Positions 1 through 64,000 of a stretch of DNA of 64,000 bases are shown here, in pieces (the stretch's first letter is position 1; each line of letters starts with the position of its first letter). Origin of the DNA: Clostridium sp. AT4 (lineage in GTDB: Bacteria > Bacillota > Clostridia > Lachnospirales > Lachnospiraceae); the NCBI RefSeq assembly GCF_001517625.2, contig NZ_LN999828.1, forward strand, positions 1,318,303-1,382,302, in the 5' to 3' direction. The position numbers were made by a program, and so were the translations under genes. The notes under the pieces are model-generated. The model was given only the letters and a program-made list of their open reading frames with translations, did no database searches and was not told the DNA's origin.

Positions 1-822
1 AATGATGCCAAAGGGAATACCCAGACGTCTGGAAGCTTCCTGGGCTACCAGCTGGCCTACGCGGGTGATCTTAAAGGCCGTCTTTTTGATGGTTTCACAG
101 AGCACCTCAAAATTAGCACCTCTCACCCTTTCCAGAGCCACCTTCACAACGCCCGGGCCGCTGACACCTACATTGATAATGGCGTCAGCCTCTGTAACGC
201 CGTGGAATGCACCTGCCATAAAGGGATTATCGTCGGGAGCATTGCAGAATACCACCAGCTTGGCACAGCCTAAGGAGTCATTCTCCTTTGTTGCCTCAGC
301 CGTTTCCGTCACAATCCGTCCCATAAGCTCTACCGCGTCCATATTCAGGCCTGTCTTTGTAGAACCCACGTTGACAGAGCTGCAGATCCGTTCGGTCTGA
401 GCCAGGGCCTGGGGGATAGAAAGGATCAGATTCTTATCTGCTGTGGTCATGCCCTTGCTTACCAGTGCAGAATAGCCTCCGATAAAGTTTACTCCCACTT
501 CCTTTGCCGCCCGGTCAAGAGTCTTTGCAATAGTCACAAAATCCTCCGGCCTTTTGCAGGCTGCACCGCCCACCAGCGCAATAGGGGTAACGGAAATACG
601 CTTATTCACGATGGGAATCCCGAAATCGCGTTCAATATCCTTTCCGGTGGAAACCAGATTCTTTGCCAGAGTGGTGATTTTTGTGTAAATTTTTTCATTC
701 AGCGCATCCAGATCACTGTCCGCACAGTCTAAAAGGCTGATACCCATGGTGATCGTGCGGACATCCAGTTTTTCATGCTCAATCATGTTGTTTGTTTCAT
801 TTACTTCATAAATATTTATCAT
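1..822 (-). CDS. PFL family protein (UPF0210/DUF711), 3' end beyond window
   Basis: The minus-strand frame is open for 274 codons from the ATG at 822 to the window edge, so the C-terminal part is missing. The protein begins [20 protein letters not shown] and later carries glycine-rich stretches such as [12 protein letters not shown] and [14 protein letters not shown], which I recognise as the UPF0210/DUF711 family, related in fold to pyruvate formate-lyase-like proteins. Its biochemical role is not established. A GGGAAGGA ribosome site precedes the ATG. The ACT-domain gene lies 32 bases upstream on the same strand; this two-gene pairing is common in Firmicutes and suggests the ACT protein senses a small ligand for this partner (inference). 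Confidence 0.88.
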
Positions 823-854
823 AGCCCGTCTGTTCCTTCCCTTTTTTGCGCTTA

Positions 855-1127
855 TCAGATTCTGTGCATCTTTGTGAAGATTTCTTCTCTCTGGATCTTA
901 ACAGAAACGCCGATTCCCTCTCCCAGCTTTTCAAGCTCCTCTGCCGCCTGTCCGAAGGAACTGTCCAGAGCACTGATGTCCACGATCATCATCATGTTGA
1001 AATATCCCTGTACAATGGTCTGGGAAATGTCCAGAATATTGATGCGGTGCTCTGCCAGATAGGTACATACCTTTGCAATAATTCCTACTGTGTCTTTTCC
1101 AACTACTGTAATGATTGCTTTGCTCAT
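855..1127 (-). CDS. ACT domain-containing protein (UPF0237)
   Basis: A 90-residue protein that is essentially one ACT domain, opening [20 protein letters not shown], the usual UPF0237 start. ACT domains bind amino acids or similar small ligands. Two ATGs lie close together, at 1133 and 1127; I chose 1127 because the AGAGGAG site sits about seven bases before it but only one base before 1133. It is the first gene of a pair with the DUF711 gene downstream. The regulatory role is inferred from the domain and pairing only. Confidence 0.88.
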
Positions 1128-1165
1128 GCTCATTCTCCTCTTTCATTGTAATGGCTATATTATAT

Positions 1166-1189
1166 ATTAAACTTGCTAATAATAGCAAG
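1166..1189 (-). terminator. Small hairpin after the MBL gene
   Basis: A perfect 7-bp stem (CTTGCTA/TAGCAAG, 1172-1178 and 1183-1189) with a four-base loop follows the stop of the MBL gene and is followed on the minus strand by TTTAAT. The stem is short and the U-run poor, so termination may be partial. Confidence 0.4.
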
Positions 1190-1194
1190 AATAA

Positions 1195-1992
1195 TTATAA
1201 ATAAACAATATCGCTCATCCTGTCTCTGGATGCTACGGAGATAGAAAAATCAGATGCTCCGTAGGGGCAGTCGCCCTCATCAATTTCCAGGCGGACCGTT
1301 TCATAAGCCAGCTCCGGATAATTGTTTTCCTTGCTCAGATGGCCTAAAAAGATCTTTTTTAAATGGTCATGGAGGATCCGGTTTAAAAGACGTCCTGCGT
1401 TTTCGTTGGACAGATGGCCGTGATCTCCCAGGATCCTGCGTTTTAAAGGATAAGGATAAGGGCCTGTCTCCAGCATCCGGACATCATGATTAGATTCTAA
1501 AAGCACTGCGTCAAGGCCCTTAAGGTTCTCTACAATGTATTCATCAAAATGGCCCATGTCCGTGGCCACGGCTACGCATTTTTTCTGGTGCTCTACCCGG
1601 TATGCAACCGGATCTGCTGCATCATGATCAATTTTAAAGGGATGTATCTTAAGATCTCCCACCATAAAATCCACATCAGGATCAACGGGCTTTAAAAGCT
1701 GTCTGTCAAAATTTCCCAGGCTGCTGCAAGAGGCGATTCCCGCCAGAGTCTTTCGCGTACCGTAAATGGGCAGATGATACTTTCTGGAAATCACCCCAAG
1801 CCCCCGGATATGATCCGAATGTTCATGAGTGATCAGAATCCCTGCCATATCGCCTCCTGCCAGCCCAAGCTCATTTAACCCTGCCATGATGCGTTTATTG
1901 CTGATTCCGGCATCTACCAGGATATGAGTCTGATCGGAGCCGATATAAATACAGTTTCCGCTGCTTCCGCTTGCTATGCTTACCATTCTCAT
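1195..1992 (-). CDS. walJ: MBL-fold metallohydrolase, WalJ/YycJ-like
   Basis: A 265-residue metallo-beta-lactamase-fold protein. The opening MRMVSIASGSSGNC and the THEHSDH metal motif around residue 60 are those of the YycJ/WalJ family; further histidine and aspartate ligands appear in DHDAAD and GDHGHLSN. Family members are thought to be DNA or RNA processing nucleases linked to cell-wall and replication control; substrate here is unknown. The start at 1992 overlaps the coaE stop as ATGA and has GGGAAGGA nine bases upstream; a longer open frame to 2046 would run deep into coaE and is not preferred. It ends the polA-coaE run. The symbol is by family resemblance, since it is not next to walRK. 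Confidence 0.85.
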   Translation of the reverse strand: MRMVSIASGSSGNCIYIGSDQTHILVDAGISNKRIMAGLNELGLAGGDMAGILITHEHSDHIRGLGVISRKYHLPIYGTRKTLAGIASCSSLGNFDRQLLKPVDPDVDFMVGDLKIHPFKIDHDAADPVAYRVEHQKKCVAVATDMGHFDEYIVENLKGLDAVLLESNHDVRMLETGPYPYPLKRRILGDHGHLSNENAGRLLNRILHDHLKKIFLGHLSKENNYPELAYETVRLEIDEGDCPYGASDFSISVASRDRMSDIVYL

Positions 1993-2597
1993 GTATCTAT
2001 TCCTTCCCGTCCGTGCAGCAGCTCCCTTACCTGCGCGGCTGTACATTCCTGACTGTGGTTGTTATCGATCACCGCATCTGCCAGAGCACGAAACTCTTCA
2101 TCCGAAGCCTGGCTTTCCATAATTGCCATCGACTTTTCCAAAGAATAGCCCCGGCTTTCCATCAGGCGGGATATACGGTTTTCTTCTGATGTATAAAGAT
2201 ACCACATTTCATCGCACTTGTCACGAAATTCTTTTGAAGGAAGGGCTGTTTCTATGACAACCCTCTCACTGCCGCAGGAATATGCCTCCGTAAGGACCGC
2301 GTTCCAGGTCAGCGGATGTGTGATCGCATTTACCTGTTTTCGTTTTTGTGGATCCTTAAAGATCTGCTCTGCCAGTCGGGCCCGGTCAATCCTGCCGTCG
2401 GGCCTTAAAATGTCCCGGCCAAAAAGAGCAGCTATCTCTTCAAATGCTGCCTCCCCCGGCTCCAAAAGCCTCCTGGCCGTAAGATCGGTCTGAATCACAT
2501 AAAAACCGTAGTGATCTTTCAAAAGGGTAAGAACCGTGCTCTTTCCCGCCCCCACACCTCCGATCAGGCCAAGGATAAATGTCTGTTTTTCTGCCAT
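1989..2597 (-). CDS. coaE: Dephospho-CoA kinase
   Basis: A 202-residue P-loop kinase for the last step of coenzyme A synthesis, phosphorylating the 3'-hydroxyl of dephospho-CoA. The Walker A motif GGVGAGKST lies near residue 14, followed by TDLTARRLLEPG, which matches the family's DxxxR substrate region, and by AITHPLTW and EEFRALADAVIDN near the end. An AGGAGG site is seven bases before the ATG. It lies 20 bases after polA and overlaps the MBL gene by four bases, so polA, coaE and the MBL gene are probably co-transcribed. Confidence 0.96.
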   Translation of the reverse strand: MAEKQTFILGLIGGVGAGKSTVLTLLKDHYGFYVIQTDLTARRLLEPGEAAFEEIAALFGRDILRPDGRIDRARLAEQIFKDPQKRKQVNAITHPLTWNAVLTEAYSCGSERVVIETALPSKEFRDKCDEMWYLYTSEENRISRLMESRGYSLEKSMAIMESQASDEEFRALADAVIDNNHSQECTAAQVRELLHGREGIDT

Positions 2598-2617
2598 CGT
2601 CTGTCCTCCTGAATGTT

Positions 2618-5365
2618 CTATTTGGCATCAAACCAGGAGGCTCCTGTCTGGGCTTCCACCTCCAGAGCGACCTGTAAGCTGGCCGCATGCTTCATGCGGT
2701 CTGTCAGAAGATTTTTTACCTCTTCCTCTTCCTCTAACGGAGCTTCGATCAAAAGTTCATCGTGGATCTGCAGGACAATCCGGGAACGCAGCCCTCTTTT
2801 CCTTAACTCCCGATCCACATCGATCATGGCAATCTTCATAATATCCGCCGCGGAACCCTGGATGGGGGAATTCATAGCCACACGCTCTCCAAACTGACGC
2901 TGCATGAAATTGGATGACTTAAACTCAGGTATGGGCCTGCGCCGTCCGTAAAGGGTAGTCACATAGCCCTGCTCCTTTCCCTGCTTTACCAGACCGTCCA
3001 AAAAGGCCTTTACTCCGGGATAGGATTCAAAATATCGTTCAATATACTCCTTTGCTTCCTTTCGGGAGATGCTTAAGTCCTCGCTGAGTCCAAAGGCACT
3101 GATGCCGTAAACAATGCCGAAGTTGACCGCCTTGGCGTTGCGCCGCTGAAGAGGCGTCACCTTATCCAGAGGCACATGGAATACCTGGGAAGCCGTAGCT
3201 GCGTGGATATCCCTGGACTCTCTGTAAGCCTCGATCAGCCCTGCATCCCCGGACATATGGGCCAGGATACGAAGCTCGATCTGAGAATAATCCGCATCAA
3301 TAAAAATACAGCCTTCCTTTGGCACAAATACCCGGCGTATCTCCCGTCCGAGCTCCATACGGACGGGTATATTCTGAAGATTGGGTTCTGTACTGCTGAT
3401 GCGGCCTGTAGCTGTAATGGTCTGGTTAAATTTGCCGTGGATGCGCCCGTCCTCTCTGATAAATCCGGCCAGACCCTCCGCGTAGGTGGAATTTAACTTG
3501 GCAAGCTGGCGGTAATCCAGGATTTTCTGCACCACCGGATGGTCTGCCGCCAGCTTTTCCAGCACATCTGCCGCCGTAGAATAGCCCGTCTTTGTCTTTT
3601 TTCCACCCGGAAGCTTCATTTCACCAAAGAGAATCTCTCCCAGCTGCTTAGGGGAATTGATATTAAATTCTCTTCCCGTATCCTCATATATTTCTTTTTC
3701 CAGACGGGCAATCCCAACCTTTAGCTTGTCTCCGTATTCCTTTAATTTTTCTCGCTGAACCTGTATGCCTTCCTTCTCCATATGATACAGACTGTAAATC
3801 AGCGGCATTTCAATCTCTGTGTACAGTGTATACATTTCTTCATCCAAAAGGCGTTTTTTCAAAATCCCTGCGGATTTCCATACCGCATAGGCCATATAGC
3901 AGGCACAGTCCGCCGCCTTTTCCTCTTCCTGAACCAGCAGATCACCGATCTGGCCTTTTCCAAGAAGATCCGTCCGGGAAGGCAGGTCTTCTGAAAGGTA
4001 ATCCTTTGCAAGGGTATCATAATCGTAGGTATCTTTTAAGGGATTTAAAAGATAGCCCGCCACTCCCGCATCATAAACAGGTGCTGAATCTTCCAGTTCC
4101 AGCACAGGAAGCATAGCCTTTAAATCCAGAACCCACACCGGATGAGAACCGCCGCAGATTTTTTTTGCCTCCCGGATCAGATCCTTACTGCTTATCTCTT
4201 TCCCGGTACGGATACAGTAAATCTCCTTCTCTCCCAGACAAAGCCCCATACCTGCCGCTGCAAAAACCTCGCTTTCTTCTGTTTCATCCGGCTTAAGGCC
4301 GCCTGCATCATCGAAAGAAAAGGAAAGCTGTTCTTCTCCTGCACTGCCTTCTTCCTCAGGAAGCACTGTAGAGGCAAAAATCAGCTGCATTCCTGTTACA
4401 GCTGCATTCCGGGCCTTTTTTAAGACCGCCTCTGCCTCCTTCCTTCCGGTAATAACCTGAAACTGTTCTTTGATTTCCAGAGGATTTTCCCCTGCCGCAT
4501 TCGGAGAAAAACGGCTTAAAATGGACTTAAAGCCCATACGCTTCATAAACCGGAACGCCTGAGGGGTGTACAGATTCTCCACCTTTGCATCCTCATAAGA
4601 AAATTCCACCGGACAGTGGGTGCAGATAGTGGCAAGCTCCTTGCTCATCTGTGCTAAATCATAATGTTCTCCCAGGGCCTTCTGTGCTCTAGGCGGACGG
4701 ATCTCCTCCAGATGGGCATAGGCATTTTCAATGGAACCATAAGACACGATCAAACTGGTCGCCGTCTTTTCTCCAATGGAAGGAACTCCCGGTATATTAT
4801 CAGAGGAATCGCCCATAAGAGCCTTTACATCAATAAATTCTTCCGGGGAAACCTGATACTCCCGCTTTACATCTTCCGGATAATAATCATGGATCTCTGT
4901 CGTTCCCCGGCTGGTTTTGGGAATACGGATCTTAATATGGCTGTCTGCCAGCTGTAAGAGATCCCGGTCTCCCGAAACAACCGATACCTCAGCGCCCTTC
5001 TCCTGGCACCGCTTTGCCACGGTTCCCAGAATATCGTCGGCCTCATAGCCGGCCAGAGTCAGGATCGGGATTTCCATGGCAGTCAGGGCTTCTTTTATAA
5101 GAGGCACCTGCTCTCTTAACTCTTCGGGCATAGGCTTTCGGGTCCCCTTGTATGCATCAAACATTTTGTGGCGGAAAGTAGGCTCAGGCAGGTCAAAGGC
5201 CACTGCCAGATGATCCGCCTTCTCCTCCTCTAAAATCTTCAGCATAATATTTAAAAAGCCGTATACCGCATTGGTATGCAGCCCCTCTGCATTGGTCAGA
5301 TCCGGTACTCCGTAAAAGGCACGGTTTAATATACTGTGTCCGTCGATCAGTACAAGTTTGTCCAT
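2618..5365 (-). CDS. polA: DNA polymerase I
   Basis: A 915-residue family A polymerase for Okazaki-fragment maturation and repair synthesis. The N-terminal third is the 5'-3' flap nuclease (opening MDKLVLIDGHSILNRAFYG, with VSGDRDLLQL and a helix-hairpin-helix around GDSSDNIPGVPSIGEKTA). The C-terminal polymerase carries motif A DADYSQIELR, motif B RRNAKAVNFGIVYG and motif C QIHDELLIE. The central 3'-5' exonuclease domain appears inactive: the expected DxE motif reads AVTGMQL, and the second motif reads VLDLKAML without the catalytic N and D. AGGAGG lies twelve bases before the ATG. It heads polA-coaE-MBL after a small zinc-finger gene. Confidence 0.97.
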   Translation of the reverse strand: MDKLVLIDGHSILNRAFYGVPDLTNAEGLHTNAVYGFLNIMLKILEEEKADHLAVAFDLPEPTFRHKMFDAYKGTRKPMPEELREQVPLIKEALTAMEIPILTLAGYEADDILGTVAKRCQEKGAEVSVVSGDRDLLQLADSHIKIRIPKTSRGTTEIHDYYPEDVKREYQVSPEEFIDVKALMGDSSDNIPGVPSIGEKTATSLIVSYGSIENAYAHLEEIRPPRAQKALGEHYDLAQMSKELATICTHCPVEFSYEDAKVENLYTPQAFRFMKRMGFKSILSRFSPNAAGENPLEIKEQFQVITGRKEAEAVLKKARNAAVTGMQLIFASTVLPEEEGSAGEEQLSFSFDDAGGLKPDETEESEVFAAAGMGLCLGEKEIYCIRTGKEISSKDLIREAKKICGGSHPVWVLDLKAMLPVLELEDSAPVYDAGVAGYLLNPLKDTYDYDTLAKDYLSEDLPSRTDLLGKGQIGDLLVQEEEKAADCACYMAYAVWKSAGILKKRLLDEEMYTLYTEIEMPLIYSLYHMEKEGIQVQREKLKEYGDKLKVGIARLEKEIYEDTGREFNINSPKQLGEILFGEMKLPGGKKTKTGYSTAADVLEKLAADHPVVQKILDYRQLAKLNSTYAEGLAGFIREDGRIHGKFNQTITATGRISSTEPNLQNIPVRMELGREIRRVFVPKEGCIFIDADYSQIELRILAHMSGDAGLIEAYRESRDIHAATASQVFHVPLDKVTPLQRRNAKAVNFGIVYGISAFGLSEDLSISRKEAKEYIERYFESYPGVKAFLDGLVKQGKEQGYVTTLYGRRRPIPEFKSSNFMQRQFGERVAMNSPIQGSAADIMKIAMIDVDRELRKRGLRSRIVLQIHDELLIEAPLEEEEEVKNLLTDRMKHAASLQVALEVEAQTGASWFDAK

Positions 5366-5386
5366 ATTTTTTCAATTCCTCCTATT

Positions 5387-5731
5387 CTAAACGCCAAAGA
5401 ATCCCCAGATGCGCAGCTGCAGGATCAGAACCAGAAGCACCGACCAGAAGCATAATGTGTTCACTGCATAAACCGCCGTGCGCAGAATATCCAGTGAGTG
5501 AATTCTCTGCCTGGACAGCTCCAGGGCTGTTTCCAGAGCGCCCTTTATATTGTACGTTCCGCTTCCCTCATCTAACTGCCTGATCCCCACATCTACGGTA
5601 AAATAGATTTCCAGCTCCTCCCTGCACTCCGGGCAGTGATCGATATGCTTTAAAAAGCCTTCCAGCTCCTGATCGGTAATACTTCCATTGATATAGGGCA
5701 TCACAAGACGCTCCGCTTCCTCACAGGTCAT
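5387..5731 (-). CDS. Putative zinc-finger (zf-HC2-like) membrane protein
   Basis: A 114-residue protein. The N-terminus MTCEEAERLVMPYINGSITD followed by HIDHCPECREEL gives the H-x3-C-x2-C pattern of the anti-sigma zinc-finger family (zf-HC2). One hydrophobic helix near the C-terminus (YAVNTLCFWSVLLVLILQL) predicts a membrane anchor with the zinc finger in the cytoplasm. I chose 5731 because a near-perfect AAAGGAGGTG lies nine bases upstream; the frame stays open to 5773 without a comparable site. No sigma-factor gene is adjacent, so an anti-sigma role is unproven. It lies just upstream of polA and probably shares its promoter. Confidence 0.75.
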   Translation of the reverse strand: MTCEEAERLVMPYINGSITDQELEGFLKHIDHCPECREELEIYFTVDVGIRQLDEGSGTYNIKGALETALELSRQRIHSLDILRTAVYAVNTLCFWSVLLVLILQLRIWGFFGV

Positions 5732-5780
5732 ATAAATGGCACCTCCTTTGGGCCGCTGTGAATGTAAATCCATGCTTTAT

Positions 5781-5809
5781 ATCATACAATAAAAAAATAT
5801 GGTTTTCAA
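5781..5809 (-). promoter_or_regulatory. Sigma-A-type promoter for the zinc-finger/polA operon
   Basis: TTGAAA and TATGAT on the minus strand, separated by 17 bases, lie about 50 bases upstream of the zinc-finger gene start at 5731. Read by eye; four to five of six bases match consensus in each box. Confidence 0.55.
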
Positions 5810-5849
5810 CCAAAGTCCCCTACTGCATTTCCAAAAATCCATTCCTGAA

Positions 5850-5896
5850 AAACAAAAAAGCCTCAAAAGCTGTATTTTCAAGCTTTTAAGACTTTT
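5850..5896 (-). terminator. Rho-independent terminator after tRNA-Leu
   Basis: A 16-bp stem (5856-5871 with 5881-5896, two G-U type pairs, nine-base loop), immediately followed on the minus strand by a run of six T residues, ends the tRNA-Leu transcript. Confidence 0.85.
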
Positions 5897-5901
5897 CATC
5901 C

Positions 5902-5984
5902 TGCCGGCGGCGGGACTTGAACCCGCACGCGGTTACCCGCAACAGATTTTGAGTCTGCATCGTCTGCCATTCCGACACGCCGGC
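5902..5984 (-). tRNA. tRNA-Leu (anticodon CAA)
   Basis: An 83-base type II tRNA. The acceptor arms GCCGGCG and CGCCGGC pair perfectly, the anticodon stem-loop is GCAGA-CTCAAAA-TCTGT, giving anticodon CAA for UUG codons, and the T arm carries the GTTCAAG-type loop. The long variable arm expected of leucine tRNAs is present. CCA is not encoded; discriminator A is at 5902. Confidence 0.96.
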
Positions 5985-6004
5985 ATTGTTTCACAACGGT
6001 TGTT

Positions 6005-6033
6005 ATTTTACCATAAACGTCAGATTTTGGCAA
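6005..6033 (-). promoter_or_regulatory. Promoter of tRNA-Leu
   Basis: TTGCCA, 17 bases, TAAAAT on the minus strand; the -10 box ends about 20 bases before the tRNA 5' end. Confidence 0.7.
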
Positions 6034-6045
6034 GTGCTTTTCTGT

Positions 6046-6243
6046 TTATTTTTTCTTGTCCCCTGTGCATGCCACTTCCAGAACAGATGTTTGTGCCTGA
6101 TTTTTATATTCCTCCACGATCCCGGCCCTGTTTCGTCCGATCACGTTGCTTAACTCCTTTTCTGTAATCATCCCTTTAAAATACATTTTCACCACATCCA
6201 TGGGACTGGTCCCGACCCTGGCGATCAGTTCAAGGTATGTCAT
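6046..6243 (-). CDS. Small unrecognised protein, possibly helix-turn-helix
   Basis: A 65-residue protein beginning MTYLELIARVGTSPMDVV. I chose the ATG at 6243 because AAGGAGG lies nine bases upstream; the frame is open to 6339 but the extension is lysine- and arginine-rich and lacks a ribosome site. The middle (TSPMDVVKMYFKGMITEKEL) looks like two short helices joined by a turn, as in small DNA-binding proteins, but I do not recognise the family. It lies alone between tRNA-Leu downstream and a divergent gene upstream. Confidence 0.5.
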   Translation of the reverse strand: MTYLELIARVGTSPMDVVKMYFKGMITEKELSNVIGRNRAGIVEEYKNQAQTSVLEVACTGDKKK

Positions 6244-6420
6244 GGCCTTTTTCCTCCTTCTTGCCCCCACTTTCTTTACACGCTTTAATACTATATGCAT
6301 CAGCCATGAAAAATATGACTGTTTTTTCCTTTCCTTCACGAATTTGTAAGTTTTTCTTCAAACCCTGTCCATGAGTTTCAGGTATAATTATTTTATTACA
6401 AATGAAAAAAGGAGGACCCT

Positions 6421-7242
6421 ATGGATAAAAGCAAGAAAATAATGATCGGAGCAATCGGCACTGTGGTAGTGGCCGGAGGTGTGATCATCGGACTGATCCT
6501 GGGACGTACGCCGCCAAAAGCGGATCTTTCTACCATTCATACAGAAGCATCAACGGAAGCTCCCGCAGAAAACAAACCGCAGGAAACAAAAGCACCTGAA
6601 ACAGAACCATCAAAGGCACCTGAAGAATCGGTAACCGCCATCTCTGCAAACGTGATGACCTATACCTCCGGAAAGGTATCTATTGAATATCCGGCGATTG
6701 AGCAGATGGAGGATGAGGAAAAGCAGAGCCGGATCAATGAACATTTAAAGGCAAATGCCCTGTCCATTCTGGATGCTTATGAGATCAATGAAAGTGCAGA
6801 TACCCTTTCTGTTTCCTGCGAAATCATATCCGCCGATCCCAAGCGTCTCACCGCTGTATATACCGGAGAACTGAGCATCGAAGGCGGCGCTCATCCCAGC
6901 CGCATTTTTTACACCAATACACTGAATCTGAACCAGATGAAGGATATGGGACTGAATGACTTCACAGACGCCTATACCATGGCAGGCTATGTGCTAAGTG
7001 AAGACGTACGTTTTCCAAAGCTGAATGCCGAGGAAACAAGCGCTGCCTTGGAATACCGGAGCACACAGTCTATGGAAGCATTGACCGCTGTTTTTGAAAA
7101 TGCAGATTTCCCGCTTTCCGGGAAAGAAACCTGGCCGGAATCCTTCAGCTATGAAAAACAGGGCCGGATTTACTTCTCTCTTCCCGTCCACCATGCTCTG
7201 GGAGACTATGTGATCGTAGAATTTGATCCGGCCACCAAATAA
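6421..7242 (+). CDS. Membrane-anchored extracytoplasmic protein, DUF4163/PdaC-like
   Basis: A 273-residue protein. Residues 1-28 form a short basic start and one hydrophobic segment (IGTVVVAGGVIIGLILG), probably an uncleaved anchor. Residues 35-70 are a linker rich in Thr, Glu, Pro and Ala, typical of a surface tether. The remaining part (SGKVSIEYPAIEQM, ILDAYEINESADTLSVSCEI, SIEGGAHPSRIFYTNTLNL) resembles the DUF4163/DUF3298 region of PdaC- and RsiV-like proteins. No deacetylase domain follows. AAAGGAGGACCCT precedes the ATG. It appears monocistronic; function unknown. Confidence 0.72.
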   Translation: MDKSKKIMIGAIGTVVVAGGVIIGLILGRTPPKADLSTIHTEASTEAPAENKPQETKAPETEPSKAPEESVTAISANVMTYTSGKVSIEYPAIEQMEDEEKQSRINEHLKANALSILDAYEINESADTLSVSCEIISADPKRLTAVYTGELSIEGGAHPSRIFYTNTLNLNQMKDMGLNDFTDAYTMAGYVLSEDVRFPKLNAEETSAALEYRSTQSMEALTAVFENADFPLSGKETWPESFSYEKQGRIYFSLPVHHALGDYVIVEFDPATK

Positions 7243-7272
7243 GCGTTAAACGATAATTCCTTGAGTTTTCCA

Positions 7273-7301
7273 TTGCACCCCGGCCTTTTATCCAGTATAA
7301 T
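7273..7301 (+). promoter_or_regulatory. Promoter of upp
   Basis: TTGCAC, 17 bases, TATAAT. The leader to the upp start is only about 35 bases, leaving no space for a PyrR-type attenuator. Confidence 0.75.
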
Positions 7302-7340
7302 GAATGTACGTTAAAAAATATACAAAGGAGCACTGCTTTT

Positions 7341-7970
7341 ATGGAACAGATAATGGTTTTTAATCATCCGCTGATTCAGCACAAAATTTCAATCCTGCGC
7401 AACAAGAGTACCGGAACGAATGAATTCCGCGCCCTGATCGAAGAGATTGCCATGCTTATGGGATACGAGGCTTTAAGAGATCTTCCTTTAGAGGATGTTG
7501 AGGTAGAGACACCTTTAGAGACCTGCATGACGCCTATGATCGCCGGACGCAAGCTGGCTGTAGTTCCCATCCTGCGCGCTGGCCTTGGCATGGTAAACGG
7601 CATTCTGGCCCTGGTTCCCAGCGCAAAGATCGGCCATATCGGCCTTTACCGCGACGAGGTAACCCATGAGCCTCATGAGTATTACTGCAAGCTTCCAAGC
7701 CCCATTGAGGAGCGCACCATCATTGTCACCGATCCCATGCTGGCAACCGGAGGCTCCGCCGTGTCTGCTGTTGATTTCATCAAACAGCATGGCGGGAAAA
7801 AAATCAAATTTATGGCGATCATCGCTGCTCCCGAGGGCTTAGAGCGCCTTCACAAGGCACATCCAGATATCCAGATCTATGTAGGCCATCTGGACCGCTG
7901 CCTGAATGAAGATGCCTATATCTGTCCGGGTCTGGGCGATGCAGGCGACCGTATTTTCGGCACAAAATAA
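7341..7970 (+). CDS. upp: Uracil phosphoribosyltransferase
   Basis: A 209-residue enzyme making UMP from uracil and PRPP in pyrimidine salvage. It is the family's usual length. The PRPP-binding loop is [16 protein letters not shown] around residue 131, and [16 protein letters not shown] at the C-terminus is the uracil-binding end. The start [20 protein letters not shown] is typical; AAAGGAG lies just upstream. It is a single gene between its own promoter and a strong terminator. Confidence 0.97.
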
Positions 7971-7990
7971 TCCCGTTCCCATCATAAAAA

Positions 7991-8036
7991 ACCTCCTCTC
8001 TTTCACAGGTTTTCCCGGATTGAGAGGAGGTCTTTT
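7991..8036. terminator. Bidirectional rho-independent terminator
   Basis: A perfect 10-bp stem (ACCTCCTCTC 7991-8000 with GAGAGGAGGT 8022-8031). A T-run follows on the plus strand and an A-run precedes it, so it can end both upp and the convergent acyltransferase/topB transcript. Confidence 0.88.
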
Positions 8037-8069
8037 TATGCGCATCATGCGTTAAATCTTATCTTCTAT

Positions 8070-8861
8070 TTACTTTACTACCTTTACAGTGCTGCTGGAA
8101 GCTGCTGTGCTCTTCTTTGCTCTGGTTCTCTTTGGCTTTGGAGCAGGCTCTTCTGCCTCTGCCTTAACGGCTTCAGCTTCTGCATCTCTGTTTTCCTTTA
8201 CGATCACATTTTCCTGATTCTTGTAAATGGAATTTGCCGCTACACAGCCTCTTACACTGGAAAGAGGATATACAACGCTGTTTCTTCCGATTACGGTACC
8301 CGGATTTAATACGCTGTTGCAGCCAACTTCAACACAGTCTCCTAAGATTGCGCCGAATTTCTTAAATCCAGTCGTCACATCGCCGTCCTCTGCGTGAACC
8401 TTTACCAGGCTCTTGTCAGACTTTACATTAGAGGTCACTGCGCCTGCGCCCATATGTGCCTTGTAGCCCAGGATGGAATCGCCTACATAGTTGAAGTGAG
8501 GTACCTGAACCTCGTCAAACAGCAGGGCATTCTTTAACTCACAGGAGTTTCCTACTACAGCCTTTTCACCGATGATTACATTGCCTCTTAAAAATGCGTT
8601 GTGGCGCACATTGGCTCCCGCACATATGATCATAGGGCCTGTCATCATAATCGTAGGCGCAACCTTTGCAGTTTTATGGATCCAGATATCTTTACCGATC
8701 TTCCGATACTCATTTTCAGGAAGAAGGGATCCCAAAGAACGGATGAAATCGCCGATCTCCGGCAGTACCTCCCATGGATATGCGTGATTGTCAAAGATCC
8801 TTTCTGCAATGGTATGGCTCATGTCAAAAAGCTCTTTCATCTTCATTTCTTCCAATTTCAT
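8070..8861 (-). CDS. Left-handed beta-helix (hexapeptide repeat) acyltransferase-like protein
   Basis: A 263-residue protein. Residues about 60-215 form hexapeptide repeats of the left-handed beta-helix type (KVAPTIMMTGPMIICAGANV, FLRGNVIIGEKAVVGNSCEL, NPGTVIGRNSVVYPLSSVRG), as in the C-terminal half of GlmU and related nucleotide-sugar acyltransferases. No nucleotidyltransferase domain is present. The last 45 residues are low-complexity, alternating Ala/Glu then Lys/Arg (KPKRTRAKKS). Its start overlaps the topB stop as ATGA and GGAG lies nine bases upstream, so it is translationally coupled to topB. Substrate unknown; such proteins are often annotated as UDP-GlcNAc pyrophosphorylase-like. 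Confidence 0.8.
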   Translation of the reverse strand: MKLEEMKMKELFDMSHTIAERIFDNHAYPWEVLPEIGDFIRSLGSLLPENEYRKIGKDIWIHKTAKVAPTIMMTGPMIICAGANVRHNAFLRGNVIIGEKAVVGNSCELKNALLFDEVQVPHFNYVGDSILGYKAHMGAGAVTSNVKSDKSLVKVHAEDGDVTTGFKKFGAILGDCVEVGCNSVLNPGTVIGRNSVVYPLSSVRGCVAANSIYKNQENVIVKENRDAEAEAVKAEAEEPAPKPKRTRAKKSTAASSSTVKVVK

Positions 8862-10927
8862 TGATCAGTTCTCCTTTTTTGTTTATAAAATACAGCAGCC
8901 GCGTCAAAAAGTCCTCTCAGATCGTACTGATTGTTCAGGCGGATCACATTGACGGTTCTTCCTGCTACAAAGCGTTCCAGCTTTTCCATATATTCGCCGG
9001 AGGTAATGGAACCCTCGGCTACATAGGTCAATCCCTTTTCCCAGCTGGCTGTAAGCTCCGGATTTAAAAGCTGGCGGATGGAATGATCCACCACATCATA
9101 CACCATTTCCCCTAAAAGGGACGGCGTGATCACCTGTGTCTTTCCATTTAAAGAAAGATACTGGATACTCACCAGTTTTTTTAAAATCTCCGCGCGGGTG
9201 GCGCTGGTACCGATACCGCTTCCCTTGATCTGGGCCCGCAGCTCCTCATCCTCAATGAGCTGGCCCGCATTTTCCATCGCCAGGATCATAGAGCCTGAGG
9301 TATATCGCTTGGGAGGTGAGGTTTCCCCTTCCTTCACCCGCAGGTCCGCTACAGTAAGTATATCATTTTTTTTCAAATCTGCAAGCACCTGTAACAGTTC
9401 TGTTCTGTCAACTTTTGGGGATTCTGTATTATTTTTATCGGGATTCTCCTCTTTCTGGTCCTCAAAGGTCTCTTCAACCCCTGGTTTTTTTGCCAGATTC
9501 ACATCCGCCACCTTCAAATATCCGGGCTCGGAAAGCACCTTAAATCCCGCAAAAAAATGCTCCTTTTTCCGCTCCAGCTCCAGGGTATACTTCTGGTAAA
9601 CGGCAGGCGGATAAAAAATACTTAAAAAACGGCGGCAGATCACCTGATAGACCTTTTCCTGCAAGGGTGTAAGCTGTCTTAAGCTGCCCAGTCCCTGGCC
9701 CGTAGGAACGATCGCATAGTGGTCTGTGATCTGTTTGTCGTTGACATACCTGGTTTTTGCCAGGTTCTGCCAGCTGCTTCCCTGCAAAATCTCCTGAACA
9801 AAGGCACTCATGGGGCTGTAGCCGGAGAGTCCGCTTATGTTTTTTCGGATCTCTTTTGCTACCGCCGTGGATAAAACCCTGGCATCCGTACGGGGATAGG
9901 TAACCATCTTTTTTTCATACAGCTCCTGAACGACCTTCAGCGCTTCATCCGGGCTGATCTTAAACATTTTTGAGCAGTCATTCTGAAGCTCTGCCAGATT
10001 GTAAAGAAGCGGCGGATTTTTTGTTTCCTTTTTCTTTTCCTTTGAAACAACGGCAGCTGTAAGCGGTTCCCCTTCCTTTAGATATGCGATCAGTTCTCTG
10101 GCCCGTTCTTCCTCCTTAAAGCCGTTGTCCTTATAAAGGCAGGGCGTTCCAAAATATCTGGAACCTTCCACCGCCTTCCATTCAGCCTCCAGCGGAAGGG
10201 CTCGGCCATCCTTTGCCACTGCGTCAAAGGTTCCGATCACACGATAAAAGGGAGTCTTTACAAAGCTTCGTATCTCCCTCTCCCTGCGGACAACCATTCC
10301 CAGCACACAGGTCATCACACGACCTACGGAAAGAACCGTAAATTTGGTTCCCAGATAGTTTGACATGGCAGGACCGTACCGCAGGGTAAGCACCCGCGAG
10401 AAGTTGATCCCCATCAGGTAATCTTCCTTTGCGCGCAGATAGGCAGAAGCAGAAAGATTATCATATTCCGACTCATCCTTTGCTTCCCGGATTCCCCTGA
10501 GGATCTCCTCCTCTGTCTGGGAATCGATCCACACACGTTTCTGGCGCTTGTCTTTTACTCCTGCCATCTGAGCCACCAGACGGTAGATATATTCTCCTTC
10601 CCGCCCGGAGTCCGTGCAGACATAGATCGTATCCACATCCGGACGGTTTAAAAGCCCCTTTACCACTGCAAACTGCCTGGCTACGCCGGGAATAATCTCG
10701 TATTTGAATTCCTTCGGCAGAAACGGCAGGGTCTGCAGGCTCCAGCGTTTAAATTTCATGTCATAGGCATCCGGATAGCTCATCGTCACCAGATGGCCCA
10801 CACACCAGGTTACAATGGCGTCCTCGGATTCAATATATCCGTCTCCCCGCCGTCCCCGGATCTTTAATGCATCTGCAAACTGCTGGGCTACACTGGGCTT
10901 TTCCGCGATGTACAATGATTTTGACAT
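8858..10927 (-). CDS. topB: DNA topoisomerase III
   Basis: A 689-residue type IA topoisomerase that passes single strands to decatenate DNA. The Toprim domain starts at once (MSKSLYIAEKPSVAQQFADA) with CTDSGREGEYIYRL; the catalytic tyrosine is in MVTYPRTDARVL; GIGTSATRAEIL is the conserved helix near the C-terminus. No C-terminal zinc fingers are present, as in TopB rather than TopA. I prefer the ATG at 10927 over 10939 because homologues start at this point, although the ribosome site is ambiguous. A cluster of dyad repeats lies in the 248 bases upstream. Confidence 0.95.
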   Translation of the reverse strand: MSKSLYIAEKPSVAQQFADALKIRGRRGDGYIESEDAIVTWCVGHLVTMSYPDAYDMKFKRWSLQTLPFLPKEFKYEIIPGVARQFAVVKGLLNRPDVDTIYVCTDSGREGEYIYRLVAQMAGVKDKRQKRVWIDSQTEEEILRGIREAKDESEYDNLSASAYLRAKEDYLMGINFSRVLTLRYGPAMSNYLGTKFTVLSVGRVMTCVLGMVVRREREIRSFVKTPFYRVIGTFDAVAKDGRALPLEAEWKAVEGSRYFGTPCLYKDNGFKEEERARELIAYLKEGEPLTAAVVSKEKKKETKNPPLLYNLAELQNDCSKMFKISPDEALKVVQELYEKKMVTYPRTDARVLSTAVAKEIRKNISGLSGYSPMSAFVQEILQGSSWQNLAKTRYVNDKQITDHYAIVPTGQGLGSLRQLTPLQEKVYQVICRRFLSIFYPPAVYQKYTLELERKKEHFFAGFKVLSEPGYLKVADVNLAKKPGVEETFEDQKEENPDKNNTESPKVDRTELLQVLADLKKNDILTVADLRVKEGETSPPKRYTSGSMILAMENAGQLIEDEELRAQIKGSGIGTSATRAEILKKLVSIQYLSLNGKTQVITPSLLGEMVYDVVDHSIRQLLNPELTASWEKGLTYVAEGSITSGEYMEKLERFVAGRTVNVIRLNNQYDLRGLFDAAAVFYKQKRRTDQ

Positions 10928-11014
10928 GCGATCCCTCATTTTCCTTTTAATATAAATGCCTGCATGCAGGCATATTTAGCTAGTATACCATTAAATAGAA
11001 AATATAGCAATAAT

Positions 11015-11146
11015 TGAGTAAAAATCTCATGTTAAATTCAATCATTCTTTGTGGTTTTGCAGTTTATGAGATAAAATCTCACGATTATTTTTATCTTTGA
11101 TGGAATCCACACAAATAAAAAGAGCCCTTTGTGAGTTTTTATCTCA
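11015..11146. repeat. Three TGAG-N7-CTCA dyads upstream of topB
   Basis: Three 15-bp dyads with the same architecture occur at 11015-11029, 11067-11081 and 11132-11146. The seven central bases are all A or T in each copy, and flanks extend the match to ATGAGAT...CTCAC in two copies (which lie in opposite orientation). Centres are 52 and 65 bases apart. The region lies between the galM stop and the topB start. It could be an operator array for topB; no regulator gene is adjacent. Confidence 0.5.
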
Positions 11147-11187
11147 TCAAAAAGCCCTTTTCTATGTGAATTTTAATATCTGCCTTT

Positions 11188-12252
11188 TTATTCCGTTTCT
11201 GTATAGAACCTATAAACCGTCGTTGTATCGTACACCTCTCCTGCCTTTAAGATCGGGGACGGAAACTCAGGTTTATGACAGGCATCCGGGAAATGCTGGG
11301 TTTCAAAACAGAATGCATGGCGTCCCTCATAGCGGACACCGCCTTTTCCGGGAACCGGATCATTCAGGAAATTGGCTGTATAAAGCTGGATACCGGGAAG
11401 ATCCGTATACGTCTCCATCATACGTCCGCTCTTTGGATCCTTCGCTCTTGCTGCAAGAGATAAAATCCCCGGATCGTGATCTAATACCCAGTTATGGTCA
11501 TAACCATGTCCCAGGATCAATGCTTCATATGGCTCATCAATATCACGGCCCAGAGGCTTCATTTCCGTAAAGTCCATAGGGGTTCCCTCTACCGGAAGAA
11601 TCTCTCCGGTAGGAATGGATACCTCATCTGCAGGAGTAAACTTAGAAGCGGCCAGCCATACCTCCTGATCCATAACAGAACCGCCATCATGGCCCGCCAG
11701 ATTAAAGTAGCAGTGGTTTGTAAAGTTGGCAATGGTATCTGCATCACAGATCATATGGTAATGGATCCGGATGCTGTCATCCTCTGTCAGCGTATAGCTT
11801 ACCTGGATGGATGCGTTTCCCGGATATCCCTGATCTCCGTCCGGGCTCTTTAAAGAAAAAGTAAGGCAGCTTCCCTCGTCGGTTTCTGCGGCCTCACAGT
11901 CCCAAAGGCGTCTGTGATAGAGATCCGGAGCACTGTGAAGATTATTTGGCCCGTTGTTCGCTTCCAGCTTATAGTCCTTTCCGTCAATGGTAATCACTGC
12001 CCCCCCGATACGGTTGGCGTTTCTTCCGATAATTGCGCCAAAATGAGGATTGTTGGACAGATACCCCTCCAAGTTATCATATCCCAGGATCACATCTGCC
12101 ATTTTTCCCTTTTTATCCGGCACATTCATGGTCACCCAGGTTCCTCCAAGGGTGATAAAGTCTGCACTGACTCCGTGATGATTCGTCAGCGTATACTTAT
12201 AGACTGTTTCTCCGGACGGCATCACACCGAATGCCCGTTTTGTAATTGCCAT
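11188..12252 (-). CDS. galM: Aldose 1-epimerase (galactose mutarotase)
   Basis: A 354-residue cytoplasmic enzyme interconverting alpha and beta anomers of galactose or glucose. The catalytic histidine motif is NFTNHCYFNLAG, the second histidine and acid residues are in GHGYDHNWVLD, and the C-terminal catalytic glutamate is in FCFETQHFPDA. GRNANRIGGA is the substrate-binding arginine motif. The ribosome site GGAAGGGG is about twelve bases upstream. It lies 44 bases downstream of asd but has no pathway link to it; no other gal genes are in the window. Confidence 0.94.
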   Translation of the reverse strand: MAITKRAFGVMPSGETVYKYTLTNHHGVSADFITLGGTWVTMNVPDKKGKMADVILGYDNLEGYLSNNPHFGAIIGRNANRIGGAVITIDGKDYKLEANNGPNNLHSAPDLYHRRLWDCEAAETDEGSCLTFSLKSPDGDQGYPGNASIQVSYTLTEDDSIRIHYHMICDADTIANFTNHCYFNLAGHDGGSVMDQEVWLAASKFTPADEVSIPTGEILPVEGTPMDFTEMKPLGRDIDEPYEALILGHGYDHNWVLDHDPGILSLAARAKDPKSGRMMETYTDLPGIQLYTANFLNDPVPGKGGVRYEGRHAFCFETQHFPDACHKPEFPSPILKAGEVYDTTTVYRFYTETE

Positions 12253-12296
12253 AATTGCTATTTACCCCTTCCGTTTATGCAAAGCGCGTCCTTTGC

Positions 12297-13382
12297 TTAT
12301 TTTTCCTTAATATATCCCTTTGCAGTCAGAAGCTCTGCGCAGAGAACGGCTCCGCCGGCAGCGCCGCGGACAGTATTATGGGAAAGTCCTACAAATTTAT
12401 AATCGTAAACCGCATCCTCTCTCAAACGTCCCACAGAAATTCCCATTCCGTTTTCAAAGTCCACATCCAGGCTTACCTGAGGACGGTTATCCTCTTCCAT
12501 ATAACGGATAAACTGAGCAGGGGCGCTTGGAAGCTTTAATTCCTGAGGAAGGCCCTTAAAGCTTTCCAGCTTTTCGATCAGTTCTTCCTTTGTAACCTTC
12601 TTTTTAAACTTTACAAACACAGCCGCTGTGTGGCCGTTTAATACAGGCACGCGGATGCACTGGCAGGTGATCACAGGAGACTGGGCCTTTACGATCACAC
12701 CGTCTTCAATATGGCCCCAGATACGCAGAGGCTCCTGCTCGCTCTTTTCTTCCTCTCCGCCGATATAGGGGATAATATTTCCTTCCATCTCCGGCCAGTC
12801 CTTAAAAGTCTTTCCGGCGCCGGAAATCGCCTGATATGTAGTAGCCACTACCTCATAAGGCTCAAATTCCTTCCAGGCAGTCAGTACGGGAGCATAGCTC
12901 TGAATGGAACAGTTGGGCTTAACGGCAATAAAGCCTCTGGTGGTGCCGAGACGCTTTTTCTGAAATTCGATCACATCAAAGTGCTCCGGATTTACCTCCG
13001 GGATTACCATGGGAACGTCCGGCGTCCAGCGGTGAGCGCTGTTGTTGGAAACCACAGGTGTCTCCGTTTTGGCATAAGCCTCCTCAATGGCACGGATCTC
13101 TTCCTTTGTCATATCCACTGCACTGAATACGAAATCAACGCCTGCAGCTACCTTTTCTACCTCGTTTACGTTCATTACGATCAGGTTCTTTACCGCCTCA
13201 GGCATAGGAGTTGTCATCTTCCAGCGGCCTCCTACAGCCTCTTCGTAAGTCTTTCCGGCAGATCTGGGGCTGGCAGCCACTGTCACTACCTCATACCATG
13301 GATGATTTTCCAGCAGGGCGATAAACCTCTGCCCTACCATACCTGTTGCGCCTAATATGCCCACTCTTAATTTTCTTTCCAT
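12297..13382 (-). CDS. asd: Aspartate-semialdehyde dehydrogenase
   Basis: A 361-residue enzyme converting aspartyl phosphate to aspartate semialdehyde for lysine, threonine, methionine and diaminopimelate synthesis. The NADP site is GILGATGMVGQRF near residue 8; the catalytic cysteine is in KPNCSIQSYAPV. Length and motif spacing match the archaeal/fungal-like branch rather than the E. coli type, a branch also found in Lachnospiraceae. It has an upstream promoter candidate of its own. Confidence 0.95.
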   Translation of the reverse strand: MERKLRVGILGATGMVGQRFIALLENHPWYEVVTVAASPRSAGKTYEEAVGGRWKMTTPMPEAVKNLIVMNVNEVEKVAAGVDFVFSAVDMTKEEIRAIEEAYAKTETPVVSNNSAHRWTPDVPMVIPEVNPEHFDVIEFQKKRLGTTRGFIAVKPNCSIQSYAPVLTAWKEFEPYEVVATTYQAISGAGKTFKDWPEMEGNIIPYIGGEEEKSEQEPLRIWGHIEDGVIVKAQSPVITCQCIRVPVLNGHTAAVFVKFKKKVTKEELIEKLESFKGLPQELKLPSAPAQFIRYMEEDNRPQVSLDVDFENGMGISVGRLREDAVYDYKFVGLSHNTVRGAAGGAVLCAELLTAKGYIKEK

Positions 13383-13460
13383 GTCTCGCTCTCCTCGTCT
13401 TTCTTTTTCATAATCCTTCCGCTGATGATATGGGAAGCCTCCCCTGTAGGATTATTTCCT

Positions 13461-13489
13461 ATCCTATACCAAAGTAAAGAAAAATGCAA
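13461..13489 (-). promoter_or_regulatory. Candidate promoter of asd
   Basis: TTGCAT, 17 bases, TAGGAT on the minus strand in the 154-base gap between parC and asd. The -10 box is weak. Confidence 0.4.
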
Positions 13490-13536
13490 CCAGAAATTCG
13501 TGTTTTGCGCACATTTGTATTTCCATGGCGTACTTT

Positions 13537-15771
13537 TTACTTCTTTGTGCCTTTCGCATCCCGCTTAGTGATCCGCATTCCGCTCAAATTGATCTCCCTG
13601 TCTTTATAGGTAATGGCATACGGCTCATCGCCCAGCAGATAAAGCTGCTCCAGCTCTTCATTTTTGGAAAGCTTTATGCCTCTGACACCTCTGGATGCCT
13701 TTTTAAGTACGGAAATGTCCTCCAACGGGAACCTCAGGAAATATCCCCCCGTGGTCTGAAGCACGACGGTAGCTGTCTGCTCCTCTACCAGCGCTACAGA
13801 CAGGACTTCGTCCCCTTCCTGAAGCTTGGTAGCTGCCACCATGCGGTTATTAGTCTCAAACTCTTCTCCCGGCACCTGCTTTACCATAGCAAGCTTTGTG
13901 GCAAACACGAGCTTTCTTCCTTTCAGCTCCTGGGCGCAGGTAAGAAGACAGATCCGGTCTTCTCTTCCATCATATTTGCTCAAGTTTTCAATGGGCACAC
14001 CCTTATCTCTCAGCTTTCCTGAGGGGATATCCAATGCCTTGATCTGATGCAGTGTTCCTGAGGCCGTAAACAGGCAGATCTTATCCGTATTCAGGCAGCG
14101 CTTTACATATACCTGCTCCGTATCCACCGTTTCCTGATTCCGTTCGTAAGTAGACTTATCCAAAAGCTTACAATAGCCGAAACGATCCATCACAAAAACA
14201 ACCTCCTGAACCGGAACTGCATTTTCCACATAAACTGCCTCTGGGCCGTCCTCGATCCGCGTCCGTCTTGGGACTGCAAATTCCTTCCGGATAGCTGCCA
14301 GATCGTCCTTGATCACTCGGTTCATCACCCCACGGCTGCCCAGGATCTTTTTGTAGCTTTCAATTCGTTTTAAGGTTTCCTTATGCTCCTTTTCCAGAGC
14401 CAGAATTTCCAGACCGATCAGCTTGTACAGCCGCATTTCCAAAATAGCAGACGCCTGGCGCTCTGTAAAGTGGAGCTTCTTTGCCTCCTCCTCAAATCCC
14501 GGCATCCGGAAATGGATATTGCTCACATCACCAGATACCAGACAGGCCTTCGCATCCTTTAAGCTTTTAGAACCTCTTAAAATTGCGATAATCAGGTCAA
14601 TGCAGTCACAGGCGCTTATGAGACCCTCCTGAATTTCCTTCTTTTCCAGTTCCTTTTCCAGAAGCACATTGTATTTACGCTCCGTATTCTGATACTGGAA
14701 TTCCAGAAAATTGCGGAGAATCCCCTTTAAATTCAGCGTTTCCGGACGTCCGTCCGCAATAGCCAGCATATTGATGCCAAAGGTATCCTCAAGCTTTGTC
14801 TTCTTATATAAAATGTTCTTGATCCGGTCAATATCCGCGTCCTTTCTCAGCTCCAGTACGATACGGATCCCGTCCTTATTGGACTGATTGGAAATATCCA
14901 CCACATCCGTAAGCTTTTTAGACTCTACCAGATCGGCTACGTCCACCAGAAACTTATTAATACCTGCTCCGATCATGGTATAGGGAATTTCCGTGATCAC
15001 CAGCTTGTCCTTATCTGCCTTGCGCTTTCCAAGTTCCACCTCAAAACGGCCTCTGAGCTTTATTTTTCCCGTTCCGCTTTCATAGATCTCCGGAAGGTCG
15101 CTCTTATTTGCGATAATGCCTCCGGTGGGGAAATCCGGCCCCGGCATATGCTCCATCAGCTCTGCCGCAGTGATTGCGGGATTGTCAATATAGGCAGTTA
15201 CCGCATCAATTACCTCTCCCAGATTGTGAGGGGGGATACTGGTGCTCATGCCTACCGCAATTCCCTCAGCTCCGTTTATCAGAAGGTTCGGCACCCGGAC
15301 GGGAAGAACCTCCGGCTCCTTCTCCGTTTCATCATAATTGGGAACGAAATTTACGGTCTTATCCAAATCCTTTAAATAGACCTCCTGGGCAAATTTCTCC
15401 AGCCTTGCCTCCGTGTATCGCATAGCCGCCGCTCCATCACCCTCAATAGAGCCGAAATTGCCATGGCCGTCTACCAGAGCCATTCCCTTTTTAAATTCCT
15501 GGCTCATAACTACCAGCGTATCATAGATAGAACTGTCGCCGTGGGGATGGTATTTACCCATGGTATCGCCTACGATACGGGCGGATTTCCTGTGGGGCTT
15601 GTCGTAATCCAGGCGCAGCTGGCTCATATCATAGAGCACCCGGCGCTGAACGGGCTTTAAGCCGTCCCTGGCGTCGGGAATCGCTCTTGCAGTAATGACG
15701 CTCATGGAATAATTCATGTAGCTGCGCTGCATTTCCTCGCTGTATTCTGTCCGTAATATCTTTTCTGCCAT
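13537..15771 (-). CDS. parC: DNA topoisomerase IV subunit A (ParC/GyrA-type)
   Basis: A 744-residue type IIA topoisomerase subunit that cuts and rejoins the DNA gate segment. The catalytic tyrosine is in [10 protein letters not shown]; the quinolone-determining region reads [14 protein letters not shown], with the serine and aspartate of susceptible enzymes. The C-terminal beta-pinwheel lacks a GyrA box (the QRRGGKG motif needed for supercoiling), with [10 protein letters not shown] in that region, so topoisomerase IV is favoured over gyrase. It starts 14 bases after the parE stop, so the pair is co-transcribed. Some annotation pipelines call this gyrA. Confidence 0.88.
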
Positions 15772-15785
15772 TTTGTCCTCTCCTG

Positions 15786-17705
15786 TTATGCGTCGATCTC
15801 AGCCTCATCGGCGTGCTCATAGATAAACTGGCGGCGGGGGCCTACCTCGCTGCCCATCAGCATCTCTGTCACCTCAGAAGCCAGCCTTGCGTCCTCGATC
15901 TCAACCCGCTTTAATACCCGGCGTTCCGGATCCAGGGTCGTTTCCCAGAGCTGCTCCGCATCCATTTCACCAAGACCCTTATAGCGCTGCAGGGTAAAAT
16001 CACCCTTGTGGGTCCTGCGATAACGTTCCAGCTCCTTTTCATCATACAGATACTGCTCCTCCCCCTTTTTGGGGATTACCTTAAACAGAGGCGGCATGGC
16101 AATATACACATGGCCGTCATAGATCAGCTCCGGCATAAACCGGTATAAAAAGGTAAGAAGCAGCGTATCAATATGGCTTCCGTCCACATCCGCATCCGTC
16201 ATGAGGATAATCTTGTCATAGCGCAGCTTCGTGATATCAAAATCATTTCCATAACCCTCTGAAAAGCCGCAGCCAAAGGAATTGATCATGGTCTTGATCT
16301 CCGCATTTGCCAGCACCTTATCCATAGAAGCCTTTTCTACATTTAAAATCTTTCCGCGGATAGGCAGAATGGCCTGATACTGCCGGTTTCTGGCTGTCTT
16401 TGCAGAGCCGCCGGCAGAATCTCCCTCTACGATAAAAATTTCACATTTGGAAGCGTCCCGGCTCTCGCAGTTTGCAAGCTTTCCGTTGCTGTCAAAAGAA
16501 AAACGGGATTTGGTCAGCATATTTGTCTTTGCCTTTTCCTCAGCCCTGCGGATCTTTGCAGACTTTTCCGCACAGCCGATCACTCCCTTTAAGACCTCCA
16601 CATTCCGGTCAAAGTACAGCTGCAGCTCATCTCCCGCTACGGTAAATACTGCCTTGGTAGCGTCTGCGCTTGCCAGCTTTGTCTTGGTCTGTCCCTCAAA
16701 GATAGGGTCCGGATGCTTCACTGCGATCACAGCTGTCATACCGTTTCGGGTGTCCGCTCCCGTAAAGTTAGGATCTTTTTCCTTTAAAATACCAAGCTCT
16801 CTGGCATAAGAATTAATCATAGCAGTAAAACGGGTTTTAAAGCCTGCCAGATGGGTGCCGCCCTCCTGGGTGAAAATATTATTACAGAAGCCAAGGATAT
16901 TCTCCTCGAAGGTATCTACAAACTGGATGGCTGCCTCAACCTCTACCCGGTCTACCTCTCCTTTAAAATAAATGGGCTCATGAACGGGAGTTTTTCCTGA
17001 ATTTAATTCTTTCACATAAGAAATAATTCCCTCCGGCTCATGATAAGTAATGGCTTCCTCTTCTCCGCTCCGGTGATTCTCATAAAAAATCGTCAGATTG
17101 GGATTCAGATAGGCTGTCTCATGGAGACGGCTTTTCAGCCAGTCTGCCTTAAAGCGTGTCTTTTCAAAGATTTCTCCATCCGGAAGAAAATTAATCTGGG
17201 TGCCGCTTTCCCTGCTCTTTCCCACAACCGGAAGAAGGCCCTGCTCCAGCTCAACCACCGGACGGCCCTTCTCATAGGCATCATGATAGACCAGACCGCC
17301 CCGGCTGATCTTTACATCCATATATTCCGAAAGGGCATTTACCACAGAGGAGCCTACGCCGTGAAGACCGCCGCTGGTTTTATATGCCTCATTGTCAAAC
17401 TTGCCGCCCGCATGAAGGGTGGAAAGAACGATTCTGGCTGCCGAAACGCCTTTCTGGTGCATTTCCACCGGAATCCCTCGTCCATTGTCCTTTACAGTGC
17501 AGGAACCGTCCTTTTCCAGTTTCACCCAGATCTTAGAGCAAAAGCCAGCCAGATGCTCGTCCACTGCATTATCTACAATCTCATAGATCAGATGGTTCAG
17601 TCCCTTGGTACCAACGCCGCCTATGTACATACCCGGCCGCTTGCGGACGGCCTCCAGGCCCTCTAAGACGGTAATACTGTCCGCATTATATTGTTCTGTT
17701 GCCAT
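15786..17705 (-). CDS. parE: DNA topoisomerase IV subunit B (ParE/GyrB-type)
   Basis: A 639-residue ATPase subunit. GHKL ATPase motifs: EIVDNAVDEHLAGF, VKDNGRGIPVEMH and GGLHGVGSSVVNALS in the first 120 residues; the QTKTKLAS loop follows; the Toprim domain has FIVEGDSAGGSAK and LMTDADVDGSHI, and the C-terminus ends near QRYKGLGEMDAEQLWETT. It is paired with parC downstream. A promoter and a GC-rich leader hairpin lie directly upstream. Confidence 0.9.
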   Translation of the reverse strand: MATEQYNADSITVLEGLEAVRKRPGMYIGGVGTKGLNHLIYEIVDNAVDEHLAGFCSKIWVKLEKDGSCTVKDNGRGIPVEMHQKGVSAARIVLSTLHAGGKFDNEAYKTSGGLHGVGSSVVNALSEYMDVKISRGGLVYHDAYEKGRPVVELEQGLLPVVGKSRESGTQINFLPDGEIFEKTRFKADWLKSRLHETAYLNPNLTIFYENHRSGEEEAITYHEPEGIISYVKELNSGKTPVHEPIYFKGEVDRVEVEAAIQFVDTFEENILGFCNNIFTQEGGTHLAGFKTRFTAMINSYARELGILKEKDPNFTGADTRNGMTAVIAVKHPDPIFEGQTKTKLASADATKAVFTVAGDELQLYFDRNVEVLKGVIGCAEKSAKIRRAEEKAKTNMLTKSRFSFDSNGKLANCESRDASKCEIFIVEGDSAGGSAKTARNRQYQAILPIRGKILNVEKASMDKVLANAEIKTMINSFGCGFSEGYGNDFDITKLRYDKIILMTDADVDGSHIDTLLLTFLYRFMPELIYDGHVYIAMPPLFKVIPKKGEEQYLYDEKELERYRRTHKGDFTLQRYKGLGEMDAEQLWETTLDPERRVLKRVEIEDARLASEVTEMLMGSEVGPRRQFIYEHADEAEIDA

Positions 17706-17727
17706 TCTTATCCTCCATATTCATGAA

Positions 17728-17756
17728 GCACGCCCCTTAAAAATTAAGGAGCGCGC
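17728..17756 (-). promoter_or_regulatory. GC-rich hairpin in the parE leader
   Basis: A 13-bp stem (17728-17740 with 17744-17756; two G-U pairs in RNA) with a three-base loop lies between the candidate promoter and the parE ribosome site. It has no following T-run, so it looks like a 5' leader structure rather than a terminator. Confidence 0.5.
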
Positions 17757-17772
17757 CGGTTTGTCTCATAGT

Positions 17773-17801
17773 ATTAAATCATATTTGAAAGATTTTTTCA
17801 A
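17773..17801 (-). promoter_or_regulatory. Promoter of parE-parC
   Basis: TTGAAA, 17 bases, TTTAAT on the minus strand. The -35 box abuts the stop codon of the small upstream gene. Confidence 0.55.
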
Positions 17802-17803
17802 GT

Positions 17804-17998
17804 TCATTGGGCCTCAAGCTTCTTTTCCAGCTCTTCTGCAAGGCGTTTCAGCTCCGGCCCCGGAGGATGCATATCAAAATCAAGGTGTGCTAAAAGCTCC
17901 CGGACGCGATCCGGGCGGCCGCCGATCACAAGATCAAGATCCATAACAAGGCAGTCTCTTTCCTGTTTCTCTTTTTCACAGATATCCTTTTTGTACAT
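17804..17998 (-). CDS. Small unrecognised protein upstream of parE
   Basis: A 64-residue charged protein (opening MYKKDICEKEKQERDCL). The middle, DLVIGGRPDRVRELLAHLDF, followed by PPGPELKRLAEELEKKLEAQ, suggests helices with a charged amphipathic C-terminus. AAGGG lies eight bases before the ATG. It is codirectional with parE-parC and may be transcribed in part with them. I do not recognise the family. Confidence 0.55.
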   Translation of the reverse strand: MYKKDICEKEKQERDCLVMDLDLVIGGRPDRVRELLAHLDFDMHPPGPELKRLAEELEKKLEAQ

Positions 17999-18089
17999 AA
18001 CATTTCCCTTCTGAAAAATTATTCTTTTATAAAAAGAATGGCCGGATCTATTCCTGATTATACCTCTGGCTGAATCCGGAAATAAAAAC

Positions 18090-18118
18090 TTGTATTTTTA
18101 GAAAAAGTCTGCTAATAT
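18090..18118 (+). promoter_or_regulatory. Promoter of the MFS transporter
   Basis: TTGTAT, 17 bases, TAATAT, about 40 bases before the ATG at 18158. Confidence 0.6.
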
Positions 18119-18157
18119 GGAACATCCGCGGCTAAAAATACAGGAGGATACGATTCA

Positions 18158-19363
18158 ATGAAACAAACAATGAATGAAACAAAACCAAGCGGCTGGCAGA
18201 GACGGACAATCCTGTTTCTGACCAGCCAGTGCATTACCCTATTTGGTTCCACCCTGGTACAGATGGCCGTGGTCTGGTACGCCACCATGGAAACGGCAAG
18301 CGGAGCCTGGGTTGCAGCATTTACAGTGTGCTCCTATCTGCCCCAGTTTCTCATCTCCTTTTCAGGAGGCGTATGGGCGGACCGGTACAGCAGAAAACTG
18401 CTGATCGCAGGAGCAGATGCCCTTACGGCGCTGGCTACTCTGGCCATGCTGCTTGCAGTCCCGCACATCACCTCCAAACCTTTTTTTCTTGGAGGTCTTC
18501 TTTTAATGTCTGTCATCCGTTCCCTTGGAGCCGGCATACAGACCCCTGCTGTCAATGCAGTTATTCCTCAGCTGGTACCAGAGGAGCACCTGATGCGCTG
18601 CAACGGAATCAATGCAGCCATGCAGTCTGCGGTACAGTTTGCCGCTCCTGCTGCCGCCGGAGCCATCTTTACAGTCAGCACCCTGGATACAACCCTGATG
18701 ATCGATATTGTGACTGCCATTTTGGGAATCGGCCTTTTATCCTGCCTGTCCATTCCCTCCTGTAAAAGCCAGGGACAGTGTTCCTCATTTATTCAGGATA
18801 TGAAGGCCGGAGTGAACTATGCCTTTTCCCATCGTACTATCGGAAGGCTTCTGATCCTATATGGTCTTTTTACCTTCCTGTGCGTCCCTGCGGGCTTCCT
18901 AGCCGGACTTTTTGTGCGCAGAAGCTTTGGGAATACCTACTGGTACCTTACCGCCGTGGAGGTGATCGGCTTTGGAGGAATGATCCTGGGCGGGATCCTG
19001 ATGAGCCTTAAAAATAACGGTCAAAGCAAAACCCGCCTTTTATCATGGGGGCTTTTCAGCTTTGGAGCCTTTGCTGTTGGGATGGGACTGTCTGCTTATT
19101 TTATTCCCTATCTTATCATGATGTTTTTCTATGGAATTGCTTTGACCGTGGTGCAAACCTCCATCACCACGCTTATCCAGAAACACACAGACGTCTCCAT
19201 GCAGGGCCGTGTATTCGGTCTTTTGGGAACCATGTATTCCGGCTTTCTTCCCCTGGGAATGGCCCTCTTTGGTCCCATGGCAGACGCTTTCCCCCTTTCC
19301 TGGATCATGGTCGGATCCGGCGGCGCTCTGATACTTATGGGATTATATTCTAAATTGTTATAA
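18158..19363 (+). CDS. MFS transporter, probable drug/macrolide-type exporter
   Basis: A 401-residue integral membrane protein with about twelve hydrophobic segments. The loop after the second segment, GGVWADRYSRKLLIAGADAL, is the MFS motif A (G-x3-D-R-x2-R-K). The opening, MKQTMNETKPSGWQRRTILF, with a first helix containing LFGSTLVQMAVVWYAT, is that of the MefA-like branch. Substrate cannot be told from sequence. ACAGGAGGA precedes the ATG. It appears monocistronic and is followed closely by tRNA-Gly. Confidence 0.85.
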   Translation: MKQTMNETKPSGWQRRTILFLTSQCITLFGSTLVQMAVVWYATMETASGAWVAAFTVCSYLPQFLISFSGGVWADRYSRKLLIAGADALTALATLAMLLAVPHITSKPFFLGGLLLMSVIRSLGAGIQTPAVNAVIPQLVPEEHLMRCNGINAAMQSAVQFAAPAAAGAIFTVSTLDTTLMIDIVTAILGIGLLSCLSIPSCKSQGQCSSFIQDMKAGVNYAFSHRTIGRLLILYGLFTFLCVPAGFLAGLFVRRSFGNTYWYLTAVEVIGFGGMILGGILMSLKNNGQSKTRLLSWGLFSFGAFAVGMGLSAYFIPYLIMMFFYGIALTVVQTSITTLIQKHTDVSMQGRVFGLLGTMYSGFLPLGMALFGPMADAFPLSWIMVGSGGALILMGLYSKLL

Positions 19364-19389
19364 AATTATAAATTTTTCCAAAAATTCTC

Positions 19390-19418
19390 TTGCAAAAACC
19401 GTTTGGGGCTGATATAAT
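19390..19418 (+). promoter_or_regulatory. Promoter of tRNA-Gly
   Basis: TTGCAA, 17 bases, TATAAT; the -10 box ends 11 bases before the tRNA. Confidence 0.8.
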
Positions 19419-19429
19419 AATTCTATCAC

Positions 19430-19500
19430 GCAGATGTAGTTCATCGGTAGAATATCAGCTTCCCAAGCTGAGGAGGCGGGTTCGATTCCCGTCATCTGCT
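19430..19500 (+). tRNA. tRNA-Gly (anticodon CCC)
   Basis: A 71-base tRNA. The acceptor arms GCAGATG and CATCTGC pair perfectly; the anticodon loop is TTCCCAA between CAGC and GCTG, giving CCC; the T loop is TTCGATT. CCA is not encoded; discriminator T is at 19500. Confidence 0.96.
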
Positions 19501-19520
19501 CTACACCCTTGGCAGGGAGA

Positions 19521-19565
19521 AACCTTGTATTTATCGGAAAAAGCTGATAAATGCAAGGTTTTTTC
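19521..19565 (+). terminator. Terminator of tRNA-Gly
   Basis: A 15-bp stem with one wobble (19521-19535 with 19546-19560), followed by TTTTTTC. Strong and correctly placed. Confidence 0.9.
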
Positions 19566-19638
19566 TTGGTTTACACTTATTTTTTTGTGTGACTTTAGGA
19601 AGTATTTTTCCGTTTTTTACATCCTAAATGTATCCAAA

Positions 19639-19659
19639 TATCACACGAGTATCACACGA
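19639..19659 (+). repeat. Tandem 10-base repeats downstream of tRNA-Gly
   Basis: TATCACACGA occurs twice, 11 bases apart (19639 and 19650); a partial TATCACT occurs at 19678. The stretch 19566-19717 holds no gene. Tandem sites beside a tRNA are reminiscent of integrase arm sites, but no integrase is present and this reading is speculative. Confidence 0.4.
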
Positions 19660-19717
19660 ATTTTAATATCGATGCAGTATCACTGAAAACCCTGAAGGCC
19701 TTCTTTCTGATCTAAAT

Positions 19718-19972
19718 TTAATAGTGATATCTACATGACAAAATAGTTAAAGCATCCCCCTCTTTGACGTATACAAGACGATTTTTTTCGTCAATTCTTC
19801 GGCTGAAAAATCCCTGTAATTCATATTGCAGAGGTTCCGGCTTTCCAATTCCCTGCATATTTCCACTCCGCTCAATGTCTTTAATTAGCTGATTGATTCT
19901 TTTTATGGTTTTTCTGTCCTGTGACTGCCAATACACATAATCAGCCCAGGCTTCATCCGTCCATAAAAGCAT
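19718..19972 (-). CDS. yoeB: Txe/YoeB family mRNA interferase toxin
   Basis: An 84-residue toxin, the usual YoeB length. It opens MLLWTDEAWADYVYWQSQD and ends with LTILSCRYHY; the catalytic set of YoeB (Glu in the GKPEPL region, Arg in RRIDEKNRLVY, and the C-terminal His-Tyr) is present. YoeB cleaves mRNA at the ribosomal A site when free of antitoxin. The gene starts three bases after the antitoxin stop, with its ribosome site inside the antitoxin's last codons, so the two are translationally coupled. Confidence 0.95.
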   Translation of the reverse strand: MLLWTDEAWADYVYWQSQDRKTIKRINQLIKDIERSGNMQGIGKPEPLQYELQGFFSRRIDEKNRLVYVKEGDALTILSCRYHY

Positions 19973-19975
19973 AGG

Positions 19976-20227
19976 TTAATCCTCCATCATTTCATGTATG
20001 GAGGTGCCCCCATTCCTGTATTGTTCTAAAGATTTCATCAGGTGATCATGATTCTCCTTATTGCCCAGCAAATATACGGTTTCCATTAAACTGTTATAAC
20101 TATTTTCAGACATGACAACCATATTTGTCTTTTTTCGTGTCACGATCATCGTTTCAAACCCATCCGCTACACGGTCAAAACATTCTTTCATATTTTCCCT
20201 AAGCGTTGAATAATTTACAGCGAACAT
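19976..20227 (-). CDS. yefM: YefM/Phd family antitoxin
   Basis: An 83-residue antitoxin beginning MFAVNYSTLRENMKECFDRV, the Phd/YefM N-terminal DNA-binding fold, with TRKKTNMVVMSENSYNSLMET following. The C-terminal part after residue 60 should bind and neutralise YoeB. I chose the ATG at 20227 since GGAGTG is just upstream; the frame stays open to 20278 but that would start inside the promoter. The YefM-YoeB complex normally represses its own promoter, and a GTACAA/TTGTAC palindrome lies between the -35 and -10 boxes. Confidence 0.93.
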   Translation of the reverse strand: MFAVNYSTLRENMKECFDRVADGFETMIVTRKKTNMVVMSENSYNSLMETVYLLGNKENHDHLMKSLEQYRNGGTSIHEMMED

Positions 20228-20249
20228 ATCATTCACTCCTTTTTCTTTT

Positions 20250-20278
20250 ATTATAGCGTACAATTTTTTGTACGTCAA
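20250..20278 (-). promoter_or_regulatory. yefM-yoeB promoter with overlapping operator
   Basis: TTGACG, 17 bases, TATAAT on the minus strand. The spacer contains GTACAA-TTTT-TTGTAC (20258-20273 on the plus strand), overlapping one base of the -35 box. Known YefM operators contain TGTACA-like half sites, so autoregulation here is well supported. Confidence 0.8.
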
Positions 20279-20349
20279 TAGTTTTAGAACGAACCAATAT
20301 ATTCACAACCTTCTGCTCTGATCCTCGCCATCAGCAACTTACTGCATCA

Positions 20350-20393
20350 AAAGAAAAATGCAGCCCGACAGGAAATCCCCCGCCGGGCTGCAT
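20350..20393 (-). terminator. Terminator of the SASP gene
   Basis: A perfect 10-bp stem (20358-20367 with 20384-20393), followed on the minus strand by TTTTTCTTTT. Confidence 0.88.
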
Positions 20394-20411
20394 CTTTCTT
20401 TTTAAGGAGTT

Positions 20412-20615
20412 TTACTTACCTGCCATCTGGCGCTCCTGGGCCTCGATCATCTTTTTGACCATATAGCCACCTACGGAACCGTTCTGTGCGGAAGTCAGGT
20501 TGCCGTTGTAGCCGTTGCTTAACGGTACTCCCAGCTCGCTTGCGACCTCCATCTTAAAGCGATCCATTGCTTCCTTTGCCTCAGGTACGTTTGTTTTGTT
20601 TGTGTTGTTAGACAT
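20412..20615 (-). CDS. Alpha/beta-type small acid-soluble spore protein
   Basis: A 67-residue SASP that coats and protects DNA in the dormant spore. KMEVASELGVPL contains the Glu-Val-Ala-Ser-Glu site cut by the germination protease GPR, and GYNGNLTSAQNGSVGGYMVK is the conserved second DNA-binding segment. AAGGAGG lies upstream. It is monocistronic with its own terminator, as usual for ssp genes. A CATAATA box at 20691-20697 with TGTATT 15 bases upstream of it may be a forespore sigma promoter, but the spacing is short for sigma G. Confidence 0.96.
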   Translation of the reverse strand: MSNNTNKTNVPEAKEAMDRFKMEVASELGVPLSNGYNGNLTSAQNGSVGGYMVKKMIEAQERQMAGK

Positions 20616-20762
20616 AATAAAACGCCTCCTTATAACAGATCTGCTCCTGCGGTTTTTGTTCCGCTTGAAGCTTGTTTGTTGTTACGTTGTTATTATGTGA
20701 TTTTCTGAACATAATACACTAGAATGTTTTGCGTAAAATGTCAAAATATAGAAAATATCTGT

Positions 20763-21284
20763 CTATTCCACTACAACTACTTTTCCGATCCGCTTTTTTT
20801 CTGCTTTTACATCATCTGCATATCCCAAAGCAGCCATTCCATATACGATATGATCTGCCGGAATGCCAAAATCATTTAAAATTTCACGAATGGAAGGCTC
20901 ATCGCAGATTCCCTGAAGCTGATTGATCCACACAGAGCCAATCCCAAGAGAATGAGCGGCCAGAAAGATATTTTCCATAGCGCAGGCATTGTCCTCTTTT
21001 CCATGAGGATTATCCCTCTGATTGGAAGGAATGATCAAAATCTCCGGCTGGTACATATCATAATTTTCCCGGCTCAGTATCTTCCCTGCGGCCTCTGCCA
21101 GCCTCTGCACCTTTTTTCTGTTCTTTACCACGGTAAACTGCCAGGTCTGTTTTCCCATTCCGCTGGGAGCATGAAGAGCCGCCTTAAGGATCTGATCCAG
21201 ATCTGTCTGCGGAATCTCCTGAACCTTAAACTTTCTTGTACTTCTTCTTGTAAGGATTGTCTGCATTGTTTCGTTCATCTTCAC
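20763..21284 (-). CDS. Nitroreductase family protein
   Basis: A 173-residue FMN-dependent oxidoreductase. LTRRSTRKFKVQEIPQ near the start holds the phosphate-binding arginines of FMN; APSGMGKQTWQFTVV and HSLGIGSVWINQL are other family signatures; AALGYADDVK is near the C-terminus. Physiological substrate unknown. AAAGGAG precedes the ATG. It follows recG by ten bases and is probably in the same transcript. Confidence 0.9.
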   Translation of the reverse strand: MKMNETMQTILTRRSTRKFKVQEIPQTDLDQILKAALHAPSGMGKQTWQFTVVKNRKKVQRLAEAAGKILSRENYDMYQPEILIIPSNQRDNPHGKEDNACAMENIFLAAHSLGIGSVWINQLQGICDEPSIREILNDFGIPADHIVYGMAALGYADDVKAEKKRIGKVVVVE

Positions 21285-21294
21285 CGTCTCCTTT

Positions 21295-23352
21295 TTAAAG
21301 ATTTAAATGTTCCTCCCGGTCTCCAAGGTACTGCTCAATTTTCTGCTTAAGCTCCCTGTATTCCTCCCCTTCAAGACCGGGATCCTGATCCAGTATCGCA
21401 TTTACTTCCTCTGATACCTGTTTTAGAAGATTGGCATCCGTAAAGATATCTGCCAGTTTAAACTCCAGCTCCCCGCTCTGGCGTACGCCGAAGATATCTC
21501 CCGGCCCGCGAAGCTTTAAATCTTCAGAAGCAATATAAAAACCGTCATTGGAACGGTTCATAATATCCAGCCGTTCCATGGTATCCTTACCGCCGTTTCC
21601 ATTCACCATAATACAGTAGGACTGGGCTTTCCCACGGCCCACGCGGCCCCGGAGCTGATGAAGCTGAGCCAGTCCGAAGCGCTCTGCATTTTCAATCATC
21701 ATGACAGTGGCATTGGGGACATTCACCCCAACCTCTATGACAGTGGTAGATACCAGCACATCAATCTCTCCGGCAGCAAAGCGTTCCATGATCTTATTCT
21801 TCTCTTTTGCCTTCATTTTTCCGTGGAGATATTCAACAGAAATTGATTCAGGAAATGCTTTTTTCAGCCTTTTCGTGTAATCCACCACATTTTCCGCCTC
21901 GATCATCTCGCTTGGCTCTACCATGGGACAGATCACATAGGCCTGATGGCCTATTTCCACCTGCTTCTGGATAAATGCATATGCCTTTGGCCGGTAACTG
22001 ATATCCACCACGCAGTTTTTAATTTCCTGCCGTCCCGCAGGCAGCTCGTCGATCACGGAAATATCCAGATCCCCATAAAGGATAATTGCCAGGGTTCTTG
22101 GAATGGGGGTTGCGCTCATAACAAGTACATGGGGCGTATTTCCCTTGTTGCTTAAAAGCTCTCTCTGGCCCACACCGAACCGGTGCTGCTCATCCGTAAT
22201 CACTAACGCCAGACGGTCATAGACCACCTTTTCCTGGATCAGCGCATGGGTTCCCACGATAATATCCGCCTCATGGGAAGCGATTTTTTCATAAGCCAGC
22301 CGCTTTTCCTTTGCGGTCATGGAGCCGGTAACAAGCACAGGAACTTTGTCAATTTCATTTTCCGTAAACAGCTTTTGCATGGATTCAAAATGCTGTCTGG
22401 CAAGCACCTCCGTAGGCACCATAAGAGCTCCCTGGCAGCCGTTATAAGCAGCCTGCAAAAGGGCAAGTATGGCAATAATAGTCTTTCCGGAGCCTACATC
22501 TCCCTGTATCAGCCGGTTCATCACCCGGCCTCCCGCCATATCAGAAAATACCTCTTTTAAAGTCCTCTCCTGAGCTCCTGTAAGGGCATAGGGAAGCCTT
22601 TCCCTGAGTTTTAAAACCTCCGGGCATTCCTTTAAGCCCCAGGAAGACATTTCTTTTTCCCTGTGCTCCTTCAGCCGTCTGACGCCTACAAGAAACATGA
22701 AAAATTCATCAAACACAAGGCGGCGTCTTGCAAAAAGAAGCTCCTTTTCATCAGATGGAAAATGGATATGCTCCAGCGCATAGTTAATCTCTGCCAGCTC
22801 GTATTTTCTGCGGAGAACGGCCGGCATATATTCCCGTTCCAGCCGGCGCATTTCAAGCGCCTGTTTCTGGGCCTTCACAATGGTTTTATTGCTCAGCCCC
22901 CTGGTCTGCCCGTATACCGGCTGCATGGAATGCTCCAGCGCATCATAGGCCTCTCTTGTAAAAACCTCCGGCTGTTCCATCATCAGGCGGCCCCGTTTTT
23001 TTACCACCCGCCCCCGGAATACATACATCTGGCCGCTTTTTACATTTGCCCGCATATAGGGCATATTAAACCAGGCAAGCTGCAGTGTTCCTGTCAGATC
23101 ACGGATCATCGCTGATACCATCTGCACCTTTCCGGTGCGCAGAAGATCCGGCGGCTTTGAAAGCACAGAAGCCACGCTCATTACGGTCTGTTCCTTTAAC
23201 TGTCCAATGGGAACAGGTTCTTCATAGGTGTCATATGCTCTCGGATAATAGGAAATGAGGTCATCAATGGTGATGACCCCTAGCTTTTCAAACAGTTTTC
23301 CTGTTTTCTCTCCAATTCCCTTTAAAGCGCTTACAGGTTGATGGCCGCTCAT
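21295..23352 (-). CDS. recG: ATP-dependent DNA helicase RecG
   Basis: A 685-residue helicase that remodels stalled forks and branched DNA. The N-terminal wedge/OB fold region (residues about 50-150) is followed by Walker A QGDVGSGKT, a DEQH-type Walker B (VITDEQHRFGVGQRE), SATPIPRT and the C-terminal helicase motifs ending QLHQLRGRVGRGKAQSYC. Length is typical. Its ATG overlaps the ROK kinase stop by four bases, so the two are translationally coupled despite having unrelated functions. Confidence 0.96.
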   Translation of the reverse strand: MSGHQPVSALKGIGEKTGKLFEKLGVITIDDLISYYPRAYDTYEEPVPIGQLKEQTVMSVASVLSKPPDLLRTGKVQMVSAMIRDLTGTLQLAWFNMPYMRANVKSGQMYVFRGRVVKKRGRLMMEQPEVFTREAYDALEHSMQPVYGQTRGLSNKTIVKAQKQALEMRRLEREYMPAVLRRKYELAEINYALEHIHFPSDEKELLFARRRLVFDEFFMFLVGVRRLKEHREKEMSSWGLKECPEVLKLRERLPYALTGAQERTLKEVFSDMAGGRVMNRLIQGDVGSGKTIIAILALLQAAYNGCQGALMVPTEVLARQHFESMQKLFTENEIDKVPVLVTGSMTAKEKRLAYEKIASHEADIIVGTHALIQEKVVYDRLALVITDEQHRFGVGQRELLSNKGNTPHVLVMSATPIPRTLAIILYGDLDISVIDELPAGRQEIKNCVVDISYRPKAYAFIQKQVEIGHQAYVICPMVEPSEMIEAENVVDYTKRLKKAFPESISVEYLHGKMKAKEKNKIMERFAAGEIDVLVSTTVIEVGVNVPNATVMMIENAERFGLAQLHQLRGRVGRGKAQSYCIMVNGNGGKDTMERLDIMNRSNDGFYIASEDLKLRGPGDIFGVRQSGELEFKLADIFTDANLLKQVSEEVNAILDQDPGLEGEEYRELKQKIEQYLGDREEHLNL

Positions 23353-24230
23353 GATTTTTCCTGCTCAAGGGCATTTAATCCCAGGCGGATCGCGCCCATG
23401 ATTCCCTGATCGTCATTTAAGCTTGCAGGAACAATGTAATTGTCAATATCATCCAGCTCTTTGGAGCAGATATAGCCGTTTACAAGCTCCTTTACCTTCC
23501 TTCGGATTAACGGGAACAGCTGCTCCTGATGCATAACGCCGCCGCCCAGGATGATCTTCTGGGGCGACAAAATCATAATATAATCTGCCAGAGCCTGAGC
23601 AATATAGAAGCTTTCAAGCTCCCATACCTCAGACTGCTCCTTTAAATCAACTGCCTTTTTTCCCCATCTGGCTTCAATGGAAGGGCCGCTGGCAAAGCCC
23701 TCAAAGCAGTTTGGATGGCTGGGGCAGACTCCTCCCTTTGTATCTTCGGGATGGCGGTTTAACAGGATATGGCCTCCCTCCGGATGAAGCATCCCGTGGA
23801 GAAGTCCTCCATTTACCCACACGCCTACGCCAACTCCCGTTCCGATGGTAATATAAATCACACTGTTTAAACCTTTGGCGCAGCCATAGGTCACTTCTCC
23901 CAGACAGGAGCCGTTTACGTCCGTATCAATGGCCATGGGAACCTTAAGCCCTTTTTTCAGGCTACCCAGAAGATCCTTATTTCTCCAGGCCAGCTTAGGA
24001 GTTTCCAGTATATATCCGTAGTGTTCAGAAGCAGGATCCACTCCCACCGGGCCGAAGGCTCCGATGCCAAGGGCTTTAATCCCCTTATCCTTAAAATACT
24101 CAATGATCTTTGGAATGGTTTCCTCCGGTGTGGTAGTCGGAATGGAGATCTGGTCTATAATACTCCCGTCTTCCCTTCCCAGGGCGCAGACCATCTTGGT
24201 TCCCCCTGCTTCCAGTGCTCCGATTATCAT
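23349..24230 (-). CDS. ROK family sugar kinase, fructokinase-like
   Basis: A 293-residue cytoplasmic kinase. The ATP-binding motif is GALEAGGTKMVCALG at the N-terminus; DTDVNGSCLGE holds the catalytic Asp; the ROK signature runs through YITIGTGVGVGVWVNGGLLH. The zinc site HPEGGH with CPSHPNCFEG matches the fructokinase/mannokinase branch (ScrK, GmuE). It sits between a Bax-inhibitor-like gene and recG. The likely substrate is fructose or mannose; no sugar transporter is nearby. Confidence 0.88.
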   Translation of the reverse strand: MIIGALEAGGTKMVCALGREDGSIIDQISIPTTTPEETIPKIIEYFKDKGIKALGIGAFGPVGVDPASEHYGYILETPKLAWRNKDLLGSLKKGLKVPMAIDTDVNGSCLGEVTYGCAKGLNSVIYITIGTGVGVGVWVNGGLLHGMLHPEGGHILLNRHPEDTKGGVCPSHPNCFEGFASGPSIEARWGKKAVDLKEQSEVWELESFYIAQALADYIMILSPQKIILGGGVMHQEQLFPLIRRKVKELVNGYICSKELDDIDNYIVPASLNDDQGIMGAIRLGLNALEQEKS

Positions 24231-24251
24231 TTTGGCTTTATCCCCCTCTTA

Positions 24252-24959
24252 TCAGTCTTTTCTGTTTCCTACAAAACGCAGAATATAGATAAACAGGTTA
24301 ATGAAATCCAGATACAGCTGCAGTGCTGAGAAAACGGAAGCCTTTGCTGCCATCTCGGAATTCTGTCCGTAATAAGCATAGTATGCCTGGATTTTCTTTG
24401 CGTCGTAAGCTGTAATAATTAAAAACAGGAAAATTCCCACACCGCAGACCATTGTTTCAAAAGCGCTTAAATCAATAAACATGGCTAACAGCCAGAAAAC
24501 AAACAGGAAGATCAGGCCGCCTGTCATAAAAGGACGCAGAGCGGAAAAATTGATATTTCCAAAATACCCGATCAGTGCCATCACCCCGAAAAACATAGCT
24601 GTAATTCCAAATGCCAGCCACAGGGAAAGAAGGTCAAACATCAGAAAATACATGCTGAATACGATACCATTTACAGCAGAGTACAGGAAAAACATACTTT
24701 TCGCTGCAGTTACAGACATCTTTTCCAGTCTGGCAGACAGCGAAATTACTAAAATCAGTTCAGCCGCCAGCAGAAGGAAGTTCCATGCCGGAATCCGGAT
24801 TACATAGATAAATGCTCCTGTAACATACATACTGATGGCAACGATCAATGTTATAAGCAGTCCCGCAAACATCCAGCCAAAGGTTTTAGCAGTGTATCGC
24901 CCCAGAGATTCCCCCGCCTGATTGACTGTCCTCTGTTCCATTCTGAATTCATCGTTCAT
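24252..24959 (-). CDS. Bax inhibitor-1/YccA family membrane protein
   Basis: A 235-residue polytopic protein with about seven hydrophobic helices after an N-terminal soluble segment of some 25 residues. The C-terminal ITAYDAKKIQAYY and LYLDFINLFIYILRFVG hold the acidic residues conserved in the BI-1/YetJ calcium-leak family. The order of helices and length match YetJ-like proteins. AAAGGAG precedes the ATG. It lies 22 bases upstream of the ROK kinase. Confidence 0.9.
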   Translation of the reverse strand: MNDEFRMEQRTVNQAGESLGRYTAKTFGWMFAGLLITLIVAISMYVTGAFIYVIRIPAWNFLLLAAELILVISLSARLEKMSVTAAKSMFFLYSAVNGIVFSMYFLMFDLLSLWLAFGITAMFFGVMALIGYFGNINFSALRPFMTGGLIFLFVFWLLAMFIDLSAFETMVCGVGIFLFLIITAYDAKKIQAYYAYYGQNSEMAAKASVFSALQLYLDFINLFIYILRFVGNRKD

Positions 24960-24981
24960 ACTTGCTTTTCTCCTTTCATTT

Positions 24982-26685
24982 CTACTCTGCAGATATCATA
25001 TAATAATAAATAGGCTGACCGCCGTACTGCAGTTCGATTTCCTTATCCGGGAATTCCTCTTCGGCCTGCTTTCTGAAGGCTTCTGCATCTGCCTCGGTCA
25101 CATCGCTTCCATAATAAATAGTAACCAGCTCGCTGTCCTCATTTAACATCGCCTCAAGAGCCGCCTTCGCTGCTCCTAAAACAGATGTGTCCACTGCCAG
25201 CATCCCATGATCGCCGATTGCCATAATATCGCCCTCATGGATTTCCATGCCGTCGATGGAGGTATTTCGCACCGCATAGGTAATCTGGGCTGTCTGCACC
25301 CGCTCCATCTCGGCTGTCATATTTTCCAGATTCTCCTCCGGCGTCAGATCGGGGATGAAATTCACCAGAGCCGTGATGCCCTGAGGCACGGTTTTAGAAG
25401 GAATAACGATAATCTCCTTATCCTCCGTCAGATCACGAGCCTGATTGGCCGCCATGATAATATTTTTATTGTTCGGGAGAATGAAAATGTGATCGGCATT
25501 GACCTTTTTAATGGCGTTTAACATGTCCTCCGTGCTGGGGTTCATGGTCTGTCCGCCTTCAATAAGGTAATCGGCCCCGATTCCCTTGAAAATCTCGCTT
25601 AAGCCATCGCCGCAGGATACGGTAATGAATCCATAGGGCTTCCGCTCGCCGGTTTCCTCCTCTGCAGGGTTGGGCTGGGCGGCCTGCTCCTTTGCCAAAC
25701 GCTCTGAATCCTGGATCACCCGCTCCTCATGCTCTTCCCGCATATTGTCAACCTTCATACGTGAAAGAGAGCCGTAGGTAAGTCCCTTTTCAAAGGCCAG
25801 TCCCGGATGATTGGTGTGAACATGGATCTTTACGATCTCATCATCTGAGACCACTACCAGAGAATCTCCGATCGAGCCCAGATACTTCTTAAGCTCATCT
25901 TCATCCTTCTGGTTATATTCCTTTTCAAGCTTAATGATAAATTCGGTACAGTAACCGAAGCGGATATCCGCTGTGTCAATATCCGTTCTGGAAGCTCCGG
26001 CAGACTGAGGGGCTTTTTCAGAAGAAGGTTTTAAAATGCCTGCGTCCTCAAAGGAGAAATCACTGCATTTTCCCGTAAGGCCGTCAAAAGCTCCCTTTAC
26101 TACCTGCATCAGGCCCTGACCGCCGGAATCCACTACGCCTGCCTGCTTTAATACGGGAAGCATCTCCGGTGTCTGGCTTAAAACGTAGTCGCCCTCCTCA
26201 ATGACTGCCTTTGCAAAAATTTCAATATCATCCGTCTGAGCGGCCATTTCGATGGCTTTGTCCGCCATGCCCTTGGCAACCGTAAGAATGGTACCTTCCT
26301 TTGGCTTCATAACTGCCTTGTAGGCGGTTTCTGTACCGCGCACCATGGCATTTGCCAGAATGGTCACATCAATGGACGCTGTGCCCTGGATCTCCTTTGT
26401 AAAGCCTCTCAAAAGCTGTGACAGGATAACTCCGGAATTTCCTCTGGCGCCTCTTAAAGAGCCGGAAGAAATAGCCTTTGCCAGCTGCTCCATATCCGGG
26501 TCTTCCAGCTCTGCTACCGCTTTGGCAGCCGCCATGATCGTCATCGTCATATTCGTCCCGGTATCTCCATCCGGTACCGGAAAAACATTCAGCTCATTGA
26601 TCCAGTCTTTCTTGGCCTCAAGGCCCTTTGCTCCTGCCAGAAAGGCTTTTTTTACCATCCCGGCATCAATTGTACTTATACCCAC
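24982..26685 (-). CDS. fakA: DAK2 domain protein, fatty acid kinase subunit A (FakA/YloV)
   Basis: A 567-residue protein. The N-terminal DAK2 kinase domain has NVFPVPDGDTGTNMTMT and SLRGARGNSGVILSQLLRGF; the middle and C-terminal YloV/DegV-like region has GFITVSCGDG, FILPNNKNIIMAA and EIHEGDIMAIGD. FakA phosphorylates fatty acids held by FakB (DegV-type) proteins for phospholipid synthesis. I chose the GTG at 26685: AGGAGG lies nine bases before it, while the open-frame start TTG at 26706 would translate the ribosome site itself. The stop codon of asp23 lies within the same ribosome-site region, so the pair is coupled. No fakB is in the window. Confidence 0.92.
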   Translation of the reverse strand: MGISTIDAGMVKKAFLAGAKGLEAKKDWINELNVFPVPDGDTGTNMTMTIMAAAKAVAELEDPDMEQLAKAISSGSLRGARGNSGVILSQLLRGFTKEIQGTASIDVTILANAMVRGTETAYKAVMKPKEGTILTVAKGMADKAIEMAAQTDDIEIFAKAVIEEGDYVLSQTPEMLPVLKQAGVVDSGGQGLMQVVKGAFDGLTGKCSDFSFEDAGILKPSSEKAPQSAGASRTDIDTADIRFGYCTEFIIKLEKEYNQKDEDELKKYLGSIGDSLVVVSDDEIVKIHVHTNHPGLAFEKGLTYGSLSRMKVDNMREEHEERVIQDSERLAKEQAAQPNPAEEETGERKPYGFITVSCGDGLSEIFKGIGADYLIEGGQTMNPSTEDMLNAIKKVNADHIFILPNNKNIIMAANQARDLTEDKEIIVIPSKTVPQGITALVNFIPDLTPEENLENMTAEMERVQTAQITYAVRNTSIDGMEIHEGDIMAIGDHGMLAVDTSVLGAAKAALEAMLNEDSELVTIYYGSDVTEADAEAFRKQAEEEFPDKEIELQYGGQPIYYYMISAE

Positions 26686-26698
26686 GGGTTGCTTCCTC

Positions 26699-27055
26699 CT
26701 AATCAATCACTCTGACACCTTCTACAAAGATATTGATCTTTTCGATCTCCATGCCGGTGAATTCTTCTACTCTGTACTTCACACTTTCGATCAGATTGTC
26801 AGCCACCGCTGAAATGCTGACCCCATACGATACGATCACATGAAAGTCAATGGATATCCTGTTTTCTCTGATATCCACAGTGATGCCGTGTGTCAGGCTC
26901 TCTCTTTTCAGCAGCTTCACAAGACCGTCCTTCATACTTACGGCCGCCATACCCACGATACCGAAGCACTCTACTGCAATGGTTCCTGCATATAAAGCAA
27001 TCACTTCCGGGCTGATCTGGATCTCGCCCATCTTATTGCTGATTCGTCCCTTCAT
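26699..27055 (-). CDS. Asp23/Gls24 family envelope stress protein
   Basis: A 118-residue protein of the Asp23/YloU family, with GEIQISPEVIALYAGTIAVE and YGVSISAVADNLIESVKYRV as the conserved parts, and a valine-rich end (INIFVEGVRVID). YloU and FakA homologues are adjacent in many Firmicutes. I chose the ATG at 27055 since AGGAGG lies seven bases upstream; the 27139 start includes the promoter region. It is divergent from rpmB. Confidence 0.93.
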   Translation of the reverse strand: MKGRISNKMGEIQISPEVIALYAGTIAVECFGIVGMAAVSMKDGLVKLLKRESLTHGITVDIRENRISIDFHVIVSYGVSISAVADNLIESVKYRVEEFTGMEIEKINIFVEGVRVID

Positions 27056-27133
27056 ATACACGCCTCCTGTTTTCATATTAAGGACAGTATACACTATTTC
27101 CCGAAAAAAAGAAATAAATTTTTGTTTTTTCAC

Positions 27134-27162
27134 TTGCAAAAATTGAAAACATCTGGTATCAT
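27134..27162 (+). promoter_or_regulatory. Promoter of rpmB
   Basis: TTGCAA, 17 bases, TATCAT. It implies a 5' leader of about 60 bases. Confidence 0.65.
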
Positions 27163-27174
27163 TACTTTTGTTGT

Positions 27175-27202
27175 GGATTTTTCTATTTTCTACAAGAAAT
27201 CC
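27175..27202 (+). promoter_or_regulatory. Leader hairpin of rpmB
   Basis: GGATTT (27175-27180) pairs with AAATCC (27197-27202), extended by TCT/AGA after a small bulge. It lies in the short leader just before the ribosome site and could be an L28 autoregulatory structure, but this is untested. Confidence 0.35.
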
Positions 27203-27229
27203 AAGTAACGTTTAAGGAGGTGCAATAGT

Positions 27230-27415
27230 ATGGCTAAGTGTGCAATCTGTGAAAAGGCAGCTCATTTCGGAAACAAAGTGAGCCATTCCCATAGACGGTC
27301 CAACAAGATGTGGAAAGCAAACGTAAAATCTGTTAAGGTTAAAGTAAATGGCGGAACCCAGAGAATGTACGTATGTACTTCCTGCTTACGTTCCGGCCTT
27401 GTAGAAAGAGCCTAA
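27230..27415 (+). CDS. rpmB: 50S ribosomal protein L28
   Basis: A 61-residue L28 of the zinc-binding type: CAICEKAAHFGN at the start and CTSCLRSG near the end provide two CxxC pairs. SHSHRRSNKMWKANVKSVKV is the rRNA-binding core. AAGGAGGTG precedes the ATG. It is a single-gene unit with promoter and terminator. Confidence 0.97.
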   Translation: MAKCAICEKAAHFGNKVSHSHRRSNKMWKANVKSVKVKVNGGTQRMYVCTSCLRSGLVERA

Positions 27416-27428
27416 TTAAATGCAGAGC

Positions 27429-27463
27429 AAAAGCTCCTGACTGTGATGGTCAGGAGCTTTTTT
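27429..27463 (+). terminator. Terminator of rpmB
   Basis: A perfect 13-bp stem (27429-27441 with 27449-27461), seven-base loop, and continuous T-run. Confidence 0.93.
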
Positions 27464-27511
27464 CTGTCTGGATCGTCTATTTAATGATACCGGTTCTGCA
27501 GCTTCCAGAAA

Positions 27512-27649
27512 TCAGCAGCAAAACAGATTATACCCAAGCACAAGGCAGCATACCACAAAGAAAAAGGTAAATATGGTCTCGGGTATAAATAAAAGCACCG
27601 CCATCCCAAGGCCGAAACAGAACAGCATCAGTCCGCATATCCTTTTCAT
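27512..27649 (-). CDS. Small membrane protein (45 residues)
   Basis: A 45-residue, almost wholly hydrophobic protein starting MKRICGLMLFCFGLGMAVLL and ending LGYNLFCC, which predicts two short membrane helices joined at a proline. The start at 27649 is set by AAGGGAG nine bases upstream; the frame stays open to 27736 but without a ribosome site. Similar tiny proteins with a C-terminal GYNLFC are familiar to me from Lachnospiraceae genomes, though I cannot verify that here. Function unknown. Confidence 0.6.
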   Translation of the reverse strand: MKRICGLMLFCFGLGMAVLLFIPETIFTFFFVVCCLVLGYNLFCC

Positions 27650-27780
27650 ATCAAAACGCTCCCTTCTCTTTATCTTATGCAAAAGCGTTCCTTCCCATTC
27701 CCCCGAAGCTTTCATATGCCCTCTCCGAGATAGCAAAAGGCCCTGCAGACGCAGGACCGTAATAATGTCATATTCCTGTT

Positions 27781-28188
27781 TTAATCCCGTTTGTCATATT
27801 CAGCCGCAGCATCCTGAGCCGCTGCGCGGGTTTCCTCCGATACAGCCGGTTTTCCGCCCATAAAACGGTTAATCAGGTCGGGAGCCATATCGATCGCCTT
27901 TGTGATGGCATCCTGGTTTTTGATGTTTACCACCTTTGTGACTCCGTTTTGTATCACCAGAACGGCGCTGGGACTCATCTTGGCGCTCATTCCGCCGCCG
28001 CCCTTCTGCTTTTCCTTTGTTTTTTCTGAAAATGCTCCTGCCGCCATGCCGCAGGTCACATCAATCAGAGGGACGATAATGGCATCTCCTGCCTGCACCG
28101 GTTCGCCTACAACTGTCTTTGAAGTGACAAACTGATCCATCCCCTTAAATAATGTATCAATCATAGATGAAAAATGATTTTCTGCCAT
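27781..28188 (-). CDS. gerW: GerW family sporulation protein (YtfJ-like)
   Basis: A 135-residue protein opening MAENHFSSMIDTLFKGMDQF, with KTVVGEPVQAGDAIIVPLID, a glycine cluster (KGGGGMSAKMSPSAVLVI) and VTKVVNIK. These match GerW/YtfJ, required in Bacillus for germination with L-alanine and for spore quality. The last 25 residues are an Ala/Glu/Lys tail. It is the last gene of the long run beginning near yicC and directly follows the DUF2953 gene, a known pairing. Confidence 0.9.
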   Translation of the reverse strand: MAENHFSSMIDTLFKGMDQFVTSKTVVGEPVQAGDAIIVPLIDVTCGMAAGAFSEKTKEKQKGGGGMSAKMSPSAVLVIQNGVTKVVNIKNQDAITKAIDMAPDLINRFMGGKPAVSEETRAAAQDAAAEYDKRD

Positions 28189-28218
28189 ACCGTCTTTCCT
28201 CTTCCTTTTCTCAACGCG

Positions 28219-29121
28219 CTAGACTGCGCTTCCCTTTAAAAAACCAAACAGCATGCGCCTGGTATGCCCATCACGCAGGATCCCAAGACCCAGCCACAAA
28301 AGATATCCCGCCCGGATGCGTCCCTTAAAGCTGCCTTCTGCCTCAAATACCGTATCATCAAACACCGGGCAGATTTCCAGATTCCCTTCAAAAAAAGAAT
28401 AGATAAGAGCTGACGCCGACAATACCTGTCCCGTAAGATAAGGTTCTTCAAACCCAAAGGTTACGGATCCCTTCCCTCCTCTGGGACATACATGGCGCAG
28501 AAAACGGCCCGTCTGCTTCCAGAGAAGCTTAAGCGACGCCTGATTTTCTTCATCCTCCAGCCAGGCTTTCTTTTCTTCTGCAATGTTTTGCATATTCTTA
28601 AGCTTATCACAAAATGACTGAAAAGAAAACTTAAGTTTTTCAAGAAAAACCTTTATGCGGCCGAATACATCCTTCTTTTTATGCTCTGTATGTCTTTTGT
28701 CTTCAGGCTCCGGTCGGGGCTGCTGGTTCTCTTCCCAAAGGGCAGTTTCCTTTTCTTCCGGCTTTTTTCTATCTTCCGGCTCTTTCCTTTCTGTATCTGT
28801 ACCTCTGAGCGTTTCCTCATCCAATGGCCGGGGGGCTTTTGGTGTTTCTTTCTCTTCGCCCATTTCCCAGAGCTTTTGTCCAAACAGCCTTACTCCGGCT
28901 GTCAGTCCGCTTTCATCTCCATCATATCCGGCGCTTAAGGAAACAGCTCCGAAAAGCCAGGAAATTTTCCCTTTCCCGGCCGGTTTGTCCTTCCAGCTTC
29001 CGCCTGCCTCATAGCACACCGGAACAAAGAGCACCAGACAAACCACAGCCAGAACCAGGCCCAGAAGAACCAGAATCAGGATACCGATGGCCTTTAAAAT
29101 CAAAAGCAGTATGTGTACCAC
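28219..29121 (-). CDS. DUF2953 domain-containing protein
   Basis: A 300-residue protein with one N-terminal membrane helix (LILKAIGILILVLLGLVLAVV) followed by a predicted outside or peripheral region with a long charged, proline- and glutamate-rich stretch (about residues 85-160) and a C-terminal DUF2953 part (FGFEEPYLTGQVLSASALIY). I chose the GTG at 29121: GAGGTG lies six bases before it, and the upstream gene ends at 29132. A longer frame to 29172 would overlap that gene by 41 bases. DUF2953 is commonly next to gerW in Clostridia. Confidence 0.8.
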   Translation of the reverse strand: MVHILLLILKAIGILILVLLGLVLAVVCLVLFVPVCYEAGGSWKDKPAGKGKISWLFGAVSLSAGYDGDESGLTAGVRLFGQKLWEMGEEKETPKAPRPLDEETLRGTDTERKEPEDRKKPEEKETALWEENQQPRPEPEDKRHTEHKKKDVFGRIKVFLEKLKFSFQSFCDKLKNMQNIAEEKKAWLEDEENQASLKLLWKQTGRFLRHVCPRGGKGSVTFGFEEPYLTGQVLSASALIYSFFEGNLEICPVFDDTVFEAEGSFKGRIRAGYLLWLGLGILRDGHTRRMLFGFLKGSAV

Positions 29122-29131
29122 TATCCGCACC

Positions 29132-29452
29132 TCATTTCCCGGCCATTTGATCCATATATGCCTTCCAGTCAAAACCGCCTGTCTGATGGTACATATCGTC
29201 TACCATCCGTCCTGTAACCTCCGCCGCCTCATGATAGCCTCTGGCGATTCCCAGAACCAGCAGGTTTTCCCCCTGCCGTTCTCTCCTCGTGAGCAGAGAC
29301 ACAGGACAGATATCAAATATATGTTTCCCATTTTCCGGAAGAGTAATCACATAGGTATCAGGCAAAAGGCTGCCCTGGCGGAGTCCTTTCAGGATCCGCT
29401 CTCTGGCCCGGTCTGCATTTTGTCCCATATACAGATGATCCCACAAACGCAT
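29132..29452 (-). CDS. Unrecognised conserved-looking protein
   Basis: A 106-residue soluble protein opening MRLWDHLYMGQNADRARERI, then KGLRQGSLLPDTYVITLPEN and LLVLGIARGYHEAAEVTGRM, ending in an aromatic tail (GGFDWKAYMDQMAGK). I cannot assign a family. GAGGAG lies just upstream. It sits between a 435-residue unknown protein and the DUF2953-gerW pair in what looks like one transcript. Confidence 0.7.
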   Translation of the reverse strand: MRLWDHLYMGQNADRARERILKGLRQGSLLPDTYVITLPENGKHIFDICPVSLLTRRERQGENLLVLGIARGYHEAAEVTGRMVDDMYHQTGGFDWKAYMDQMAGK

Positions 29453-29491
29453 CCTCTCTCCTCCTTTTTGGCAAAATGACCTTTTCCCGCT

Positions 29492-30799
29492 TTACTCTTC
29501 CATCAGGCTGCGGATCAGATCTGCACAGGCTTCCCGCTCTATCTCGTCGCTGCAGCTGTCCAGTCTTCCCTGAATATATTCTCTGGCCTCATCCAGAGAT
29601 TGGAAATTTGCAGGCAGGCTGGACAGGCATTTTGCCATGGCAGCCCGCACTACAGCTTTTGGAAGCTCCTTCCAGCGTTCTCCCATATCCTTAAAAAGCG
29701 CATCCAGTTTTTCTCTGAAAAATACTTCGTCTACCTCTGCCTCATCTGCATTCGGCTTTTCCAAGGACATAAACGCGCTGCCAGACATCAGAAGACCTGC
29801 CTTCCAGGCAGCCTCTGCCTCCGGCCCGTTTTCCTCCTGAAGCTCCTCCAGAGAGATATCATCTCTGAGCCACTGCTCAAAATACTGCTCCTGCTTCCCT
29901 TCCAGGGCCGGAAGACGGTCTGTGACCTCTTCGGGGATGTCCTCCCACTCTTTTGATGCAAAAAGCGTCTGTATTCCCTTTAAAATCTCTTTTGTATTCT
30001 GTTCGCAGGACAGATCAGATACAGCCGTTCCCTGCGCCAGAAGGATCACGCACAGATCATTTACCATATCTATCAGGCACAGGATTTCTCCGCTGAGAGC
30101 ATTGATCTCCCGGCTTCCTTCCTCCAGTTCAGAAGCCAGATGACGATACTCTTGTGCAGTAAGATGTCTTAAATCTGCCTGTTCAAACGCTTTCATCCGG
30201 TCAAACAATGTTCCATATGCTTCTTCCCGCGCCATCGGCCGGTTTAACAGCCCCTCGGAACGCAAAATATACAGTATATCTTCAAAACCGGAGCGCGGAA
30301 GCCCCTTGTAGATGCTTAGATGATCCTCTAACAGGGCAAAGAATTTCTGCTTTGTAAAACGTACCGGGAGCTGTCCTGTAATCACCTGCATCCGTTCGCG
30401 AAGGGATGCAGGATCGGGCGCAGTTTGAAACCAGGACAGGATTTCTTCCGTAAGGCTCTCTGTATCCTCCGGCTTTTTTCCGATCAGCTTTGGTGCAAAT
30501 CTTCCCTCAATCCGATTCATCACATATTCATAGGCCTGGAACGCATCCGTATAATCCGTAACCTTTTCCATCTCCCGGATCACATCCTGGCGCAGTTCAT
30601 CTGCCCCGCAGTCTGACTGTCCTTTCAGGCAGGCGTCAAGGAGTTCACAGAATCGGTCATACAGACCGGAAATCCGATCATTTTCAAAGCCTTTTTTCTC
30701 TGCCGCCACCTCATAGGCTGTATAAAAGTTCAGCGCCAGCCTGATATAGGAGCAATGGTAGGCCGCCGTAAGCTGCCTGCGTATTCTTGCTGCTTTCAT
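29492..30799 (-). CDS. Unrecognised 435-residue helical protein
   Basis: A 435-residue soluble protein, predicted almost wholly alpha-helical from its composition, with no signal peptide or membrane helix. It opens MKAARIRRQLTAAYHCSYIR and includes KVTDYTDAFQAYEYVMNRIE, FTKQKFFALLEDHLSIYKGL and an acidic C-terminal part. No catalytic motif is evident. AAGGAGG precedes the ATG. It lies 15 bases after cinA and 39 bases before another unknown gene, inside a run of core genes. Confidence 0.7.
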   Translation of the reverse strand: MKAARIRRQLTAAYHCSYIRLALNFYTAYEVAAEKKGFENDRISGLYDRFCELLDACLKGQSDCGADELRQDVIREMEKVTDYTDAFQAYEYVMNRIEGRFAPKLIGKKPEDTESLTEEILSWFQTAPDPASLRERMQVITGQLPVRFTKQKFFALLEDHLSIYKGLPRSGFEDILYILRSEGLLNRPMAREEAYGTLFDRMKAFEQADLRHLTAQEYRHLASELEEGSREINALSGEILCLIDMVNDLCVILLAQGTAVSDLSCEQNTKEILKGIQTLFASKEWEDIPEEVTDRLPALEGKQEQYFEQWLRDDISLEELQEENGPEAEAAWKAGLLMSGSAFMSLEKPNADEAEVDEVFFREKLDALFKDMGERWKELPKAVVRAAMAKCLSSLPANFQSLDEAREYIQGRLDSCSDEIEREACADLIRSLMEE

Positions 30800-30814
30800 A
30801 AAAATAATTCCTCC

Positions 30815-32074
30815 TTATGAATCCGAACGGTTTTCATATTCCAATACGCACAGGCGTACCAGATCCAGAGCCTTTACCGTAGACTGTTCCCGAATCTTGG
30901 CCCTGTTCCCTTTAAACTGGTAATGTTTTACCACTGTCTTTCCTTTTACGCAGCAGGCCATATATACAAGTCCCACCGGTTTTTCCGGCGTTCCGCCCTC
31001 CGGCCCGGCAATTCCCGTAATGGATACGCACACATCCGTCCCGGCTGCCGCCGCTCCGCCCTCTGCCATCTGTACGGCCGTTTCCTCACTGACCGCACCG
31101 TAAGCAGCAAGGGTTTCCTCCCGTACTCCCAAAAGACGCATTTTCGCCTCATTGGAATATGTCACCATGCCCTGCATAAATACATCCGATACACCGGATA
31201 CGTTTACCATGCGGGCAGCCACCATTCCGCCGGTACAGGACTCAGCCGCTGCCATGGTAAGCTGCTTTTCCTTTAAAAGCGCGGCAACTGCCATTTCCAG
31301 ACTGGTTTTTTCATCTGTGGTGTAAACCGCATTCCCAAACCGGGACTTGATTTCCCGGATCGCAGGAGCCACAAGAGCCTTCCCTTCTTCATAATCTGCC
31401 GCTCTGGCTGTAATACGGATATGAACCTCCGCTGTCTTTGCATAGGTAGCAATGGTAGGATTGGTCTGGCCATCGATCAAATCCAGCAGCTTATCCTCCA
31501 CCTGGCTCTCGCCGTATCCGCAGATTTTTACCATCCGAGACACTAAAACCGACTGCTGGAGCCGTTCCAGATAGGGAAATACCTGCCCTTCAAACAGCGG
31601 GTACAGCTCATTTGGCGGACCCGGAAGAAGAATAGCTGTTTTTCCATTTTTTTCCAATATCAGTCCGGGAGCCATACCGTTAGGATTGTCCAGTACAACA
31701 GCCCCCTGGGGAACCATCGCCATCTTCCAGTTATTATCCGGGATTTCTTTATAAATATTGCCTGCAAAAAACGCCTCCAGCTGGCTTCGGGTATGGGGAT
31801 CCTCCACCAATTCCATTTCCATGGCCTCTGCACAGACTTCTTTTGTCAGATCATCCTCTGTAGGGCCAAGTCCTCCTGTGAGGATTACGATATCCGACCG
31901 GTCAAGGGCTCTCTTTACGGTCTCCATCATCCGGCCGTAATTATCGCCGACCGTTACCTGATAATACTGATCCAGCCCCAAAAGGGCGCATTTTTCCGCC
32001 AGATATTGCGTATTGCTGTTTAAAATATTCCCCATCAGGATCTCAGTTCCTACGCTGATCAGCTCAACGACCAT
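30815..32074 (-). CDS. cinA: CinA family protein (competence/damage-inducible)
   Basis: A 419-residue two-domain protein. The N-terminal MoCF-like domain has VGTEILMGNILNSNTQYLAE and ILTGGLGPTEDDLTKEV; the C-terminal domain has MAAAESCTGGMVAARMV, the active-site region of NMN amidohydrolase, and SITGIAGPEGGTPEKPVGLV. It is linked to NAD recycling and ADP-ribose hydrolysis, and in some species to competence. GGAAGGAGG precedes the ATG. It follows pgsA by one base, an order seen in many Firmicutes. Confidence 0.95.
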   Translation of the reverse strand: MVVELISVGTEILMGNILNSNTQYLAEKCALLGLDQYYQVTVGDNYGRMMETVKRALDRSDIVILTGGLGPTEDDLTKEVCAEAMEMELVEDPHTRSQLEAFFAGNIYKEIPDNNWKMAMVPQGAVVLDNPNGMAPGLILEKNGKTAILLPGPPNELYPLFEGQVFPYLERLQQSVLVSRMVKICGYGESQVEDKLLDLIDGQTNPTIATYAKTAEVHIRITARAADYEEGKALVAPAIREIKSRFGNAVYTTDEKTSLEMAVAALLKEKQLTMAAAESCTGGMVAARMVNVSGVSDVFMQGMVTYSNEAKMRLLGVREETLAAYGAVSEETAVQMAEGGAAAAGTDVCVSITGIAGPEGGTPEKPVGLVYMACCVKGKTVVKHYQFKGNRAKIREQSTVKALDLVRLCVLEYENRSDS

Positions 32075-32075
32075 T

Positions 32076-32618
32076 TTACAGGCCTCCTTCCGTCAGGACC
32101 TTTATATTCTTTGCAACATAATCCACCAGGGATACGACCGTCAGGATCACGGCGATCCACAAAACAGCGCTTGTCAGAACAGACAGAGCCGGGATGTTGA
32201 AGATCAGAAGCACTACTGCCGTCATCTGGAACACGGTTTTAAATTTGCCCCAGTAGCTGGCTGCGATCACAATGCCGTTATCTGCTGCCACCAGGCGGAA
32301 GCCGCTGATGATAAACTCACGGCTGATGATAACGATCACAACCCAGGCAGGAAGCTGGCCCAGCTGGATCAGGCAGATCAGGGCCGAGCAGACTAAAAGT
32401 TTATCTGCCAGGGGATCCATAAATTTTCCAAAATTTGTCACAAGTCCGTATTTTCTGGCAATCTTTCCGTCTAAAAGATCCGTCAGGCTGGCTGTAATAA
32501 AAATCACATTGGCAATGATCCGCATGGTCTGATCGGCGCCATTTTCATAAAGAAGGGCGGCCACAAAAAACGGGATCATACAGATACGAAGAACGGTAAG
32601 CTTATTGGGCAGATTCAT
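32076..32618 (-). CDS. pgsA: CDP-diacylglycerol-glycerol-3-phosphate 3-phosphatidyltransferase
   Basis: A 180-residue integral membrane enzyme making phosphatidylglycerol phosphate. The CDP-alcohol phosphotransferase motif D-x2-D-G-x2-A-R-x8-G-x3-D-x3-D is complete (DLLDGKIARKYG, then FGKFMDPLADK). It opens MNLPNKLTVLRICMIPFFVA, typical of PgsA, and has five or six hydrophobic segments. It overlaps the rimO 3' end by 17 bases. Confidence 0.95.
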   Translation of the reverse strand: MNLPNKLTVLRICMIPFFVAALLYENGADQTMRIIANVIFITASLTDLLDGKIARKYGLVTNFGKFMDPLADKLLVCSALICLIQLGQLPAWVVIVIISREFIISGFRLVAADNGIVIAASYWGKFKTVFQMTAVVLLIFNIPALSVLTSAVLWIAVILTVVSLVDYVAKNIKVLTEGGL

Positions 32619-33978
32619 GATACACCTCTCCTATCAGGTCATACTCGGCGGCTCCTGTGACCTTTACCCTTACAAAGTCGCCGGACATCAGCATCTCATC
32701 GGCATTTACAAAAATCAGTCCGTCCACATTGGGCGCATCCATGTAGGTGCGGCCTACATAGGCCGGTTCATCTGCTACCTTTCCCTCGATCATGACAGTC
32801 AGGACTTTTCCCACCATTTTTTCACAGTGTTCAAACGCAATCTCCTGCTGAAGCTCCATGATGGCATCCCGGCGCTCCTCCTTTACCTCCTGGGGCACCT
32901 GATCGGGATAGGAGTACGCAGGGGTATCTTCCTCTGCCGAATAGGCAAACACTCCAAGACGCTCAAACTCCATCTCGTCCACAAACTCCATCAGCTCCTC
33001 ATGATCCTCCTCTGTCTCTCCCGGAAAACCGGAGATCAGAGTAGTACGCAGGGCAATATCCGGGATCTCTCTGCGCAGTTTTGCAATGCGCTCCTTTAAT
33101 TCTTCTTTGTGAGTTCTGCGGCCCATGCGGCGCAGGATCCGGTCACTGGCATGCTGGATGGGGATATCCAGATAATGGCAGACCTTTTCCTCTGATTTAA
33201 TGGCCTCGATCAGCTCATCCGTAATCTCCTCCGGATAGCAGTACTGGATGCGGATCCAGTAAATCCCCGGAATCTTTGCCAGCTCATGGAGCAGCTTTGG
33301 AAGGGATTTTTCCCCATAAATGTCTTTTCCATAAAGAGTGGTCTCCTGAGCCACCAGGATCAGTTCCCGCACTCCGTTGTCAGCCAGCTCTCTGGCCTCC
33401 TCTAACAGCCGTTCCATGGGAACGCTGCGGTAAGGCCCTCTTAAGGACGGGATAATGCAGTAGGTACAGCGCTTATCACAGCCCTCGGCAATCTTTAAAA
33501 AGGCGTAGTAGCCGCCGGTAGTCACCACACGCTTTTTAGCTGTGTGGGGCAGCTCGCTCAGACTGTGAAAAACTGAAATGTGGCTGTCAGCCGTTCCTTC
33601 CCCGTCCCTCTCATCTTCTCCAAAAAGCTCCGTCAGAACCCGTCCGATCTCTTCGTAGGAGGTGGTTCCTAAAATTGCGTCTACCTCCGGGATCTCCTCT
33701 GTGATCTCCTCTTTATAGCGCTGAGCCAGACAGCCTGCCACGATCAGGGCACGGCATTTGCCCTCTTCCTTTAAGCGGGCCATCTCCAGAATGGTATTTA
33801 CGCTTTCTTCCTTGGCGTCCCCGATAAAACAGCAGGTATTGATCAAAACAGCATCCGCCTCTGTTTCATCATCTGTAAAGGTTACGCCAAGGCCTCCGGC
33901 TACGCCTAACATTTTTTCTGTATCCACCAGGTTTTTATCACAGCCTAAGGACACACAGAATAATTTTATCTTCTTCAT
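32602..33978 (-). CDS. rimO: Ribosomal protein S12 methylthiotransferase RimO
   Basis: A 458-residue radical-SAM enzyme that adds a methylthio group to an aspartate of ribosomal protein S12. The N-terminal MTTase domain has cysteines in VSLGCDKNLVDTE, INTCCFIGDAKEE and VAGCLAQRYKEE; the radical-SAM cluster is in EGCDKRCTYCIIPSLRG; a C-terminal TRAM domain ends in FVRVKVTGAAEYDLIGEV. Start at 33978 with AGGAG twelve bases upstream. A long structured element lies between it and rpoZ. Confidence 0.95.
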   Translation of the reverse strand: MKKIKLFCVSLGCDKNLVDTEKMLGVAGGLGVTFTDDETEADAVLINTCCFIGDAKEESVNTILEMARLKEEGKCRALIVAGCLAQRYKEEITEEIPEVDAILGTTSYEEIGRVLTELFGEDERDGEGTADSHISVFHSLSELPHTAKKRVVTTGGYYAFLKIAEGCDKRCTYCIIPSLRGPYRSVPMERLLEEARELADNGVRELILVAQETTLYGKDIYGEKSLPKLLHELAKIPGIYWIRIQYCYPEEITDELIEAIKSEEKVCHYLDIPIQHASDRILRRMGRRTHKEELKERIAKLRREIPDIALRTTLISGFPGETEEDHEELMEFVDEMEFERLGVFAYSAEEDTPAYSYPDQVPQEVKEERRDAIMELQQEIAFEHCEKMVGKVLTVMIEGKVADEPAYVGRTYMDAPNVDGLIFVNADEMLMSGDFVRVKVTGAAEYDLIGEVYHESAQ

Positions 33979-34006
33979 AAATGCATTTTACTCCTGATTA
34001 ACATTT

Positions 34007-34070
34007 AAGCCATCTTCCCGTGTCTGCCGGGCGTAGATCGCCCCGGCGTTTCAGGCACAGGAGACGGCTT
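34007..34070 (-). promoter_or_regulatory. Long composite hairpin between rpoZ and rimO
   Basis: Nested complementary segments: 34007-34015 with 34062-34070, CCCGTG with CACAGG-type pairing inside, and a central GC-rich CCGGGCG/CGCCCCGG stem. No T-run follows. It fills the intercistronic gap of 102 bases. It may be a processing site, a stabiliser or a partial attenuator. Confidence 0.5.
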
Positions 34071-34080
34071 CTTCTTTCTC

Positions 34081-34365
34081 TTATTCGTTTTGGGCAGCCT
34101 CTTTTGCATCAGCTTCTTCTTCCTCTGTTGTCTCCTCTTCCGGAAGAATCTTTACCTGCTGATGGTACAGCTCGTCAATGGCGATCGACAGAGGCTTTTT
34201 CCCTGCTGTGCCGGGAACTAAGGGTTCTTCCCCTCCAATCAGCTGTCTTGCACGCTTGGAGGCTGCAATGACGATAGAATAGCGGCTCTGTACCACCGGC
34301 TGCTCGCCCGGTTCGATATCGCTGTTTACAACGTTGATCAGATCTGTGTATGATGGATGTAACAT
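34081..34365 (-). CDS. rpoZ: DNA-directed RNA polymerase subunit omega
   Basis: A 94-residue omega subunit that helps assemble RNA polymerase. SRYSIVIAASKRARQLIGG is the conserved core, with KPLSIAIDELYHQQVKI after it. The C-terminus is a 20-residue acidic tail (Glu/Asp/Ala). I chose the ATG at 34365 because GGGGA lies seven bases upstream; the frame is open to 34455, which would overlap the gmk stop. It follows gmk as in most Firmicutes. Confidence 0.93.
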   Translation of the reverse strand: MLHPSYTDLINVVNSDIEPGEQPVVQSRYSIVIAASKRARQLIGGEEPLVPGTAGKKPLSIAIDELYHQQVKILPEEETTEEEEADAKEAAQNE

Positions 34366-34454
34366 TCTACATTCCCCTTTCAATTTTAAATATATAATCG
34401 CTCTGTCTGCGGCCCGAAAATGATCCCGGCTTTTAACAGGGCAGTTTGCTGACA

Positions 34455-35087
34455 TTAGTTTCTCTCATCCAGATGATACAGGTCCTCCCGCATCTTTCCA
34501 AGGAAATCCAGATGATAGGAGGTTTTTTCGTGCTGCAGCTGGATCAGCTGGTGCATTTTTTCCACACATGTATCAATCTCATCATTGATCAGGAGGTAAT
34601 CATAGGCTTCCATGCCGTCCGCCTCCTCAGCCGCTCTCTTTAAGCGGGCGTTGATCACCTCAATGCTTTCCGTACCGCGGCCCACCAGGCGGCGCTTTAA
34701 CTCCTCTGCGCTGGGCGGCGTAACAAAAAGAAGCAGCGCCTCAGGATAGCGCTTCTTTACCTTTAAAGCGCCCTGGATCTCAATCTCCAGGATCACGTCC
34801 TTGCCCTGAGCCATCTTTTCTTCTACATACTCCTTGGGAGTGCCGTAATAGTGATTTACATACTTGGCATACTCGATCAGCTTATGCTCATCCCGCAGCT
34901 TCTTAAACTCTTCTTCCGAAAGGAAAAAGTATTCTCTTCCGTTTTCTTCACCTTCCCGTGGTTTTCTCGTAGTGGCCGAGATCGAAAGCGCATAATTATC
35001 ATAACGCCTTAAAAGCTCCTTCATCAAGGTTCCCTTGCCCGCTCCCGAAAATCCGGATACAACCACTAAAATTCCCTGCTGGTTCAT
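34455..35087 (-). CDS. gmk: Guanylate kinase
   Basis: A 210-residue kinase phosphorylating GMP to GDP. The P-loop GFSGAGKGTLMKELL lies near residue 13; the GMP-binding region has SATTRKPREGEENGREYFF; EIEIQGALKVKKRYPEALLLFV follows. I chose the ATG at 35087: AGGAG lies about eight bases upstream, and the alternative at 35108 has none. The usual remA/DUF370 gene between yicC and gmk is absent. Confidence 0.95.
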   Translation of the reverse strand: MNQQGILVVVSGFSGAGKGTLMKELLRRYDNYALSISATTRKPREGEENGREYFFLSEEEFKKLRDEHKLIEYAKYVNHYYGTPKEYVEEKMAQGKDVILEIEIQGALKVKKRYPEALLLFVTPPSAEELKRRLVGRGTESIEVINARLKRAAEEADGMEAYDYLLINDEIDTCVEKMHQLIQLQHEKTSYHLDFLGKMREDLYHLDERN

Positions 35088-35110
35088 GGGATCTCTCCTC
35101 ACTTTCATCT

Positions 35111-35989
35111 CTATTCGATGTTCTGGATCTGTTCTCTTACCTTTTCAATCTCCGTTTTCAGGGCAATGGCCTTATCGGAAAGCTCCAGATCGTTTGACTT
35201 TGATAAAATGGTATTGGCCTCCCGGTTCATCTCCTGAGCGATAAAATCAAGCTTTCTGCCTACACTTTCACCGCTTAAAAGCTCCCGTTTCGTATTTTCA
35301 ATGTGGCTTCTCAAACGTACCGTTTCCTCATCTACACAGATCTTGTCTGCATAGATCACCACCTCAGAGGCAATCCGTCCCTCGTCTACCGCAGTTCCGT
35401 TTAACAGCTCCTTTACCTTTTCCTCCAGGCGTGTCCGGTACTCGGAAATAATCTGCGGAGAACGGGCCTCGATAAAATCAACCAGCTCTGTCATGTAATC
35501 CAGCTTGCCTAAAAGGTCATGTTTCAGGTGTTCGCCCTCAATCTCTCTGGAAGCCACAAACTTTTCGGCGGCCTCCTCCATAGCGGATGAAAGGATCTCC
35601 CAGAGGTGCTCCTCGTCATCCGGGGTCTGCTCCATGGTCAGAACCTCCGGGCATCTGGCAAGCGTGGATACATGGATATCGTTTGGAATGTGAAATTCCT
35701 CCTCCATCCGTTTAAAATGCTCCATATACTCTGCTGCCAGAGCACGGTTGTACTTTAAGCAGAGGTTTCCCTCCGTATAGTCCTCATAATTGATAAAAAT
35801 ATCCACCTTTCCCCGCTGGATGTACTTCTTAAGCAGGGTACGGATGGCAGCCTCGAAGTAATTGAACTTCTTCGGCATCTTAATGCTCAGATCCAGATAT
35901 CTGTGGTTCACTGCCTTCATCTCCACAGAAATCTTATACTCATCAGTAGCATTCTCGCATCTTCCAAAGCCGGTCATGCTTTTTAACAT
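35111..35989 (-). CDS. yicC: YicC family endoribonuclease-like protein
   Basis: A 292-residue protein opening MLKSMTGFGRCENATDEYKI, the YicC signature, with EMKAVNHRYLDLSIKMPKKF following and the DUF1732 C-terminal end (GRKLDFIAQEMNREANTILS). YicC proteins have been shown to be RNA-cleaving in E. coli and their relatives. GAGAGG is nine bases before the ATG at 35989; a frame to 36010 exists but lacks a site. It heads the yicC-gmk-rpoZ-rimO-pgsA-cinA run. Confidence 0.93.
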   Translation of the reverse strand: MLKSMTGFGRCENATDEYKISVEMKAVNHRYLDLSIKMPKKFNYFEAAIRTLLKKYIQRGKVDIFINYEDYTEGNLCLKYNRALAAEYMEHFKRMEEEFHIPNDIHVSTLARCPEVLTMEQTPDDEEHLWEILSSAMEEAAEKFVASREIEGEHLKHDLLGKLDYMTELVDFIEARSPQIISEYRTRLEEKVKELLNGTAVDEGRIASEVVIYADKICVDEETVRLRSHIENTKRELLSGESVGRKLDFIAQEMNREANTILSKSNDLELSDKAIALKTEIEKVREQIQNIE

Positions 35990-36065
35990 AAAGGAATGCC
36001 TCTCTTTCATCGTTACATAGTTATACAGTATTATAATTCATCTGTGGGGGCAAGTCAACTTTTTT

Positions 36066-36101
36066 TCAAAAAGAGGAGACGCGCCTTCTGAGCGTGTCTC
36101 C
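36066..36101 (-). terminator. Terminator of the zinc-ribbon gene cluster
   Basis: A 10-bp stem with one mismatch (36075-36084 with 36092-36101), seven-base loop, followed on the minus strand by TCTTTTTG. Confidence 0.8.
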
Positions 36102-36130
36102 CCTGAAAAACTTTATAAAATGGTACTCAT

Positions 36131-36307
36131 TTAATTCACCTTGGAGCCGCAGGCCGTGCAGAAAGCATCCCCCTCTGCCAGCGAAGCGCCGCAGGAAGGG
36201 CAGAACCGTCCGCCTGCGCTGGATATTTCCAGAGGCTCCAGCTTAGAGCCGCATTTATTGCAGAATACGCTGTCCAGCGTAATAATCTGCCGGCAGTGCT
36301 CGCACAT
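36131..36307 (-). CDS. Double zinc-ribbon C-terminal half, split from upstream ORF by TAG
   Basis: A 58-residue reading frame beginning MCEHCRQIITLDSVFCNKCG and ending FCTACGSKVN. It holds four CxxC pairs, giving two zinc ribbons. It is exactly in frame with the upstream helical ORF, separated only by TAG-Gly-Leu-Arg. The amber codon could come from CAG by one change, and a continuous protein (helical domain then zinc ribbons) is a familiar architecture, so this is probably the C-terminal half of one gene. An AGGGA six bases before its ATG could still allow separate translation. Confidence 0.65.
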   Translation of the reverse strand: MCEHCRQIITLDSVFCNKCGSKLEPLEISSAGGRFCPSCGASLAEGDAFCTACGSKVN

Positions 36308-36316
36308 GCGCAGTCC

Positions 36317-36568
36317 CTAAGCCGCCAGCTTGTTGCGCTCCAGCGTCTCCTTCTGCTCCTCCAGAGCCTTTATCTGGTTTATAAACTCCCTGTATTCCGG
36401 CTCACAGTCCTCCCTGTGCTTTTCCAGATACACGGTTCCGATCTGAATCAGCGCTTCCCTGATCTGCCCTTCCACCGCTTCAATCTGCTGGTCAAACTTT
36501 CCGGCCGACTGGCTGCTTTCCCCTCTGACCAAATTGGTATTTTCTTTAATCGTATCAAACAGTCCCAT
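36317..36568 (-). CDS. Helical N-terminal half of a zinc-ribbon protein, ends at TAG
   Basis: An 83-residue protein starting MGLFDTIKENTNLVRGESSQ, with AGGAGG nine bases before the ATG. The frame upstream to 36595 lacks a ribosome site. It is highly helical, with a predicted coiled coil (EAVEGQIREALIQIGTVYLE and INQIKALEEQKETLERNKLA). It stops at TAG (36317-36319) and the same frame then runs on through two zinc ribbons. Either the gene is interrupted by a nonsense change or the stop is read through at some rate. It follows the membrane zinc-ribbon gene by 13 bases. Confidence 0.7.
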   Translation of the reverse strand: MGLFDTIKENTNLVRGESSQSAGKFDQQIEAVEGQIREALIQIGTVYLEKHREDCEPEYREFINQIKALEEQKETLERNKLAA

Positions 36569-36581
36569 ATGCCCAATCCTC

Positions 36582-37445
36582 CTACTGTATTCCAAACCAG
36601 GCGTCTAAAAGCCCGCTGTCAACGCTGCTGATCTCCCAGCGCTTCTCCTCTTTATTATATGTAAATTCTACGGTTCCCGTATAGGTTTTGTCTGCCGTAC
36701 TGCTTTCTGCTTTTTCTTCAAATCCGTTCAGTATAAGAGAAGCGTCCCCAAACGCCATATCCGTCAGGTTCATCCACAGATTCTTCCTGTTTATTACCAG
36801 ATTCACAAGCTCGGACAGGCCTGTGTAGTCCTCTATTACCCGACGGTTTATATCGGGGATATCCAGATAATGCACTGTTACGGCTGCGCTGACGATCCCG
36901 TCCTTCTTTTTCGCTTTTTCCGCCTCAAAATAAGAACGACTGGTCACAGACTCTGCCAGCTGTTCCATATTAGCGGCTCTGGAAAAGGACTCTGAAAGAA
37001 CCTTTCCCAGTTTTGATGAAAGGTCACTTACCTCTTTATCTTCAAAATTTTCTCCCAGCTTTCCCAGAGAAAGCTTTATATTCTGAAAAAACTGTTCGGT
37101 CAGATCATTTACCATATAGTCAAAGCAGGAATGGTACAGATTTTCATTTTCCGAATATTCGCTATGCTCCGCAAAATATTCCTCCATCATAGCCTGTGTA
37201 TCAATCTTTCCCGCACTGGGCTTTAATAAAAGAACGGCAAAAACAAGCACAAGAACCGCTCCCAGAAGCCTTGCAGCCTTTATGGAAATCTGCGGGCGCT
37301 TCCATGTGAAGGATACGCCTTTTTTCTCTGCCTTTTTTGTACTTCCTGTGTTTACACGCATCTTTTCACCGCATTTGGGGCAAAACTGCGCGCCATTCTT
37401 AACGTCATTTCCACACTTTTCCCTCCTGATAAAAGGTCTTTGCAA
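36582..37445 (-). CDS. Zinc-ribbon membrane protein with damaged 5' end
   Basis: An open frame of 287 residues from a TTG at 37445. The recognisable part starts EKCGNDVKNGAQFCPKCGEK, where a zinc ribbon normally begins M-x-C-E-K-C-G; here the first cysteine is replaced by Arg and no ATG exists in the right place. The AGGAGG that should precede the start is itself read as Arg-Arg, directly before GAA AAG TGT, which suggests loss of a short segment holding the start codon and first Cys. The next in-frame ATG is 37361, after the ribbon. One membrane helix (AARLLGAVLVLVFAVLLL) then an extracytoplasmic domain follow. Confidence 0.6.
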   Translation of the reverse strand: MQRPFIRREKCGNDVKNGAQFCPKCGEKMRVNTGSTKKAEKKGVSFTWKRPQISIKAARLLGAVLVLVFAVLLLKPSAGKIDTQAMMEEYFAEHSEYSENENLYHSCFDYMVNDLTEQFFQNIKLSLGKLGENFEDKEVSDLSSKLGKVLSESFSRAANMEQLAESVTSRSYFEAEKAKKKDGIVSAAVTVHYLDIPDINRRVIEDYTGLSELVNLVINRKNLWMNLTDMAFGDASLILNGFEEKAESSTADKTYTGTVEFTYNKEEKRWEISSVDSGLLDAWFGIQ

Positions 37446-37529
37446 ATAAATGTCTCAGATTGTGAGGGAATACCTTTTTCGGATCAACGCCTGCCTTTCT
37501 TTTTTACAACCATTATATTGCTCTTTTCC

Positions 37530-37774
37530 TTGAGTTTCCGCATTTTACAGTGTGATCTGGGGGTCTGGTGTGCAGGGCGACTTTGAAGGTCATTAGAAAA
37601 CCTTAGAGGATTAAATTTTTTGTTAAAAGCCATATCAAACCTGTTTGAGCGCAGCGAGTTTTTGATATGGCTTTTGTTTTTAGAAAAAGTTCAGACTCTT
37701 AGGCTTTCTTATGACCGGAAACCGGAGCCCTGCACACCAGACTCCAGAGGGCGGTGCAAAACGCGGAAACTCAA
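37530..37774. repeat. 245-bp imperfect palindrome, MITE-like
   Basis: The two ends are perfect inverted repeats (TTGAGTTTCCGC at 37530-37541, GCGGAAACTCAA at 37763-37774). A perfect 16-bp pair (37563-37578 with 37727-37742) and a 20-base pair with three mismatches (about 37588-37607 with 37697-37716) follow inward, and the centre is a perfect 15-bp stem (37625-37639 with 37661-37675) with a 21-base loop containing GAGCGCAGCGAG. No protein is supported inside it. It fills most of the 425-base gap between the damaged zinc-ribbon gene and rqcH. No clear target-site duplication was seen. The remaining gap sequence (37446-37529 and 37775-37870) shows only a TATAAT at 37512-37517 on the minus strand. 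Confidence 0.85.
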
Positions 37775-37870
37775 ACCTTTTCTGCTTTTCTATTTCCCCA
37801 AATTATGCTATTCTAATAAGCAAGGCCCCGTTTCAGGCAAACAAATATGGGCTCGACAGGAGTGTATCAA

Positions 37871-39616
37871 ATGGCATTTGATGGTATTACCATTGCAAAT
37901 CTGGCTTATGAGTTCAAAAGCACCTTAGAGGGCGGAAAGATCGCAAAAATCGCCCAGCCGGAAAAGGACGAGCTTCTCATTGCCGTTAAAAATAACCGTG
38001 AAACCTACCGGCTGCAGATTTCCGCCAGCGCCAGCCTTCCCCTTATCTATCTCACGGAAAATAATAAACCCAGCCCTCTGACCGCCCCCAATTTCTGTAT
38101 GCTTTTAAGAAAGCATATCGGAAGCGCCAGGATCCTTTCCATCACCCAGCCGGGGCTGGAGCGTATCCTGGAATTTGAGCTGGAGCATCTGGACGAAATG
38201 GGCGACTTGTGCAGAAAAAAGCTGATCGTAGAGATCATGGGAAAGCACAGCAATATCATTTTCTGTAAGGAAGACGGCACGATCATTGACAGCATCAAGC
38301 ATGTGTCCGCCAATATGAGTTCTGTAAGGGAGGTTCTGCCCGGAAGGGAATACTTTATCCCTCAAACAGTAGCAAAAGAGAATCCTCTGACCGTCACGGA
38401 AGCGGATTTCTGCCGGATCATAAAAGCCGCGCCCATGACGGTTCAGAAGGCCCTGTACAATCATTTCACAGGCATCAGCCCCATTGTGGCAGAGGAGGTC
38501 TGTCATCTGGCTTCCATCGATTCCGACCTGTCTGCCAACGGGCTGTCTGAGGCAGAACTGACCCATCTGGCCCATACCTTCTGCCTGCTGATGGAGGATG
38601 TAAAGGAAGGACGCTTCTCTCCTGCTATTATCTATGATGAGGAAGGCCCTCTGGAATACGCTTCCATTCCCCTGACCTGTCTGGAAGGAAGGGGCTGCCG
38701 CAGAGAGGGCTGGTCTTCCATCAGCGCTCTTCTGGAAAATTACTATGCCTCCAGAGACAGCCGCACAAGGATCCGCCAGAAATCCGCCGACCTGCGCCGG
38801 ATCGTCCAGACCGCCCTGGAGCGCAATTATAAAAAATACGATCTGCAGTTAAAGCAGCTAAAGGATACGGAAAAGCGGGAAAAGTACCGGATCTACGGAG
38901 AACTGTTAAATACCTACGGCTACGAGCTGGCAGGCGGTGAGAAATCCTTTTCCTGCATCAACTATTACACAGGGGAAGAAATCTCTATCCCCCTGGATCC
39001 TCAGCTTTCTGCAAAGGACAATGCAAAGAAGCATTTTGACAAGTATAATAAATTAAAGAGGACCTTTGAGGCCTTAACCCAGCTGACCGACCAGACAAAG
39101 GCGGAAATCGACCATCTGGAATCCATCAGCTCTGCCCTGGATATCGCTCTGGCTGAAAATGATCTGGTGCAGATCAAGGAGGAACTGATGGAATACGGCT
39201 ATGTGAAAAAGCGCCGTCCAAACGATAAGCGGCCAAAGATCACCAGCAAGCCCTTCCATTATATTTCCTCTGACGGATACCACATCTATGTGGGCAAAAA
39301 CAACTATCAGAATGAGGAGCTGACCTTCCGGTTTGCAAATGGAAATGACTGGTGGTTCCACGCCAAGGGCATACCCGGCTCCCATGTGATTTTAAAAAAT
39401 GACGGGAAAGGCGAGCTGCCGGACCGGGCCTTTGAGGAGGCGGGCGCACTGGCTGCCTACTATTCCAAGGGCCGTGAAAATGAGAAGGTGGAAATCGACT
39501 ATATCCAGAAGAAAAATATCAAAAAGGTTACAGGAGCCGCACCGGGCTTTGTGATCTACCACACCAATTATTCTTTGGTTGCGATTCCCTCCTGCAATTT
39601 GAAAGAAGCAGAATAG
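37871..39616 (+). CDS. rqcH: NFACT family protein, ribosome quality control factor RqcH
   Basis: A 581-residue protein opening MAFDGITIANLAYEFKSTLE, the NFACT N-terminal domain (old name fibronectin-binding A). Long helices follow in the middle (coiled coil around residues 290-330 and 390-420), and the C-terminal NFACT-R domain has YHIYVGKNNYQNEELTFRFA and NDWWFHAKGIPGSHVIL. RqcH binds stalled 50S-peptidyl-tRNA and adds alanine tails. I chose the ATG at 37871 because AGGAG lies eight bases upstream; the frame to 37847 has no site. Followed by a strong terminator. Confidence 0.93.
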   Translation: MAFDGITIANLAYEFKSTLEGGKIAKIAQPEKDELLIAVKNNRETYRLQISASASLPLIYLTENNKPSPLTAPNFCMLLRKHIGSARILSITQPGLERILEFELEHLDEMGDLCRKKLIVEIMGKHSNIIFCKEDGTIIDSIKHVSANMSSVREVLPGREYFIPQTVAKENPLTVTEADFCRIIKAAPMTVQKALYNHFTGISPIVAEEVCHLASIDSDLSANGLSEAELTHLAHTFCLLMEDVKEGRFSPAIIYDEEGPLEYASIPLTCLEGRGCRREGWSSISALLENYYASRDSRTRIRQKSADLRRIVQTALERNYKKYDLQLKQLKDTEKREKYRIYGELLNTYGYELAGGEKSFSCINYYTGEEISIPLDPQLSAKDNAKKHFDKYNKLKRTFEALTQLTDQTKAEIDHLESISSALDIALAENDLVQIKEELMEYGYVKKRRPNDKRPKITSKPFHYISSDGYHIYVGKNNYQNEELTFRFANGNDWWFHAKGIPGSHVILKNDGKGELPDRAFEEAGALAAYYSKGRENEKVEIDYIQKKNIKKVTGAAPGFVIYHTNYSLVAIPSCNLKEAE

Positions 39617-39620
39617 CGAA

Positions 39621-39658
39621 ACAGGCCCCGATTTTCACACCGGGGCCTGTCGTTTTTT
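39621..39658 (+). terminator. Terminator of rqcH
   Basis: A perfect 10-bp GC-rich stem (ACAGGCCCCG, 39621-39630, with 39641-39650), ten-base loop, then CGTTTTTT. Confidence 0.93.
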
Positions 39659-39683
39659 ATCGTATCATTTTATACTGTCACAA

Positions 39684-39725
39684 ATAAAACAGCCAACCAT
39701 CGGAATCTCTCCCGACAGCCGGCTG
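39684..39725 (-). terminator. Terminator of rpsU
   Basis: A 14-bp stem on the minus strand (39712-39725 with 39690-39703, several G-U pairs), eight-base loop, followed by TTTTATTTG. Weaker than its neighbour but correctly placed. Confidence 0.7.
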
Positions 39726-39763
39726 ATTTACTTTACTCAAAATCAACTAATCCCGTGCGTGAA

Positions 39764-39940
39764 TTAGTTATACTTGCGCTTACGAGCAGCTTCAGACTTC
39801 TTCTTACGTCTTACGCTTGGCTTCTCGTAATGCTCTCTCTTACGAATTTCCTGCTGAATGCCAGCCTTTGCACAGTTTCTTTTGAATCTGCGTAAAGCAC
39901 TGTCTAAGCTCTCGTTATCTTTAACAATTACGTTTGACAT
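39764..39940 (-). CDS. rpsU: 30S ribosomal protein S21
   Basis: A 58-residue, highly basic protein opening [20 protein letters not shown] and continuing [20 protein letters not shown], the S21 signature, with a Lys/Arg-rich C-terminus. S21 helps initiation at the 30S platform. AGGTG lies six bases upstream of the ATG. It is a single-gene unit. Confidence 0.97.
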
Positions 39941-39961
39941 CGCTCACACCTAACCTCCCTC

Positions 39962-39990
39962 CAGTTGTGTAATTGTGCATAATACAACTG
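39962..39990 (-). promoter_or_regulatory. Small hairpin in the rpsU leader
   Basis: CAGTTGT (39962-39968) pairs with ACAACTG (39984-39990), a 7-bp stem in the transcript leader just before the ribosome-site region. Role unknown. Confidence 0.4.
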
Positions 39991-40015
39991 TTTGGGTATT
40001 TTTAGCACTGCTATG

Positions 40016-40043
40016 ATTATAGCATAAAAATCCCATACGTCAA
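40016..40043 (-). promoter_or_regulatory. Promoter of rpsU
   Basis: TTGACG, 16 bases, TATAAT on the minus strand. Confidence 0.75.
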
Positions 40044-40103
40044 GAAAAAAATTATATTTTTTTCTTATTTTTATTTCCACAGTAAACTTTCGGGCAAAAT
40101 GGA

Positions 40104-42752
40104 TTATTTTGTCTGCTCTTCTACTGTTTCAACCGCTTTCTTAAGGGCCTCGTCTACTCCTGCCGGATTCTTTCCGCCTGCCTGAGCCATGTTGGGACGG
40201 CCTCCGCCGCCTCCGCCTACCAGACCGGCAATGGCCTTGATCAGATTGCCTGCGTGAACGCCCTTCTTCTGAGCAGCCTCCGTTGCGGTAGCCATCAGAT
40301 TTACCTTTCCATCCATTACAGATGCGATTACAACTACGCCCTCGCCCAGCTTATCCTTTAACTGGTCGCCCAGGTTTCTCAGGCCGTTCATATCTACATC
40401 CGCTACTCTGGAAGCCAGAACCTTTACGCCGTTTACTTCTTTTACCTGGCTCATTACATCGCCCAGGGAGTCATTTGCCAGCTTGCTCTTTAATTTTTCA
40501 TTTTCAGAGCTCAGAGCCTTAATTTCCTCTAAAAGAGCCTCAATCCGGGAGGTTAAGGATGCAGGAGTGGTCTTGGCTGCCTTTGCCGCCTCATGAAGCT
40601 CCTCTTCCACCTCTGCATAGTGCTTCATCAGTCCGTCGGAGGTAAGAGCCTCAATACGTCTTACGCCTGCTGCAATGCCTGCTTCAGAAAGGATCTTAAA
40701 GGAAGCAATGGCGCTGGTATTTGCCACATGGGTACCGCCGCAAAGCTCTGTGGAGAAATCTCCCATCTTTACCACGCGGACCTTCTCGCCGTATTTTTCA
40801 CCGAAGAGGGCCATAGCGCCTGTCTTCTTTGCCTCATCCAGGGTCATAACCTGTGTTTCAACCGGAAGGGAAGCGCTAATCTCTGCATTTACCATATCTT
40901 CCACCTTTTTGATCTCCTCAGGAGTCATGGCGGAGAAATGGGTAAAGTCAAAACGGAGTCTGCCTGCGTCCACATAGGAGCCTGCCTGCTCTACATGGCT
41001 TCCAAGAACGGTTCTTAAAGCCTTCTGAAGCAGATGGGTCGCACTGTGGTTTCTGCAGGTTAAGGCGCGGTTTCTCTCGCATACGGACAAAGTTACGGCT
41101 TCTCCAACGCGGAGCATTCCCTTTGTCATCACGCCTACATGGCCGATCTTTCCGCCCTGAAGGTGAATGGTGTCCTTAACCTTGAACTCGCCGTTTTCAT
41201 TGGAAATGATACCCTTATCGCCCTGCTGGCCCCCCATGGTGCCATAGAAAGTGGTTTCATCTGTGATAATGGTTCCTGCCTGGCCGTCTGTAAGAGCCTC
41301 TACAAGCTCCTCATCTGTAGTCAGAACGGAAATCTTAGAATCCACGCTCAGCTTGTCATAGCCTACGAATTCAGAGGTAATAGCAGGATCGATGGACTGG
41401 TATACGGTCACGTCTGCACCCATGTAGTTGGTTGCCTTGCGGGCCTTGCGGGCCTTGTCCTTCTGCTCCTTCATGGCAGCATTAAAGCCTTCCTCATCAA
41501 CGTCGCAGCCCTTTTCCTCCAGGATCTCTCTTGTCAGATCCAGAGGGAAGCCGTAGGTATCGTAAAGCTTAAATGCATTTTCTCCGGATAAGGTCTTTTC
41601 ACCGGCAGAAACCATGGAAGCCTCCATCTCGGCAAGAATGGCAAGACCCTGGTCGATGGTCTTATTAAACTTATCCTCTTCCTCGCTCAATACCTTAAAG
41701 ATCATGGACTGCTTCTCTTCCAGCTCCGGATAACCGTCCTTGGAAAGGTCGATTACGGTCTTTGAAAGGTCTGCCAGGAACTTTCCTTCGATTCCCAGCT
41801 TGCGTCCATGGCGGGCAGCGCGGCGCAGCAGGCGGCGCAGCACATAGCCTCTGCCCTCGTTGGAAGGCATGATGCCGTCGGAAATCATAAAGGTGCAGGA
41901 CTTGATATGGTCTGTGACAATACGCAGGGAAACGTCGGTCTCATGCTCCTTCTGGTATTCCTTGCCGGACAGGGCGCATACGCGGTCTAAGAGAGCCTTG
42001 TTTGTATCCACCGTAAACAGGGAATCTACGCCCTGAACCACTACAGCCAGGCGCTCCAGTCCCATACCGGTATCAATATTTTTCTGCTTTAATTCGGAAT
42101 AATTGCCGTGGCCGTCATTGTCAAACTGGCTGAATACGTTGTTCCAAACCTCGATATAGCGGTCGCACTCGCAGCCTACGGTACATCCGGGTTTTCCGCA
42201 GCCGAACTTCTCGCCTCTGTCATAGTAGATCTCAGAGCAGGGGCCGCAGGGGCCGGAACCGTGCTCCCAGAAGTTGTCCTCTTTTCCAAAGCGGAAAATA
42301 CGGTCTTCAGGAATACCGATTTCCTTATTCCAGATCTCAAAAGCCTCGTCGTCATCTACATAGATGGAGGGGTACAGGCGGTCCGGATCCAGGCCGACTA
42401 CTTCTGTTAAAAATTCCCAGGACCAGTGAATGGCCTCTGTCTTAAAGTAATCGCCAAAGGAGAAGTTGCCCAGCATCTCAAAGAAGGTGCCGTGGCGGGC
42501 TGTCTTTCCGATATTTTCAATATCGCCGGTGCGGATGCACTTCTGGCAGGTAGTAACTCTTCTTCTGGGAGGGATCTCCTGTCCGGTAAAGTAAGGCTTT
42601 AAGGGAGCCATACCGGAGTTGATCAGCAGAAGGCTGTTGTCATTATGAGGCACGAGTGAAAAGCTCTTCATTGCCAGATGTCCCTTGCTCTCAAAAAATT
42701 CAAGGAACATACGGCGCAGTTCGTTCACTCCGCGGTACTGTGGTTCTTTCAC
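40104..42752 (-). CDS. alaS: Alanyl-tRNA synthetase
   Basis: An 882-residue class II synthetase. The catalytic core opens NELRRMFLEFFESKGHLAMK and has PLKPYFTGQEIPPRRRVTTC and GLERLAVVVQG; the editing domain has the zinc motif (HSATHLLQKALR, then LCGGTHVANTSAI), and the C-Ala domain ends GGGGGGRPNMAQAGG. I prefer the GTG at 42752, with GGAGG eight bases upstream, over ATGs at 42767 (site too close) and 42794 (no site); this gives the usual length. Its leader is about 65 bases, too short for a T-box. Confidence 0.95.
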   Translation of the reverse strand: MKEPQYRGVNELRRMFLEFFESKGHLAMKSFSLVPHNDNSLLLINSGMAPLKPYFTGQEIPPRRRVTTCQKCIRTGDIENIGKTARHGTFFEMLGNFSFGDYFKTEAIHWSWEFLTEVVGLDPDRLYPSIYVDDDEAFEIWNKEIGIPEDRIFRFGKEDNFWEHGSGPCGPCSEIYYDRGEKFGCGKPGCTVGCECDRYIEVWNNVFSQFDNDGHGNYSELKQKNIDTGMGLERLAVVVQGVDSLFTVDTNKALLDRVCALSGKEYQKEHETDVSLRIVTDHIKSCTFMISDGIMPSNEGRGYVLRRLLRRAARHGRKLGIEGKFLADLSKTVIDLSKDGYPELEEKQSMIFKVLSEEEDKFNKTIDQGLAILAEMEASMVSAGEKTLSGENAFKLYDTYGFPLDLTREILEEKGCDVDEEGFNAAMKEQKDKARKARKATNYMGADVTVYQSIDPAITSEFVGYDKLSVDSKISVLTTDEELVEALTDGQAGTIITDETTFYGTMGGQQGDKGIISNENGEFKVKDTIHLQGGKIGHVGVMTKGMLRVGEAVTLSVCERNRALTCRNHSATHLLQKALRTVLGSHVEQAGSYVDAGRLRFDFTHFSAMTPEEIKKVEDMVNAEISASLPVETQVMTLDEAKKTGAMALFGEKYGEKVRVVKMGDFSTELCGGTHVANTSAIASFKILSEAGIAAGVRRIEALTSDGLMKHYAEVEEELHEAAKAAKTTPASLTSRIEALLEEIKALSSENEKLKSKLANDSLGDVMSQVKEVNGVKVLASRVADVDMNGLRNLGDQLKDKLGEGVVVIASVMDGKVNLMATATEAAQKKGVHAGNLIKAIAGLVGGGGGGRPNMAQAGGKNPAGVDEALKKAVETVEEQTK

Positions 42753-42823
42753 TTTCTCTTCCTCCATATCCTTTGACGCGCAATATACGCGCATCTTAAT
42801 TTGAAATCATAACCATAAGCGAC

Positions 42824-42852
42824 ATTTTACCATATTGACTTGTATTTATCAA
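42824..42852 (-). promoter_or_regulatory. Promoter of alaS
   Basis: TTGATA, 17 bases, TAAAAT on the minus strand. Confidence 0.7.
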
Positions 42853-42969
42853 GATATTTGCCCTCTATTTCGTTATTATCTCCATTGTGGCACGTTTCGG
42901 AGTATGCTACACTTACTCTCAGAATAATATGGCGCCGCAGCGAATGCGCCGGAAAGGATCCTTTTCCCC

Positions 42970-44331
42970 ATGAACCAATCCCCATCCCAAACCACCCATC
43001 TTTTTACCAACCGTCAGATCACCGCCATGCTGCTTCCCCTGATGGCCGAACAGCTTTTGATCACCCTTATGGGCATGGTAAATACCTTTATGGTAGCCCA
43101 TGTAGGCTCTTATGCCATTTCTGCCGTATCCCTGGTGGATTCCATCAATATTCTGGTGATCCAGGCCTTTTACGCCCTGTCTACCGGCGGAACCATTGTC
43201 TGCGCCCAGTATCTGGGGCAAAAAAAGACAGGGCATGCCATCCGCTCTGCTGAACAGACCCTGTTTATTGTAACGCTGATCTCTCTTGTAACAGCTGCAT
43301 TCTGCATCCTGTTTGACCGGCAGATTTTAAGGCTGATCTTCGGGACAGTGGATGAAGAAGTATTTAACTCTGCTCGTACATACTTTTTCTATTCATCCCT
43401 CTCCTACCCATTTATCGCCCTGTATGATGCCGGTTCCTCCATCTTCAGAGCACAGAAAAATACCGGCTTTCCCATGGCCATGTCCCTGATCGCAAACATT
43501 GCAAATGTGATCGGAAATATCATTCTGGTGCTGATCCTGGGACAGGGTGTAGCAGGCGCCGCCATCTCCACTCTGGCTGCCAGGGCCTTATGTGCTCTGC
43601 TGGTTCTCCTGCGCCTTGTAAAGCCCAGAGAAAATCAGCCGGTCTATGTAGCCAATTATACCCGCATACGCCCCCATATGCCTTTGATCCGGCGGATTCT
43701 CCATATCGGTATTCCCGCAGGCATTGAAAACAGTATGTTCCAGTTTGGAAAGCTTGCTATCCAGTCCAGTGTGTCTACCCTTGGCGTTACCGCCATGGCA
43801 GCCCATGCAATGGCCTCCAATTTTGAAAGCTTTAACGGGATCGCAGGCATTGGCGTGGGAATCGGCCTTATGACCGTTACCGGACACTGTCTGGGAGCCG
43901 GAAGAAAGGACGAAGCGGTCTATTATGTAAAGAAATTCTGCGTGGCAGCAGAAATCGCCGTGGCCGGAAGCTGTATCCTTCTTTTCCTTTTAGCCCGCCC
44001 CATTGTCACCCTTTCAGGCATGGAGCCCGAAAGCATGCGTCTGTTTCTGGGACTTTTGACCTTCATCACCCTTGTAAAACCGATCATCTGGGTACCGTCC
44101 TTCATACCCGCTTATGGCCTGAGGGCCGCAGGAGATGTAAAATATACCATGGTCGTTTCCTGTCTTACCATGTGGCTGTGCCGGGTGTCCTTATGTATTT
44201 TTCTCATCCGCGGCCTTGGCGTGGGCCCTATCGCCGTGTGGATCGGTATGTTCTCCGACTGGATCGTGAGGGGAATCTTCTTTACAAAACGGTATATGAG
44301 CAGAAAATGGCTGGAGTTTCATGTGCTTTAA
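42970..44331 (+). CDS. MATE family efflux transporter
   Basis: A 453-residue membrane protein with about twelve hydrophobic helices in two halves of six. The first half has LPLMAEQLLITLMGMVNTFM, MVAHVGSYAISAVSLVDSI and GGTIVCAQYLGQKK, typical of MATE drug/sodium antiporters. Substrate cannot be told. GGAAAGGATC is upstream. It is divergent from alaS. Confidence 0.92.
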   Translation: MNQSPSQTTHLFTNRQITAMLLPLMAEQLLITLMGMVNTFMVAHVGSYAISAVSLVDSINILVIQAFYALSTGGTIVCAQYLGQKKTGHAIRSAEQTLFIVTLISLVTAAFCILFDRQILRLIFGTVDEEVFNSARTYFFYSSLSYPFIALYDAGSSIFRAQKNTGFPMAMSLIANIANVIGNIILVLILGQGVAGAAISTLAARALCALLVLLRLVKPRENQPVYVANYTRIRPHMPLIRRILHIGIPAGIENSMFQFGKLAIQSSVSTLGVTAMAAHAMASNFESFNGIAGIGVGIGLMTVTGHCLGAGRKDEAVYYVKKFCVAAEIAVAGSCILLFLLARPIVTLSGMEPESMRLFLGLLTFITLVKPIIWVPSFIPAYGLRAAGDVKYTMVVSCLTMWLCRVSLCIFLIRGLGVGPIAVWIGMFSDWIVRGIFFTKRYMSRKWLEFHVL

Positions 44332-44442
44332 CATAACCCCTGCCGTTTCCCCTCTCTCTTTTTCATTTTTTATAATTTAAGATAGAAAATCTCCGTATTT
44401 TATGGTAATATCAAACAAAAACGCTTTATCAGGAGGTACCGA

Positions 44443-44976
44443 ATGAAAAATGTACTTATTATTTCAAGCAGCCCCAGAAAAAATGGAAATTCTCAGATGT
44501 TGTGTGAAGCTTTTAAAAAAGGGGTGGAAGAAAGCGGAAATTTCGCAAAACTGATCCGTCTGGCAGAAAAGAACATTGGATACTGCAAAGCCTGCGATTT
44601 TTGCATGAAAAATGATGGAGTCTGTGTCCAAAAAGATGATATGTCTGAAATCCTGGATGCATATAAAAAAGCAGACGTTCTGGTATTGGCAACGCCCGTA
44701 TACTTCCACGGAGTTTGCGCCCAGATGAAAACCTTTATCGACCGTACCTATCCCATATGGCAGAATTTAGGAAAAAAAGAAATCTATTATATTGTTACAG
44801 CCGGTTTAGGCCGCGATATCATCGAGTGCTCTCTGGGAGATCTGGACGGTTTTATTTTTCATCTGGAAAAGCACGAAATAAAAGGGCGTATCTATGCGAC
44901 AGACGTTACGGATGTCGGTGCTGTCAGCAAAACGCCCTTTATCAATATGGCTTATCAAATGGGATACTGCGTTTAA
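44443..44976 (+). CDS. Flavodoxin-family NAD(P)H-dependent oxidoreductase
   Basis: A 177-residue protein. The FMN phosphate loop is ISSSPRKNGNSQML near the start; ATPVYFHGVCAQMKTFIDR is the second FMN-contact region; CKACDFCMKNDGVCVQ has the cysteine pattern of iron-sulfur flavoprotein-like members, so it may carry an Fe-S cluster (inference). CAGGAGGT lies just upstream. It is convergent with the catabolic operon. Confidence 0.88.
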   Translation: MKNVLIISSSPRKNGNSQMLCEAFKKGVEESGNFAKLIRLAEKNIGYCKACDFCMKNDGVCVQKDDMSEILDAYKKADVLVLATPVYFHGVCAQMKTFIDRTYPIWQNLGKKEIYYIVTAGLGRDIIECSLGDLDGFIFHLEKHEIKGRIYATDVTDVGAVSKTPFINMAYQMGYCV

Positions 44977-44984
44977 GCCTCCGA

Positions 44985-45872
44985 TTATTTAAGCCTTCTT
45001 TTTTCCTCATAAAGCCCGATCAGATACGCTCCCACCTCTCTGCTGTAGCGCAGGGAGGGGAGTAAAAGCGCCTCAGGAACTTTATTTAAAAACCACTGGG
45101 CCTCAAAATTCAGATTCCCTTCATATCCAATCTCTGCCAGTCCTTCCATGGCAGCCTTCCAGTCGGTTTTTCCCTGGAAAGGCATTACATGGATATTGTC
45201 CACGCCGGTCTGGTCGGACACATGGGTGACCTTCAGGCGGTTTCCGATGATTTTCAGAGATTTTTTCTGATCCTGCCCCATGATGCTGGCATGCTCCAAG
45301 TCCCAGCAGATGCCGATATTTTCTGCGCCCACCGCGTCTGTGAGCTCACACAGCTCCTCTGCATGATCCGCATAATAGCGTTTAGGCGCAATATGCAGAT
45401 CCCACATATTTTCCACCGCGATTCCCACGCCGTGCTTTGCGGCAAACTCGCAGAGACGCTTAAAATACTCTGTATTGCCGGACCGGGAGGCTGCATAAAC
45501 TGCATCTGCCGAAAAGGCCGTAGAGGGATGAACCACAAGCCAGGGAATCCCCATTTTCTCAGAGGCCAGGACACAGCGCTCCATGATGGTCTGGTGAAAC
45601 TCATGATCGGCTTTGGGATTCAAAAAATCATATACATTGGCATGGCCCTGTTCGTAAGAGAGGCCATGTTCCTCCTTCAGCGCGCACATTTTTTCCGTAT
45701 ATGCTTCCCAGCGTTCATCTAAAAAAGGGCTTTTAAAGGTAATCAGGTCATGGAAGCAGAAATCGAATACCCTGTATCCCGCCTGGACACAGAGAAGGAT
45801 TCCGCGCTCCTGGGAAATAGGCTCCATATTGATGCGTTCAAACACCATATTGGTTGAAGTAGACAGTTTCAT
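44985..45872 (-). CDS. Sugar phosphate isomerase/epimerase (xylose isomerase-like TIM barrel)
   Basis: A 295-residue AP-endonuclease-2-like TIM barrel. Metal-ligand positions look intact: a Glu in GIAVENMWDLH, Asp and His in GICWDLEHASIMG, His in KVTHVSDQTGVD, and a Glu in LNFEAQWFL. Substrate unknown; in this operon it is probably an epimerase or isomerase for the released sugar. Its ATG overlaps the HAD gene stop by four bases. It is the last gene of the operon and is convergent with the flavodoxin gene. Confidence 0.87.
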   Translation of the reverse strand: MKLSTSTNMVFERINMEPISQERGILLCVQAGYRVFDFCFHDLITFKSPFLDERWEAYTEKMCALKEEHGLSYEQGHANVYDFLNPKADHEFHQTIMERCVLASEKMGIPWLVVHPSTAFSADAVYAASRSGNTEYFKRLCEFAAKHGVGIAVENMWDLHIAPKRYYADHAEELCELTDAVGAENIGICWDLEHASIMGQDQKKSLKIIGNRLKVTHVSDQTGVDNIHVMPFQGKTDWKAAMEGLAEIGYEGNLNFEAQWFLNKVPEALLLPSLRYSREVGAYLIGLYEEKRRLK

Positions 45873-46690
45873 TTCTCATTCTCCTCAAAACAGATCCGGC
45901 GGATGATCTCTGCCGCCCCGGCTCCGCTTTCCTTTCTGGCAGTCAGGTCTGCACAGGCTTTGGTAGCTGTCTCTGCATTTCCCACTGCGGCTCCGATACC
46001 AGCTTGCGTCAGCATCTCATTGTCATTTTCATTATCCCCGATTGCCAGAACCTGCTCCATGGAAATCCCAAGCCCGGCGCAGATCTGCCTTACGCCGTAG
46101 GCCTTTCCAAAGCCGGCCCGTACAATCTCAAGGCCCTGGTTTCCGTAATGGGTAATCTCACAGCTTCCCTCAAGAGGCTGCTCCCATTCCAGAAGGCTGG
46201 AAATTTCGCCCTGTTCATCGGAAATATTTACCTTATCCGCCCAAAGGTTTTCCCATTCCTCTTCCCTCACCGGGCGGATTGGATGGTAGCTCCCCCGCTC
46301 CGCCCGCTTGCGCCGGACCGCTTCATTTTCCCGCATACAGTATTCTGTTCCGTTTAAGGAATACAGTACGGTCATTTCTCTTAAAAGCGCCGCCTCGATC
46401 AGAGGACGAAGCTCTAAAAGGCAAAGGGGATGGTTTTCCAGTATCTCATCCTTCCGGTAAAGAAGCGTGCCATTGCAGGCGCATACGGGGATTTCGATTC
46501 CAAGTGACTCTGCAAAAGGCGTAATCATATAGGGCAGCCGGCCGGAGGCAAAGGTAAAGAGGATCCCCCTCTTTTTTAACTCTGCCGCCGCCTGCTCCAC
46601 CTCTTTAGGGAACCCTTCTCCTCTGCGGATCAGGGTTCCGTCAATGTCGCTCACAACAAGACGTATGTCTTTTTTTCTTTTTTCTGTCAT
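45869..46690 (-). CDS. Cof-type HAD-IIB family phosphatase
   Basis: A 273-residue HAD hydrolase. Motif I is LVVSDIDGTLIRRGEG, motif II TFASGRLPY, and motif IV AIGDNENDNEMLTQAGIGAA; a C2 cap lies between residues about 85 and 195. These enzymes dephosphorylate sugar phosphates. I chose the ATG at 46690, which lies just after the binding-protein stop at 46698; the 46714 start would overlap it. Role here is probably removing phosphate from a pathway intermediate. Confidence 0.88.
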   Translation of the reverse strand: MTEKRKKDIRLVVSDIDGTLIRRGEGFPKEVEQAAAELKKRGILFTFASGRLPYMITPFAESLGIEIPVCACNGTLLYRKDEILENHPLCLLELRPLIEAALLREMTVLYSLNGTEYCMRENEAVRRKRAERGSYHPIRPVREEEWENLWADKVNISDEQGEISSLLEWEQPLEGSCEITHYGNQGLEIVRAGFGKAYGVRQICAGLGISMEQVLAIGDNENDNEMLTQAGIGAAVGNAETATKACADLTARKESGAGAAEIIRRICFEENEK

Positions 46691-46697
46691 ATTTTTC

Positions 46698-48125
46698 CTA
46701 GTCGTTAGCAGCATGATACTCGTCTAACAGAGCGTTGCATTCTCCTACGATTGCATCTACAGTTTCATCTATGGCCAGACTCCCCTCGCAGAACTGCAGC
46801 ATCAGGTCTGTCATTACGCCGTTGATTTCATTGTATACCAGATCCAGAGGCTCCTGTGCCAGAGGGGAAGAGCTCTTCATCTGATCCAGAGGAACCTTAA
46901 ACTCAGGATGCTCCTCATAATAAGCTTTCATCTCATCCATTTCTTCTACCTGGTTATTGACAGGAATATAGCCGGAACCGGTAGAAAGGATATACTGTGC
47001 CTCAGGAGAGGAGCAGTACTGGAGCACATCCCAGGCTGCCTCTACCTTTTTCTCATCACCCAGATCAAACAAGGTCAGGCAGGAACCGCCCAGAGCTGCT
47101 CCGCTTCCGTCTGCTTCGGTGATCTTTGGAATAGGAGCTGCCTTCCACTGGAAGGAATCGCCTACCAGGCCGTCAATGGTGGCAAGACGGGAGGAGGACA
47201 TCATGCACATGGCGGTAAGGCCGTTGGCAAATTCCTCATTCAGACTGTCTTCCACATACTTATAACCGCCTGTCTTTAAAAGGGCGTCTACCTTTTCCAG
47301 AACGGTTTTTAAGGTGCCGTCCTCACCAATGGTAAGCTTTGTCATTTCTCCTGCACGGCCGCCCTCATTATCACCCACAAAGGAGTCCTCGGACTGCTGT
47401 ACAATATAGTTCACCAGATGGTATCTCTTAATCTGAGCTTCAAAGCCGTAACGCTCTACACTGCCGTCTGCGCCCTTCTTTGTAAGCGCCTCCGTATACT
47501 GTGCCAGCTCATCCCAGGTAGCAGGCGGAGCATCAAAGCCCGCCTCCTTTAACGCATCCTCATTGTAGTAAAGAAGCATATTGGAGTTTGCAAAGGGAAC
47601 CGCCATCAGCTTTCCGTCTGCTGTGCAGGAACGGAGCATAGGCTCATAGAAATCATCTTTTTTTACTGCGTTTTCTTCCTTTTCAATCCACGGGGTAAGA
47701 TCGACGGTCCAGCTTAAATCCATCATGCTGGGGATGGTAGAGGTCAGTCCCTGGTTGATGTCGGGAGCATTTTTCCGGTCATCGGTCTGGTACGCTAAAA
47801 TCGCCTTATCTGTTCCCTCATAGCCCTGGAACACCAGGTTTACATGGATGCCCTTTTCCTTTCCCTGCCCCTCATTATAATTAGAAATGACAGTCTCCAG
47901 CGCCTCTCCCGCAGAACCGTTTAAGCTGTGCCAGAAGGTAACAACTGTTTCTCCCTCTGCCGCTTTTTCTGTGGCCTTTGTTTCCTCTTTCGCCTCTGTT
48001 GCCGCCTCGGCTGCCCCGGTGGACACAACACTGTCATCTGTTGTCTTGACGCCTCCGCAGCCGGTGAGAGAACCAAGAATTGCCGCTGAGAGAATGGTTG
48101 TAGCAATCACTTTCTTTTTCATCAT
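46698..48125 (-). CDS. ABC transporter sugar-binding lipoprotein (family 1)
   Basis: A 475-residue extracytoplasmic binding protein. The signal peptide ends in the lipobox LTGC at about residue 22, followed by a Thr/Glu/Ala-rich linker. The fold I recognise from TVVTFWHSLNGSAGEALETV, PFANSNMLLYYNEDALKEAG and ALGGSCLTLF is the UgpB/MalE-like family. It delivers its ligand to the two permeases upstream. The ligand may be a nucleoside or N-glycoside, given the nucleoside hydrolase in the operon, but family 1 proteins usually bind sugars. Confidence 0.92.
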   Translation of the reverse strand: MMKKKVIATTILSAAILGSLTGCGGVKTTDDSVVSTGAAEAATEAKEETKATEKAAEGETVVTFWHSLNGSAGEALETVISNYNEGQGKEKGIHVNLVFQGYEGTDKAILAYQTDDRKNAPDINQGLTSTIPSMMDLSWTVDLTPWIEKEENAVKKDDFYEPMLRSCTADGKLMAVPFANSNMLLYYNEDALKEAGFDAPPATWDELAQYTEALTKKGADGSVERYGFEAQIKRYHLVNYIVQQSEDSFVGDNEGGRAGEMTKLTIGEDGTLKTVLEKVDALLKTGGYKYVEDSLNEEFANGLTAMCMMSSSRLATIDGLVGDSFQWKAAPIPKITEADGSGAALGGSCLTLFDLGDEKKVEAAWDVLQYCSSPEAQYILSTGSGYIPVNNQVEEMDEMKAYYEEHPEFKVPLDQMKSSSPLAQEPLDLVYNEINGVMTDLMLQFCEGSLAIDETVDAIVGECNALLDEYHAAND

Positions 48126-48173
48126 CTTGTATTCCTTTCTTACATGTCATTATGTACGTTTACGTCTGTAGCA

Positions 48174-49001
48174 TCAGCCCTTTACAGCTCCGCCCATCAT
48201 GCCGCCTACGATCTTGCGCTGGAAAAGAGCAAGCACCAGAACGGAGGGGATCAGGATAATGGTCGCTGCTGCCATCACAACGCCGAAATCACTGGACGCC
48301 TCTGTATTGAGCATGGTAATGGCTACCTGGGCCGTTCTCATTTCATTTACATTTGTCACGATCAGGGGCCACAGGTACGTATTCCAGGTTCCCACAAAGG
48401 AGGAAATGAAAACCGTAACCAGGGCCAGAGTGGTGGTCGGCAGAAGGATCTGCAGGAAAAACTGCAGGTTTCCGCAGCCGTCAATATGGGCCGCTTCCTT
48501 TAAAGACAGGGAATAGCTTAAAAAATACTGGCGGATCACAAAAATATTCATTCCGGAAACAAAGAAAATCACCATCATTCCCGTATAGGTATTGATCAGG
48601 TTCATTCCGGAAACGGTAAAATAATTCTGTACCAACAGCACATCCGTGGGAATGATCATAGTACCGATGGTGAGATAAAATAAAAACTTTTTTCCCGGAT
48701 ACTCAAAAAATGCGAAGGAATAGGCCGCGCAGCTGGAGGTAATGATCCGGACTACGCTTGATACAAAGGCTACGATAAAGGAGTTGAGCATAAAGCGGAA
48801 AATATCCGTCTGAGTCACAGCCTTTATATAGTTTACCAGATAAATGTAATCCGGTATCAGATGCACTTCTTTTGTCAGGATCTCCGACGGCTGCATAAAG
48901 GAAACCAGGACACAGTATATAATCGGTGAAATGACAGCCAGTCCCACAAACATACAAAACAGCTGGTAAATCAGGCTCTGCAGCTTTCTCTTATTGATCA
49001 T
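48174..49001 (-). CDS. Carbohydrate ABC transporter permease, MalG/UgpE-type
   Basis: A 275-residue inner permease with six hydrophobic helices. The EAA loop that contacts the ATPase is EAAHIDGCGNLQFFLQILLP. It overlaps the previous permease by 11 bases. It is paired with the MalF/UgpA-type gene upstream, giving the heterodimer of CUT1 transporters. Confidence 0.93.
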   Translation of the reverse strand: MINKRKLQSLIYQLFCMFVGLAVISPIIYCVLVSFMQPSEILTKEVHLIPDYIYLVNYIKAVTQTDIFRFMLNSFIVAFVSSVVRIITSSCAAYSFAFFEYPGKKFLFYLTIGTMIIPTDVLLVQNYFTVSGMNLINTYTGMMVIFFVSGMNIFVIRQYFLSYSLSLKEAAHIDGCGNLQFFLQILLPTTTLALVTVFISSFVGTWNTYLWPLIVTNVNEMRTAQVAITMLNTEASSDFGVVMAAATIILIPSVLVLALFQRKIVGGMMGGAVKG

Positions 49002-49866
49002 AATGCACCTTCTTTCCCTCCAAAGCCATGCTTAATGCCATCATAAGAGCCGACAGCACAAAGCATACGGTCGTAGCCGCAAAGGCCGCGTTGTAATTGG
49101 TTCCCGTAATGGCTTTTTTGTAAATATAAGAGATCATGGTTTCAGTGGCTCCGTTGGGCCCGCCCTCAGTCATGATCAGCGTAAAGCTGGCTGTGGTCAT
49201 GGCATAGGCCACATCCTTTACCAGCAGAAACAGCAGGGTGGGGGAAAGCATGGGAAGGATGATCTTTGTCTGCATCTGGATGCCGCTTACGCCGTCAATG
49301 GCCGCGCTCTCCATCACTTCCTCCGAAAGCCCTCTCACGCCGGATAAGATGAAAATAAAATTGTACCCTACATTGGCCCAGATCTGCACGATCATAATGC
49401 TGATCAAGGCCAGCTTCTGATCGCTCAGCCAGTTTACATTCAGTCCGGTGAGCTTATTGATAATACCCATGGACGGATTGTAGGCCAGCTGAAAGATCAT
49501 GGCAACAACCGATGCCGAAACTGCCATGGGAAGGGCAAACATGGCTTCATACACAAAGGAGCTCTTTCTCTTTTTTCTGCACAGCAGAGCCAGAAAATAC
49601 CCCAGAACCATGGATACAGGCACAGTCACAGCCACATAGACCAGGGTGTTTTTTACAGCCAGTAAAAACTTCTCATCTCCAAAGACCCTTACATAGTTCT
49701 GGATTCCCGCAAATCCCTTTACTGTCCTGAATTTATCAAGGGTGAAAAAGCTTAAAACCTCATTTTTTAAAAACGGGTAATACACAAACAGGACAAACAG
49801 CACCACAGCCGGGAGCAGGTATAAATAGGGCTCAACGCATCTTAAAAGGCTTTTCTTCCGTTTCAT
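48991..49866 (-). CDS. Carbohydrate ABC transporter permease, MalF/UgpA-type
   Basis: A 291-residue permease with six hydrophobic helices after a short basic N-terminus (MKRKKSLLRCVEPYLYLLPA). The EAA loop is ESAAIDGVSGIQMQTKIILP. GAGGAAAT lies eight bases before the ATG. No ATPase gene is in the cluster, so an ATPase encoded elsewhere (MsmX/UgpC type) must power it (inference). Confidence 0.93.
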   Translation of the reverse strand: MKRKKSLLRCVEPYLYLLPAVVLFVLFVYYPFLKNEVLSFFTLDKFRTVKGFAGIQNYVRVFGDEKFLLAVKNTLVYVAVTVPVSMVLGYFLALLCRKKRKSSFVYEAMFALPMAVSASVVAMIFQLAYNPSMGIINKLTGLNVNWLSDQKLALISIMIVQIWANVGYNFIFILSGVRGLSEEVMESAAIDGVSGIQMQTKIILPMLSPTLLFLLVKDVAYAMTTASFTLIMTEGGPNGATETMISYIYKKAITGTNYNAAFAATTVCFVLSALMMALSMALEGKKVHYDQ

Positions 49867-49887
49867 TTCATATTTCCTCTTTCGATA

Positions 49888-50850
49888 TCAGATAGATGCC
49901 AGCTTATCAAACAGATCCTTCATCAGACGGTCACGGTTGATGCTGTAGACATATCGGATAAAATGGCGCCGCTTATCCTTTGCATAATGGTGGTCATACT
50001 CCATAATAGGGCTTGGTTCCAGACGGTCCAGCATAAAGGAGGTATCAAGCAGCCAGGCCACTGCCGTTACGTCTGAAATCGGCCGGCTCCAGCAGGTTTC
50101 TCCGCTTACAATCTCTGCCTCATGACGGGTCTTGTCAATGATGTAATCGCAGAACTCATTTTTCCCCCGCAGCCAGTACTCCAGCTCAGGCCCTGTGGTT
50201 GAAAAATGGTCTACCACCCCTCTGCCCGGCAGAAGCACCAGGGGAACTCCGCTTCCAAGAAGCACACGGGCCGCCGCCACATCCTGCTTTGCATTAAAGG
50301 AAAAATTATCATGCCAGTCCAATGACAGGCCTCCCAGCCATACCACAAAGATCCTGCCCTTAATCTCAGGCTTCATAAGAAGGGCGGAGGCAATATTGGT
50401 ACAGGCTGCGATGGCAATCACATAGAGGGGATCTTCCTTTGTATACTCCATTGCCAGACTGCACAGATGCTCTGCAGCCGCTGAAACAGCAGGAGTCTCC
50501 TCGCTGTCTAAAAACTGCTCTGCACCTTTGTAGGTACATTCTTCATACTGGCTTTTTTTCAGCATCGCCAGCACTCTGAAAATCTCCTCATAGCTGCGCT
50601 CCATGCCGTCTTTGGGACCATTGGAATGATGGTTGTCAAAGGGAGCTGCATAAATTGCCTTCAGGTTCAGACGATCCTCTGACTGAAGCAGGTACGCCAG
50701 AGCAAACTGATCGTCCACCTCATTAAAGGTATCCGTATCCAGCACAACGTCAATCCGCCCCTGAGGCCGTTTTAAACGGGCGATGGACTGTTCCATTTCT
50801 GAAATGTCAATATCATCTGAATAGGAAAAGCCAAAGGGATTTGGTATCAT
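49888..50850 (-). CDS. Nucleoside hydrolase family protein
   Basis: A 320-residue enzyme. The N-terminal metal motif reads VVLDTDTFNEVDDQFALAYL; the canonical family is DxDxGxDDxxA, so here the first Asp pair and the DD are kept while the spacing and glycine differ. Other parts (VIAIAACTNIASALLMKPEI, FVVWLGG, FNAKQDVAAARVLLGSGVPL) are clearly of the inosine-uridine hydrolase fold. It should cleave N-ribosidic bonds, substrate unknown. It is the first gene of the catabolic operon, downstream of the DeoR regulator; AAAAGGAG precedes the ATG. Confidence 0.88.
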   Translation of the reverse strand: MIPNPFGFSYSDDIDISEMEQSIARLKRPQGRIDVVLDTDTFNEVDDQFALAYLLQSEDRLNLKAIYAAPFDNHHSNGPKDGMERSYEEIFRVLAMLKKSQYEECTYKGAEQFLDSEETPAVSAAAEHLCSLAMEYTKEDPLYVIAIAACTNIASALLMKPEIKGRIFVVWLGGLSLDWHDNFSFNAKQDVAAARVLLGSGVPLVLLPGRGVVDHFSTTGPELEYWLRGKNEFCDYIIDKTRHEAEIVSGETCWSRPISDVTAVAWLLDTSFMLDRLEPSPIMEYDHHYAKDKRRHFIRYVYSINRDRLMKDLFDKLASI

Positions 50851-50898
50851 GGTATGACTCCTTTTCTCTTTTATTTTGTTTCGACAACTTTCAATTAC

Positions 50899-50927
50899 TT
50901 TTTATCATTATTTTCGCCAATAGTCAA
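50899..50927 (-). promoter_or_regulatory. Promoter of the nucleoside hydrolase-ABC operon
   Basis: TTGACT, 17 bases, TAAAAA on the minus strand; the -10 box is poor. Confidence 0.5.
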
Positions 50928-50931
50928 TATC

Positions 50932-50956
50932 ATTTTTGGTTTTTTACAATATTTTT
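50932..50956 (-). promoter_or_regulatory. Candidate DeoR operator upstream of the operon
   Basis: An AT-rich motif built on AAAAAACCAAAAA, preceded by ATATTGT, directly upstream of the -35 box. It is nearly the same as the motif in the regulator's own promoter. Position suggests a control site; whether repressor or activator cannot be told. Confidence 0.5.
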
Positions 50957-50983
50957 GCAATAGTTAATTTGTTTTTTCACATT

Positions 50984-51796
50984 TCAATCATTATCAGTTG
51001 CTTCTTCGGAGCCAGTAGGCACATAGATCAGATGAAGGCCGGCTGCTGCAAAGCGCTCCTTATCCTCTTTTTTAAAGGGCACATTGCTTACCATATAGTC
51101 AAAATTGGTGGCAGCCGTTACAGAAAACACAGCAGCCTCCGGGTATTTTCCCGCTTCCAGCAAAAGAATGGTCTCTCCCGCGCTTTCCATAGCCAGCTTC
51201 TGAAAATGCATATCGCTCTCATAGTAGGAGGACAGGATCAGGTTCTTTCCAAGAGCCGCCCCGCTGAGGATGCATTTATCCACATGGAAGCTTTTTAACT
51301 GTTCCGCCATAAACTGCCCCTTGGTAGCCCCCTCTCTCTCATTGATCCAGCCGCCTAAAAGGAACACTCTCTTGCACAGCTTCCCCATCTCCACCAATGT
51401 AAGGATGTGAATTGAATTTGTAACAATCGTCAGGGTTTTCAGCAGTTCCGGAGCTTTTACAAGCTCCTTTACAAATTCTGCCGTCGTAGTGCTGCTCTCT
51501 ATGATCAGGGTATCCCCCTTCTGTATCAGCTTTACCGCCTCTTTCCCCAGCTTCTGCTTTTCCCTGCGGCGCACGCCTTCTCTGAACTGAAAGGGGGAAG
51601 CCGTTTCCGTATTCCCTGCAAGGGCGGCCCCGCCATGGACACGGACGATCTTGCCCTGTTCCGACAGGATATTTAAGTCCTTTCTGATGGTTTCCATAGA
51701 AACGGAAAGACGCTCTGCAAAATCCGCCACCGTAACAATGGGATTTTCCTTTAATATTTCTATGATTTCCTGATATCGTTCCTCTGCTTTATTCAT
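50984..51796 (-). CDS. DeoR/GlpR family transcriptional regulator
   Basis: A 270-residue regulator. The N-terminal HTH (VTVADFAERLSVSMETIRKD, then LSEQGKIVRVHGGA) is the DeoR signature; the C-terminal sugar-phosphate effector domain has DTLIIESSTTTAEFVKEL and VTNSIHILTLVEMGK. It lies directly upstream of the nucleoside hydrolase operon on the same strand and probably controls it, with induction by a sugar phosphate intermediate. A shared promoter motif suggests autoregulation as well. Confidence 0.9.
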   Translation of the reverse strand: MNKAEERYQEIIEILKENPIVTVADFAERLSVSMETIRKDLNILSEQGKIVRVHGGAALAGNTETASPFQFREGVRRREKQKLGKEAVKLIQKGDTLIIESSTTTAEFVKELVKAPELLKTLTIVTNSIHILTLVEMGKLCKRVFLLGGWINEREGATKGQFMAEQLKSFHVDKCILSGAALGKNLILSSYYESDMHFQKLAMESAGETILLLEAGKYPEAAVFSVTAATNFDYMVSNVPFKKEDKERFAAAGLHLIYVPTGSEEATDND

Positions 51797-51826
51797 TTCT
51801 CTCCTCCATATTGGTATTTTGATTTC

Positions 51827-51854
51827 ATTATAACAGTTTTTTGGTTTTTTCCAA
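51827..51854 (-). promoter_or_regulatory. Promoter of the DeoR-type regulator
   Basis: TTGGAA, 16 bases, TATAAT on the minus strand; the -35 box overlaps the shared operator-like motif. Confidence 0.6.
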
Positions 51855-51862
51855 CTATTTTT
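51838..51862 (-). promoter_or_regulatory. Candidate DeoR operator in the regulator's own promoter
   Basis: On the minus strand this reads AAAAATAGTTGG then AAAAAACCAAAAA, matching the copy at 50932-50956 at all but a few positions. It overlaps the -35 box, as expected for autorepression. Confidence 0.5.
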
Positions 51863-51880
51863 TATAAAGTTGTAAAATAC

Positions 51881-51906
51881 AAAAAGACGTCTGATTTCTC
51901 AGACGC
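51881..51906 (-). terminator. Terminator after the LprI-like gene
   Basis: A perfect 7-bp stem (51888-51894 with 51899-51905), tetraloop, followed on the minus strand by TCTTTTTG. Confidence 0.75.
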
Positions 51907-51930
51907 CCTTATAGGAATATATCTCACTGC

Positions 51931-52692
51931 TTATGGCAAAACAGCCGTATCGCTTTCGTTTTCAGCATCCTGCGGCCCGCAGGCCTCTTTCTCGTATCGG
52001 TCTGCCAGTTCATAGGCGCGATTTCTGGTTAAATCCACCAGGCTGGCTGCATAACTGATGCTTCCTACCCCTTCCGCCTTTCCAGACTGTCCGGCAGCCG
52101 TTTCACGATTTATGAGCCACTCCTTCTGCTCCTTTGCAAGTTCCTCCGCCTCCTCCTGAGGGAGGATTCCCAAAAGGGCATTGTACACTGCATTCAGCTC
52201 CCTGTCCCACATTTTGACTTCGGTCTCCGCAGATGTTTTAATGGAGTATACGTTCGGATCCCTTTCCTGCTCCTGCATTTTCTGGATCTGTGCGTCCAGA
52301 TCATTCAGACGCTGTCTATAAAGTCCGCCTTCACACGGACTGTCTGCCTGTGAATCTGTGGCCGCTCTCCCACTTTCCAGGACTGCTGACCGGGCCATTG
52401 CAGGGACAGGCTCAGAGATTGCAGCGGGTTCTCCCGCCTCTTCTTCCTTTTGTTCCGTTTCCGGGACTGCCGTATCTGCCTGAGCCTGTTCCTGCACAGC
52501 GCCGCTCTCCTCCTTCTGAGCCTCTTCCTCTGTCTGTTCCTTAAACGGCCCCAAAGAAGCCTCTGTGGATATTTCTCCCTCAAAGGCGGCACTGTCTGCC
52601 TGTTTTTTTACTACAGACCTGGTATAACCGGTCACCAGAATGCCGATTACCAGAATTCCCAAAATCACCAGCCATATCCTTTTATCTTTCAT
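51931..52692 (-). CDS. Exported/anchored protein with LprI-like domain
   Basis: A 253-residue protein with one N-terminal hydrophobic helix (IWLVILGILVIGILVTGY), then a 90-residue low-complexity Glu/Gln/Ala/Pro linker. The C-terminal part (SAETEVKMWDRELNAVYNAL, then EEAEELAKEQKEWLINRE) resembles the lysozyme-inhibitor LprI N-terminal domain (DUF1311 family). It may protect the wall from host lysozyme or have an unrelated role; only the domain resemblance supports this. It is a single-gene unit with its own terminator. Confidence 0.75.
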   Translation of the reverse strand: MKDKRIWLVILGILVIGILVTGYTRSVVKKQADSAAFEGEISTEASLGPFKEQTEEEAQKEESGAVQEQAQADTAVPETEQKEEEAGEPAAISEPVPAMARSAVLESGRAATDSQADSPCEGGLYRQRLNDLDAQIQKMQEQERDPNVYSIKTSAETEVKMWDRELNAVYNALLGILPQEEAEELAKEQKEWLINRETAAGQSGKAEGVGSISYAASLVDLTRNRAYELADRYEKEACGPQDAENESDTAVLP

Positions 52693-52807
52693 ATTCCATC
52701 ATCCCTGTCTGACTCAATTTCACTTTCCAGTGATACATTATCACAAAAACGGATAATTGTGAATACGATTTTCAAAGGAGTAATACATTGTAAGATATCT
52801 GTAATAT

Positions 52808-52834
52808 CTAAAAAGGACTCCTATTGGAGTCCTT
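52808..52834 (-). terminator. Terminator overlapping the rnhA stop
   Basis: A perfect 9-bp stem (AAGGACTCC, 52813-52821, with 52826-52834) includes the last rnhA codons and its stop codon on the minus strand, followed by TTTTTAG. Confidence 0.85.
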
Positions 52835-53300
52835 CATCGATCATCAGATCAGTTCCGTCGGCAGCCGTCGTAGCCAGCTGGTCGCAGCGTTCATTTTCCG
52901 GATGGCCCGCATGGCCCTTTACCCATATAAAGGTGACCTGATGAGGCTCCTTTGCTTTTAAAAGGCGCTTCCACAGGTCAATATTTTTTACCGGCCCGCT
53001 CTTTCCCCGATCCCAGTTTTTTGCCACCCAGCCTTCGATCCAGTGTTTGTTAAAGGCGTCTGTCAGATATTTGGAATCGGAATAAAGGGAAACCGCGCAG
53101 GGACGGTTCAGGGCTTCCAGGCCTGCAATCGCCGCCATAAGCTCCATGCGGTTATTGGTGGTGCAGACATAGCCGCCGGACATGGTTTTTTCGTAGCGCT
53201 TTCCGGTCCGGTCTGTATAGTGCATTACTACGCCGTAGCCGCCGGGACCGTCCGGGTTTCCCCGGGCGGAACCGTCTGTATAGATCTGTACTTCTGTCAT
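52821..53300 (-). CDS. rnhA: Ribonuclease HI
   Basis: A 159-residue RNase H1 that degrades RNA in RNA-DNA hybrids. Catalytic acids are visible in YTDGSARGNPDGPGGYG (Asp), NNRMELMAAIAGLEAL (Glu), YSDSKYLTDAF (Asp) and GHAGHPENERCDQLA (Asp), with the handle region GWVAKNWDRGKSG. No hybrid-binding domain is present. I chose the ATG at 53300, where RNase H1 proteins begin, with AGGAG twelve bases upstream; the frame to 53411 overlaps the beta-CASP gene. Confidence 0.94.
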   Translation of the reverse strand: MTEVQIYTDGSARGNPDGPGGYGVVMHYTDRTGKRYEKTMSGGYVCTTNNRMELMAAIAGLEALNRPCAVSLYSDSKYLTDAFNKHWIEGWVAKNWDRGKSGPVKNIDLWKRLLKAKEPHQVTFIWVKGHAGHPENERCDQLATTAADGTDLMIDEGLQ

Positions 53301-53343
53301 TGTTTTTTGTCTCTCCTGTTGTTCATTGATAGGAAGCGGCACT

Positions 53344-54945
53344 TTACCGGTCCCACTTCTCGCACAGAGCCAGAATCTGCTCTGTAAACCGGGCCAGATC
53401 CCGGTTGGCACCGCCCTGGTTATGGCTGATCACATCCAAAAGCCGGCTGCCTGCGTCTACCAGTCTGGTATAAACGCCTGTGGCCTTGCGTCTGGCCTCT
53501 GTCTCCTTCTCAACCAGAACCGGCTCTGTCTGGCAGATCCAGCAGTTCTTTATAAGGTCAAACTGGGAACCGGAGTACGGGGCATCCGCCGTCAGCCTGA
53601 GCTGGTTTTGAAGAGCCTCTGTAAAGGCGGTGCAGGATTCCTCATTTCCATGTACTACAAATACATGGGAGGGATGTTTTTCAAAGGCTGAGATCCAGGC
53701 AAGGAGACCGTCTCTGTCTGCATGGCCGCTGATGCCGTCTATGGTTTCAATGTGAGCCCGCACGTCAATTTCCTCTCCGAAAATCTTTACCGCCGGCGCG
53801 CCATCCTGAAGAACCCTTCCTAAGGTCCCCTCGGCCTGATAGCCGGCAAATACGATCGAACACTCCGGGCGCCACAGGTTATGCTTTAAATGATGGCGGA
53901 TACGGCCTGCATCGCACATACCGGCTGCGGAAATAATAACCTTGGGCGTCATGTCAAAATTGATGTTTTTGGATTCATCACTGGTAACTGAAAGCTTCAG
54001 CCCTTTAAAATCAATGGGGTTGATCCCCCGCTCTACCAGTGCCTTTGTCTCATCATCATAGCAGCCCAGAAGGTTTTCCGTAAATACCTGTGTTGCCTCC
54101 ACAGCCAGGGGACTGTCCACATACACCAGAAATCCATCGTGGCCGTGAACCAGATTATGTTCCTTGATATGGCGGATCATATAAAGAAGCTCCTGGGTAC
54201 GGCCTACGGCAAAGGCGGGAATCACCACATTCCCTGAACGGTCCAGCGTTTCCTGGATGATCCTTGTCAGGCTCTCTACATAGGTAGTGGTCTTTTTGTG
54301 GTATCTGTTTCCATAGGTGGATTCCATCACCACATAATCTGCCTCTGAAATATACTGAGGGTCACGGATCAGCGGTTTGCTTTTATTTCCGATATCGCCG
54401 GAAAATACGATCTTTCGCTCCTCATCCCCCTCTTTGGCCCAGATTTCAATGGAAGCAGAGCCAAGCAGATGGCCCACATCGGTAAACTGGAGGGTCAGAT
54501 TGTCATTCAGCTTAAACACCTGACCATATGCTACGCCCTCAAAATGGCTCAGTACGCCCTCGGCATCCTCTACCGTATAAAGAGCCTCTACCTCGCCGCG
54601 TCCGGCTCTTTTAGCCTTCCTGTTTTTCCATTCTGCCTCCATCTCCTGGATGTGGGCACTGTCGCGAAGCATGATCTGGCATAAATCCATCGTGGCATAG
54701 GTGGTAATGACCCGGCCCTTAAAGCCTCTGGCATAAATCCACGGCAGCAGGCCTGCGTGGTCAATATGGGCGTGTGTGAGAAAAACGTAATCAATCTCAC
54801 TGTAGCTTACAGGCAGCTCTGCATTGACGTATGGATTATTCCCCTGCTCCATGCCGCAGTCGATCAGCACCTTACTGCCTCCTGCCTCAAGAAAATGACA
54901 GCTTCCCGTTACTTCATGATCTGCTCCGATAAAGGTTAGTTTCAT
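53344..54945 (-). CDS. MBL-fold beta-CASP RNA-metabolising hydrolase (YSH1-like)
   Basis: A 533-residue protein. The MBL motif is VFLTHAHIDHAGLLPW near residue 55; the beta-CASP region follows with PAFAVGRTQELLYMIRHIKE, SAAGMCDAGRIRHHL and the HxH-like SGHADRDGLL, then VFVVHGNEESCTAF. It matches the YSH1/CPSF-73-like exonuclease family, related to RNase J but shorter and without its C-terminal domain. RNA substrate is inferred. I chose the ATG at 54945, seven bases from GGGGAG; the one at 54951 is too near. It precedes rnhA. Confidence 0.9.
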   Translation of the reverse strand: MKLTFIGADHEVTGSCHFLEAGGSKVLIDCGMEQGNNPYVNAELPVSYSEIDYVFLTHAHIDHAGLLPWIYARGFKGRVITTYATMDLCQIMLRDSAHIQEMEAEWKNRKAKRAGRGEVEALYTVEDAEGVLSHFEGVAYGQVFKLNDNLTLQFTDVGHLLGSASIEIWAKEGDEERKIVFSGDIGNKSKPLIRDPQYISEADYVVMESTYGNRYHKKTTTYVESLTRIIQETLDRSGNVVIPAFAVGRTQELLYMIRHIKEHNLVHGHDGFLVYVDSPLAVEATQVFTENLLGCYDDETKALVERGINPIDFKGLKLSVTSDESKNINFDMTPKVIISAAGMCDAGRIRHHLKHNLWRPECSIVFAGYQAEGTLGRVLQDGAPAVKIFGEEIDVRAHIETIDGISGHADRDGLLAWISAFEKHPSHVFVVHGNEESCTAFTEALQNQLRLTADAPYSGSQFDLIKNCWICQTEPVLVEKETEARRKATGVYTRLVDAGSRLLDVISHNQGGANRDLARFTEQILALCEKWDR

Positions 54946-55050
54946 ATGCATTCTCCCCTCTGAAGGTGGTTGAATAAAAAGTATAATAGTCTGTCAACTT
55001 GTAGGTATTATACCATATTCACAGTATGATTTGCAATATTTATAAAAATT

Positions 55051-56532
55051 TTATATAATAATACAAATCATACCCCCATTACTATCATTGATGATCTTCT
55101 GCAGCGTATCCTGAAGCTTCATCTGGCAGTCCTCTGTCATCTGGGAGATCTTGGCCTGGATTCCATCCTCTACGATCTGTTCAATGGACTTCCCGAAAAT
55201 ATTGGCATCCCATACGCCCTCCTCGCTTTCTCCCGCATTGGATTTAATATAGGCGATGAGGTCTCTGGCCTGCTGTTCACTTCCCACGATTGGGGCAATT
55301 TCCGTCTCAATATGAGCCTTGATCAGGTTAATGGACGGAGCCTGCGCCTTCATTTTTACCCCGTATTTGTTTCCGTGGCGGATCACCTGTGGTTCGTCTA
55401 AGAGGATTTCCTCCCGCTCTGGCATCATGACGCCATACCCCTTGATCCGTGCCTGAGCCAGCGCATTTTTGACCTTTTCATACTCCTTCTGCATCCGGGC
55501 CAGACCGCTTAAGGTCTGCATCAGTTCATATTCTCCCCCAATAGGAAGACCCACATAATCGCTTAAGATCTGATAGTAATAGCTGTCGTCCATTTCCACT
55601 GCAAGATCCACGCTTCCATCTGCCATTTCCATTTTCCGCACGGAAAGAGACTTAATGGCTCCCGATTCATCCTTCATCTCCCGTATTCTTAAAGCCACAT
55701 CCTTCATGTGCTCCACCTTCTGTAAAATCTCTTTTGCCGTCTGGATCACCCGAGCCTTCAGCCAGTGGGATGCAGGAAGGATCTCCAGCCATTTTGGAAT
55801 GTGAAAATCCATCTCCGTAACCGGAAATTCCTTTAAAACGCACTCTAAAATATGAAAAATGTCCTCTTTTTTCAGCTGCTCACAGTTGACCGGAAGCACA
55901 GACACCCCATACGTCTCCTCCAGTTCCTTTGCCAGCCGGGCAGTTTCTTCCGAATAGGGCTTTACGGAATTTAAAAGAATGACAAACGGCTTTCCCAGTT
56001 TTTTAAGCTCCTCTACGGTCTGGCGCTCTGCCGCTATGTATCCCGGACGTTTCAGATCCCCTATAGTGCCGTCTGTCGTCACCACAATGCCGATGGTAGA
56101 ATGATCTCCGATCACCTTCCTGGTTCCAAGCTCTGCAGCCTGGGTGAAGGGGATCTCGTGGTCAAACCAGGGCGTCTTTACCAGCCGCTCCTCCTCATTC
56201 TCCACATGACCCGCGGCCCCCTCTACCATAAAGCCCACACAGTCAATCAGGCGCACTCTGGCTTCAATCCCGTCGTCCAGGGAAATTTTTGCCGCCTCCT
56301 TTGGGATAAATTTGGGTTCCGTTGTCATAATGGTTTTTCCCGCAGCGCTCTGGGGCAGTTCATCCCGGCTGATGGCGCGCAGATGTTCGTCCTCCATGGC
56401 CGGAAGAACCAGAAGCTCCATGAAGCGTTTGATAAAGGTGGATTTCCCCGTCCTCACCGGCCCCACCACTCCAATATAGATTTCTCCCCCGGTTCTGGCT
56501 TCAATATCTCTGTATACATTAAAATTGTCCAT
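55051..56532 (-). CDS. spoIVA: Stage IV sporulation protein A
   Basis: A 493-residue ATPase that assembles the base of the spore coat around the forespore, nearly the same length as the Bacillus protein. Walker A is VGVVGPVRTGKSTFIKR-like (IYIGVVGPVRTGKSTFIKRF), with QSAAGKTIMTTEPKF, VRLIDCVGFMVEGAAGH and VTTDGTIGDLKRPGY following. The C-terminus ends MICIII. I chose the ATG at 56532, with AAGGGGGT upstream; the 56580 start includes the promoter. The ribosome site lies within a hairpin and a sigma-E-like -10 is upstream. Confidence 0.96.
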   Translation of the reverse strand: MDNFNVYRDIEARTGGEIYIGVVGPVRTGKSTFIKRFMELLVLPAMEDEHLRAISRDELPQSAAGKTIMTTEPKFIPKEAAKISLDDGIEARVRLIDCVGFMVEGAAGHVENEEERLVKTPWFDHEIPFTQAAELGTRKVIGDHSTIGIVVTTDGTIGDLKRPGYIAAERQTVEELKKLGKPFVILLNSVKPYSEETARLAKELEETYGVSVLPVNCEQLKKEDIFHILECVLKEFPVTEMDFHIPKWLEILPASHWLKARVIQTAKEILQKVEHMKDVALRIREMKDESGAIKSLSVRKMEMADGSVDLAVEMDDSYYYQILSDYVGLPIGGEYELMQTLSGLARMQKEYEKVKNALAQARIKGYGVMMPEREEILLDEPQVIRHGNKYGVKMKAQAPSINLIKAHIETEIAPIVGSEQQARDLIAYIKSNAGESEEGVWDANIFGKSIEQIVEDGIQAKISQMTEDCQMKLQDTLQKIINDSNGGMICIII

Positions 56533-56538
56533 AAAAAT

Positions 56539-56576
56539 ACCCCCTTGCACGTTTTTATAATATATGCACAGGGGGT
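56539..56576 (-). promoter_or_regulatory. Leader hairpin enclosing the spoIVA ribosome site
   Basis: ACCCCC (56539-56544) is complementary to GGGGGT (56571-56576); on the minus strand the second arm is the AAGGGGGT ribosome site itself. Short TGCA segments extend the pairing. Any transcript that includes the upstream arm could hide the ribosome site. Confidence 0.5.
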
Positions 56577-56586
56577 TCACTTGTAT
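56559..56586 (-). promoter_or_regulatory. Candidate sigma-E promoter of spoIVA
   Basis: CATATATT on the minus strand (56559-56566) resembles the sigma-E -10 CATACAnT; ATA sits 17 bases upstream (56584-56586), about where the -35 ATA is expected. spoIVA is sigma-E-dependent in Bacillus. Confidence 0.45.
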
Positions 56587-57296
56587 TACTCGCTTAAGTA
56601 TGCCTTCTTTACCTGATCGTTGTTCATCAGTTCCTTTGCATCTCCGGAAAGAGCAATAGTACCTGTTTCCAGAACATAGGCCTTGTCTGCAATAGAAAGG
56701 GCCTTTTTTGCATTCTGCTCTACCAGGAGAACGGTCGTTCCATCCTCATTGATCTTCTGGATGATATCAAAAATCTCATTTACATAAATTGGAGAAAGTC
56801 CCATAGACGGCTCGTCCAAAACGATCAGCCTGGGGTGGCTCATAAGAGCGCGGCCCATGGCAAGCATCTGCTGCTCGCCGCCGGAAAGAGTGCCTGCCAG
56901 CTGGTTTTTCCGCTCCTCCAGACGGGGAAAGCGCTTATAGATCATCTTTAGCGTTTCTTCCATCTCATTTTTATCCTTGCGGGTGTAAGCGCCCATTTTC
57001 AGATTCTGAAGCACTGTCAGGGTAGCAAATACGCGCCGTCCCTCAGGCACATGGGCGATTCCCATGCTTACCAGCTTATAACCGGGTACACGGGTAATAT
57101 CCGTTCCTTCATAGACGATCTTTCCTGCCTTGGCGCTTAAAAGGCCTGTAACGGTGTGCAGTGTTGTGGTCTTTCCCGCACCATTTGCGCCGATCAAAGC
57201 CACGATCTCTCCCTGGTCTACATCAAAGGAGATTCCCTTTAACGCCTGGATCACACCGTAATACACCTCCAGGTCTCTGACTTCAAGCATAGCCAT
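56586..57296 (-). CDS. livF: Branched-chain amino acid ABC transporter ATPase LivF
   Basis: A 236-residue ATPase. Walker A GANGAGKTT, signature LSGGEQQMLAMGRAL, Walker B LIVLDEPSMGLSP and the H-loop-type VLLVEQNAKKAL are complete, with the LivF-type ending. It is the last gene of the liv operon, 14 bases after livG. Confidence 0.95.
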   Translation of the reverse strand: MAMLEVRDLEVYYGVIQALKGISFDVDQGEIVALIGANGAGKTTTLHTVTGLLSAKAGKIVYEGTDITRVPGYKLVSMGIAHVPEGRRVFATLTVLQNLKMGAYTRKDKNEMEETLKMIYKRFPRLEERKNQLAGTLSGGEQQMLAMGRALMSHPRLIVLDEPSMGLSPIYVNEIFDIIQKINEDGTTVLLVEQNAKKALSIADKAYVLETGTIALSGDAKELMNNDQVKKAYLSE

Positions 57297-57310
57297 AATA
57301 TCCTCTCCTC

Positions 57311-58069
57311 CTATTCACCAAGATATGCTTTTACAACTTCCGGATCATGGAGCACCTGGCTGGTGGAGCCTTCTCTTAATACCTGTCCGAAGTTTAAGAC
57401 AGTAAGCTTCTCGCAGATACCGCTTACCAGCTTCATATCGTGCTCAATGAGCAGAATCGTCATATCAAAATTGTCTCTGACAAAACGGATGGTATCCATA
57501 AGCTCTGCCGTCTCGTTGGGATTCATGCCTGCCGCAGGCTCGTCTAAAAGGAGCAGCTTGGGATCTGTAGCCAAAGCTCTGGCAATTTCCAGCTTTCGCT
57601 GCTTTCCATAGGGAAGATTGGAGGCCTTAAAATCACACTCTCCTGCCAGCCCGAATACTTCTAATAGGCTCATGGCTTTTTCATCCATTTCCTTTTCCGT
57701 CTTATGGTATCTTGGAAGCCGGAAAATCCCCTCTAGTGTAGAGTACCTGTGATGATTGTGAAGACCCGTCTTTACATTGTCAAGCACAGACATATCCGTA
57801 AATAAGCGGATGTTCTGGAATGTTCTTGCAATACCCTCCTGATTGATCTGGATGGTGCTTTTTCCTGTGATATTTTTGCCGTCCAGCACAATACTTCCCG
57901 CATTTGGCTTATAAACGCCTGTAAGAAGGTTAAACACGGTAGTCTTTCCCGCTCCGTTCGGTCCGATCAGACCGTAAAGCTGCCCTTTTTCAATATCGAT
58001 ATGGAACCCGTCAACGGCCTTAAGACCGCCAAAGGAAATGCTTAAATTTTTTACTTCCAGCAGTGCCAT
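57311..58069 (-). CDS. livG: Branched-chain amino acid ABC transporter ATPase LivG
   Basis: A 252-residue ATPase. Walker A GPNGAGKTT, the LivG-type GIARTFQNIRLF Q-loop, YGKQRKLEIARAL in the signature place, Walker B LLLLDEPAAGMNP and the H-loop LLIEHDMKLV. Its ATG overlaps the livM stop by one base (TAATG), so translation is coupled. Confidence 0.95.
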   Translation of the reverse strand: MALLEVKNLSISFGGLKAVDGFHIDIEKGQLYGLIGPNGAGKTTVFNLLTGVYKPNAGSIVLDGKNITGKSTIQINQEGIARTFQNIRLFTDMSVLDNVKTGLHNHHRYSTLEGIFRLPRYHKTEKEMDEKAMSLLEVFGLAGECDFKASNLPYGKQRKLEIARALATDPKLLLLDEPAAGMNPNETAELMDTIRFVRDNFDMTILLIEHDMKLVSGICEKLTVLNFGQVLREGSTSQVLHDPEVVKAYLGE

Positions 58070-59130
58070 TATGCCGCCTCCTTCTCTTTCTTTCTGAAAT
58101 TCTGAGCAATCCGCTCTCTGAGCACTACAAACTGGGGTGCAGAATTAAAGAGCATGGCAAGGATCAAAACAACTGCATAGATCAGCATACGATAATTGCT
58201 CAGTCCTCTCAGAAGCTCCGGAAGCATATACAGAACAACGGCGGCGATGACAGAACCGCGGATATTTCCGATCCCGCCCAAAACCACATATACAAGGATC
58301 ATGATGGACATATTATAACCAAAGTTCTTCGGCAGAGCCGTTAAGGTAGTCAGGTTATGGGCATAGAGAACGCCTGCTACGCCTGCCAGAGCCGCAGATA
58401 CGGAAAATGCCAGCAGCTTATACTTTGTAATATTGATTCCTACAGACTCAGCCGCAATCCGATTGTCACGGATCGCCATGATCGCCCGTCCGGTCCGGGA
58501 ATTGATGATATTCAAAACAATAAACAACGTAATCAGCACCAGAACCACGCCAATGGTAAAGGTGGCTGCCTGAGGAGTGCCTGTGATCCCCTGAGCACCC
58601 TTGATCAGCACCTCTCCGTCCGGTGCCAGCCCCAGAGAAAGGGAGTCCTTTAAAGAAAAATGGAAACCGGCGCTGTCTCTGCCGAGATAAATGGCATTTA
58701 CAAGGTTTTTAATGATCTCTCCAAAGGCAAGCGTTACAATCGCCAGATAATCACCCTTTAAACGCAGTACCGGAATACCGATAAGGATCCCAAAAACTGC
58801 CGCCGCCGCTGCTCCTATGAAAATTGCGATCACCAGGGAAAGTGTGGGATCAATGGAGCCCTTCATGCACTTGGAAAAAAGAGCACCCGCAAAAGCGCCC
58901 ACACACATAAAGCCTGCATGGCCAAGGCTCAGCTCTCCTAAAATGCCTACGGTCAGATTCAGGGACACAGCCATAATGACATAAATGCAGAAAGGCACCA
59001 AAAGTCCCTTGACGAGGCTGGAAATATGCCCTCCGCTTATCATAAACTGCATGATCAGCCAGGCAGCGATCACCATACAGTAGGTGATCATGTTATTGAT
59101 AAATATTTTTTTCTTTGCTGTGCTTTTCAT
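58069..59130 (-). CDS. livM: Branched-chain amino acid ABC permease LivM
   Basis: A 353-residue permease with about nine hydrophobic helices. GILGELSLGHAGFMCVGAFA and LAFGEIIKNLVNAIYLGRDS are LivM signatures; the EAA-like loop is SVGINITKYKLLAF. I chose the ATG at 59130, with AGGTG seven bases upstream; the 59169 start would overlap livH by 29 bases. Confidence 0.94.
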   Translation of the reverse strand: MKSTAKKKIFINNMITYCMVIAAWLIMQFMISGGHISSLVKGLLVPFCIYVIMAVSLNLTVGILGELSLGHAGFMCVGAFAGALFSKCMKGSIDPTLSLVIAIFIGAAAAAVFGILIGIPVLRLKGDYLAIVTLAFGEIIKNLVNAIYLGRDSAGFHFSLKDSLSLGLAPDGEVLIKGAQGITGTPQAATFTIGVVLVLITLFIVLNIINSRTGRAIMAIRDNRIAAESVGINITKYKLLAFSVSAALAGVAGVLYAHNLTTLTALPKNFGYNMSIMILVYVVLGGIGNIRGSVIAAVVLYMLPELLRGLSNYRMLIYAVVLILAMLFNSAPQFVVLRERIAQNFRKKEKEAA

Positions 59131-59140
59131 ACCGGTACAC

Positions 59141-60022
59141 CTACACTTTCTCTCTGATCTGTTTTCCAAGAATACCTGTGGGCTTCACAAGCAGTACAAC
59201 GATCAGAACAGAGAACACAATGGCATCTGATAACTGGGAAGAAATATATGCCTTTGACAAAATTTCGATCACTCCCAGAAGGATTCCTCCGATAAATGCT
59301 CCCGGTATGGAGCCAATCCCTCCAAATACGGCAGCCACGAAAGCTTTGATGCCTGGCATAGAACCGGTGTATGGCGTTAAAGACGGATAAGCAGAGCACA
59401 AAAGCACACCTGCGATGGCTGCAAGAGCAGAACCAATGGCAAAGGTAAGGGCAATGGTACCGTTCACATTGATACCCATAAGGGTAGCAGCACCCTTATC
59501 CTCTGATACAGCCAGCATAGCCTGTCCTGCCTTGGAGCGGTTTATAAATATCACAAGCCCCGCCATGATAATAATACACGTTATAATCGTAACAATTGTT
59601 TCTCCTGTAACCGTCAGCTGTCCGTCTGCCAGACGCAGAGCCGGAAGAGTTACAACAGACTGAAAGGATTTGGTATCGGCTCCAAAGATCAAAAGAGCCA
59701 GGTTCTGAAGCAGATAGCTGACGCCGATGGCTGTGATCAGTACTGCCAGCGGGGAAGCTGCACGAAGAGGCTTATATGCCACTCTCTCGATCACAACGCC
59801 CAGAACCGTGCACACCACTACTGCTAAAAGCACACCTGCCAAGGGAGGAAGCCCCATGGAACCGGTTGCCACGAATACCACATAGCTTCCGATCATTATA
59901 ACATCGCCGTGAGCAAAATTCAGCATCTTGGCGATTCCATATACCATGGTATATCCAAGGGCTATGATTGCGTATACGCTGCCCAGGCTGACGCCGTTGA
60001 TCAAATAGTTAACAAAGCTCAT
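59141..60022 (-). CDS. livH: Branched-chain amino acid ABC permease LivH
   Basis: A 293-residue permease with about eight hydrophobic helices. It opens MSFVNYLINGVSLGSVYAII and contains ALGYTMVYGIAKMLNFAHGD, the LivH signature, with GINVNGTIALTFAIGSALAA near the coupling loop. GAGGTG lies upstream. A hairpin separates it from livJ. Confidence 0.95.
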   Translation of the reverse strand: MSFVNYLINGVSLGSVYAIIALGYTMVYGIAKMLNFAHGDVIMIGSYVVFVATGSMGLPPLAGVLLAVVVCTVLGVVIERVAYKPLRAASPLAVLITAIGVSYLLQNLALLIFGADTKSFQSVVTLPALRLADGQLTVTGETIVTIITCIIIMAGLVIFINRSKAGQAMLAVSEDKGAATLMGINVNGTIALTFAIGSALAAIAGVLLCSAYPSLTPYTGSMPGIKAFVAAVFGGIGSIPGAFIGGILLGVIEILSKAYISSQLSDAIVFSVLIVVLLVKPTGILGKQIREKV

Positions 60023-60055
60023 TCTATAACACCTCTTCTATGGTTTACTACAGAT

Positions 60056-60083
60056 AAGAGGGCTGTCTTGCGACACCCCTCTT
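60056..60083 (-). promoter_or_regulatory. Intercistronic hairpin between livJ and livH
   Basis: AAGAGGG (60056-60062) with CCCTCTT (60077-60083), then one mismatch, then TGTC/GACA around a four-base loop. No T-run follows on the minus strand. It may protect the livJ 3' end so that the binding protein is made in excess. Confidence 0.55.
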
Positions 60084-60105
60084 TCGGGTCTTTCGTTATG
60101 AAAAT

Positions 60106-61314
60106 TTATTCCATGGCCGCATATGCGCCGTCTACGATCTTCACAGCCTTAGGTGCCTTGTGCGGCTCGCCGTCCTCTGTCCAGGTCATTCCGGTGCCAG
60201 TAAGACCATCCAGCTTGATATTCAGCATGGATGCCTTCATCGCCTCGCACAGATCGCTGACAGACATATCCGGTGTTGCCTTTGCATCCTCAATGGCTGC
60301 CTTTACAGCATAAACTGCATCGTAAGCGTCTGCTGCAAACTGGATCGGTGTCTCTTTGTAAGCATCTTCATATGCCTTTACAAACTTTACTGTGAGGTCA
60401 TCCTTTGCATCAGCTGCAAATGGAGTTAAAAGCATCAGCCCTTCTGCCAGACTGGTATCAAAGCCCTCTACCTGAAGGATACCGTCCATACCATCTACCC
60501 CAAAGAACTGGGGCGCAAAGCCCATGGTATTGGCCTGCTGAAGGATCAGAGAAGCCTCTGTGTAATAGATCGGAAGGAATACCATCTCAGCGCCGGCATC
60601 CTTTGCCTTCTGAAGCTGCGTGGAGAAATCCTTGTTGCTGTCGGCTGTGAATGCCTCTGCTGCTACGATCTCAATCCCCTGGGCCGGAGCTTCCTGAGCA
60701 AACTTCTCATATACCCCGCTGGAATATACGTCCGAGCTGTCATAGATTACCGCAATCTTAGATGCAAGCTTATGCTCTCCAATATAAGTAGCAGAAGCCG
60801 CACCCTGATCCGGGTCAGAGTAGCAGATACGGAATACGTTCGGATTCGCTGCACATTCAACAACGGAACCGGATGGCGTGATCTGGAACATATTATCAGC
60901 CGCTGTTTTATCCGCTACTGCAAGACATGGGGCTGATGTGGTGGTTCCTACCAGCACCTGCATTCCCCAGTCCTTTAAGGTATTATACGCATTTACACTT
61001 TTTTCTGCATCATGTTCATCATCCTGGAACTGGAACTCGATCGGATAGCCATTGATACCGCCTGCTGCATTGATCTCATTTACAGCCAGCTCTGTACCGT
61101 GCTGTACAGCCATTCCATATACAGCCGCGCCGCCTGTAACAGGGCCGATCCCGCCGATCTTAAATACCTTCGCCGCTTCACTTCCGCCCTCAGATTTTGC
61201 TTCTGCTGAAGCGGAACTTCCCTCAGCTTTTGTCCCGGCTGCCGAACCTCCGCAGGCAGTTAATGAAACTGCCATTGCTGCCGCAAGTCCTGCGCATAAA
61301 AGTCTTTTTTTCAT
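60106..61314 (-). CDS. livJ: Branched-chain amino acid ABC binding lipoprotein LivJ
   Basis: A 402-residue periplasmic-binding-type lipoprotein. The lipobox LTAC is near residue 21, followed by a Ser/Ala/Glu linker. The mature part opens FKIGGIGPVTGGAAVYGMAV, with AVNEINAAGGINGYPIEFQF and DGLTGTGMTWTEDGEPHKAP, the Leu/Ile/Val-binding fold. It is the first gene of livJHMGF. AGGAGGAG precedes the ATG. Confidence 0.95.
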   Translation of the reverse strand: MKKRLLCAGLAAAMAVSLTACGGSAAGTKAEGSSASAEAKSEGGSEAAKVFKIGGIGPVTGGAAVYGMAVQHGTELAVNEINAAGGINGYPIEFQFQDDEHDAEKSVNAYNTLKDWGMQVLVGTTTSAPCLAVADKTAADNMFQITPSGSVVECAANPNVFRICYSDPDQGAASATYIGEHKLASKIAVIYDSSDVYSSGVYEKFAQEAPAQGIEIVAAEAFTADSNKDFSTQLQKAKDAGAEMVFLPIYYTEASLILQQANTMGFAPQFFGVDGMDGILQVEGFDTSLAEGLMLLTPFAADAKDDLTVKFVKAYEDAYKETPIQFAADAYDAVYAVKAAIEDAKATPDMSVSDLCEAMKASMLNIKLDGLTGTGMTWTEDGEPHKAPKAVKIVDGAYAAME

Positions 61315-61418
61315 AATATCCTCCTCCTGCAGTGCCAGACACTGTCCCTGCCCTCTTTAAAGCTGGAACACTGCTCACTGCATATTATAATGCTCTGCTG
61401 TATTAAAGCTTTCTTAAG

Positions 61419-61447
61419 ATTATAAGAATTTCCCTCTGCATTGTCAA
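61419..61447 (-). promoter_or_regulatory. Consensus sigma-A promoter of livJHMGF
   Basis: TTGACA, 17 bases, TATAAT on the minus strand: a full match in both boxes at optimum spacing. The leader to livJ is about 100 bases and has a small CAGTG/CACTG hairpin just before the ribosome site. Confidence 0.88.
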
Positions 61448-61479
61448 CCGTTTTCCCTGATTCCTGCTATAACGAAAAG

Positions 61480-62490
61480 TTATTCCTTCCATTCCAGCAG
61501 AGCATTTTCTGCCCGCCGATCCCTGAGCATCAGATCATACAGCGCATCCTTTGCAGGCTTTCCGTCAAAAAGAACCTCATTTACCTGCTCCACGATCGGC
61601 ATAGACACCTGATATTTCTTAGAAAGAGCCCTGGCCGCTCTGGCAGAGTATACACCCTCTACTACCATTTTTACTTCTTTCATGGCTTCATCCATCGTAT
61701 ATCCCTTACCGATCAGGATACCTGCTCTGCGGTTTCGGCTGTGCATACTGGCGCAGGTAACGATCAGATCTCCGATTCCAGTCAGGCCGGAAAAGGTCTC
61801 CGGGCTTCCTCCCATGGCAGTACCAAGCCTGGTGATCTCGGCAATGCCTCTGGTGATCAATGCAGCCTTTGTGTTATCACCGCAGCCTAAGCCGTCCGCA
61901 ATCCCCGCAGCAAGGGCGATTACATTTTTAAGCGCGCCTCCCAGCTCAATTCCCAGCATATCCGGACTGGTATACACCCGGAATACAGGGCTCATAAACA
62001 GGTTCTGCACCAGCTCCGCATCCTGTCTTCTGTGCGCTCCTGCCACGCAGGTAGTAGGGAGTCCCCTGCTTACCTCCTCTGCATGGCTGGGCCCGGAAAG
62101 AACCGTAACCCTGGCAGCCGGAAGCTCTTCCTCAATGATCTCAGACAGATTTTTAAGAGTCGTATCCTCAATCCCCTTGGCTACATTGGTAATGACCTGC
62201 CCTTCCTTTAAAAAGGGAGCCATCCTGTGCGCCGTTTCCCTCACATAAACCGATGGAACCGAAAGAACTAGAAGCTCCTTATCCTTCATAGCCTGCTCAA
62301 GATCTCCTGTCACACGGATCTTCTCCGGGATCGGCGTATCCCCCAGATTGGGATGGCGTCTTGTGGCTGTAAGCGCTTCTACCTCCGCAGGAACCGCAGA
62401 CCACAGCTCCACCTCATGGCCGTTTCCCGTAAGGAGAACCGCTAAAGCAGTTCCCCAGGTTCCTGAACCGATCACACCAATCTTAGACAT
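61480..62490 (-). CDS. gpsA: Glycerol-3-phosphate dehydrogenase [NAD(P)+]
   Basis: A 336-residue enzyme making sn-glycerol 3-phosphate for phospholipid synthesis. The Rossmann motif is IGVIGSGTWGTALAVLLTGN; VLSGPSHAEEVSRGLPTTCV and ELGGALKNVIALAAGIADGL hold the catalytic lysine region. AGGAGG lies upstream. It follows plsY, which uses its product. Confidence 0.96.
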   Translation of the reverse strand: MSKIGVIGSGTWGTALAVLLTGNGHEVELWSAVPAEVEALTATRRHPNLGDTPIPEKIRVTGDLEQAMKDKELLVLSVPSVYVRETAHRMAPFLKEGQVITNVAKGIEDTTLKNLSEIIEEELPAARVTVLSGPSHAEEVSRGLPTTCVAGAHRRQDAELVQNLFMSPVFRVYTSPDMLGIELGGALKNVIALAAGIADGLGCGDNTKAALITRGIAEITRLGTAMGGSPETFSGLTGIGDLIVTCASMHSRNRRAGILIGKGYTMDEAMKEVKMVVEGVYSARAARALSKKYQVSMPIVEQVNEVLFDGKPAKDALYDLMLRDRRAENALLEWKE

Positions 62491-62522
62491 ATCGTACCCC
62501 TCCTGTTACTGTATTTATGTAT

Positions 62523-63155
62523 TTACTGCTTTTTGGCTCCCACTTTATTTTCCGTGCCCTTTAAAAGACGGCCGATATTCGCCCGGTGGCGCCAGAAGGC
62601 CATGACCGTGATCACGGCTGTCACAGCTGTAAACTCCAGTCTTCCCGGTATCAGGCCATAGGCTCCGCGGAGATTCTGGACTGCGTCCCAGACAAGAAGG
62701 ATCACAGATACCACTAAAGAACCTAACGATACATAGCGTGTCACTGCCACAAGCAGAATAAAGCAGGATAGGCAGATCACAGTCAGTCTCCAGTCAATGG
62801 AGAAAATAATTCCCGCTGTGGCTGCAATTCCCTTTCCTCCCTTAAATCCCAGATAAAAAGGGAAATTATGTCCCAGAATCACTCCAAGGCCCGTATAGAG
62901 CATATACACATACATAAGCTCCGGCTGATCCTTAAACAGCAGCCGCGTGATAAAGCAGGGGATCACGGTTTTTAAGAAATCTCCCATAAAAACCGTAAGA
63001 CCTGCTTTTTTTCCCATTACACGCAGGGCATTGGTACTGCCGGAGTTGCCGCTTCCGTAACTGCGTATATCAATGCCGTGAAGTTTTCCATAAATATATC
63101 CGGTCTGAAAGAGGCCGCACAGATAACCGGCGGCCAGACAAATGATGCGTTCCAT
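62523..63155 (-). CDS. plsY: Acyl-phosphate glycerol-3-phosphate acyltransferase PlsY
   Basis: A 210-residue membrane enzyme with five hydrophobic helices. The three conserved motifs are present: GSGNSGSTNALRVMG, the GHNFPFYLGFKGGKGIAATA loop, and a later ITRYVSLGS. It transfers acyl groups to glycerol 3-phosphate. It is between der and gpsA, a conserved order. Confidence 0.96.
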   Translation of the reverse strand: MERIICLAAGYLCGLFQTGYIYGKLHGIDIRSYGSGNSGSTNALRVMGKKAGLTVFMGDFLKTVIPCFITRLLFKDQPELMYVYMLYTGLGVILGHNFPFYLGFKGGKGIAATAGIIFSIDWRLTVICLSCFILLVAVTRYVSLGSLVVSVILLVWDAVQNLRGAYGLIPGRLEFTAVTAVITVMAFWRHRANIGRLLKGTENKVGAKKQ

Positions 63156-63173
63156 TTCTCATATCCCCTTGTA

Positions 63174-64000
63174 TTACTGATCTTTTTCCTTCCGTTCCCG
63201 GATGATGAATTTTAAGGAGGTACCCTTAAATCCAAAAGCGTTTCGGATCTGATTCTCCAGATATCTCGTATAGGAGAAATGCATCAGTTCCTTATCGTTT
63301 ACAAACACCACAAAGGTCGGCGGCTTTACAGATACCTGGGTCATGTAGTAAATCTTTAAGCGCTTGCCCTTATCGGAAGGCGGCTGCTGCATGGCTACTG
63401 CCTCTGTCATGATCTCATTAAGAACACCGGTCGCTACACGGAGATTCTGGTTCTGGCGCACCATATCGATCATGTCAAACAGCTTTGGAAGACGCTGTCC
63501 GGTGGCAGCCGAAATAAAGATAAATTCCGCATAGGGCATGAATGCCAGAGTTTCCCGGATTTTATTTGTATACTGGTAAATGGTCTTGTCATTCTTCTCA
63601 ATGGCATCCCATTTATTTACAGCCACAATAATTCCCTTGCCTCTGTCATGTGCAATTCCGGCGATCTTTGCATCCTGCTCCGTAACGCCTTCCTTGGCAT
63701 CAATGACCACAACCACAATGTCCGCCCGCTCCACTGCGGTTACCGTACGGATAATACTGTAGCGCTCCAGTTCTTCTTTGATTTTATTTTTGCGGCGGAG
63801 TCCCGCTGTGTCGATAAATACATAGGGCGTACCGTTGTGGACAATCTCTGTATCCACTGCATCTCTGGTAGTTCCGGCAATATCAGATACAATGACCCTG
63901 TTTTCTCCTAAAAGCTTATTGATAATGGAAGATTTTCCCACATTAGGCTTTCCGACCACCGCAATTCTCGGACGGTCATCCTCCTCTTCCTCTGAGGCAG
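63174..64000 (-). CDS. der: Ribosome-associated GTPase Der (EngA), 5' end beyond window
   Basis: The C-terminal 275 codons of Der; the frame is open to the right window edge, with an acidic linker (SEEEEDDRPRI) before the second GTPase domain. That domain has G1 GKPNVGKSS, G2 TTRD, G3 DTAG and G4 NKWD; the KH-like domain ends FGFKGTSLKFIIRERKEKDQ. The first GTPase domain is outside the window. Der aids 50S assembly. Confidence 0.96.
   Translation of the reverse strand, partial: ASEEEEDDRPRIAVVGKPNVGKSSIINKLLGENRVIVSDIAGTTRDAVDTEIVHNGTPYVFIDTAGLRRKNKIKEELERYSIIRTVTAVERADIVVVVIDAKEGVTEQDAKIAGIAHDRGKGIIVAVNKWDAIEKNDKTIYQYTNKIRETLAFMPYAEFIFISAATGQRLPKLFDMIDMVRQNQNLRVATGVLNEIMTEAVAMQQPPSDKGKRLKIYYMTQVSVKPPTFVVFVNDKELMHFSYTRYLENQIRNAFGFKGTSLKFIIRERKEKDQ

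Follow-up and report, generated by a model that had tools for sequence, protein, structure and literature searches.

A probable MITE-like palindrome beside the NFACT gene of Clostridium sp. AT4 and the dispersed hairpin family that shares its core

The window analyzed here is a stretch of 64,000 nucleotides from Clostridium sp. AT4, in which a near-perfect palindrome sits between a zinc-ribbon gene (36582-37445, minus strand) and the NFACT gene (37847-39616, plus strand). The nested inverted pairs about one centre that had been described in the first-pass annotation are all present, including the 12-bp ends and the 15-bp central stem, as listed in Table 1. The perfect 16-bp pair (37563-37578/37727-37742) was located by the repeat search within a 19-nt pair of 95% identity. 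The longer imperfect pair, of 21 nt and with three mismatched positions (37588-37608/37696-37716), was read from the sequence and is not listed by the repeat search. The fold energy of the 265-nt strand 37520-37784 is -121.9 kcal/mol, compared with -69.9 +/- 4.8 kcal/mol for 200 dinucleotide shuffles (z = -10.75), none of which folded as well (0/200). The palindrome had been considered free of any supported reading frame, which agrees with the present result, the sole listed ORF of at least 60 aa across it being a TTG-started frame of 102 aa that runs into the next gene. Regarding the zinc-ribbon gene, previously described as damaged, the Pfam match spans profile positions 4-22 of 23 and scores 24.5 bits against a cut-off of 25 bits, which fits damage and does not prove it. 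The disruption of a -35 box next to a TATAAT, proposed on the same occasion, was not borne out by the promoter scan (0 sigma-70-like sites against 0.7 expected), so that any influence of the palindrome on the zinc-ribbon gene is conjectural.

Table 1. Features of the palindrome, in window coordinates
Feature	Position	Strand	Remarks
Whole palindromic element, probably mobile	37530..37774	+ (tip strand)	245 bp
Left terminal inverted repeat TTGAGTTTCCGC	37530..37541	+	perfect 12 bp, shared by copies
Right terminal inverted repeat GCGGAAACTCAA	37763..37774	+	perfect 12 bp, shared by copies
Possible left target duplication TCTTTTCC	37522..37529	.	6/8, weak
Possible right target duplication CCTTTTCT	37776..37783	.	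6/8, weak
Left outer arm	37542..37585	+	pairs with right outer arm
Right outer arm	37720..37762	+	pairs with left outer arm
Conserved core	37586..37719	+	model R1 match 143.5 bits; window copy itself part of the model
Apical tip TGTTTGAGCGCAGCGAGTTT	37642..37661	+	contains GCGNAGC
Inner stem, left side	37625..37639	+	perfect 15 bp; partner 37661-37675
Inner stem, right side	37661..37675	+	partner 37625-37639

The surroundings of the palindrome differ among relatives. In G006, the alignments of YicC and NFACT lie 33 bp apart, where the window has approximately 1.7 kb extra (~36071-37784), comprising a 92-aa frame, the zinc-ribbon gene and the palindrome, with a right edge 10 bp past the palindrome end. 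Neither the 92-aa frame nor the zinc-ribbon gene is encoded in the stretch around NFACT in any of the 14 NFACT-bearing relatives. The window's own element is likewise absent from the site in all 14, and the query matched nothing in two more genomes of the genus. With R1, a covariance model of the core, 13 of the 14 relatives gave no hit at the window site. The remaining one, G008, carries another family member in this gap, whose arms differ and whose tip has diverged (65 bits, E 1.1e-14), and short pieces resembling one GTTACAGTTCA-type end can be observed by eye at the site in G005, G012, and G015. Together, the G008 member and these end pieces suggest repeated arrival and loss of elements in the gap next to NFACT. 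The palindrome in the window may have arrived with the 1.7-kb accessory block missing from the 14 relatives, or may mark its edge. Since the nearest relative misses this entire block, a base-exact empty site for the window copy is not available.

Repetition of the palindrome in its own genome was confirmed by BLAST, with 11 places matching the core in addition to partial ones. Six of these, L001-L005 and L007, have common ends and align over their whole length as complete or nearly complete copies. L006 and L008-L011 contain the same core between different outer arms, which again pair mutually and by eye appear hypervariable, with no target duplication visible by eye; L012, L013, and L020 appear to be internal deletions. 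Across the family Lachnospiraceae, R1 matched in 46 of 397 genomes and 41 of 334 genera, a patchy spread for which no more than 8 candidates were scored in each genome. The ends were also followed in G086 and G416, two genomes from another genus of the family, in which elements terminate in sequences like GTTACAGTTCA..TGAACTGTAAC. Among the 22 elements delimited there by script, in which the wrongly delimited L263 and L266(-) were kept, 13 are flanked by a perfect 8-bp target duplication and 16 by a duplication of at least 7/8, compared with 0/462 and 1/462, respectively, for crossed flanks. A perfect 8-bp pair can be seen by eye at L266(-). Sixteen of the 22 measure 287-290 bp and three are deletion forms, the latter with flanking duplications of their own (L286, 238 bp, 8/8; L287, 91 bp, 8/8; L291, 48 bp, 7/8). 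In the own genome, where the ends are TTGAG..CTCAA, the duplication is perfect in three of eight elements and at least 7/8 in four, compared with 0/56 and 3/56 crossed pairs; there, the repeat lies 0-3 bases off the element end, whose precise position is accordingly uncertain. The duplication of the window copy reaches only 6/8, and three of the seven other own-genome elements score 5 or less.

The family is a dispersed one, with short terminal inverted repeats, 8-bp duplications at some of the own-genome copies and at most of those delimited in G086 and G416, and a patchy distribution. A MITE is a miniature inverted-repeat transposable element. The window palindrome shares with MITEs its terminal inverted repeats, target duplications (weak at this copy), an intergenic position, a short length of 245 bp that holds no gene, for a transposase or otherwise, and multiple dispersed copies. 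We consequently regard it as a MITE-like, non-autonomous DNA element with a probability of roughly 0.85, in agreement with the first-pass reading of a MITE or other non-autonomous palindrome, which the many copies, common ends, 8-bp duplications and absence from the site in 14 relatives all favour. Movement would probably be brought about by a DDE-type transposase, supplied in trans and cutting at the terminal repeats. The element differs from MITEs in being palindromic almost throughout, in arms that diverge between copies yet match each other, and in a conserved structured core. Long self-folding inverted repeats are also a property of Foldback elements, from which the present family is distinguished by its bacterial hosts, its size of ~48-305 bp, and the conservation of its apex and mismatches.

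In G086 and G416, the left arms of different copies have a median identity of 0.710 (range 0.61-0.97), equivalent to the 0.714 of shuffled arms, a base line that is high because end gaps are free, whereas cores are 0.927 identical between copies and the two arms within one copy have a median identity of 0.957. All 19 tip-bearing elements found were included in this comparison; L286, L287, and L291, having no full core, were left out. Some copies share arms that are up to 0.97 identical, and the six full own-genome copies are also alike in their arms, indicating that the drift lies between subfamilies. Such a pattern could also arise if the core were a separate element inserting into the tips of older palindromes such as terminators or MITEs, which would explain why own-genome copies share a core between several unrelated arm sequences and why some palindromes have the same ends but lack a core (L020, L287, and L291). 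We consider this improbable, since the divergent arms of G086 and G416 retain similar ends and length, which looks like change in place, and the coreless forms resemble internal deletions. Moreover, the window hairpin minus its core was seen in no relative at the window site: the lowest fold energy per base in the gap was -0.04 to -0.29 in 11 of the 14 relatives, -0.34 in G016 and -0.41 in G013, both with 1.2-kb gaps, and -0.56 in G008, which has its own member.

The core shows strong covariation. In an alignment of 19 cores, 11 from the own genome and eight from relatives, 94.9% of 949 cells are paired, and both sides have changed in 29 of 50 pairs, corresponding to 158 cells against 50.2 in shuffles (0/500), counts that are inflated by relatedness. 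When the partner was slid by 1-3 columns, pairing fell to 36-52%, a control that is somewhat flattering because the structure was taken from the same alignment. Double changes occur in 20 of 96 pairs among the six full own-genome copies. At the same time, the core retains its unpaired bases: the T-T mismatches of TTAG/CTTA, the asymmetric GTT..TTAG bulge and the tip are kept, with little or no variation at the sites that are mismatched or left unpaired (TTAG, CTTA, GTT, most of the tip). A protein on which spread or survival depends may recognize the core in its folded DNA form.

Compensatory changes of this kind had been named in the first-pass annotation as a sign of an RNA gene. They are present, yet they occur in a family that is dispersed and mobile, with mismatches of a DNA-like kind. 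A structured RNA (leader, small RNA, or source of double-stranded RNA) spread by duplication, with covariation reflecting RNA folding, would account for the covariation, the conserved unpaired bases and the very stable fold. The types of mismatch bear on this directly, as selection at the RNA level should tolerate G-U and not A-C. Among hairpins with at least 60 flanking bases and a stem scoring 8 or more, the ratio of G-T to A-C is 23:11 in the own genome, which favours an RNA, and is nearly even in the larger sets, at 23:20 in other Lachnospiraceae and 122:105 in other phyla. A separate count in the outer arms of G086 and G416 gave 17:15. The near-equal frequency makes upkeep of the arms at the DNA level the likeliest interpretation, against which the 2:1 ratio of the own-genome set counts. 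Furthermore, the tip strand has no bias towards the local coding strand (18 the same, 14 opposite, 20 ambiguous), neither a promoter nor a terminator-like site accompanies the window copy, the element is not conserved at the window site, and the 8-bp duplications are precise. No Rfam family reached its gathering score on the elements, the only hits being to miRNA families below that score. For these reasons a structured RNA is distinctly improbable. Nor was a published description of the family found in Rfam or the open-licence literature, an absence that is weak evidence. Among the papers listed, those matched by sequence motif look unrelated, and those matched by topic deal with REPINs, REPs and MITEs.

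In the MITE-like element preferred here, the matching of the arms may result from repair templated by the hairpin, from template switching, or from selection acting on a DNA hairpin. Template switching corrects quasipalindromes. In bacteria, instability is expected of palindromes that are long and almost perfect. Palindromes that stay matched as the arms of subfamilies drift beyond recognition represent a natural test bed for hairpin-templated repair.

The loop motif that the first-pass annotation recollected from dispersed clostridial palindromes is real and extends much further than Clostridia. The exact tip occurs in 7 of 100 genomes of the family, the own one included, and a scan of genome contigs with TGTTTGAGCGCAGCGAGTTT returned at least 116 stretches; the record titles among the matches listed name Proteobacteria, Bacteroidota, Nitrospirota, Desulfobacterota-type MAGs, Bacillota, Calditrichota, and others. 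In most, the tip caps a stem of variable sequence, frequently with a CCGTTAA-like bulge on the left and TTAG on the right. The stem criterion was satisfied at 100 loci for the real motif and by 4 hits for a scrambled one, a control that demonstrates only that the criterion is non-trivial, as the 100 loci were chosen for the tip. R1, given 100 of the at least 116 tip loci, scored up to 63 bits over its full length and typically ~27 bits on the tip only (38-40 positions), with one such match at 33.5, values that are partly circular in a tip-selected set. The tip is rare outside chromosomes, being present in 6 of 72,556 plasmid records (two with 18 bases only) and in six stretches of viral contigs. 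None was detected in E. coli genomes at the sensitivity used. By its sequence GAGCGNAGCGAG, the tip holds GCGNAGC, in which N is seen as A, C, G, and T. According to PMC4686876, a DNA mini-hairpin that combines a GNA loop with two or more G-C pairs is extraordinarily stable, with a Tm of 78 C for GCGAAGC; the tip matches that motif, its N varying as the motif allows, and differs in setting from the short synthetic fragment described there. A standard energy model gives the tip no stability bonus and almost equal values for the two strands (-12.2 and -12.0 kcal/mol), so that a role of the tip through GNA-hairpin stability is conjectural.

Individual tip loci display several other arrangements. 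On one contig of Bacteroides luti (G143:C22; L197-L199), 17 exact tips with mostly alternating strands surround defence-type genes identified by Pfam (AAA_14/DUF4143, DUF234 ATPase, Abi_2, AbiJ_NTD4, and DUF7017), together with an AbiEii-like pair recognized by eye. Genes of other kinds also occur between tips, such as one that by eye is glycoside hydrolase-like. This looks like an array of hairpin-flanked cassettes. Outward-facing tip pairs ~145-310 bp apart occur in several phyla (L054, L089, L098, L099, L104, L110, L124, L137, L152, and L162), inward-facing pairs at L067 and L086. At L206, L208, L211, and L333-L352, another hairpin, rich in T (GGTTACTTTT..AAAAGTAAC or similar), can be seen by eye after the first, in hosts from Bacteroidota, Fusobacteriota, and Betaproteobacteria. 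A different hairpin with the same tip and many mismatches, G-A among them by eye, is found at L040 and L047 (G063). In two plasmid class 1 integrons (L209 and L210, ~2950-3070), an attC-like hairpin located between dfrA1 and qacK has 18 tip bases as its apex. The likeness to integron attC ends at this apex, since neither an integrase nor a cassette array lies beside the window element, whose neighbours are the zinc-ribbon gene and NFACT.

An apex common to many phyla suggests a common, unnamed recognition machinery. Tentatively, and with appreciable doubt, a bacteria-wide family of DNA hairpins can be envisaged, whose members have in common one recognized apex (TGTTTGAGCGNAGCGAGTTT, which as a single strand would form an ultra-stable GNA mini-hairpin) together with a GTTA..TTAG bulge module. 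Folded DNA, rather than RNA, would be the recognized form, the arms would evolve in concert by hairpin-templated copying, trans-acting machinery would move the hairpins, and the Bacteroides luti pairs would flank defence-type genes in the manner of cassette ends. A link to a defence-gene array, seen in one Bacteroides, could be of practical importance.

A REPIN-like mode of movement, in which a Y1 (RAYT-type) transposase acts on the element in folded single-stranded form, would fit the hairpins, the conserved apex and the outward-facing pairs at 10 loci in other phyla, and Y1 matches exist in 17 of 22 tip-bearing genomes. REPINs, according to PMC3116915, are likewise extragenic hairpin units, and those of the present family are paired and inverted in other phyla. 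This reading is very unlikely, and Y1/RAYT was rejected as the mover: the own genome, in an assembly 97% complete, has 0 matches to Y1_Tnp, the tip lies near none of 30 Y1 loci from tip-bearing genomes (within ~1.5 kb, two mismatches allowed), and the 8-bp duplications are clean. An ordinary bidirectional terminator or attenuator, to which an intergenic hairpin might be attributed, has next to no probability and is contradicted for the window copy, which has no T-run terminator and, as the first-pass annotation had argued, lies between divergent genes. Among the 11 own-genome places three are divergent, seven co-directional, one undefined and none convergent by calls made from longest open frames rather than annotated genes, with the window copy set to divergent by hand.

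For the non-autonomous DNA element favoured here, an autonomous parent would be expected to end in GTTACWGTTCA or TTGAGTTTCC and to produce 8-bp duplications. With the GTTACTGTTCA ends from G416 as query, no transposase with matching ends was identified in the family genomes, plasmids, phages, or viral contigs, and BLAST with the whole element gave no match in plasmids and phages. Longer repeats ending in GTTACTGTTCA are present in G416, broken at contig ends; such ends, from G416 and G191 (L289, L290, L298, and L304), may belong to a parent IS. At L283 in G416, GTTACTGTTCA and TGAACTGTAAC ends lie 2.5 kb apart around chromosomal-looking frames, UbiD/UbiX-like by eye, with no duplication by eye. 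The IS6 group makes 8-bp duplications according to PMC6807381, for which reason an IS6-like origin was considered; the element ends are unlike the GG-starting consensus of short IS6 members given there. In longer clostridial members the same source describes a GG start as rare and mostly a G at position 7; the G at position 7 of GTTACTG matches these, which permits a guess at an IS6-like origin and constitutes no test of it. The DUF4143 ATPase, considered as a mover, has one copy in the own genome. No shared neighbour gene was apparent among the tip loci beyond frames through the element itself and broad clusters, a few of which were named by Pfam as ABC ATPases, AMP-binding, and aminotransferase.

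Finally, the orientation of the tip was compared with GC skew. The tip strand lies on negative skew in 16 of 18 elements from G000 and G086 (20-kb windows, p 0.0013), a set without L277 of G086, where the tip was not recognized. The bias is weaker in a further set of 52 elements, most of them with a context of 1.4-3 kb, where negative skew was found for 32 (p 0.13), and for 23 of 29 where |skew| was at least 0.1 (p 0.002), a threshold chosen after seeing the data. No strand bias is present in other phyla, where the C-rich strand accounts for 56 of 119 in a set that includes a few Lachnospiraceae loci. These results suggest a replication-linked effect on the hairpin DNA, confined to the Lachnospiraceae family, which would make it a natural test bed for replication-strand effects too. 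By eye, G086 begins with dnaA/dnaN-like frames.
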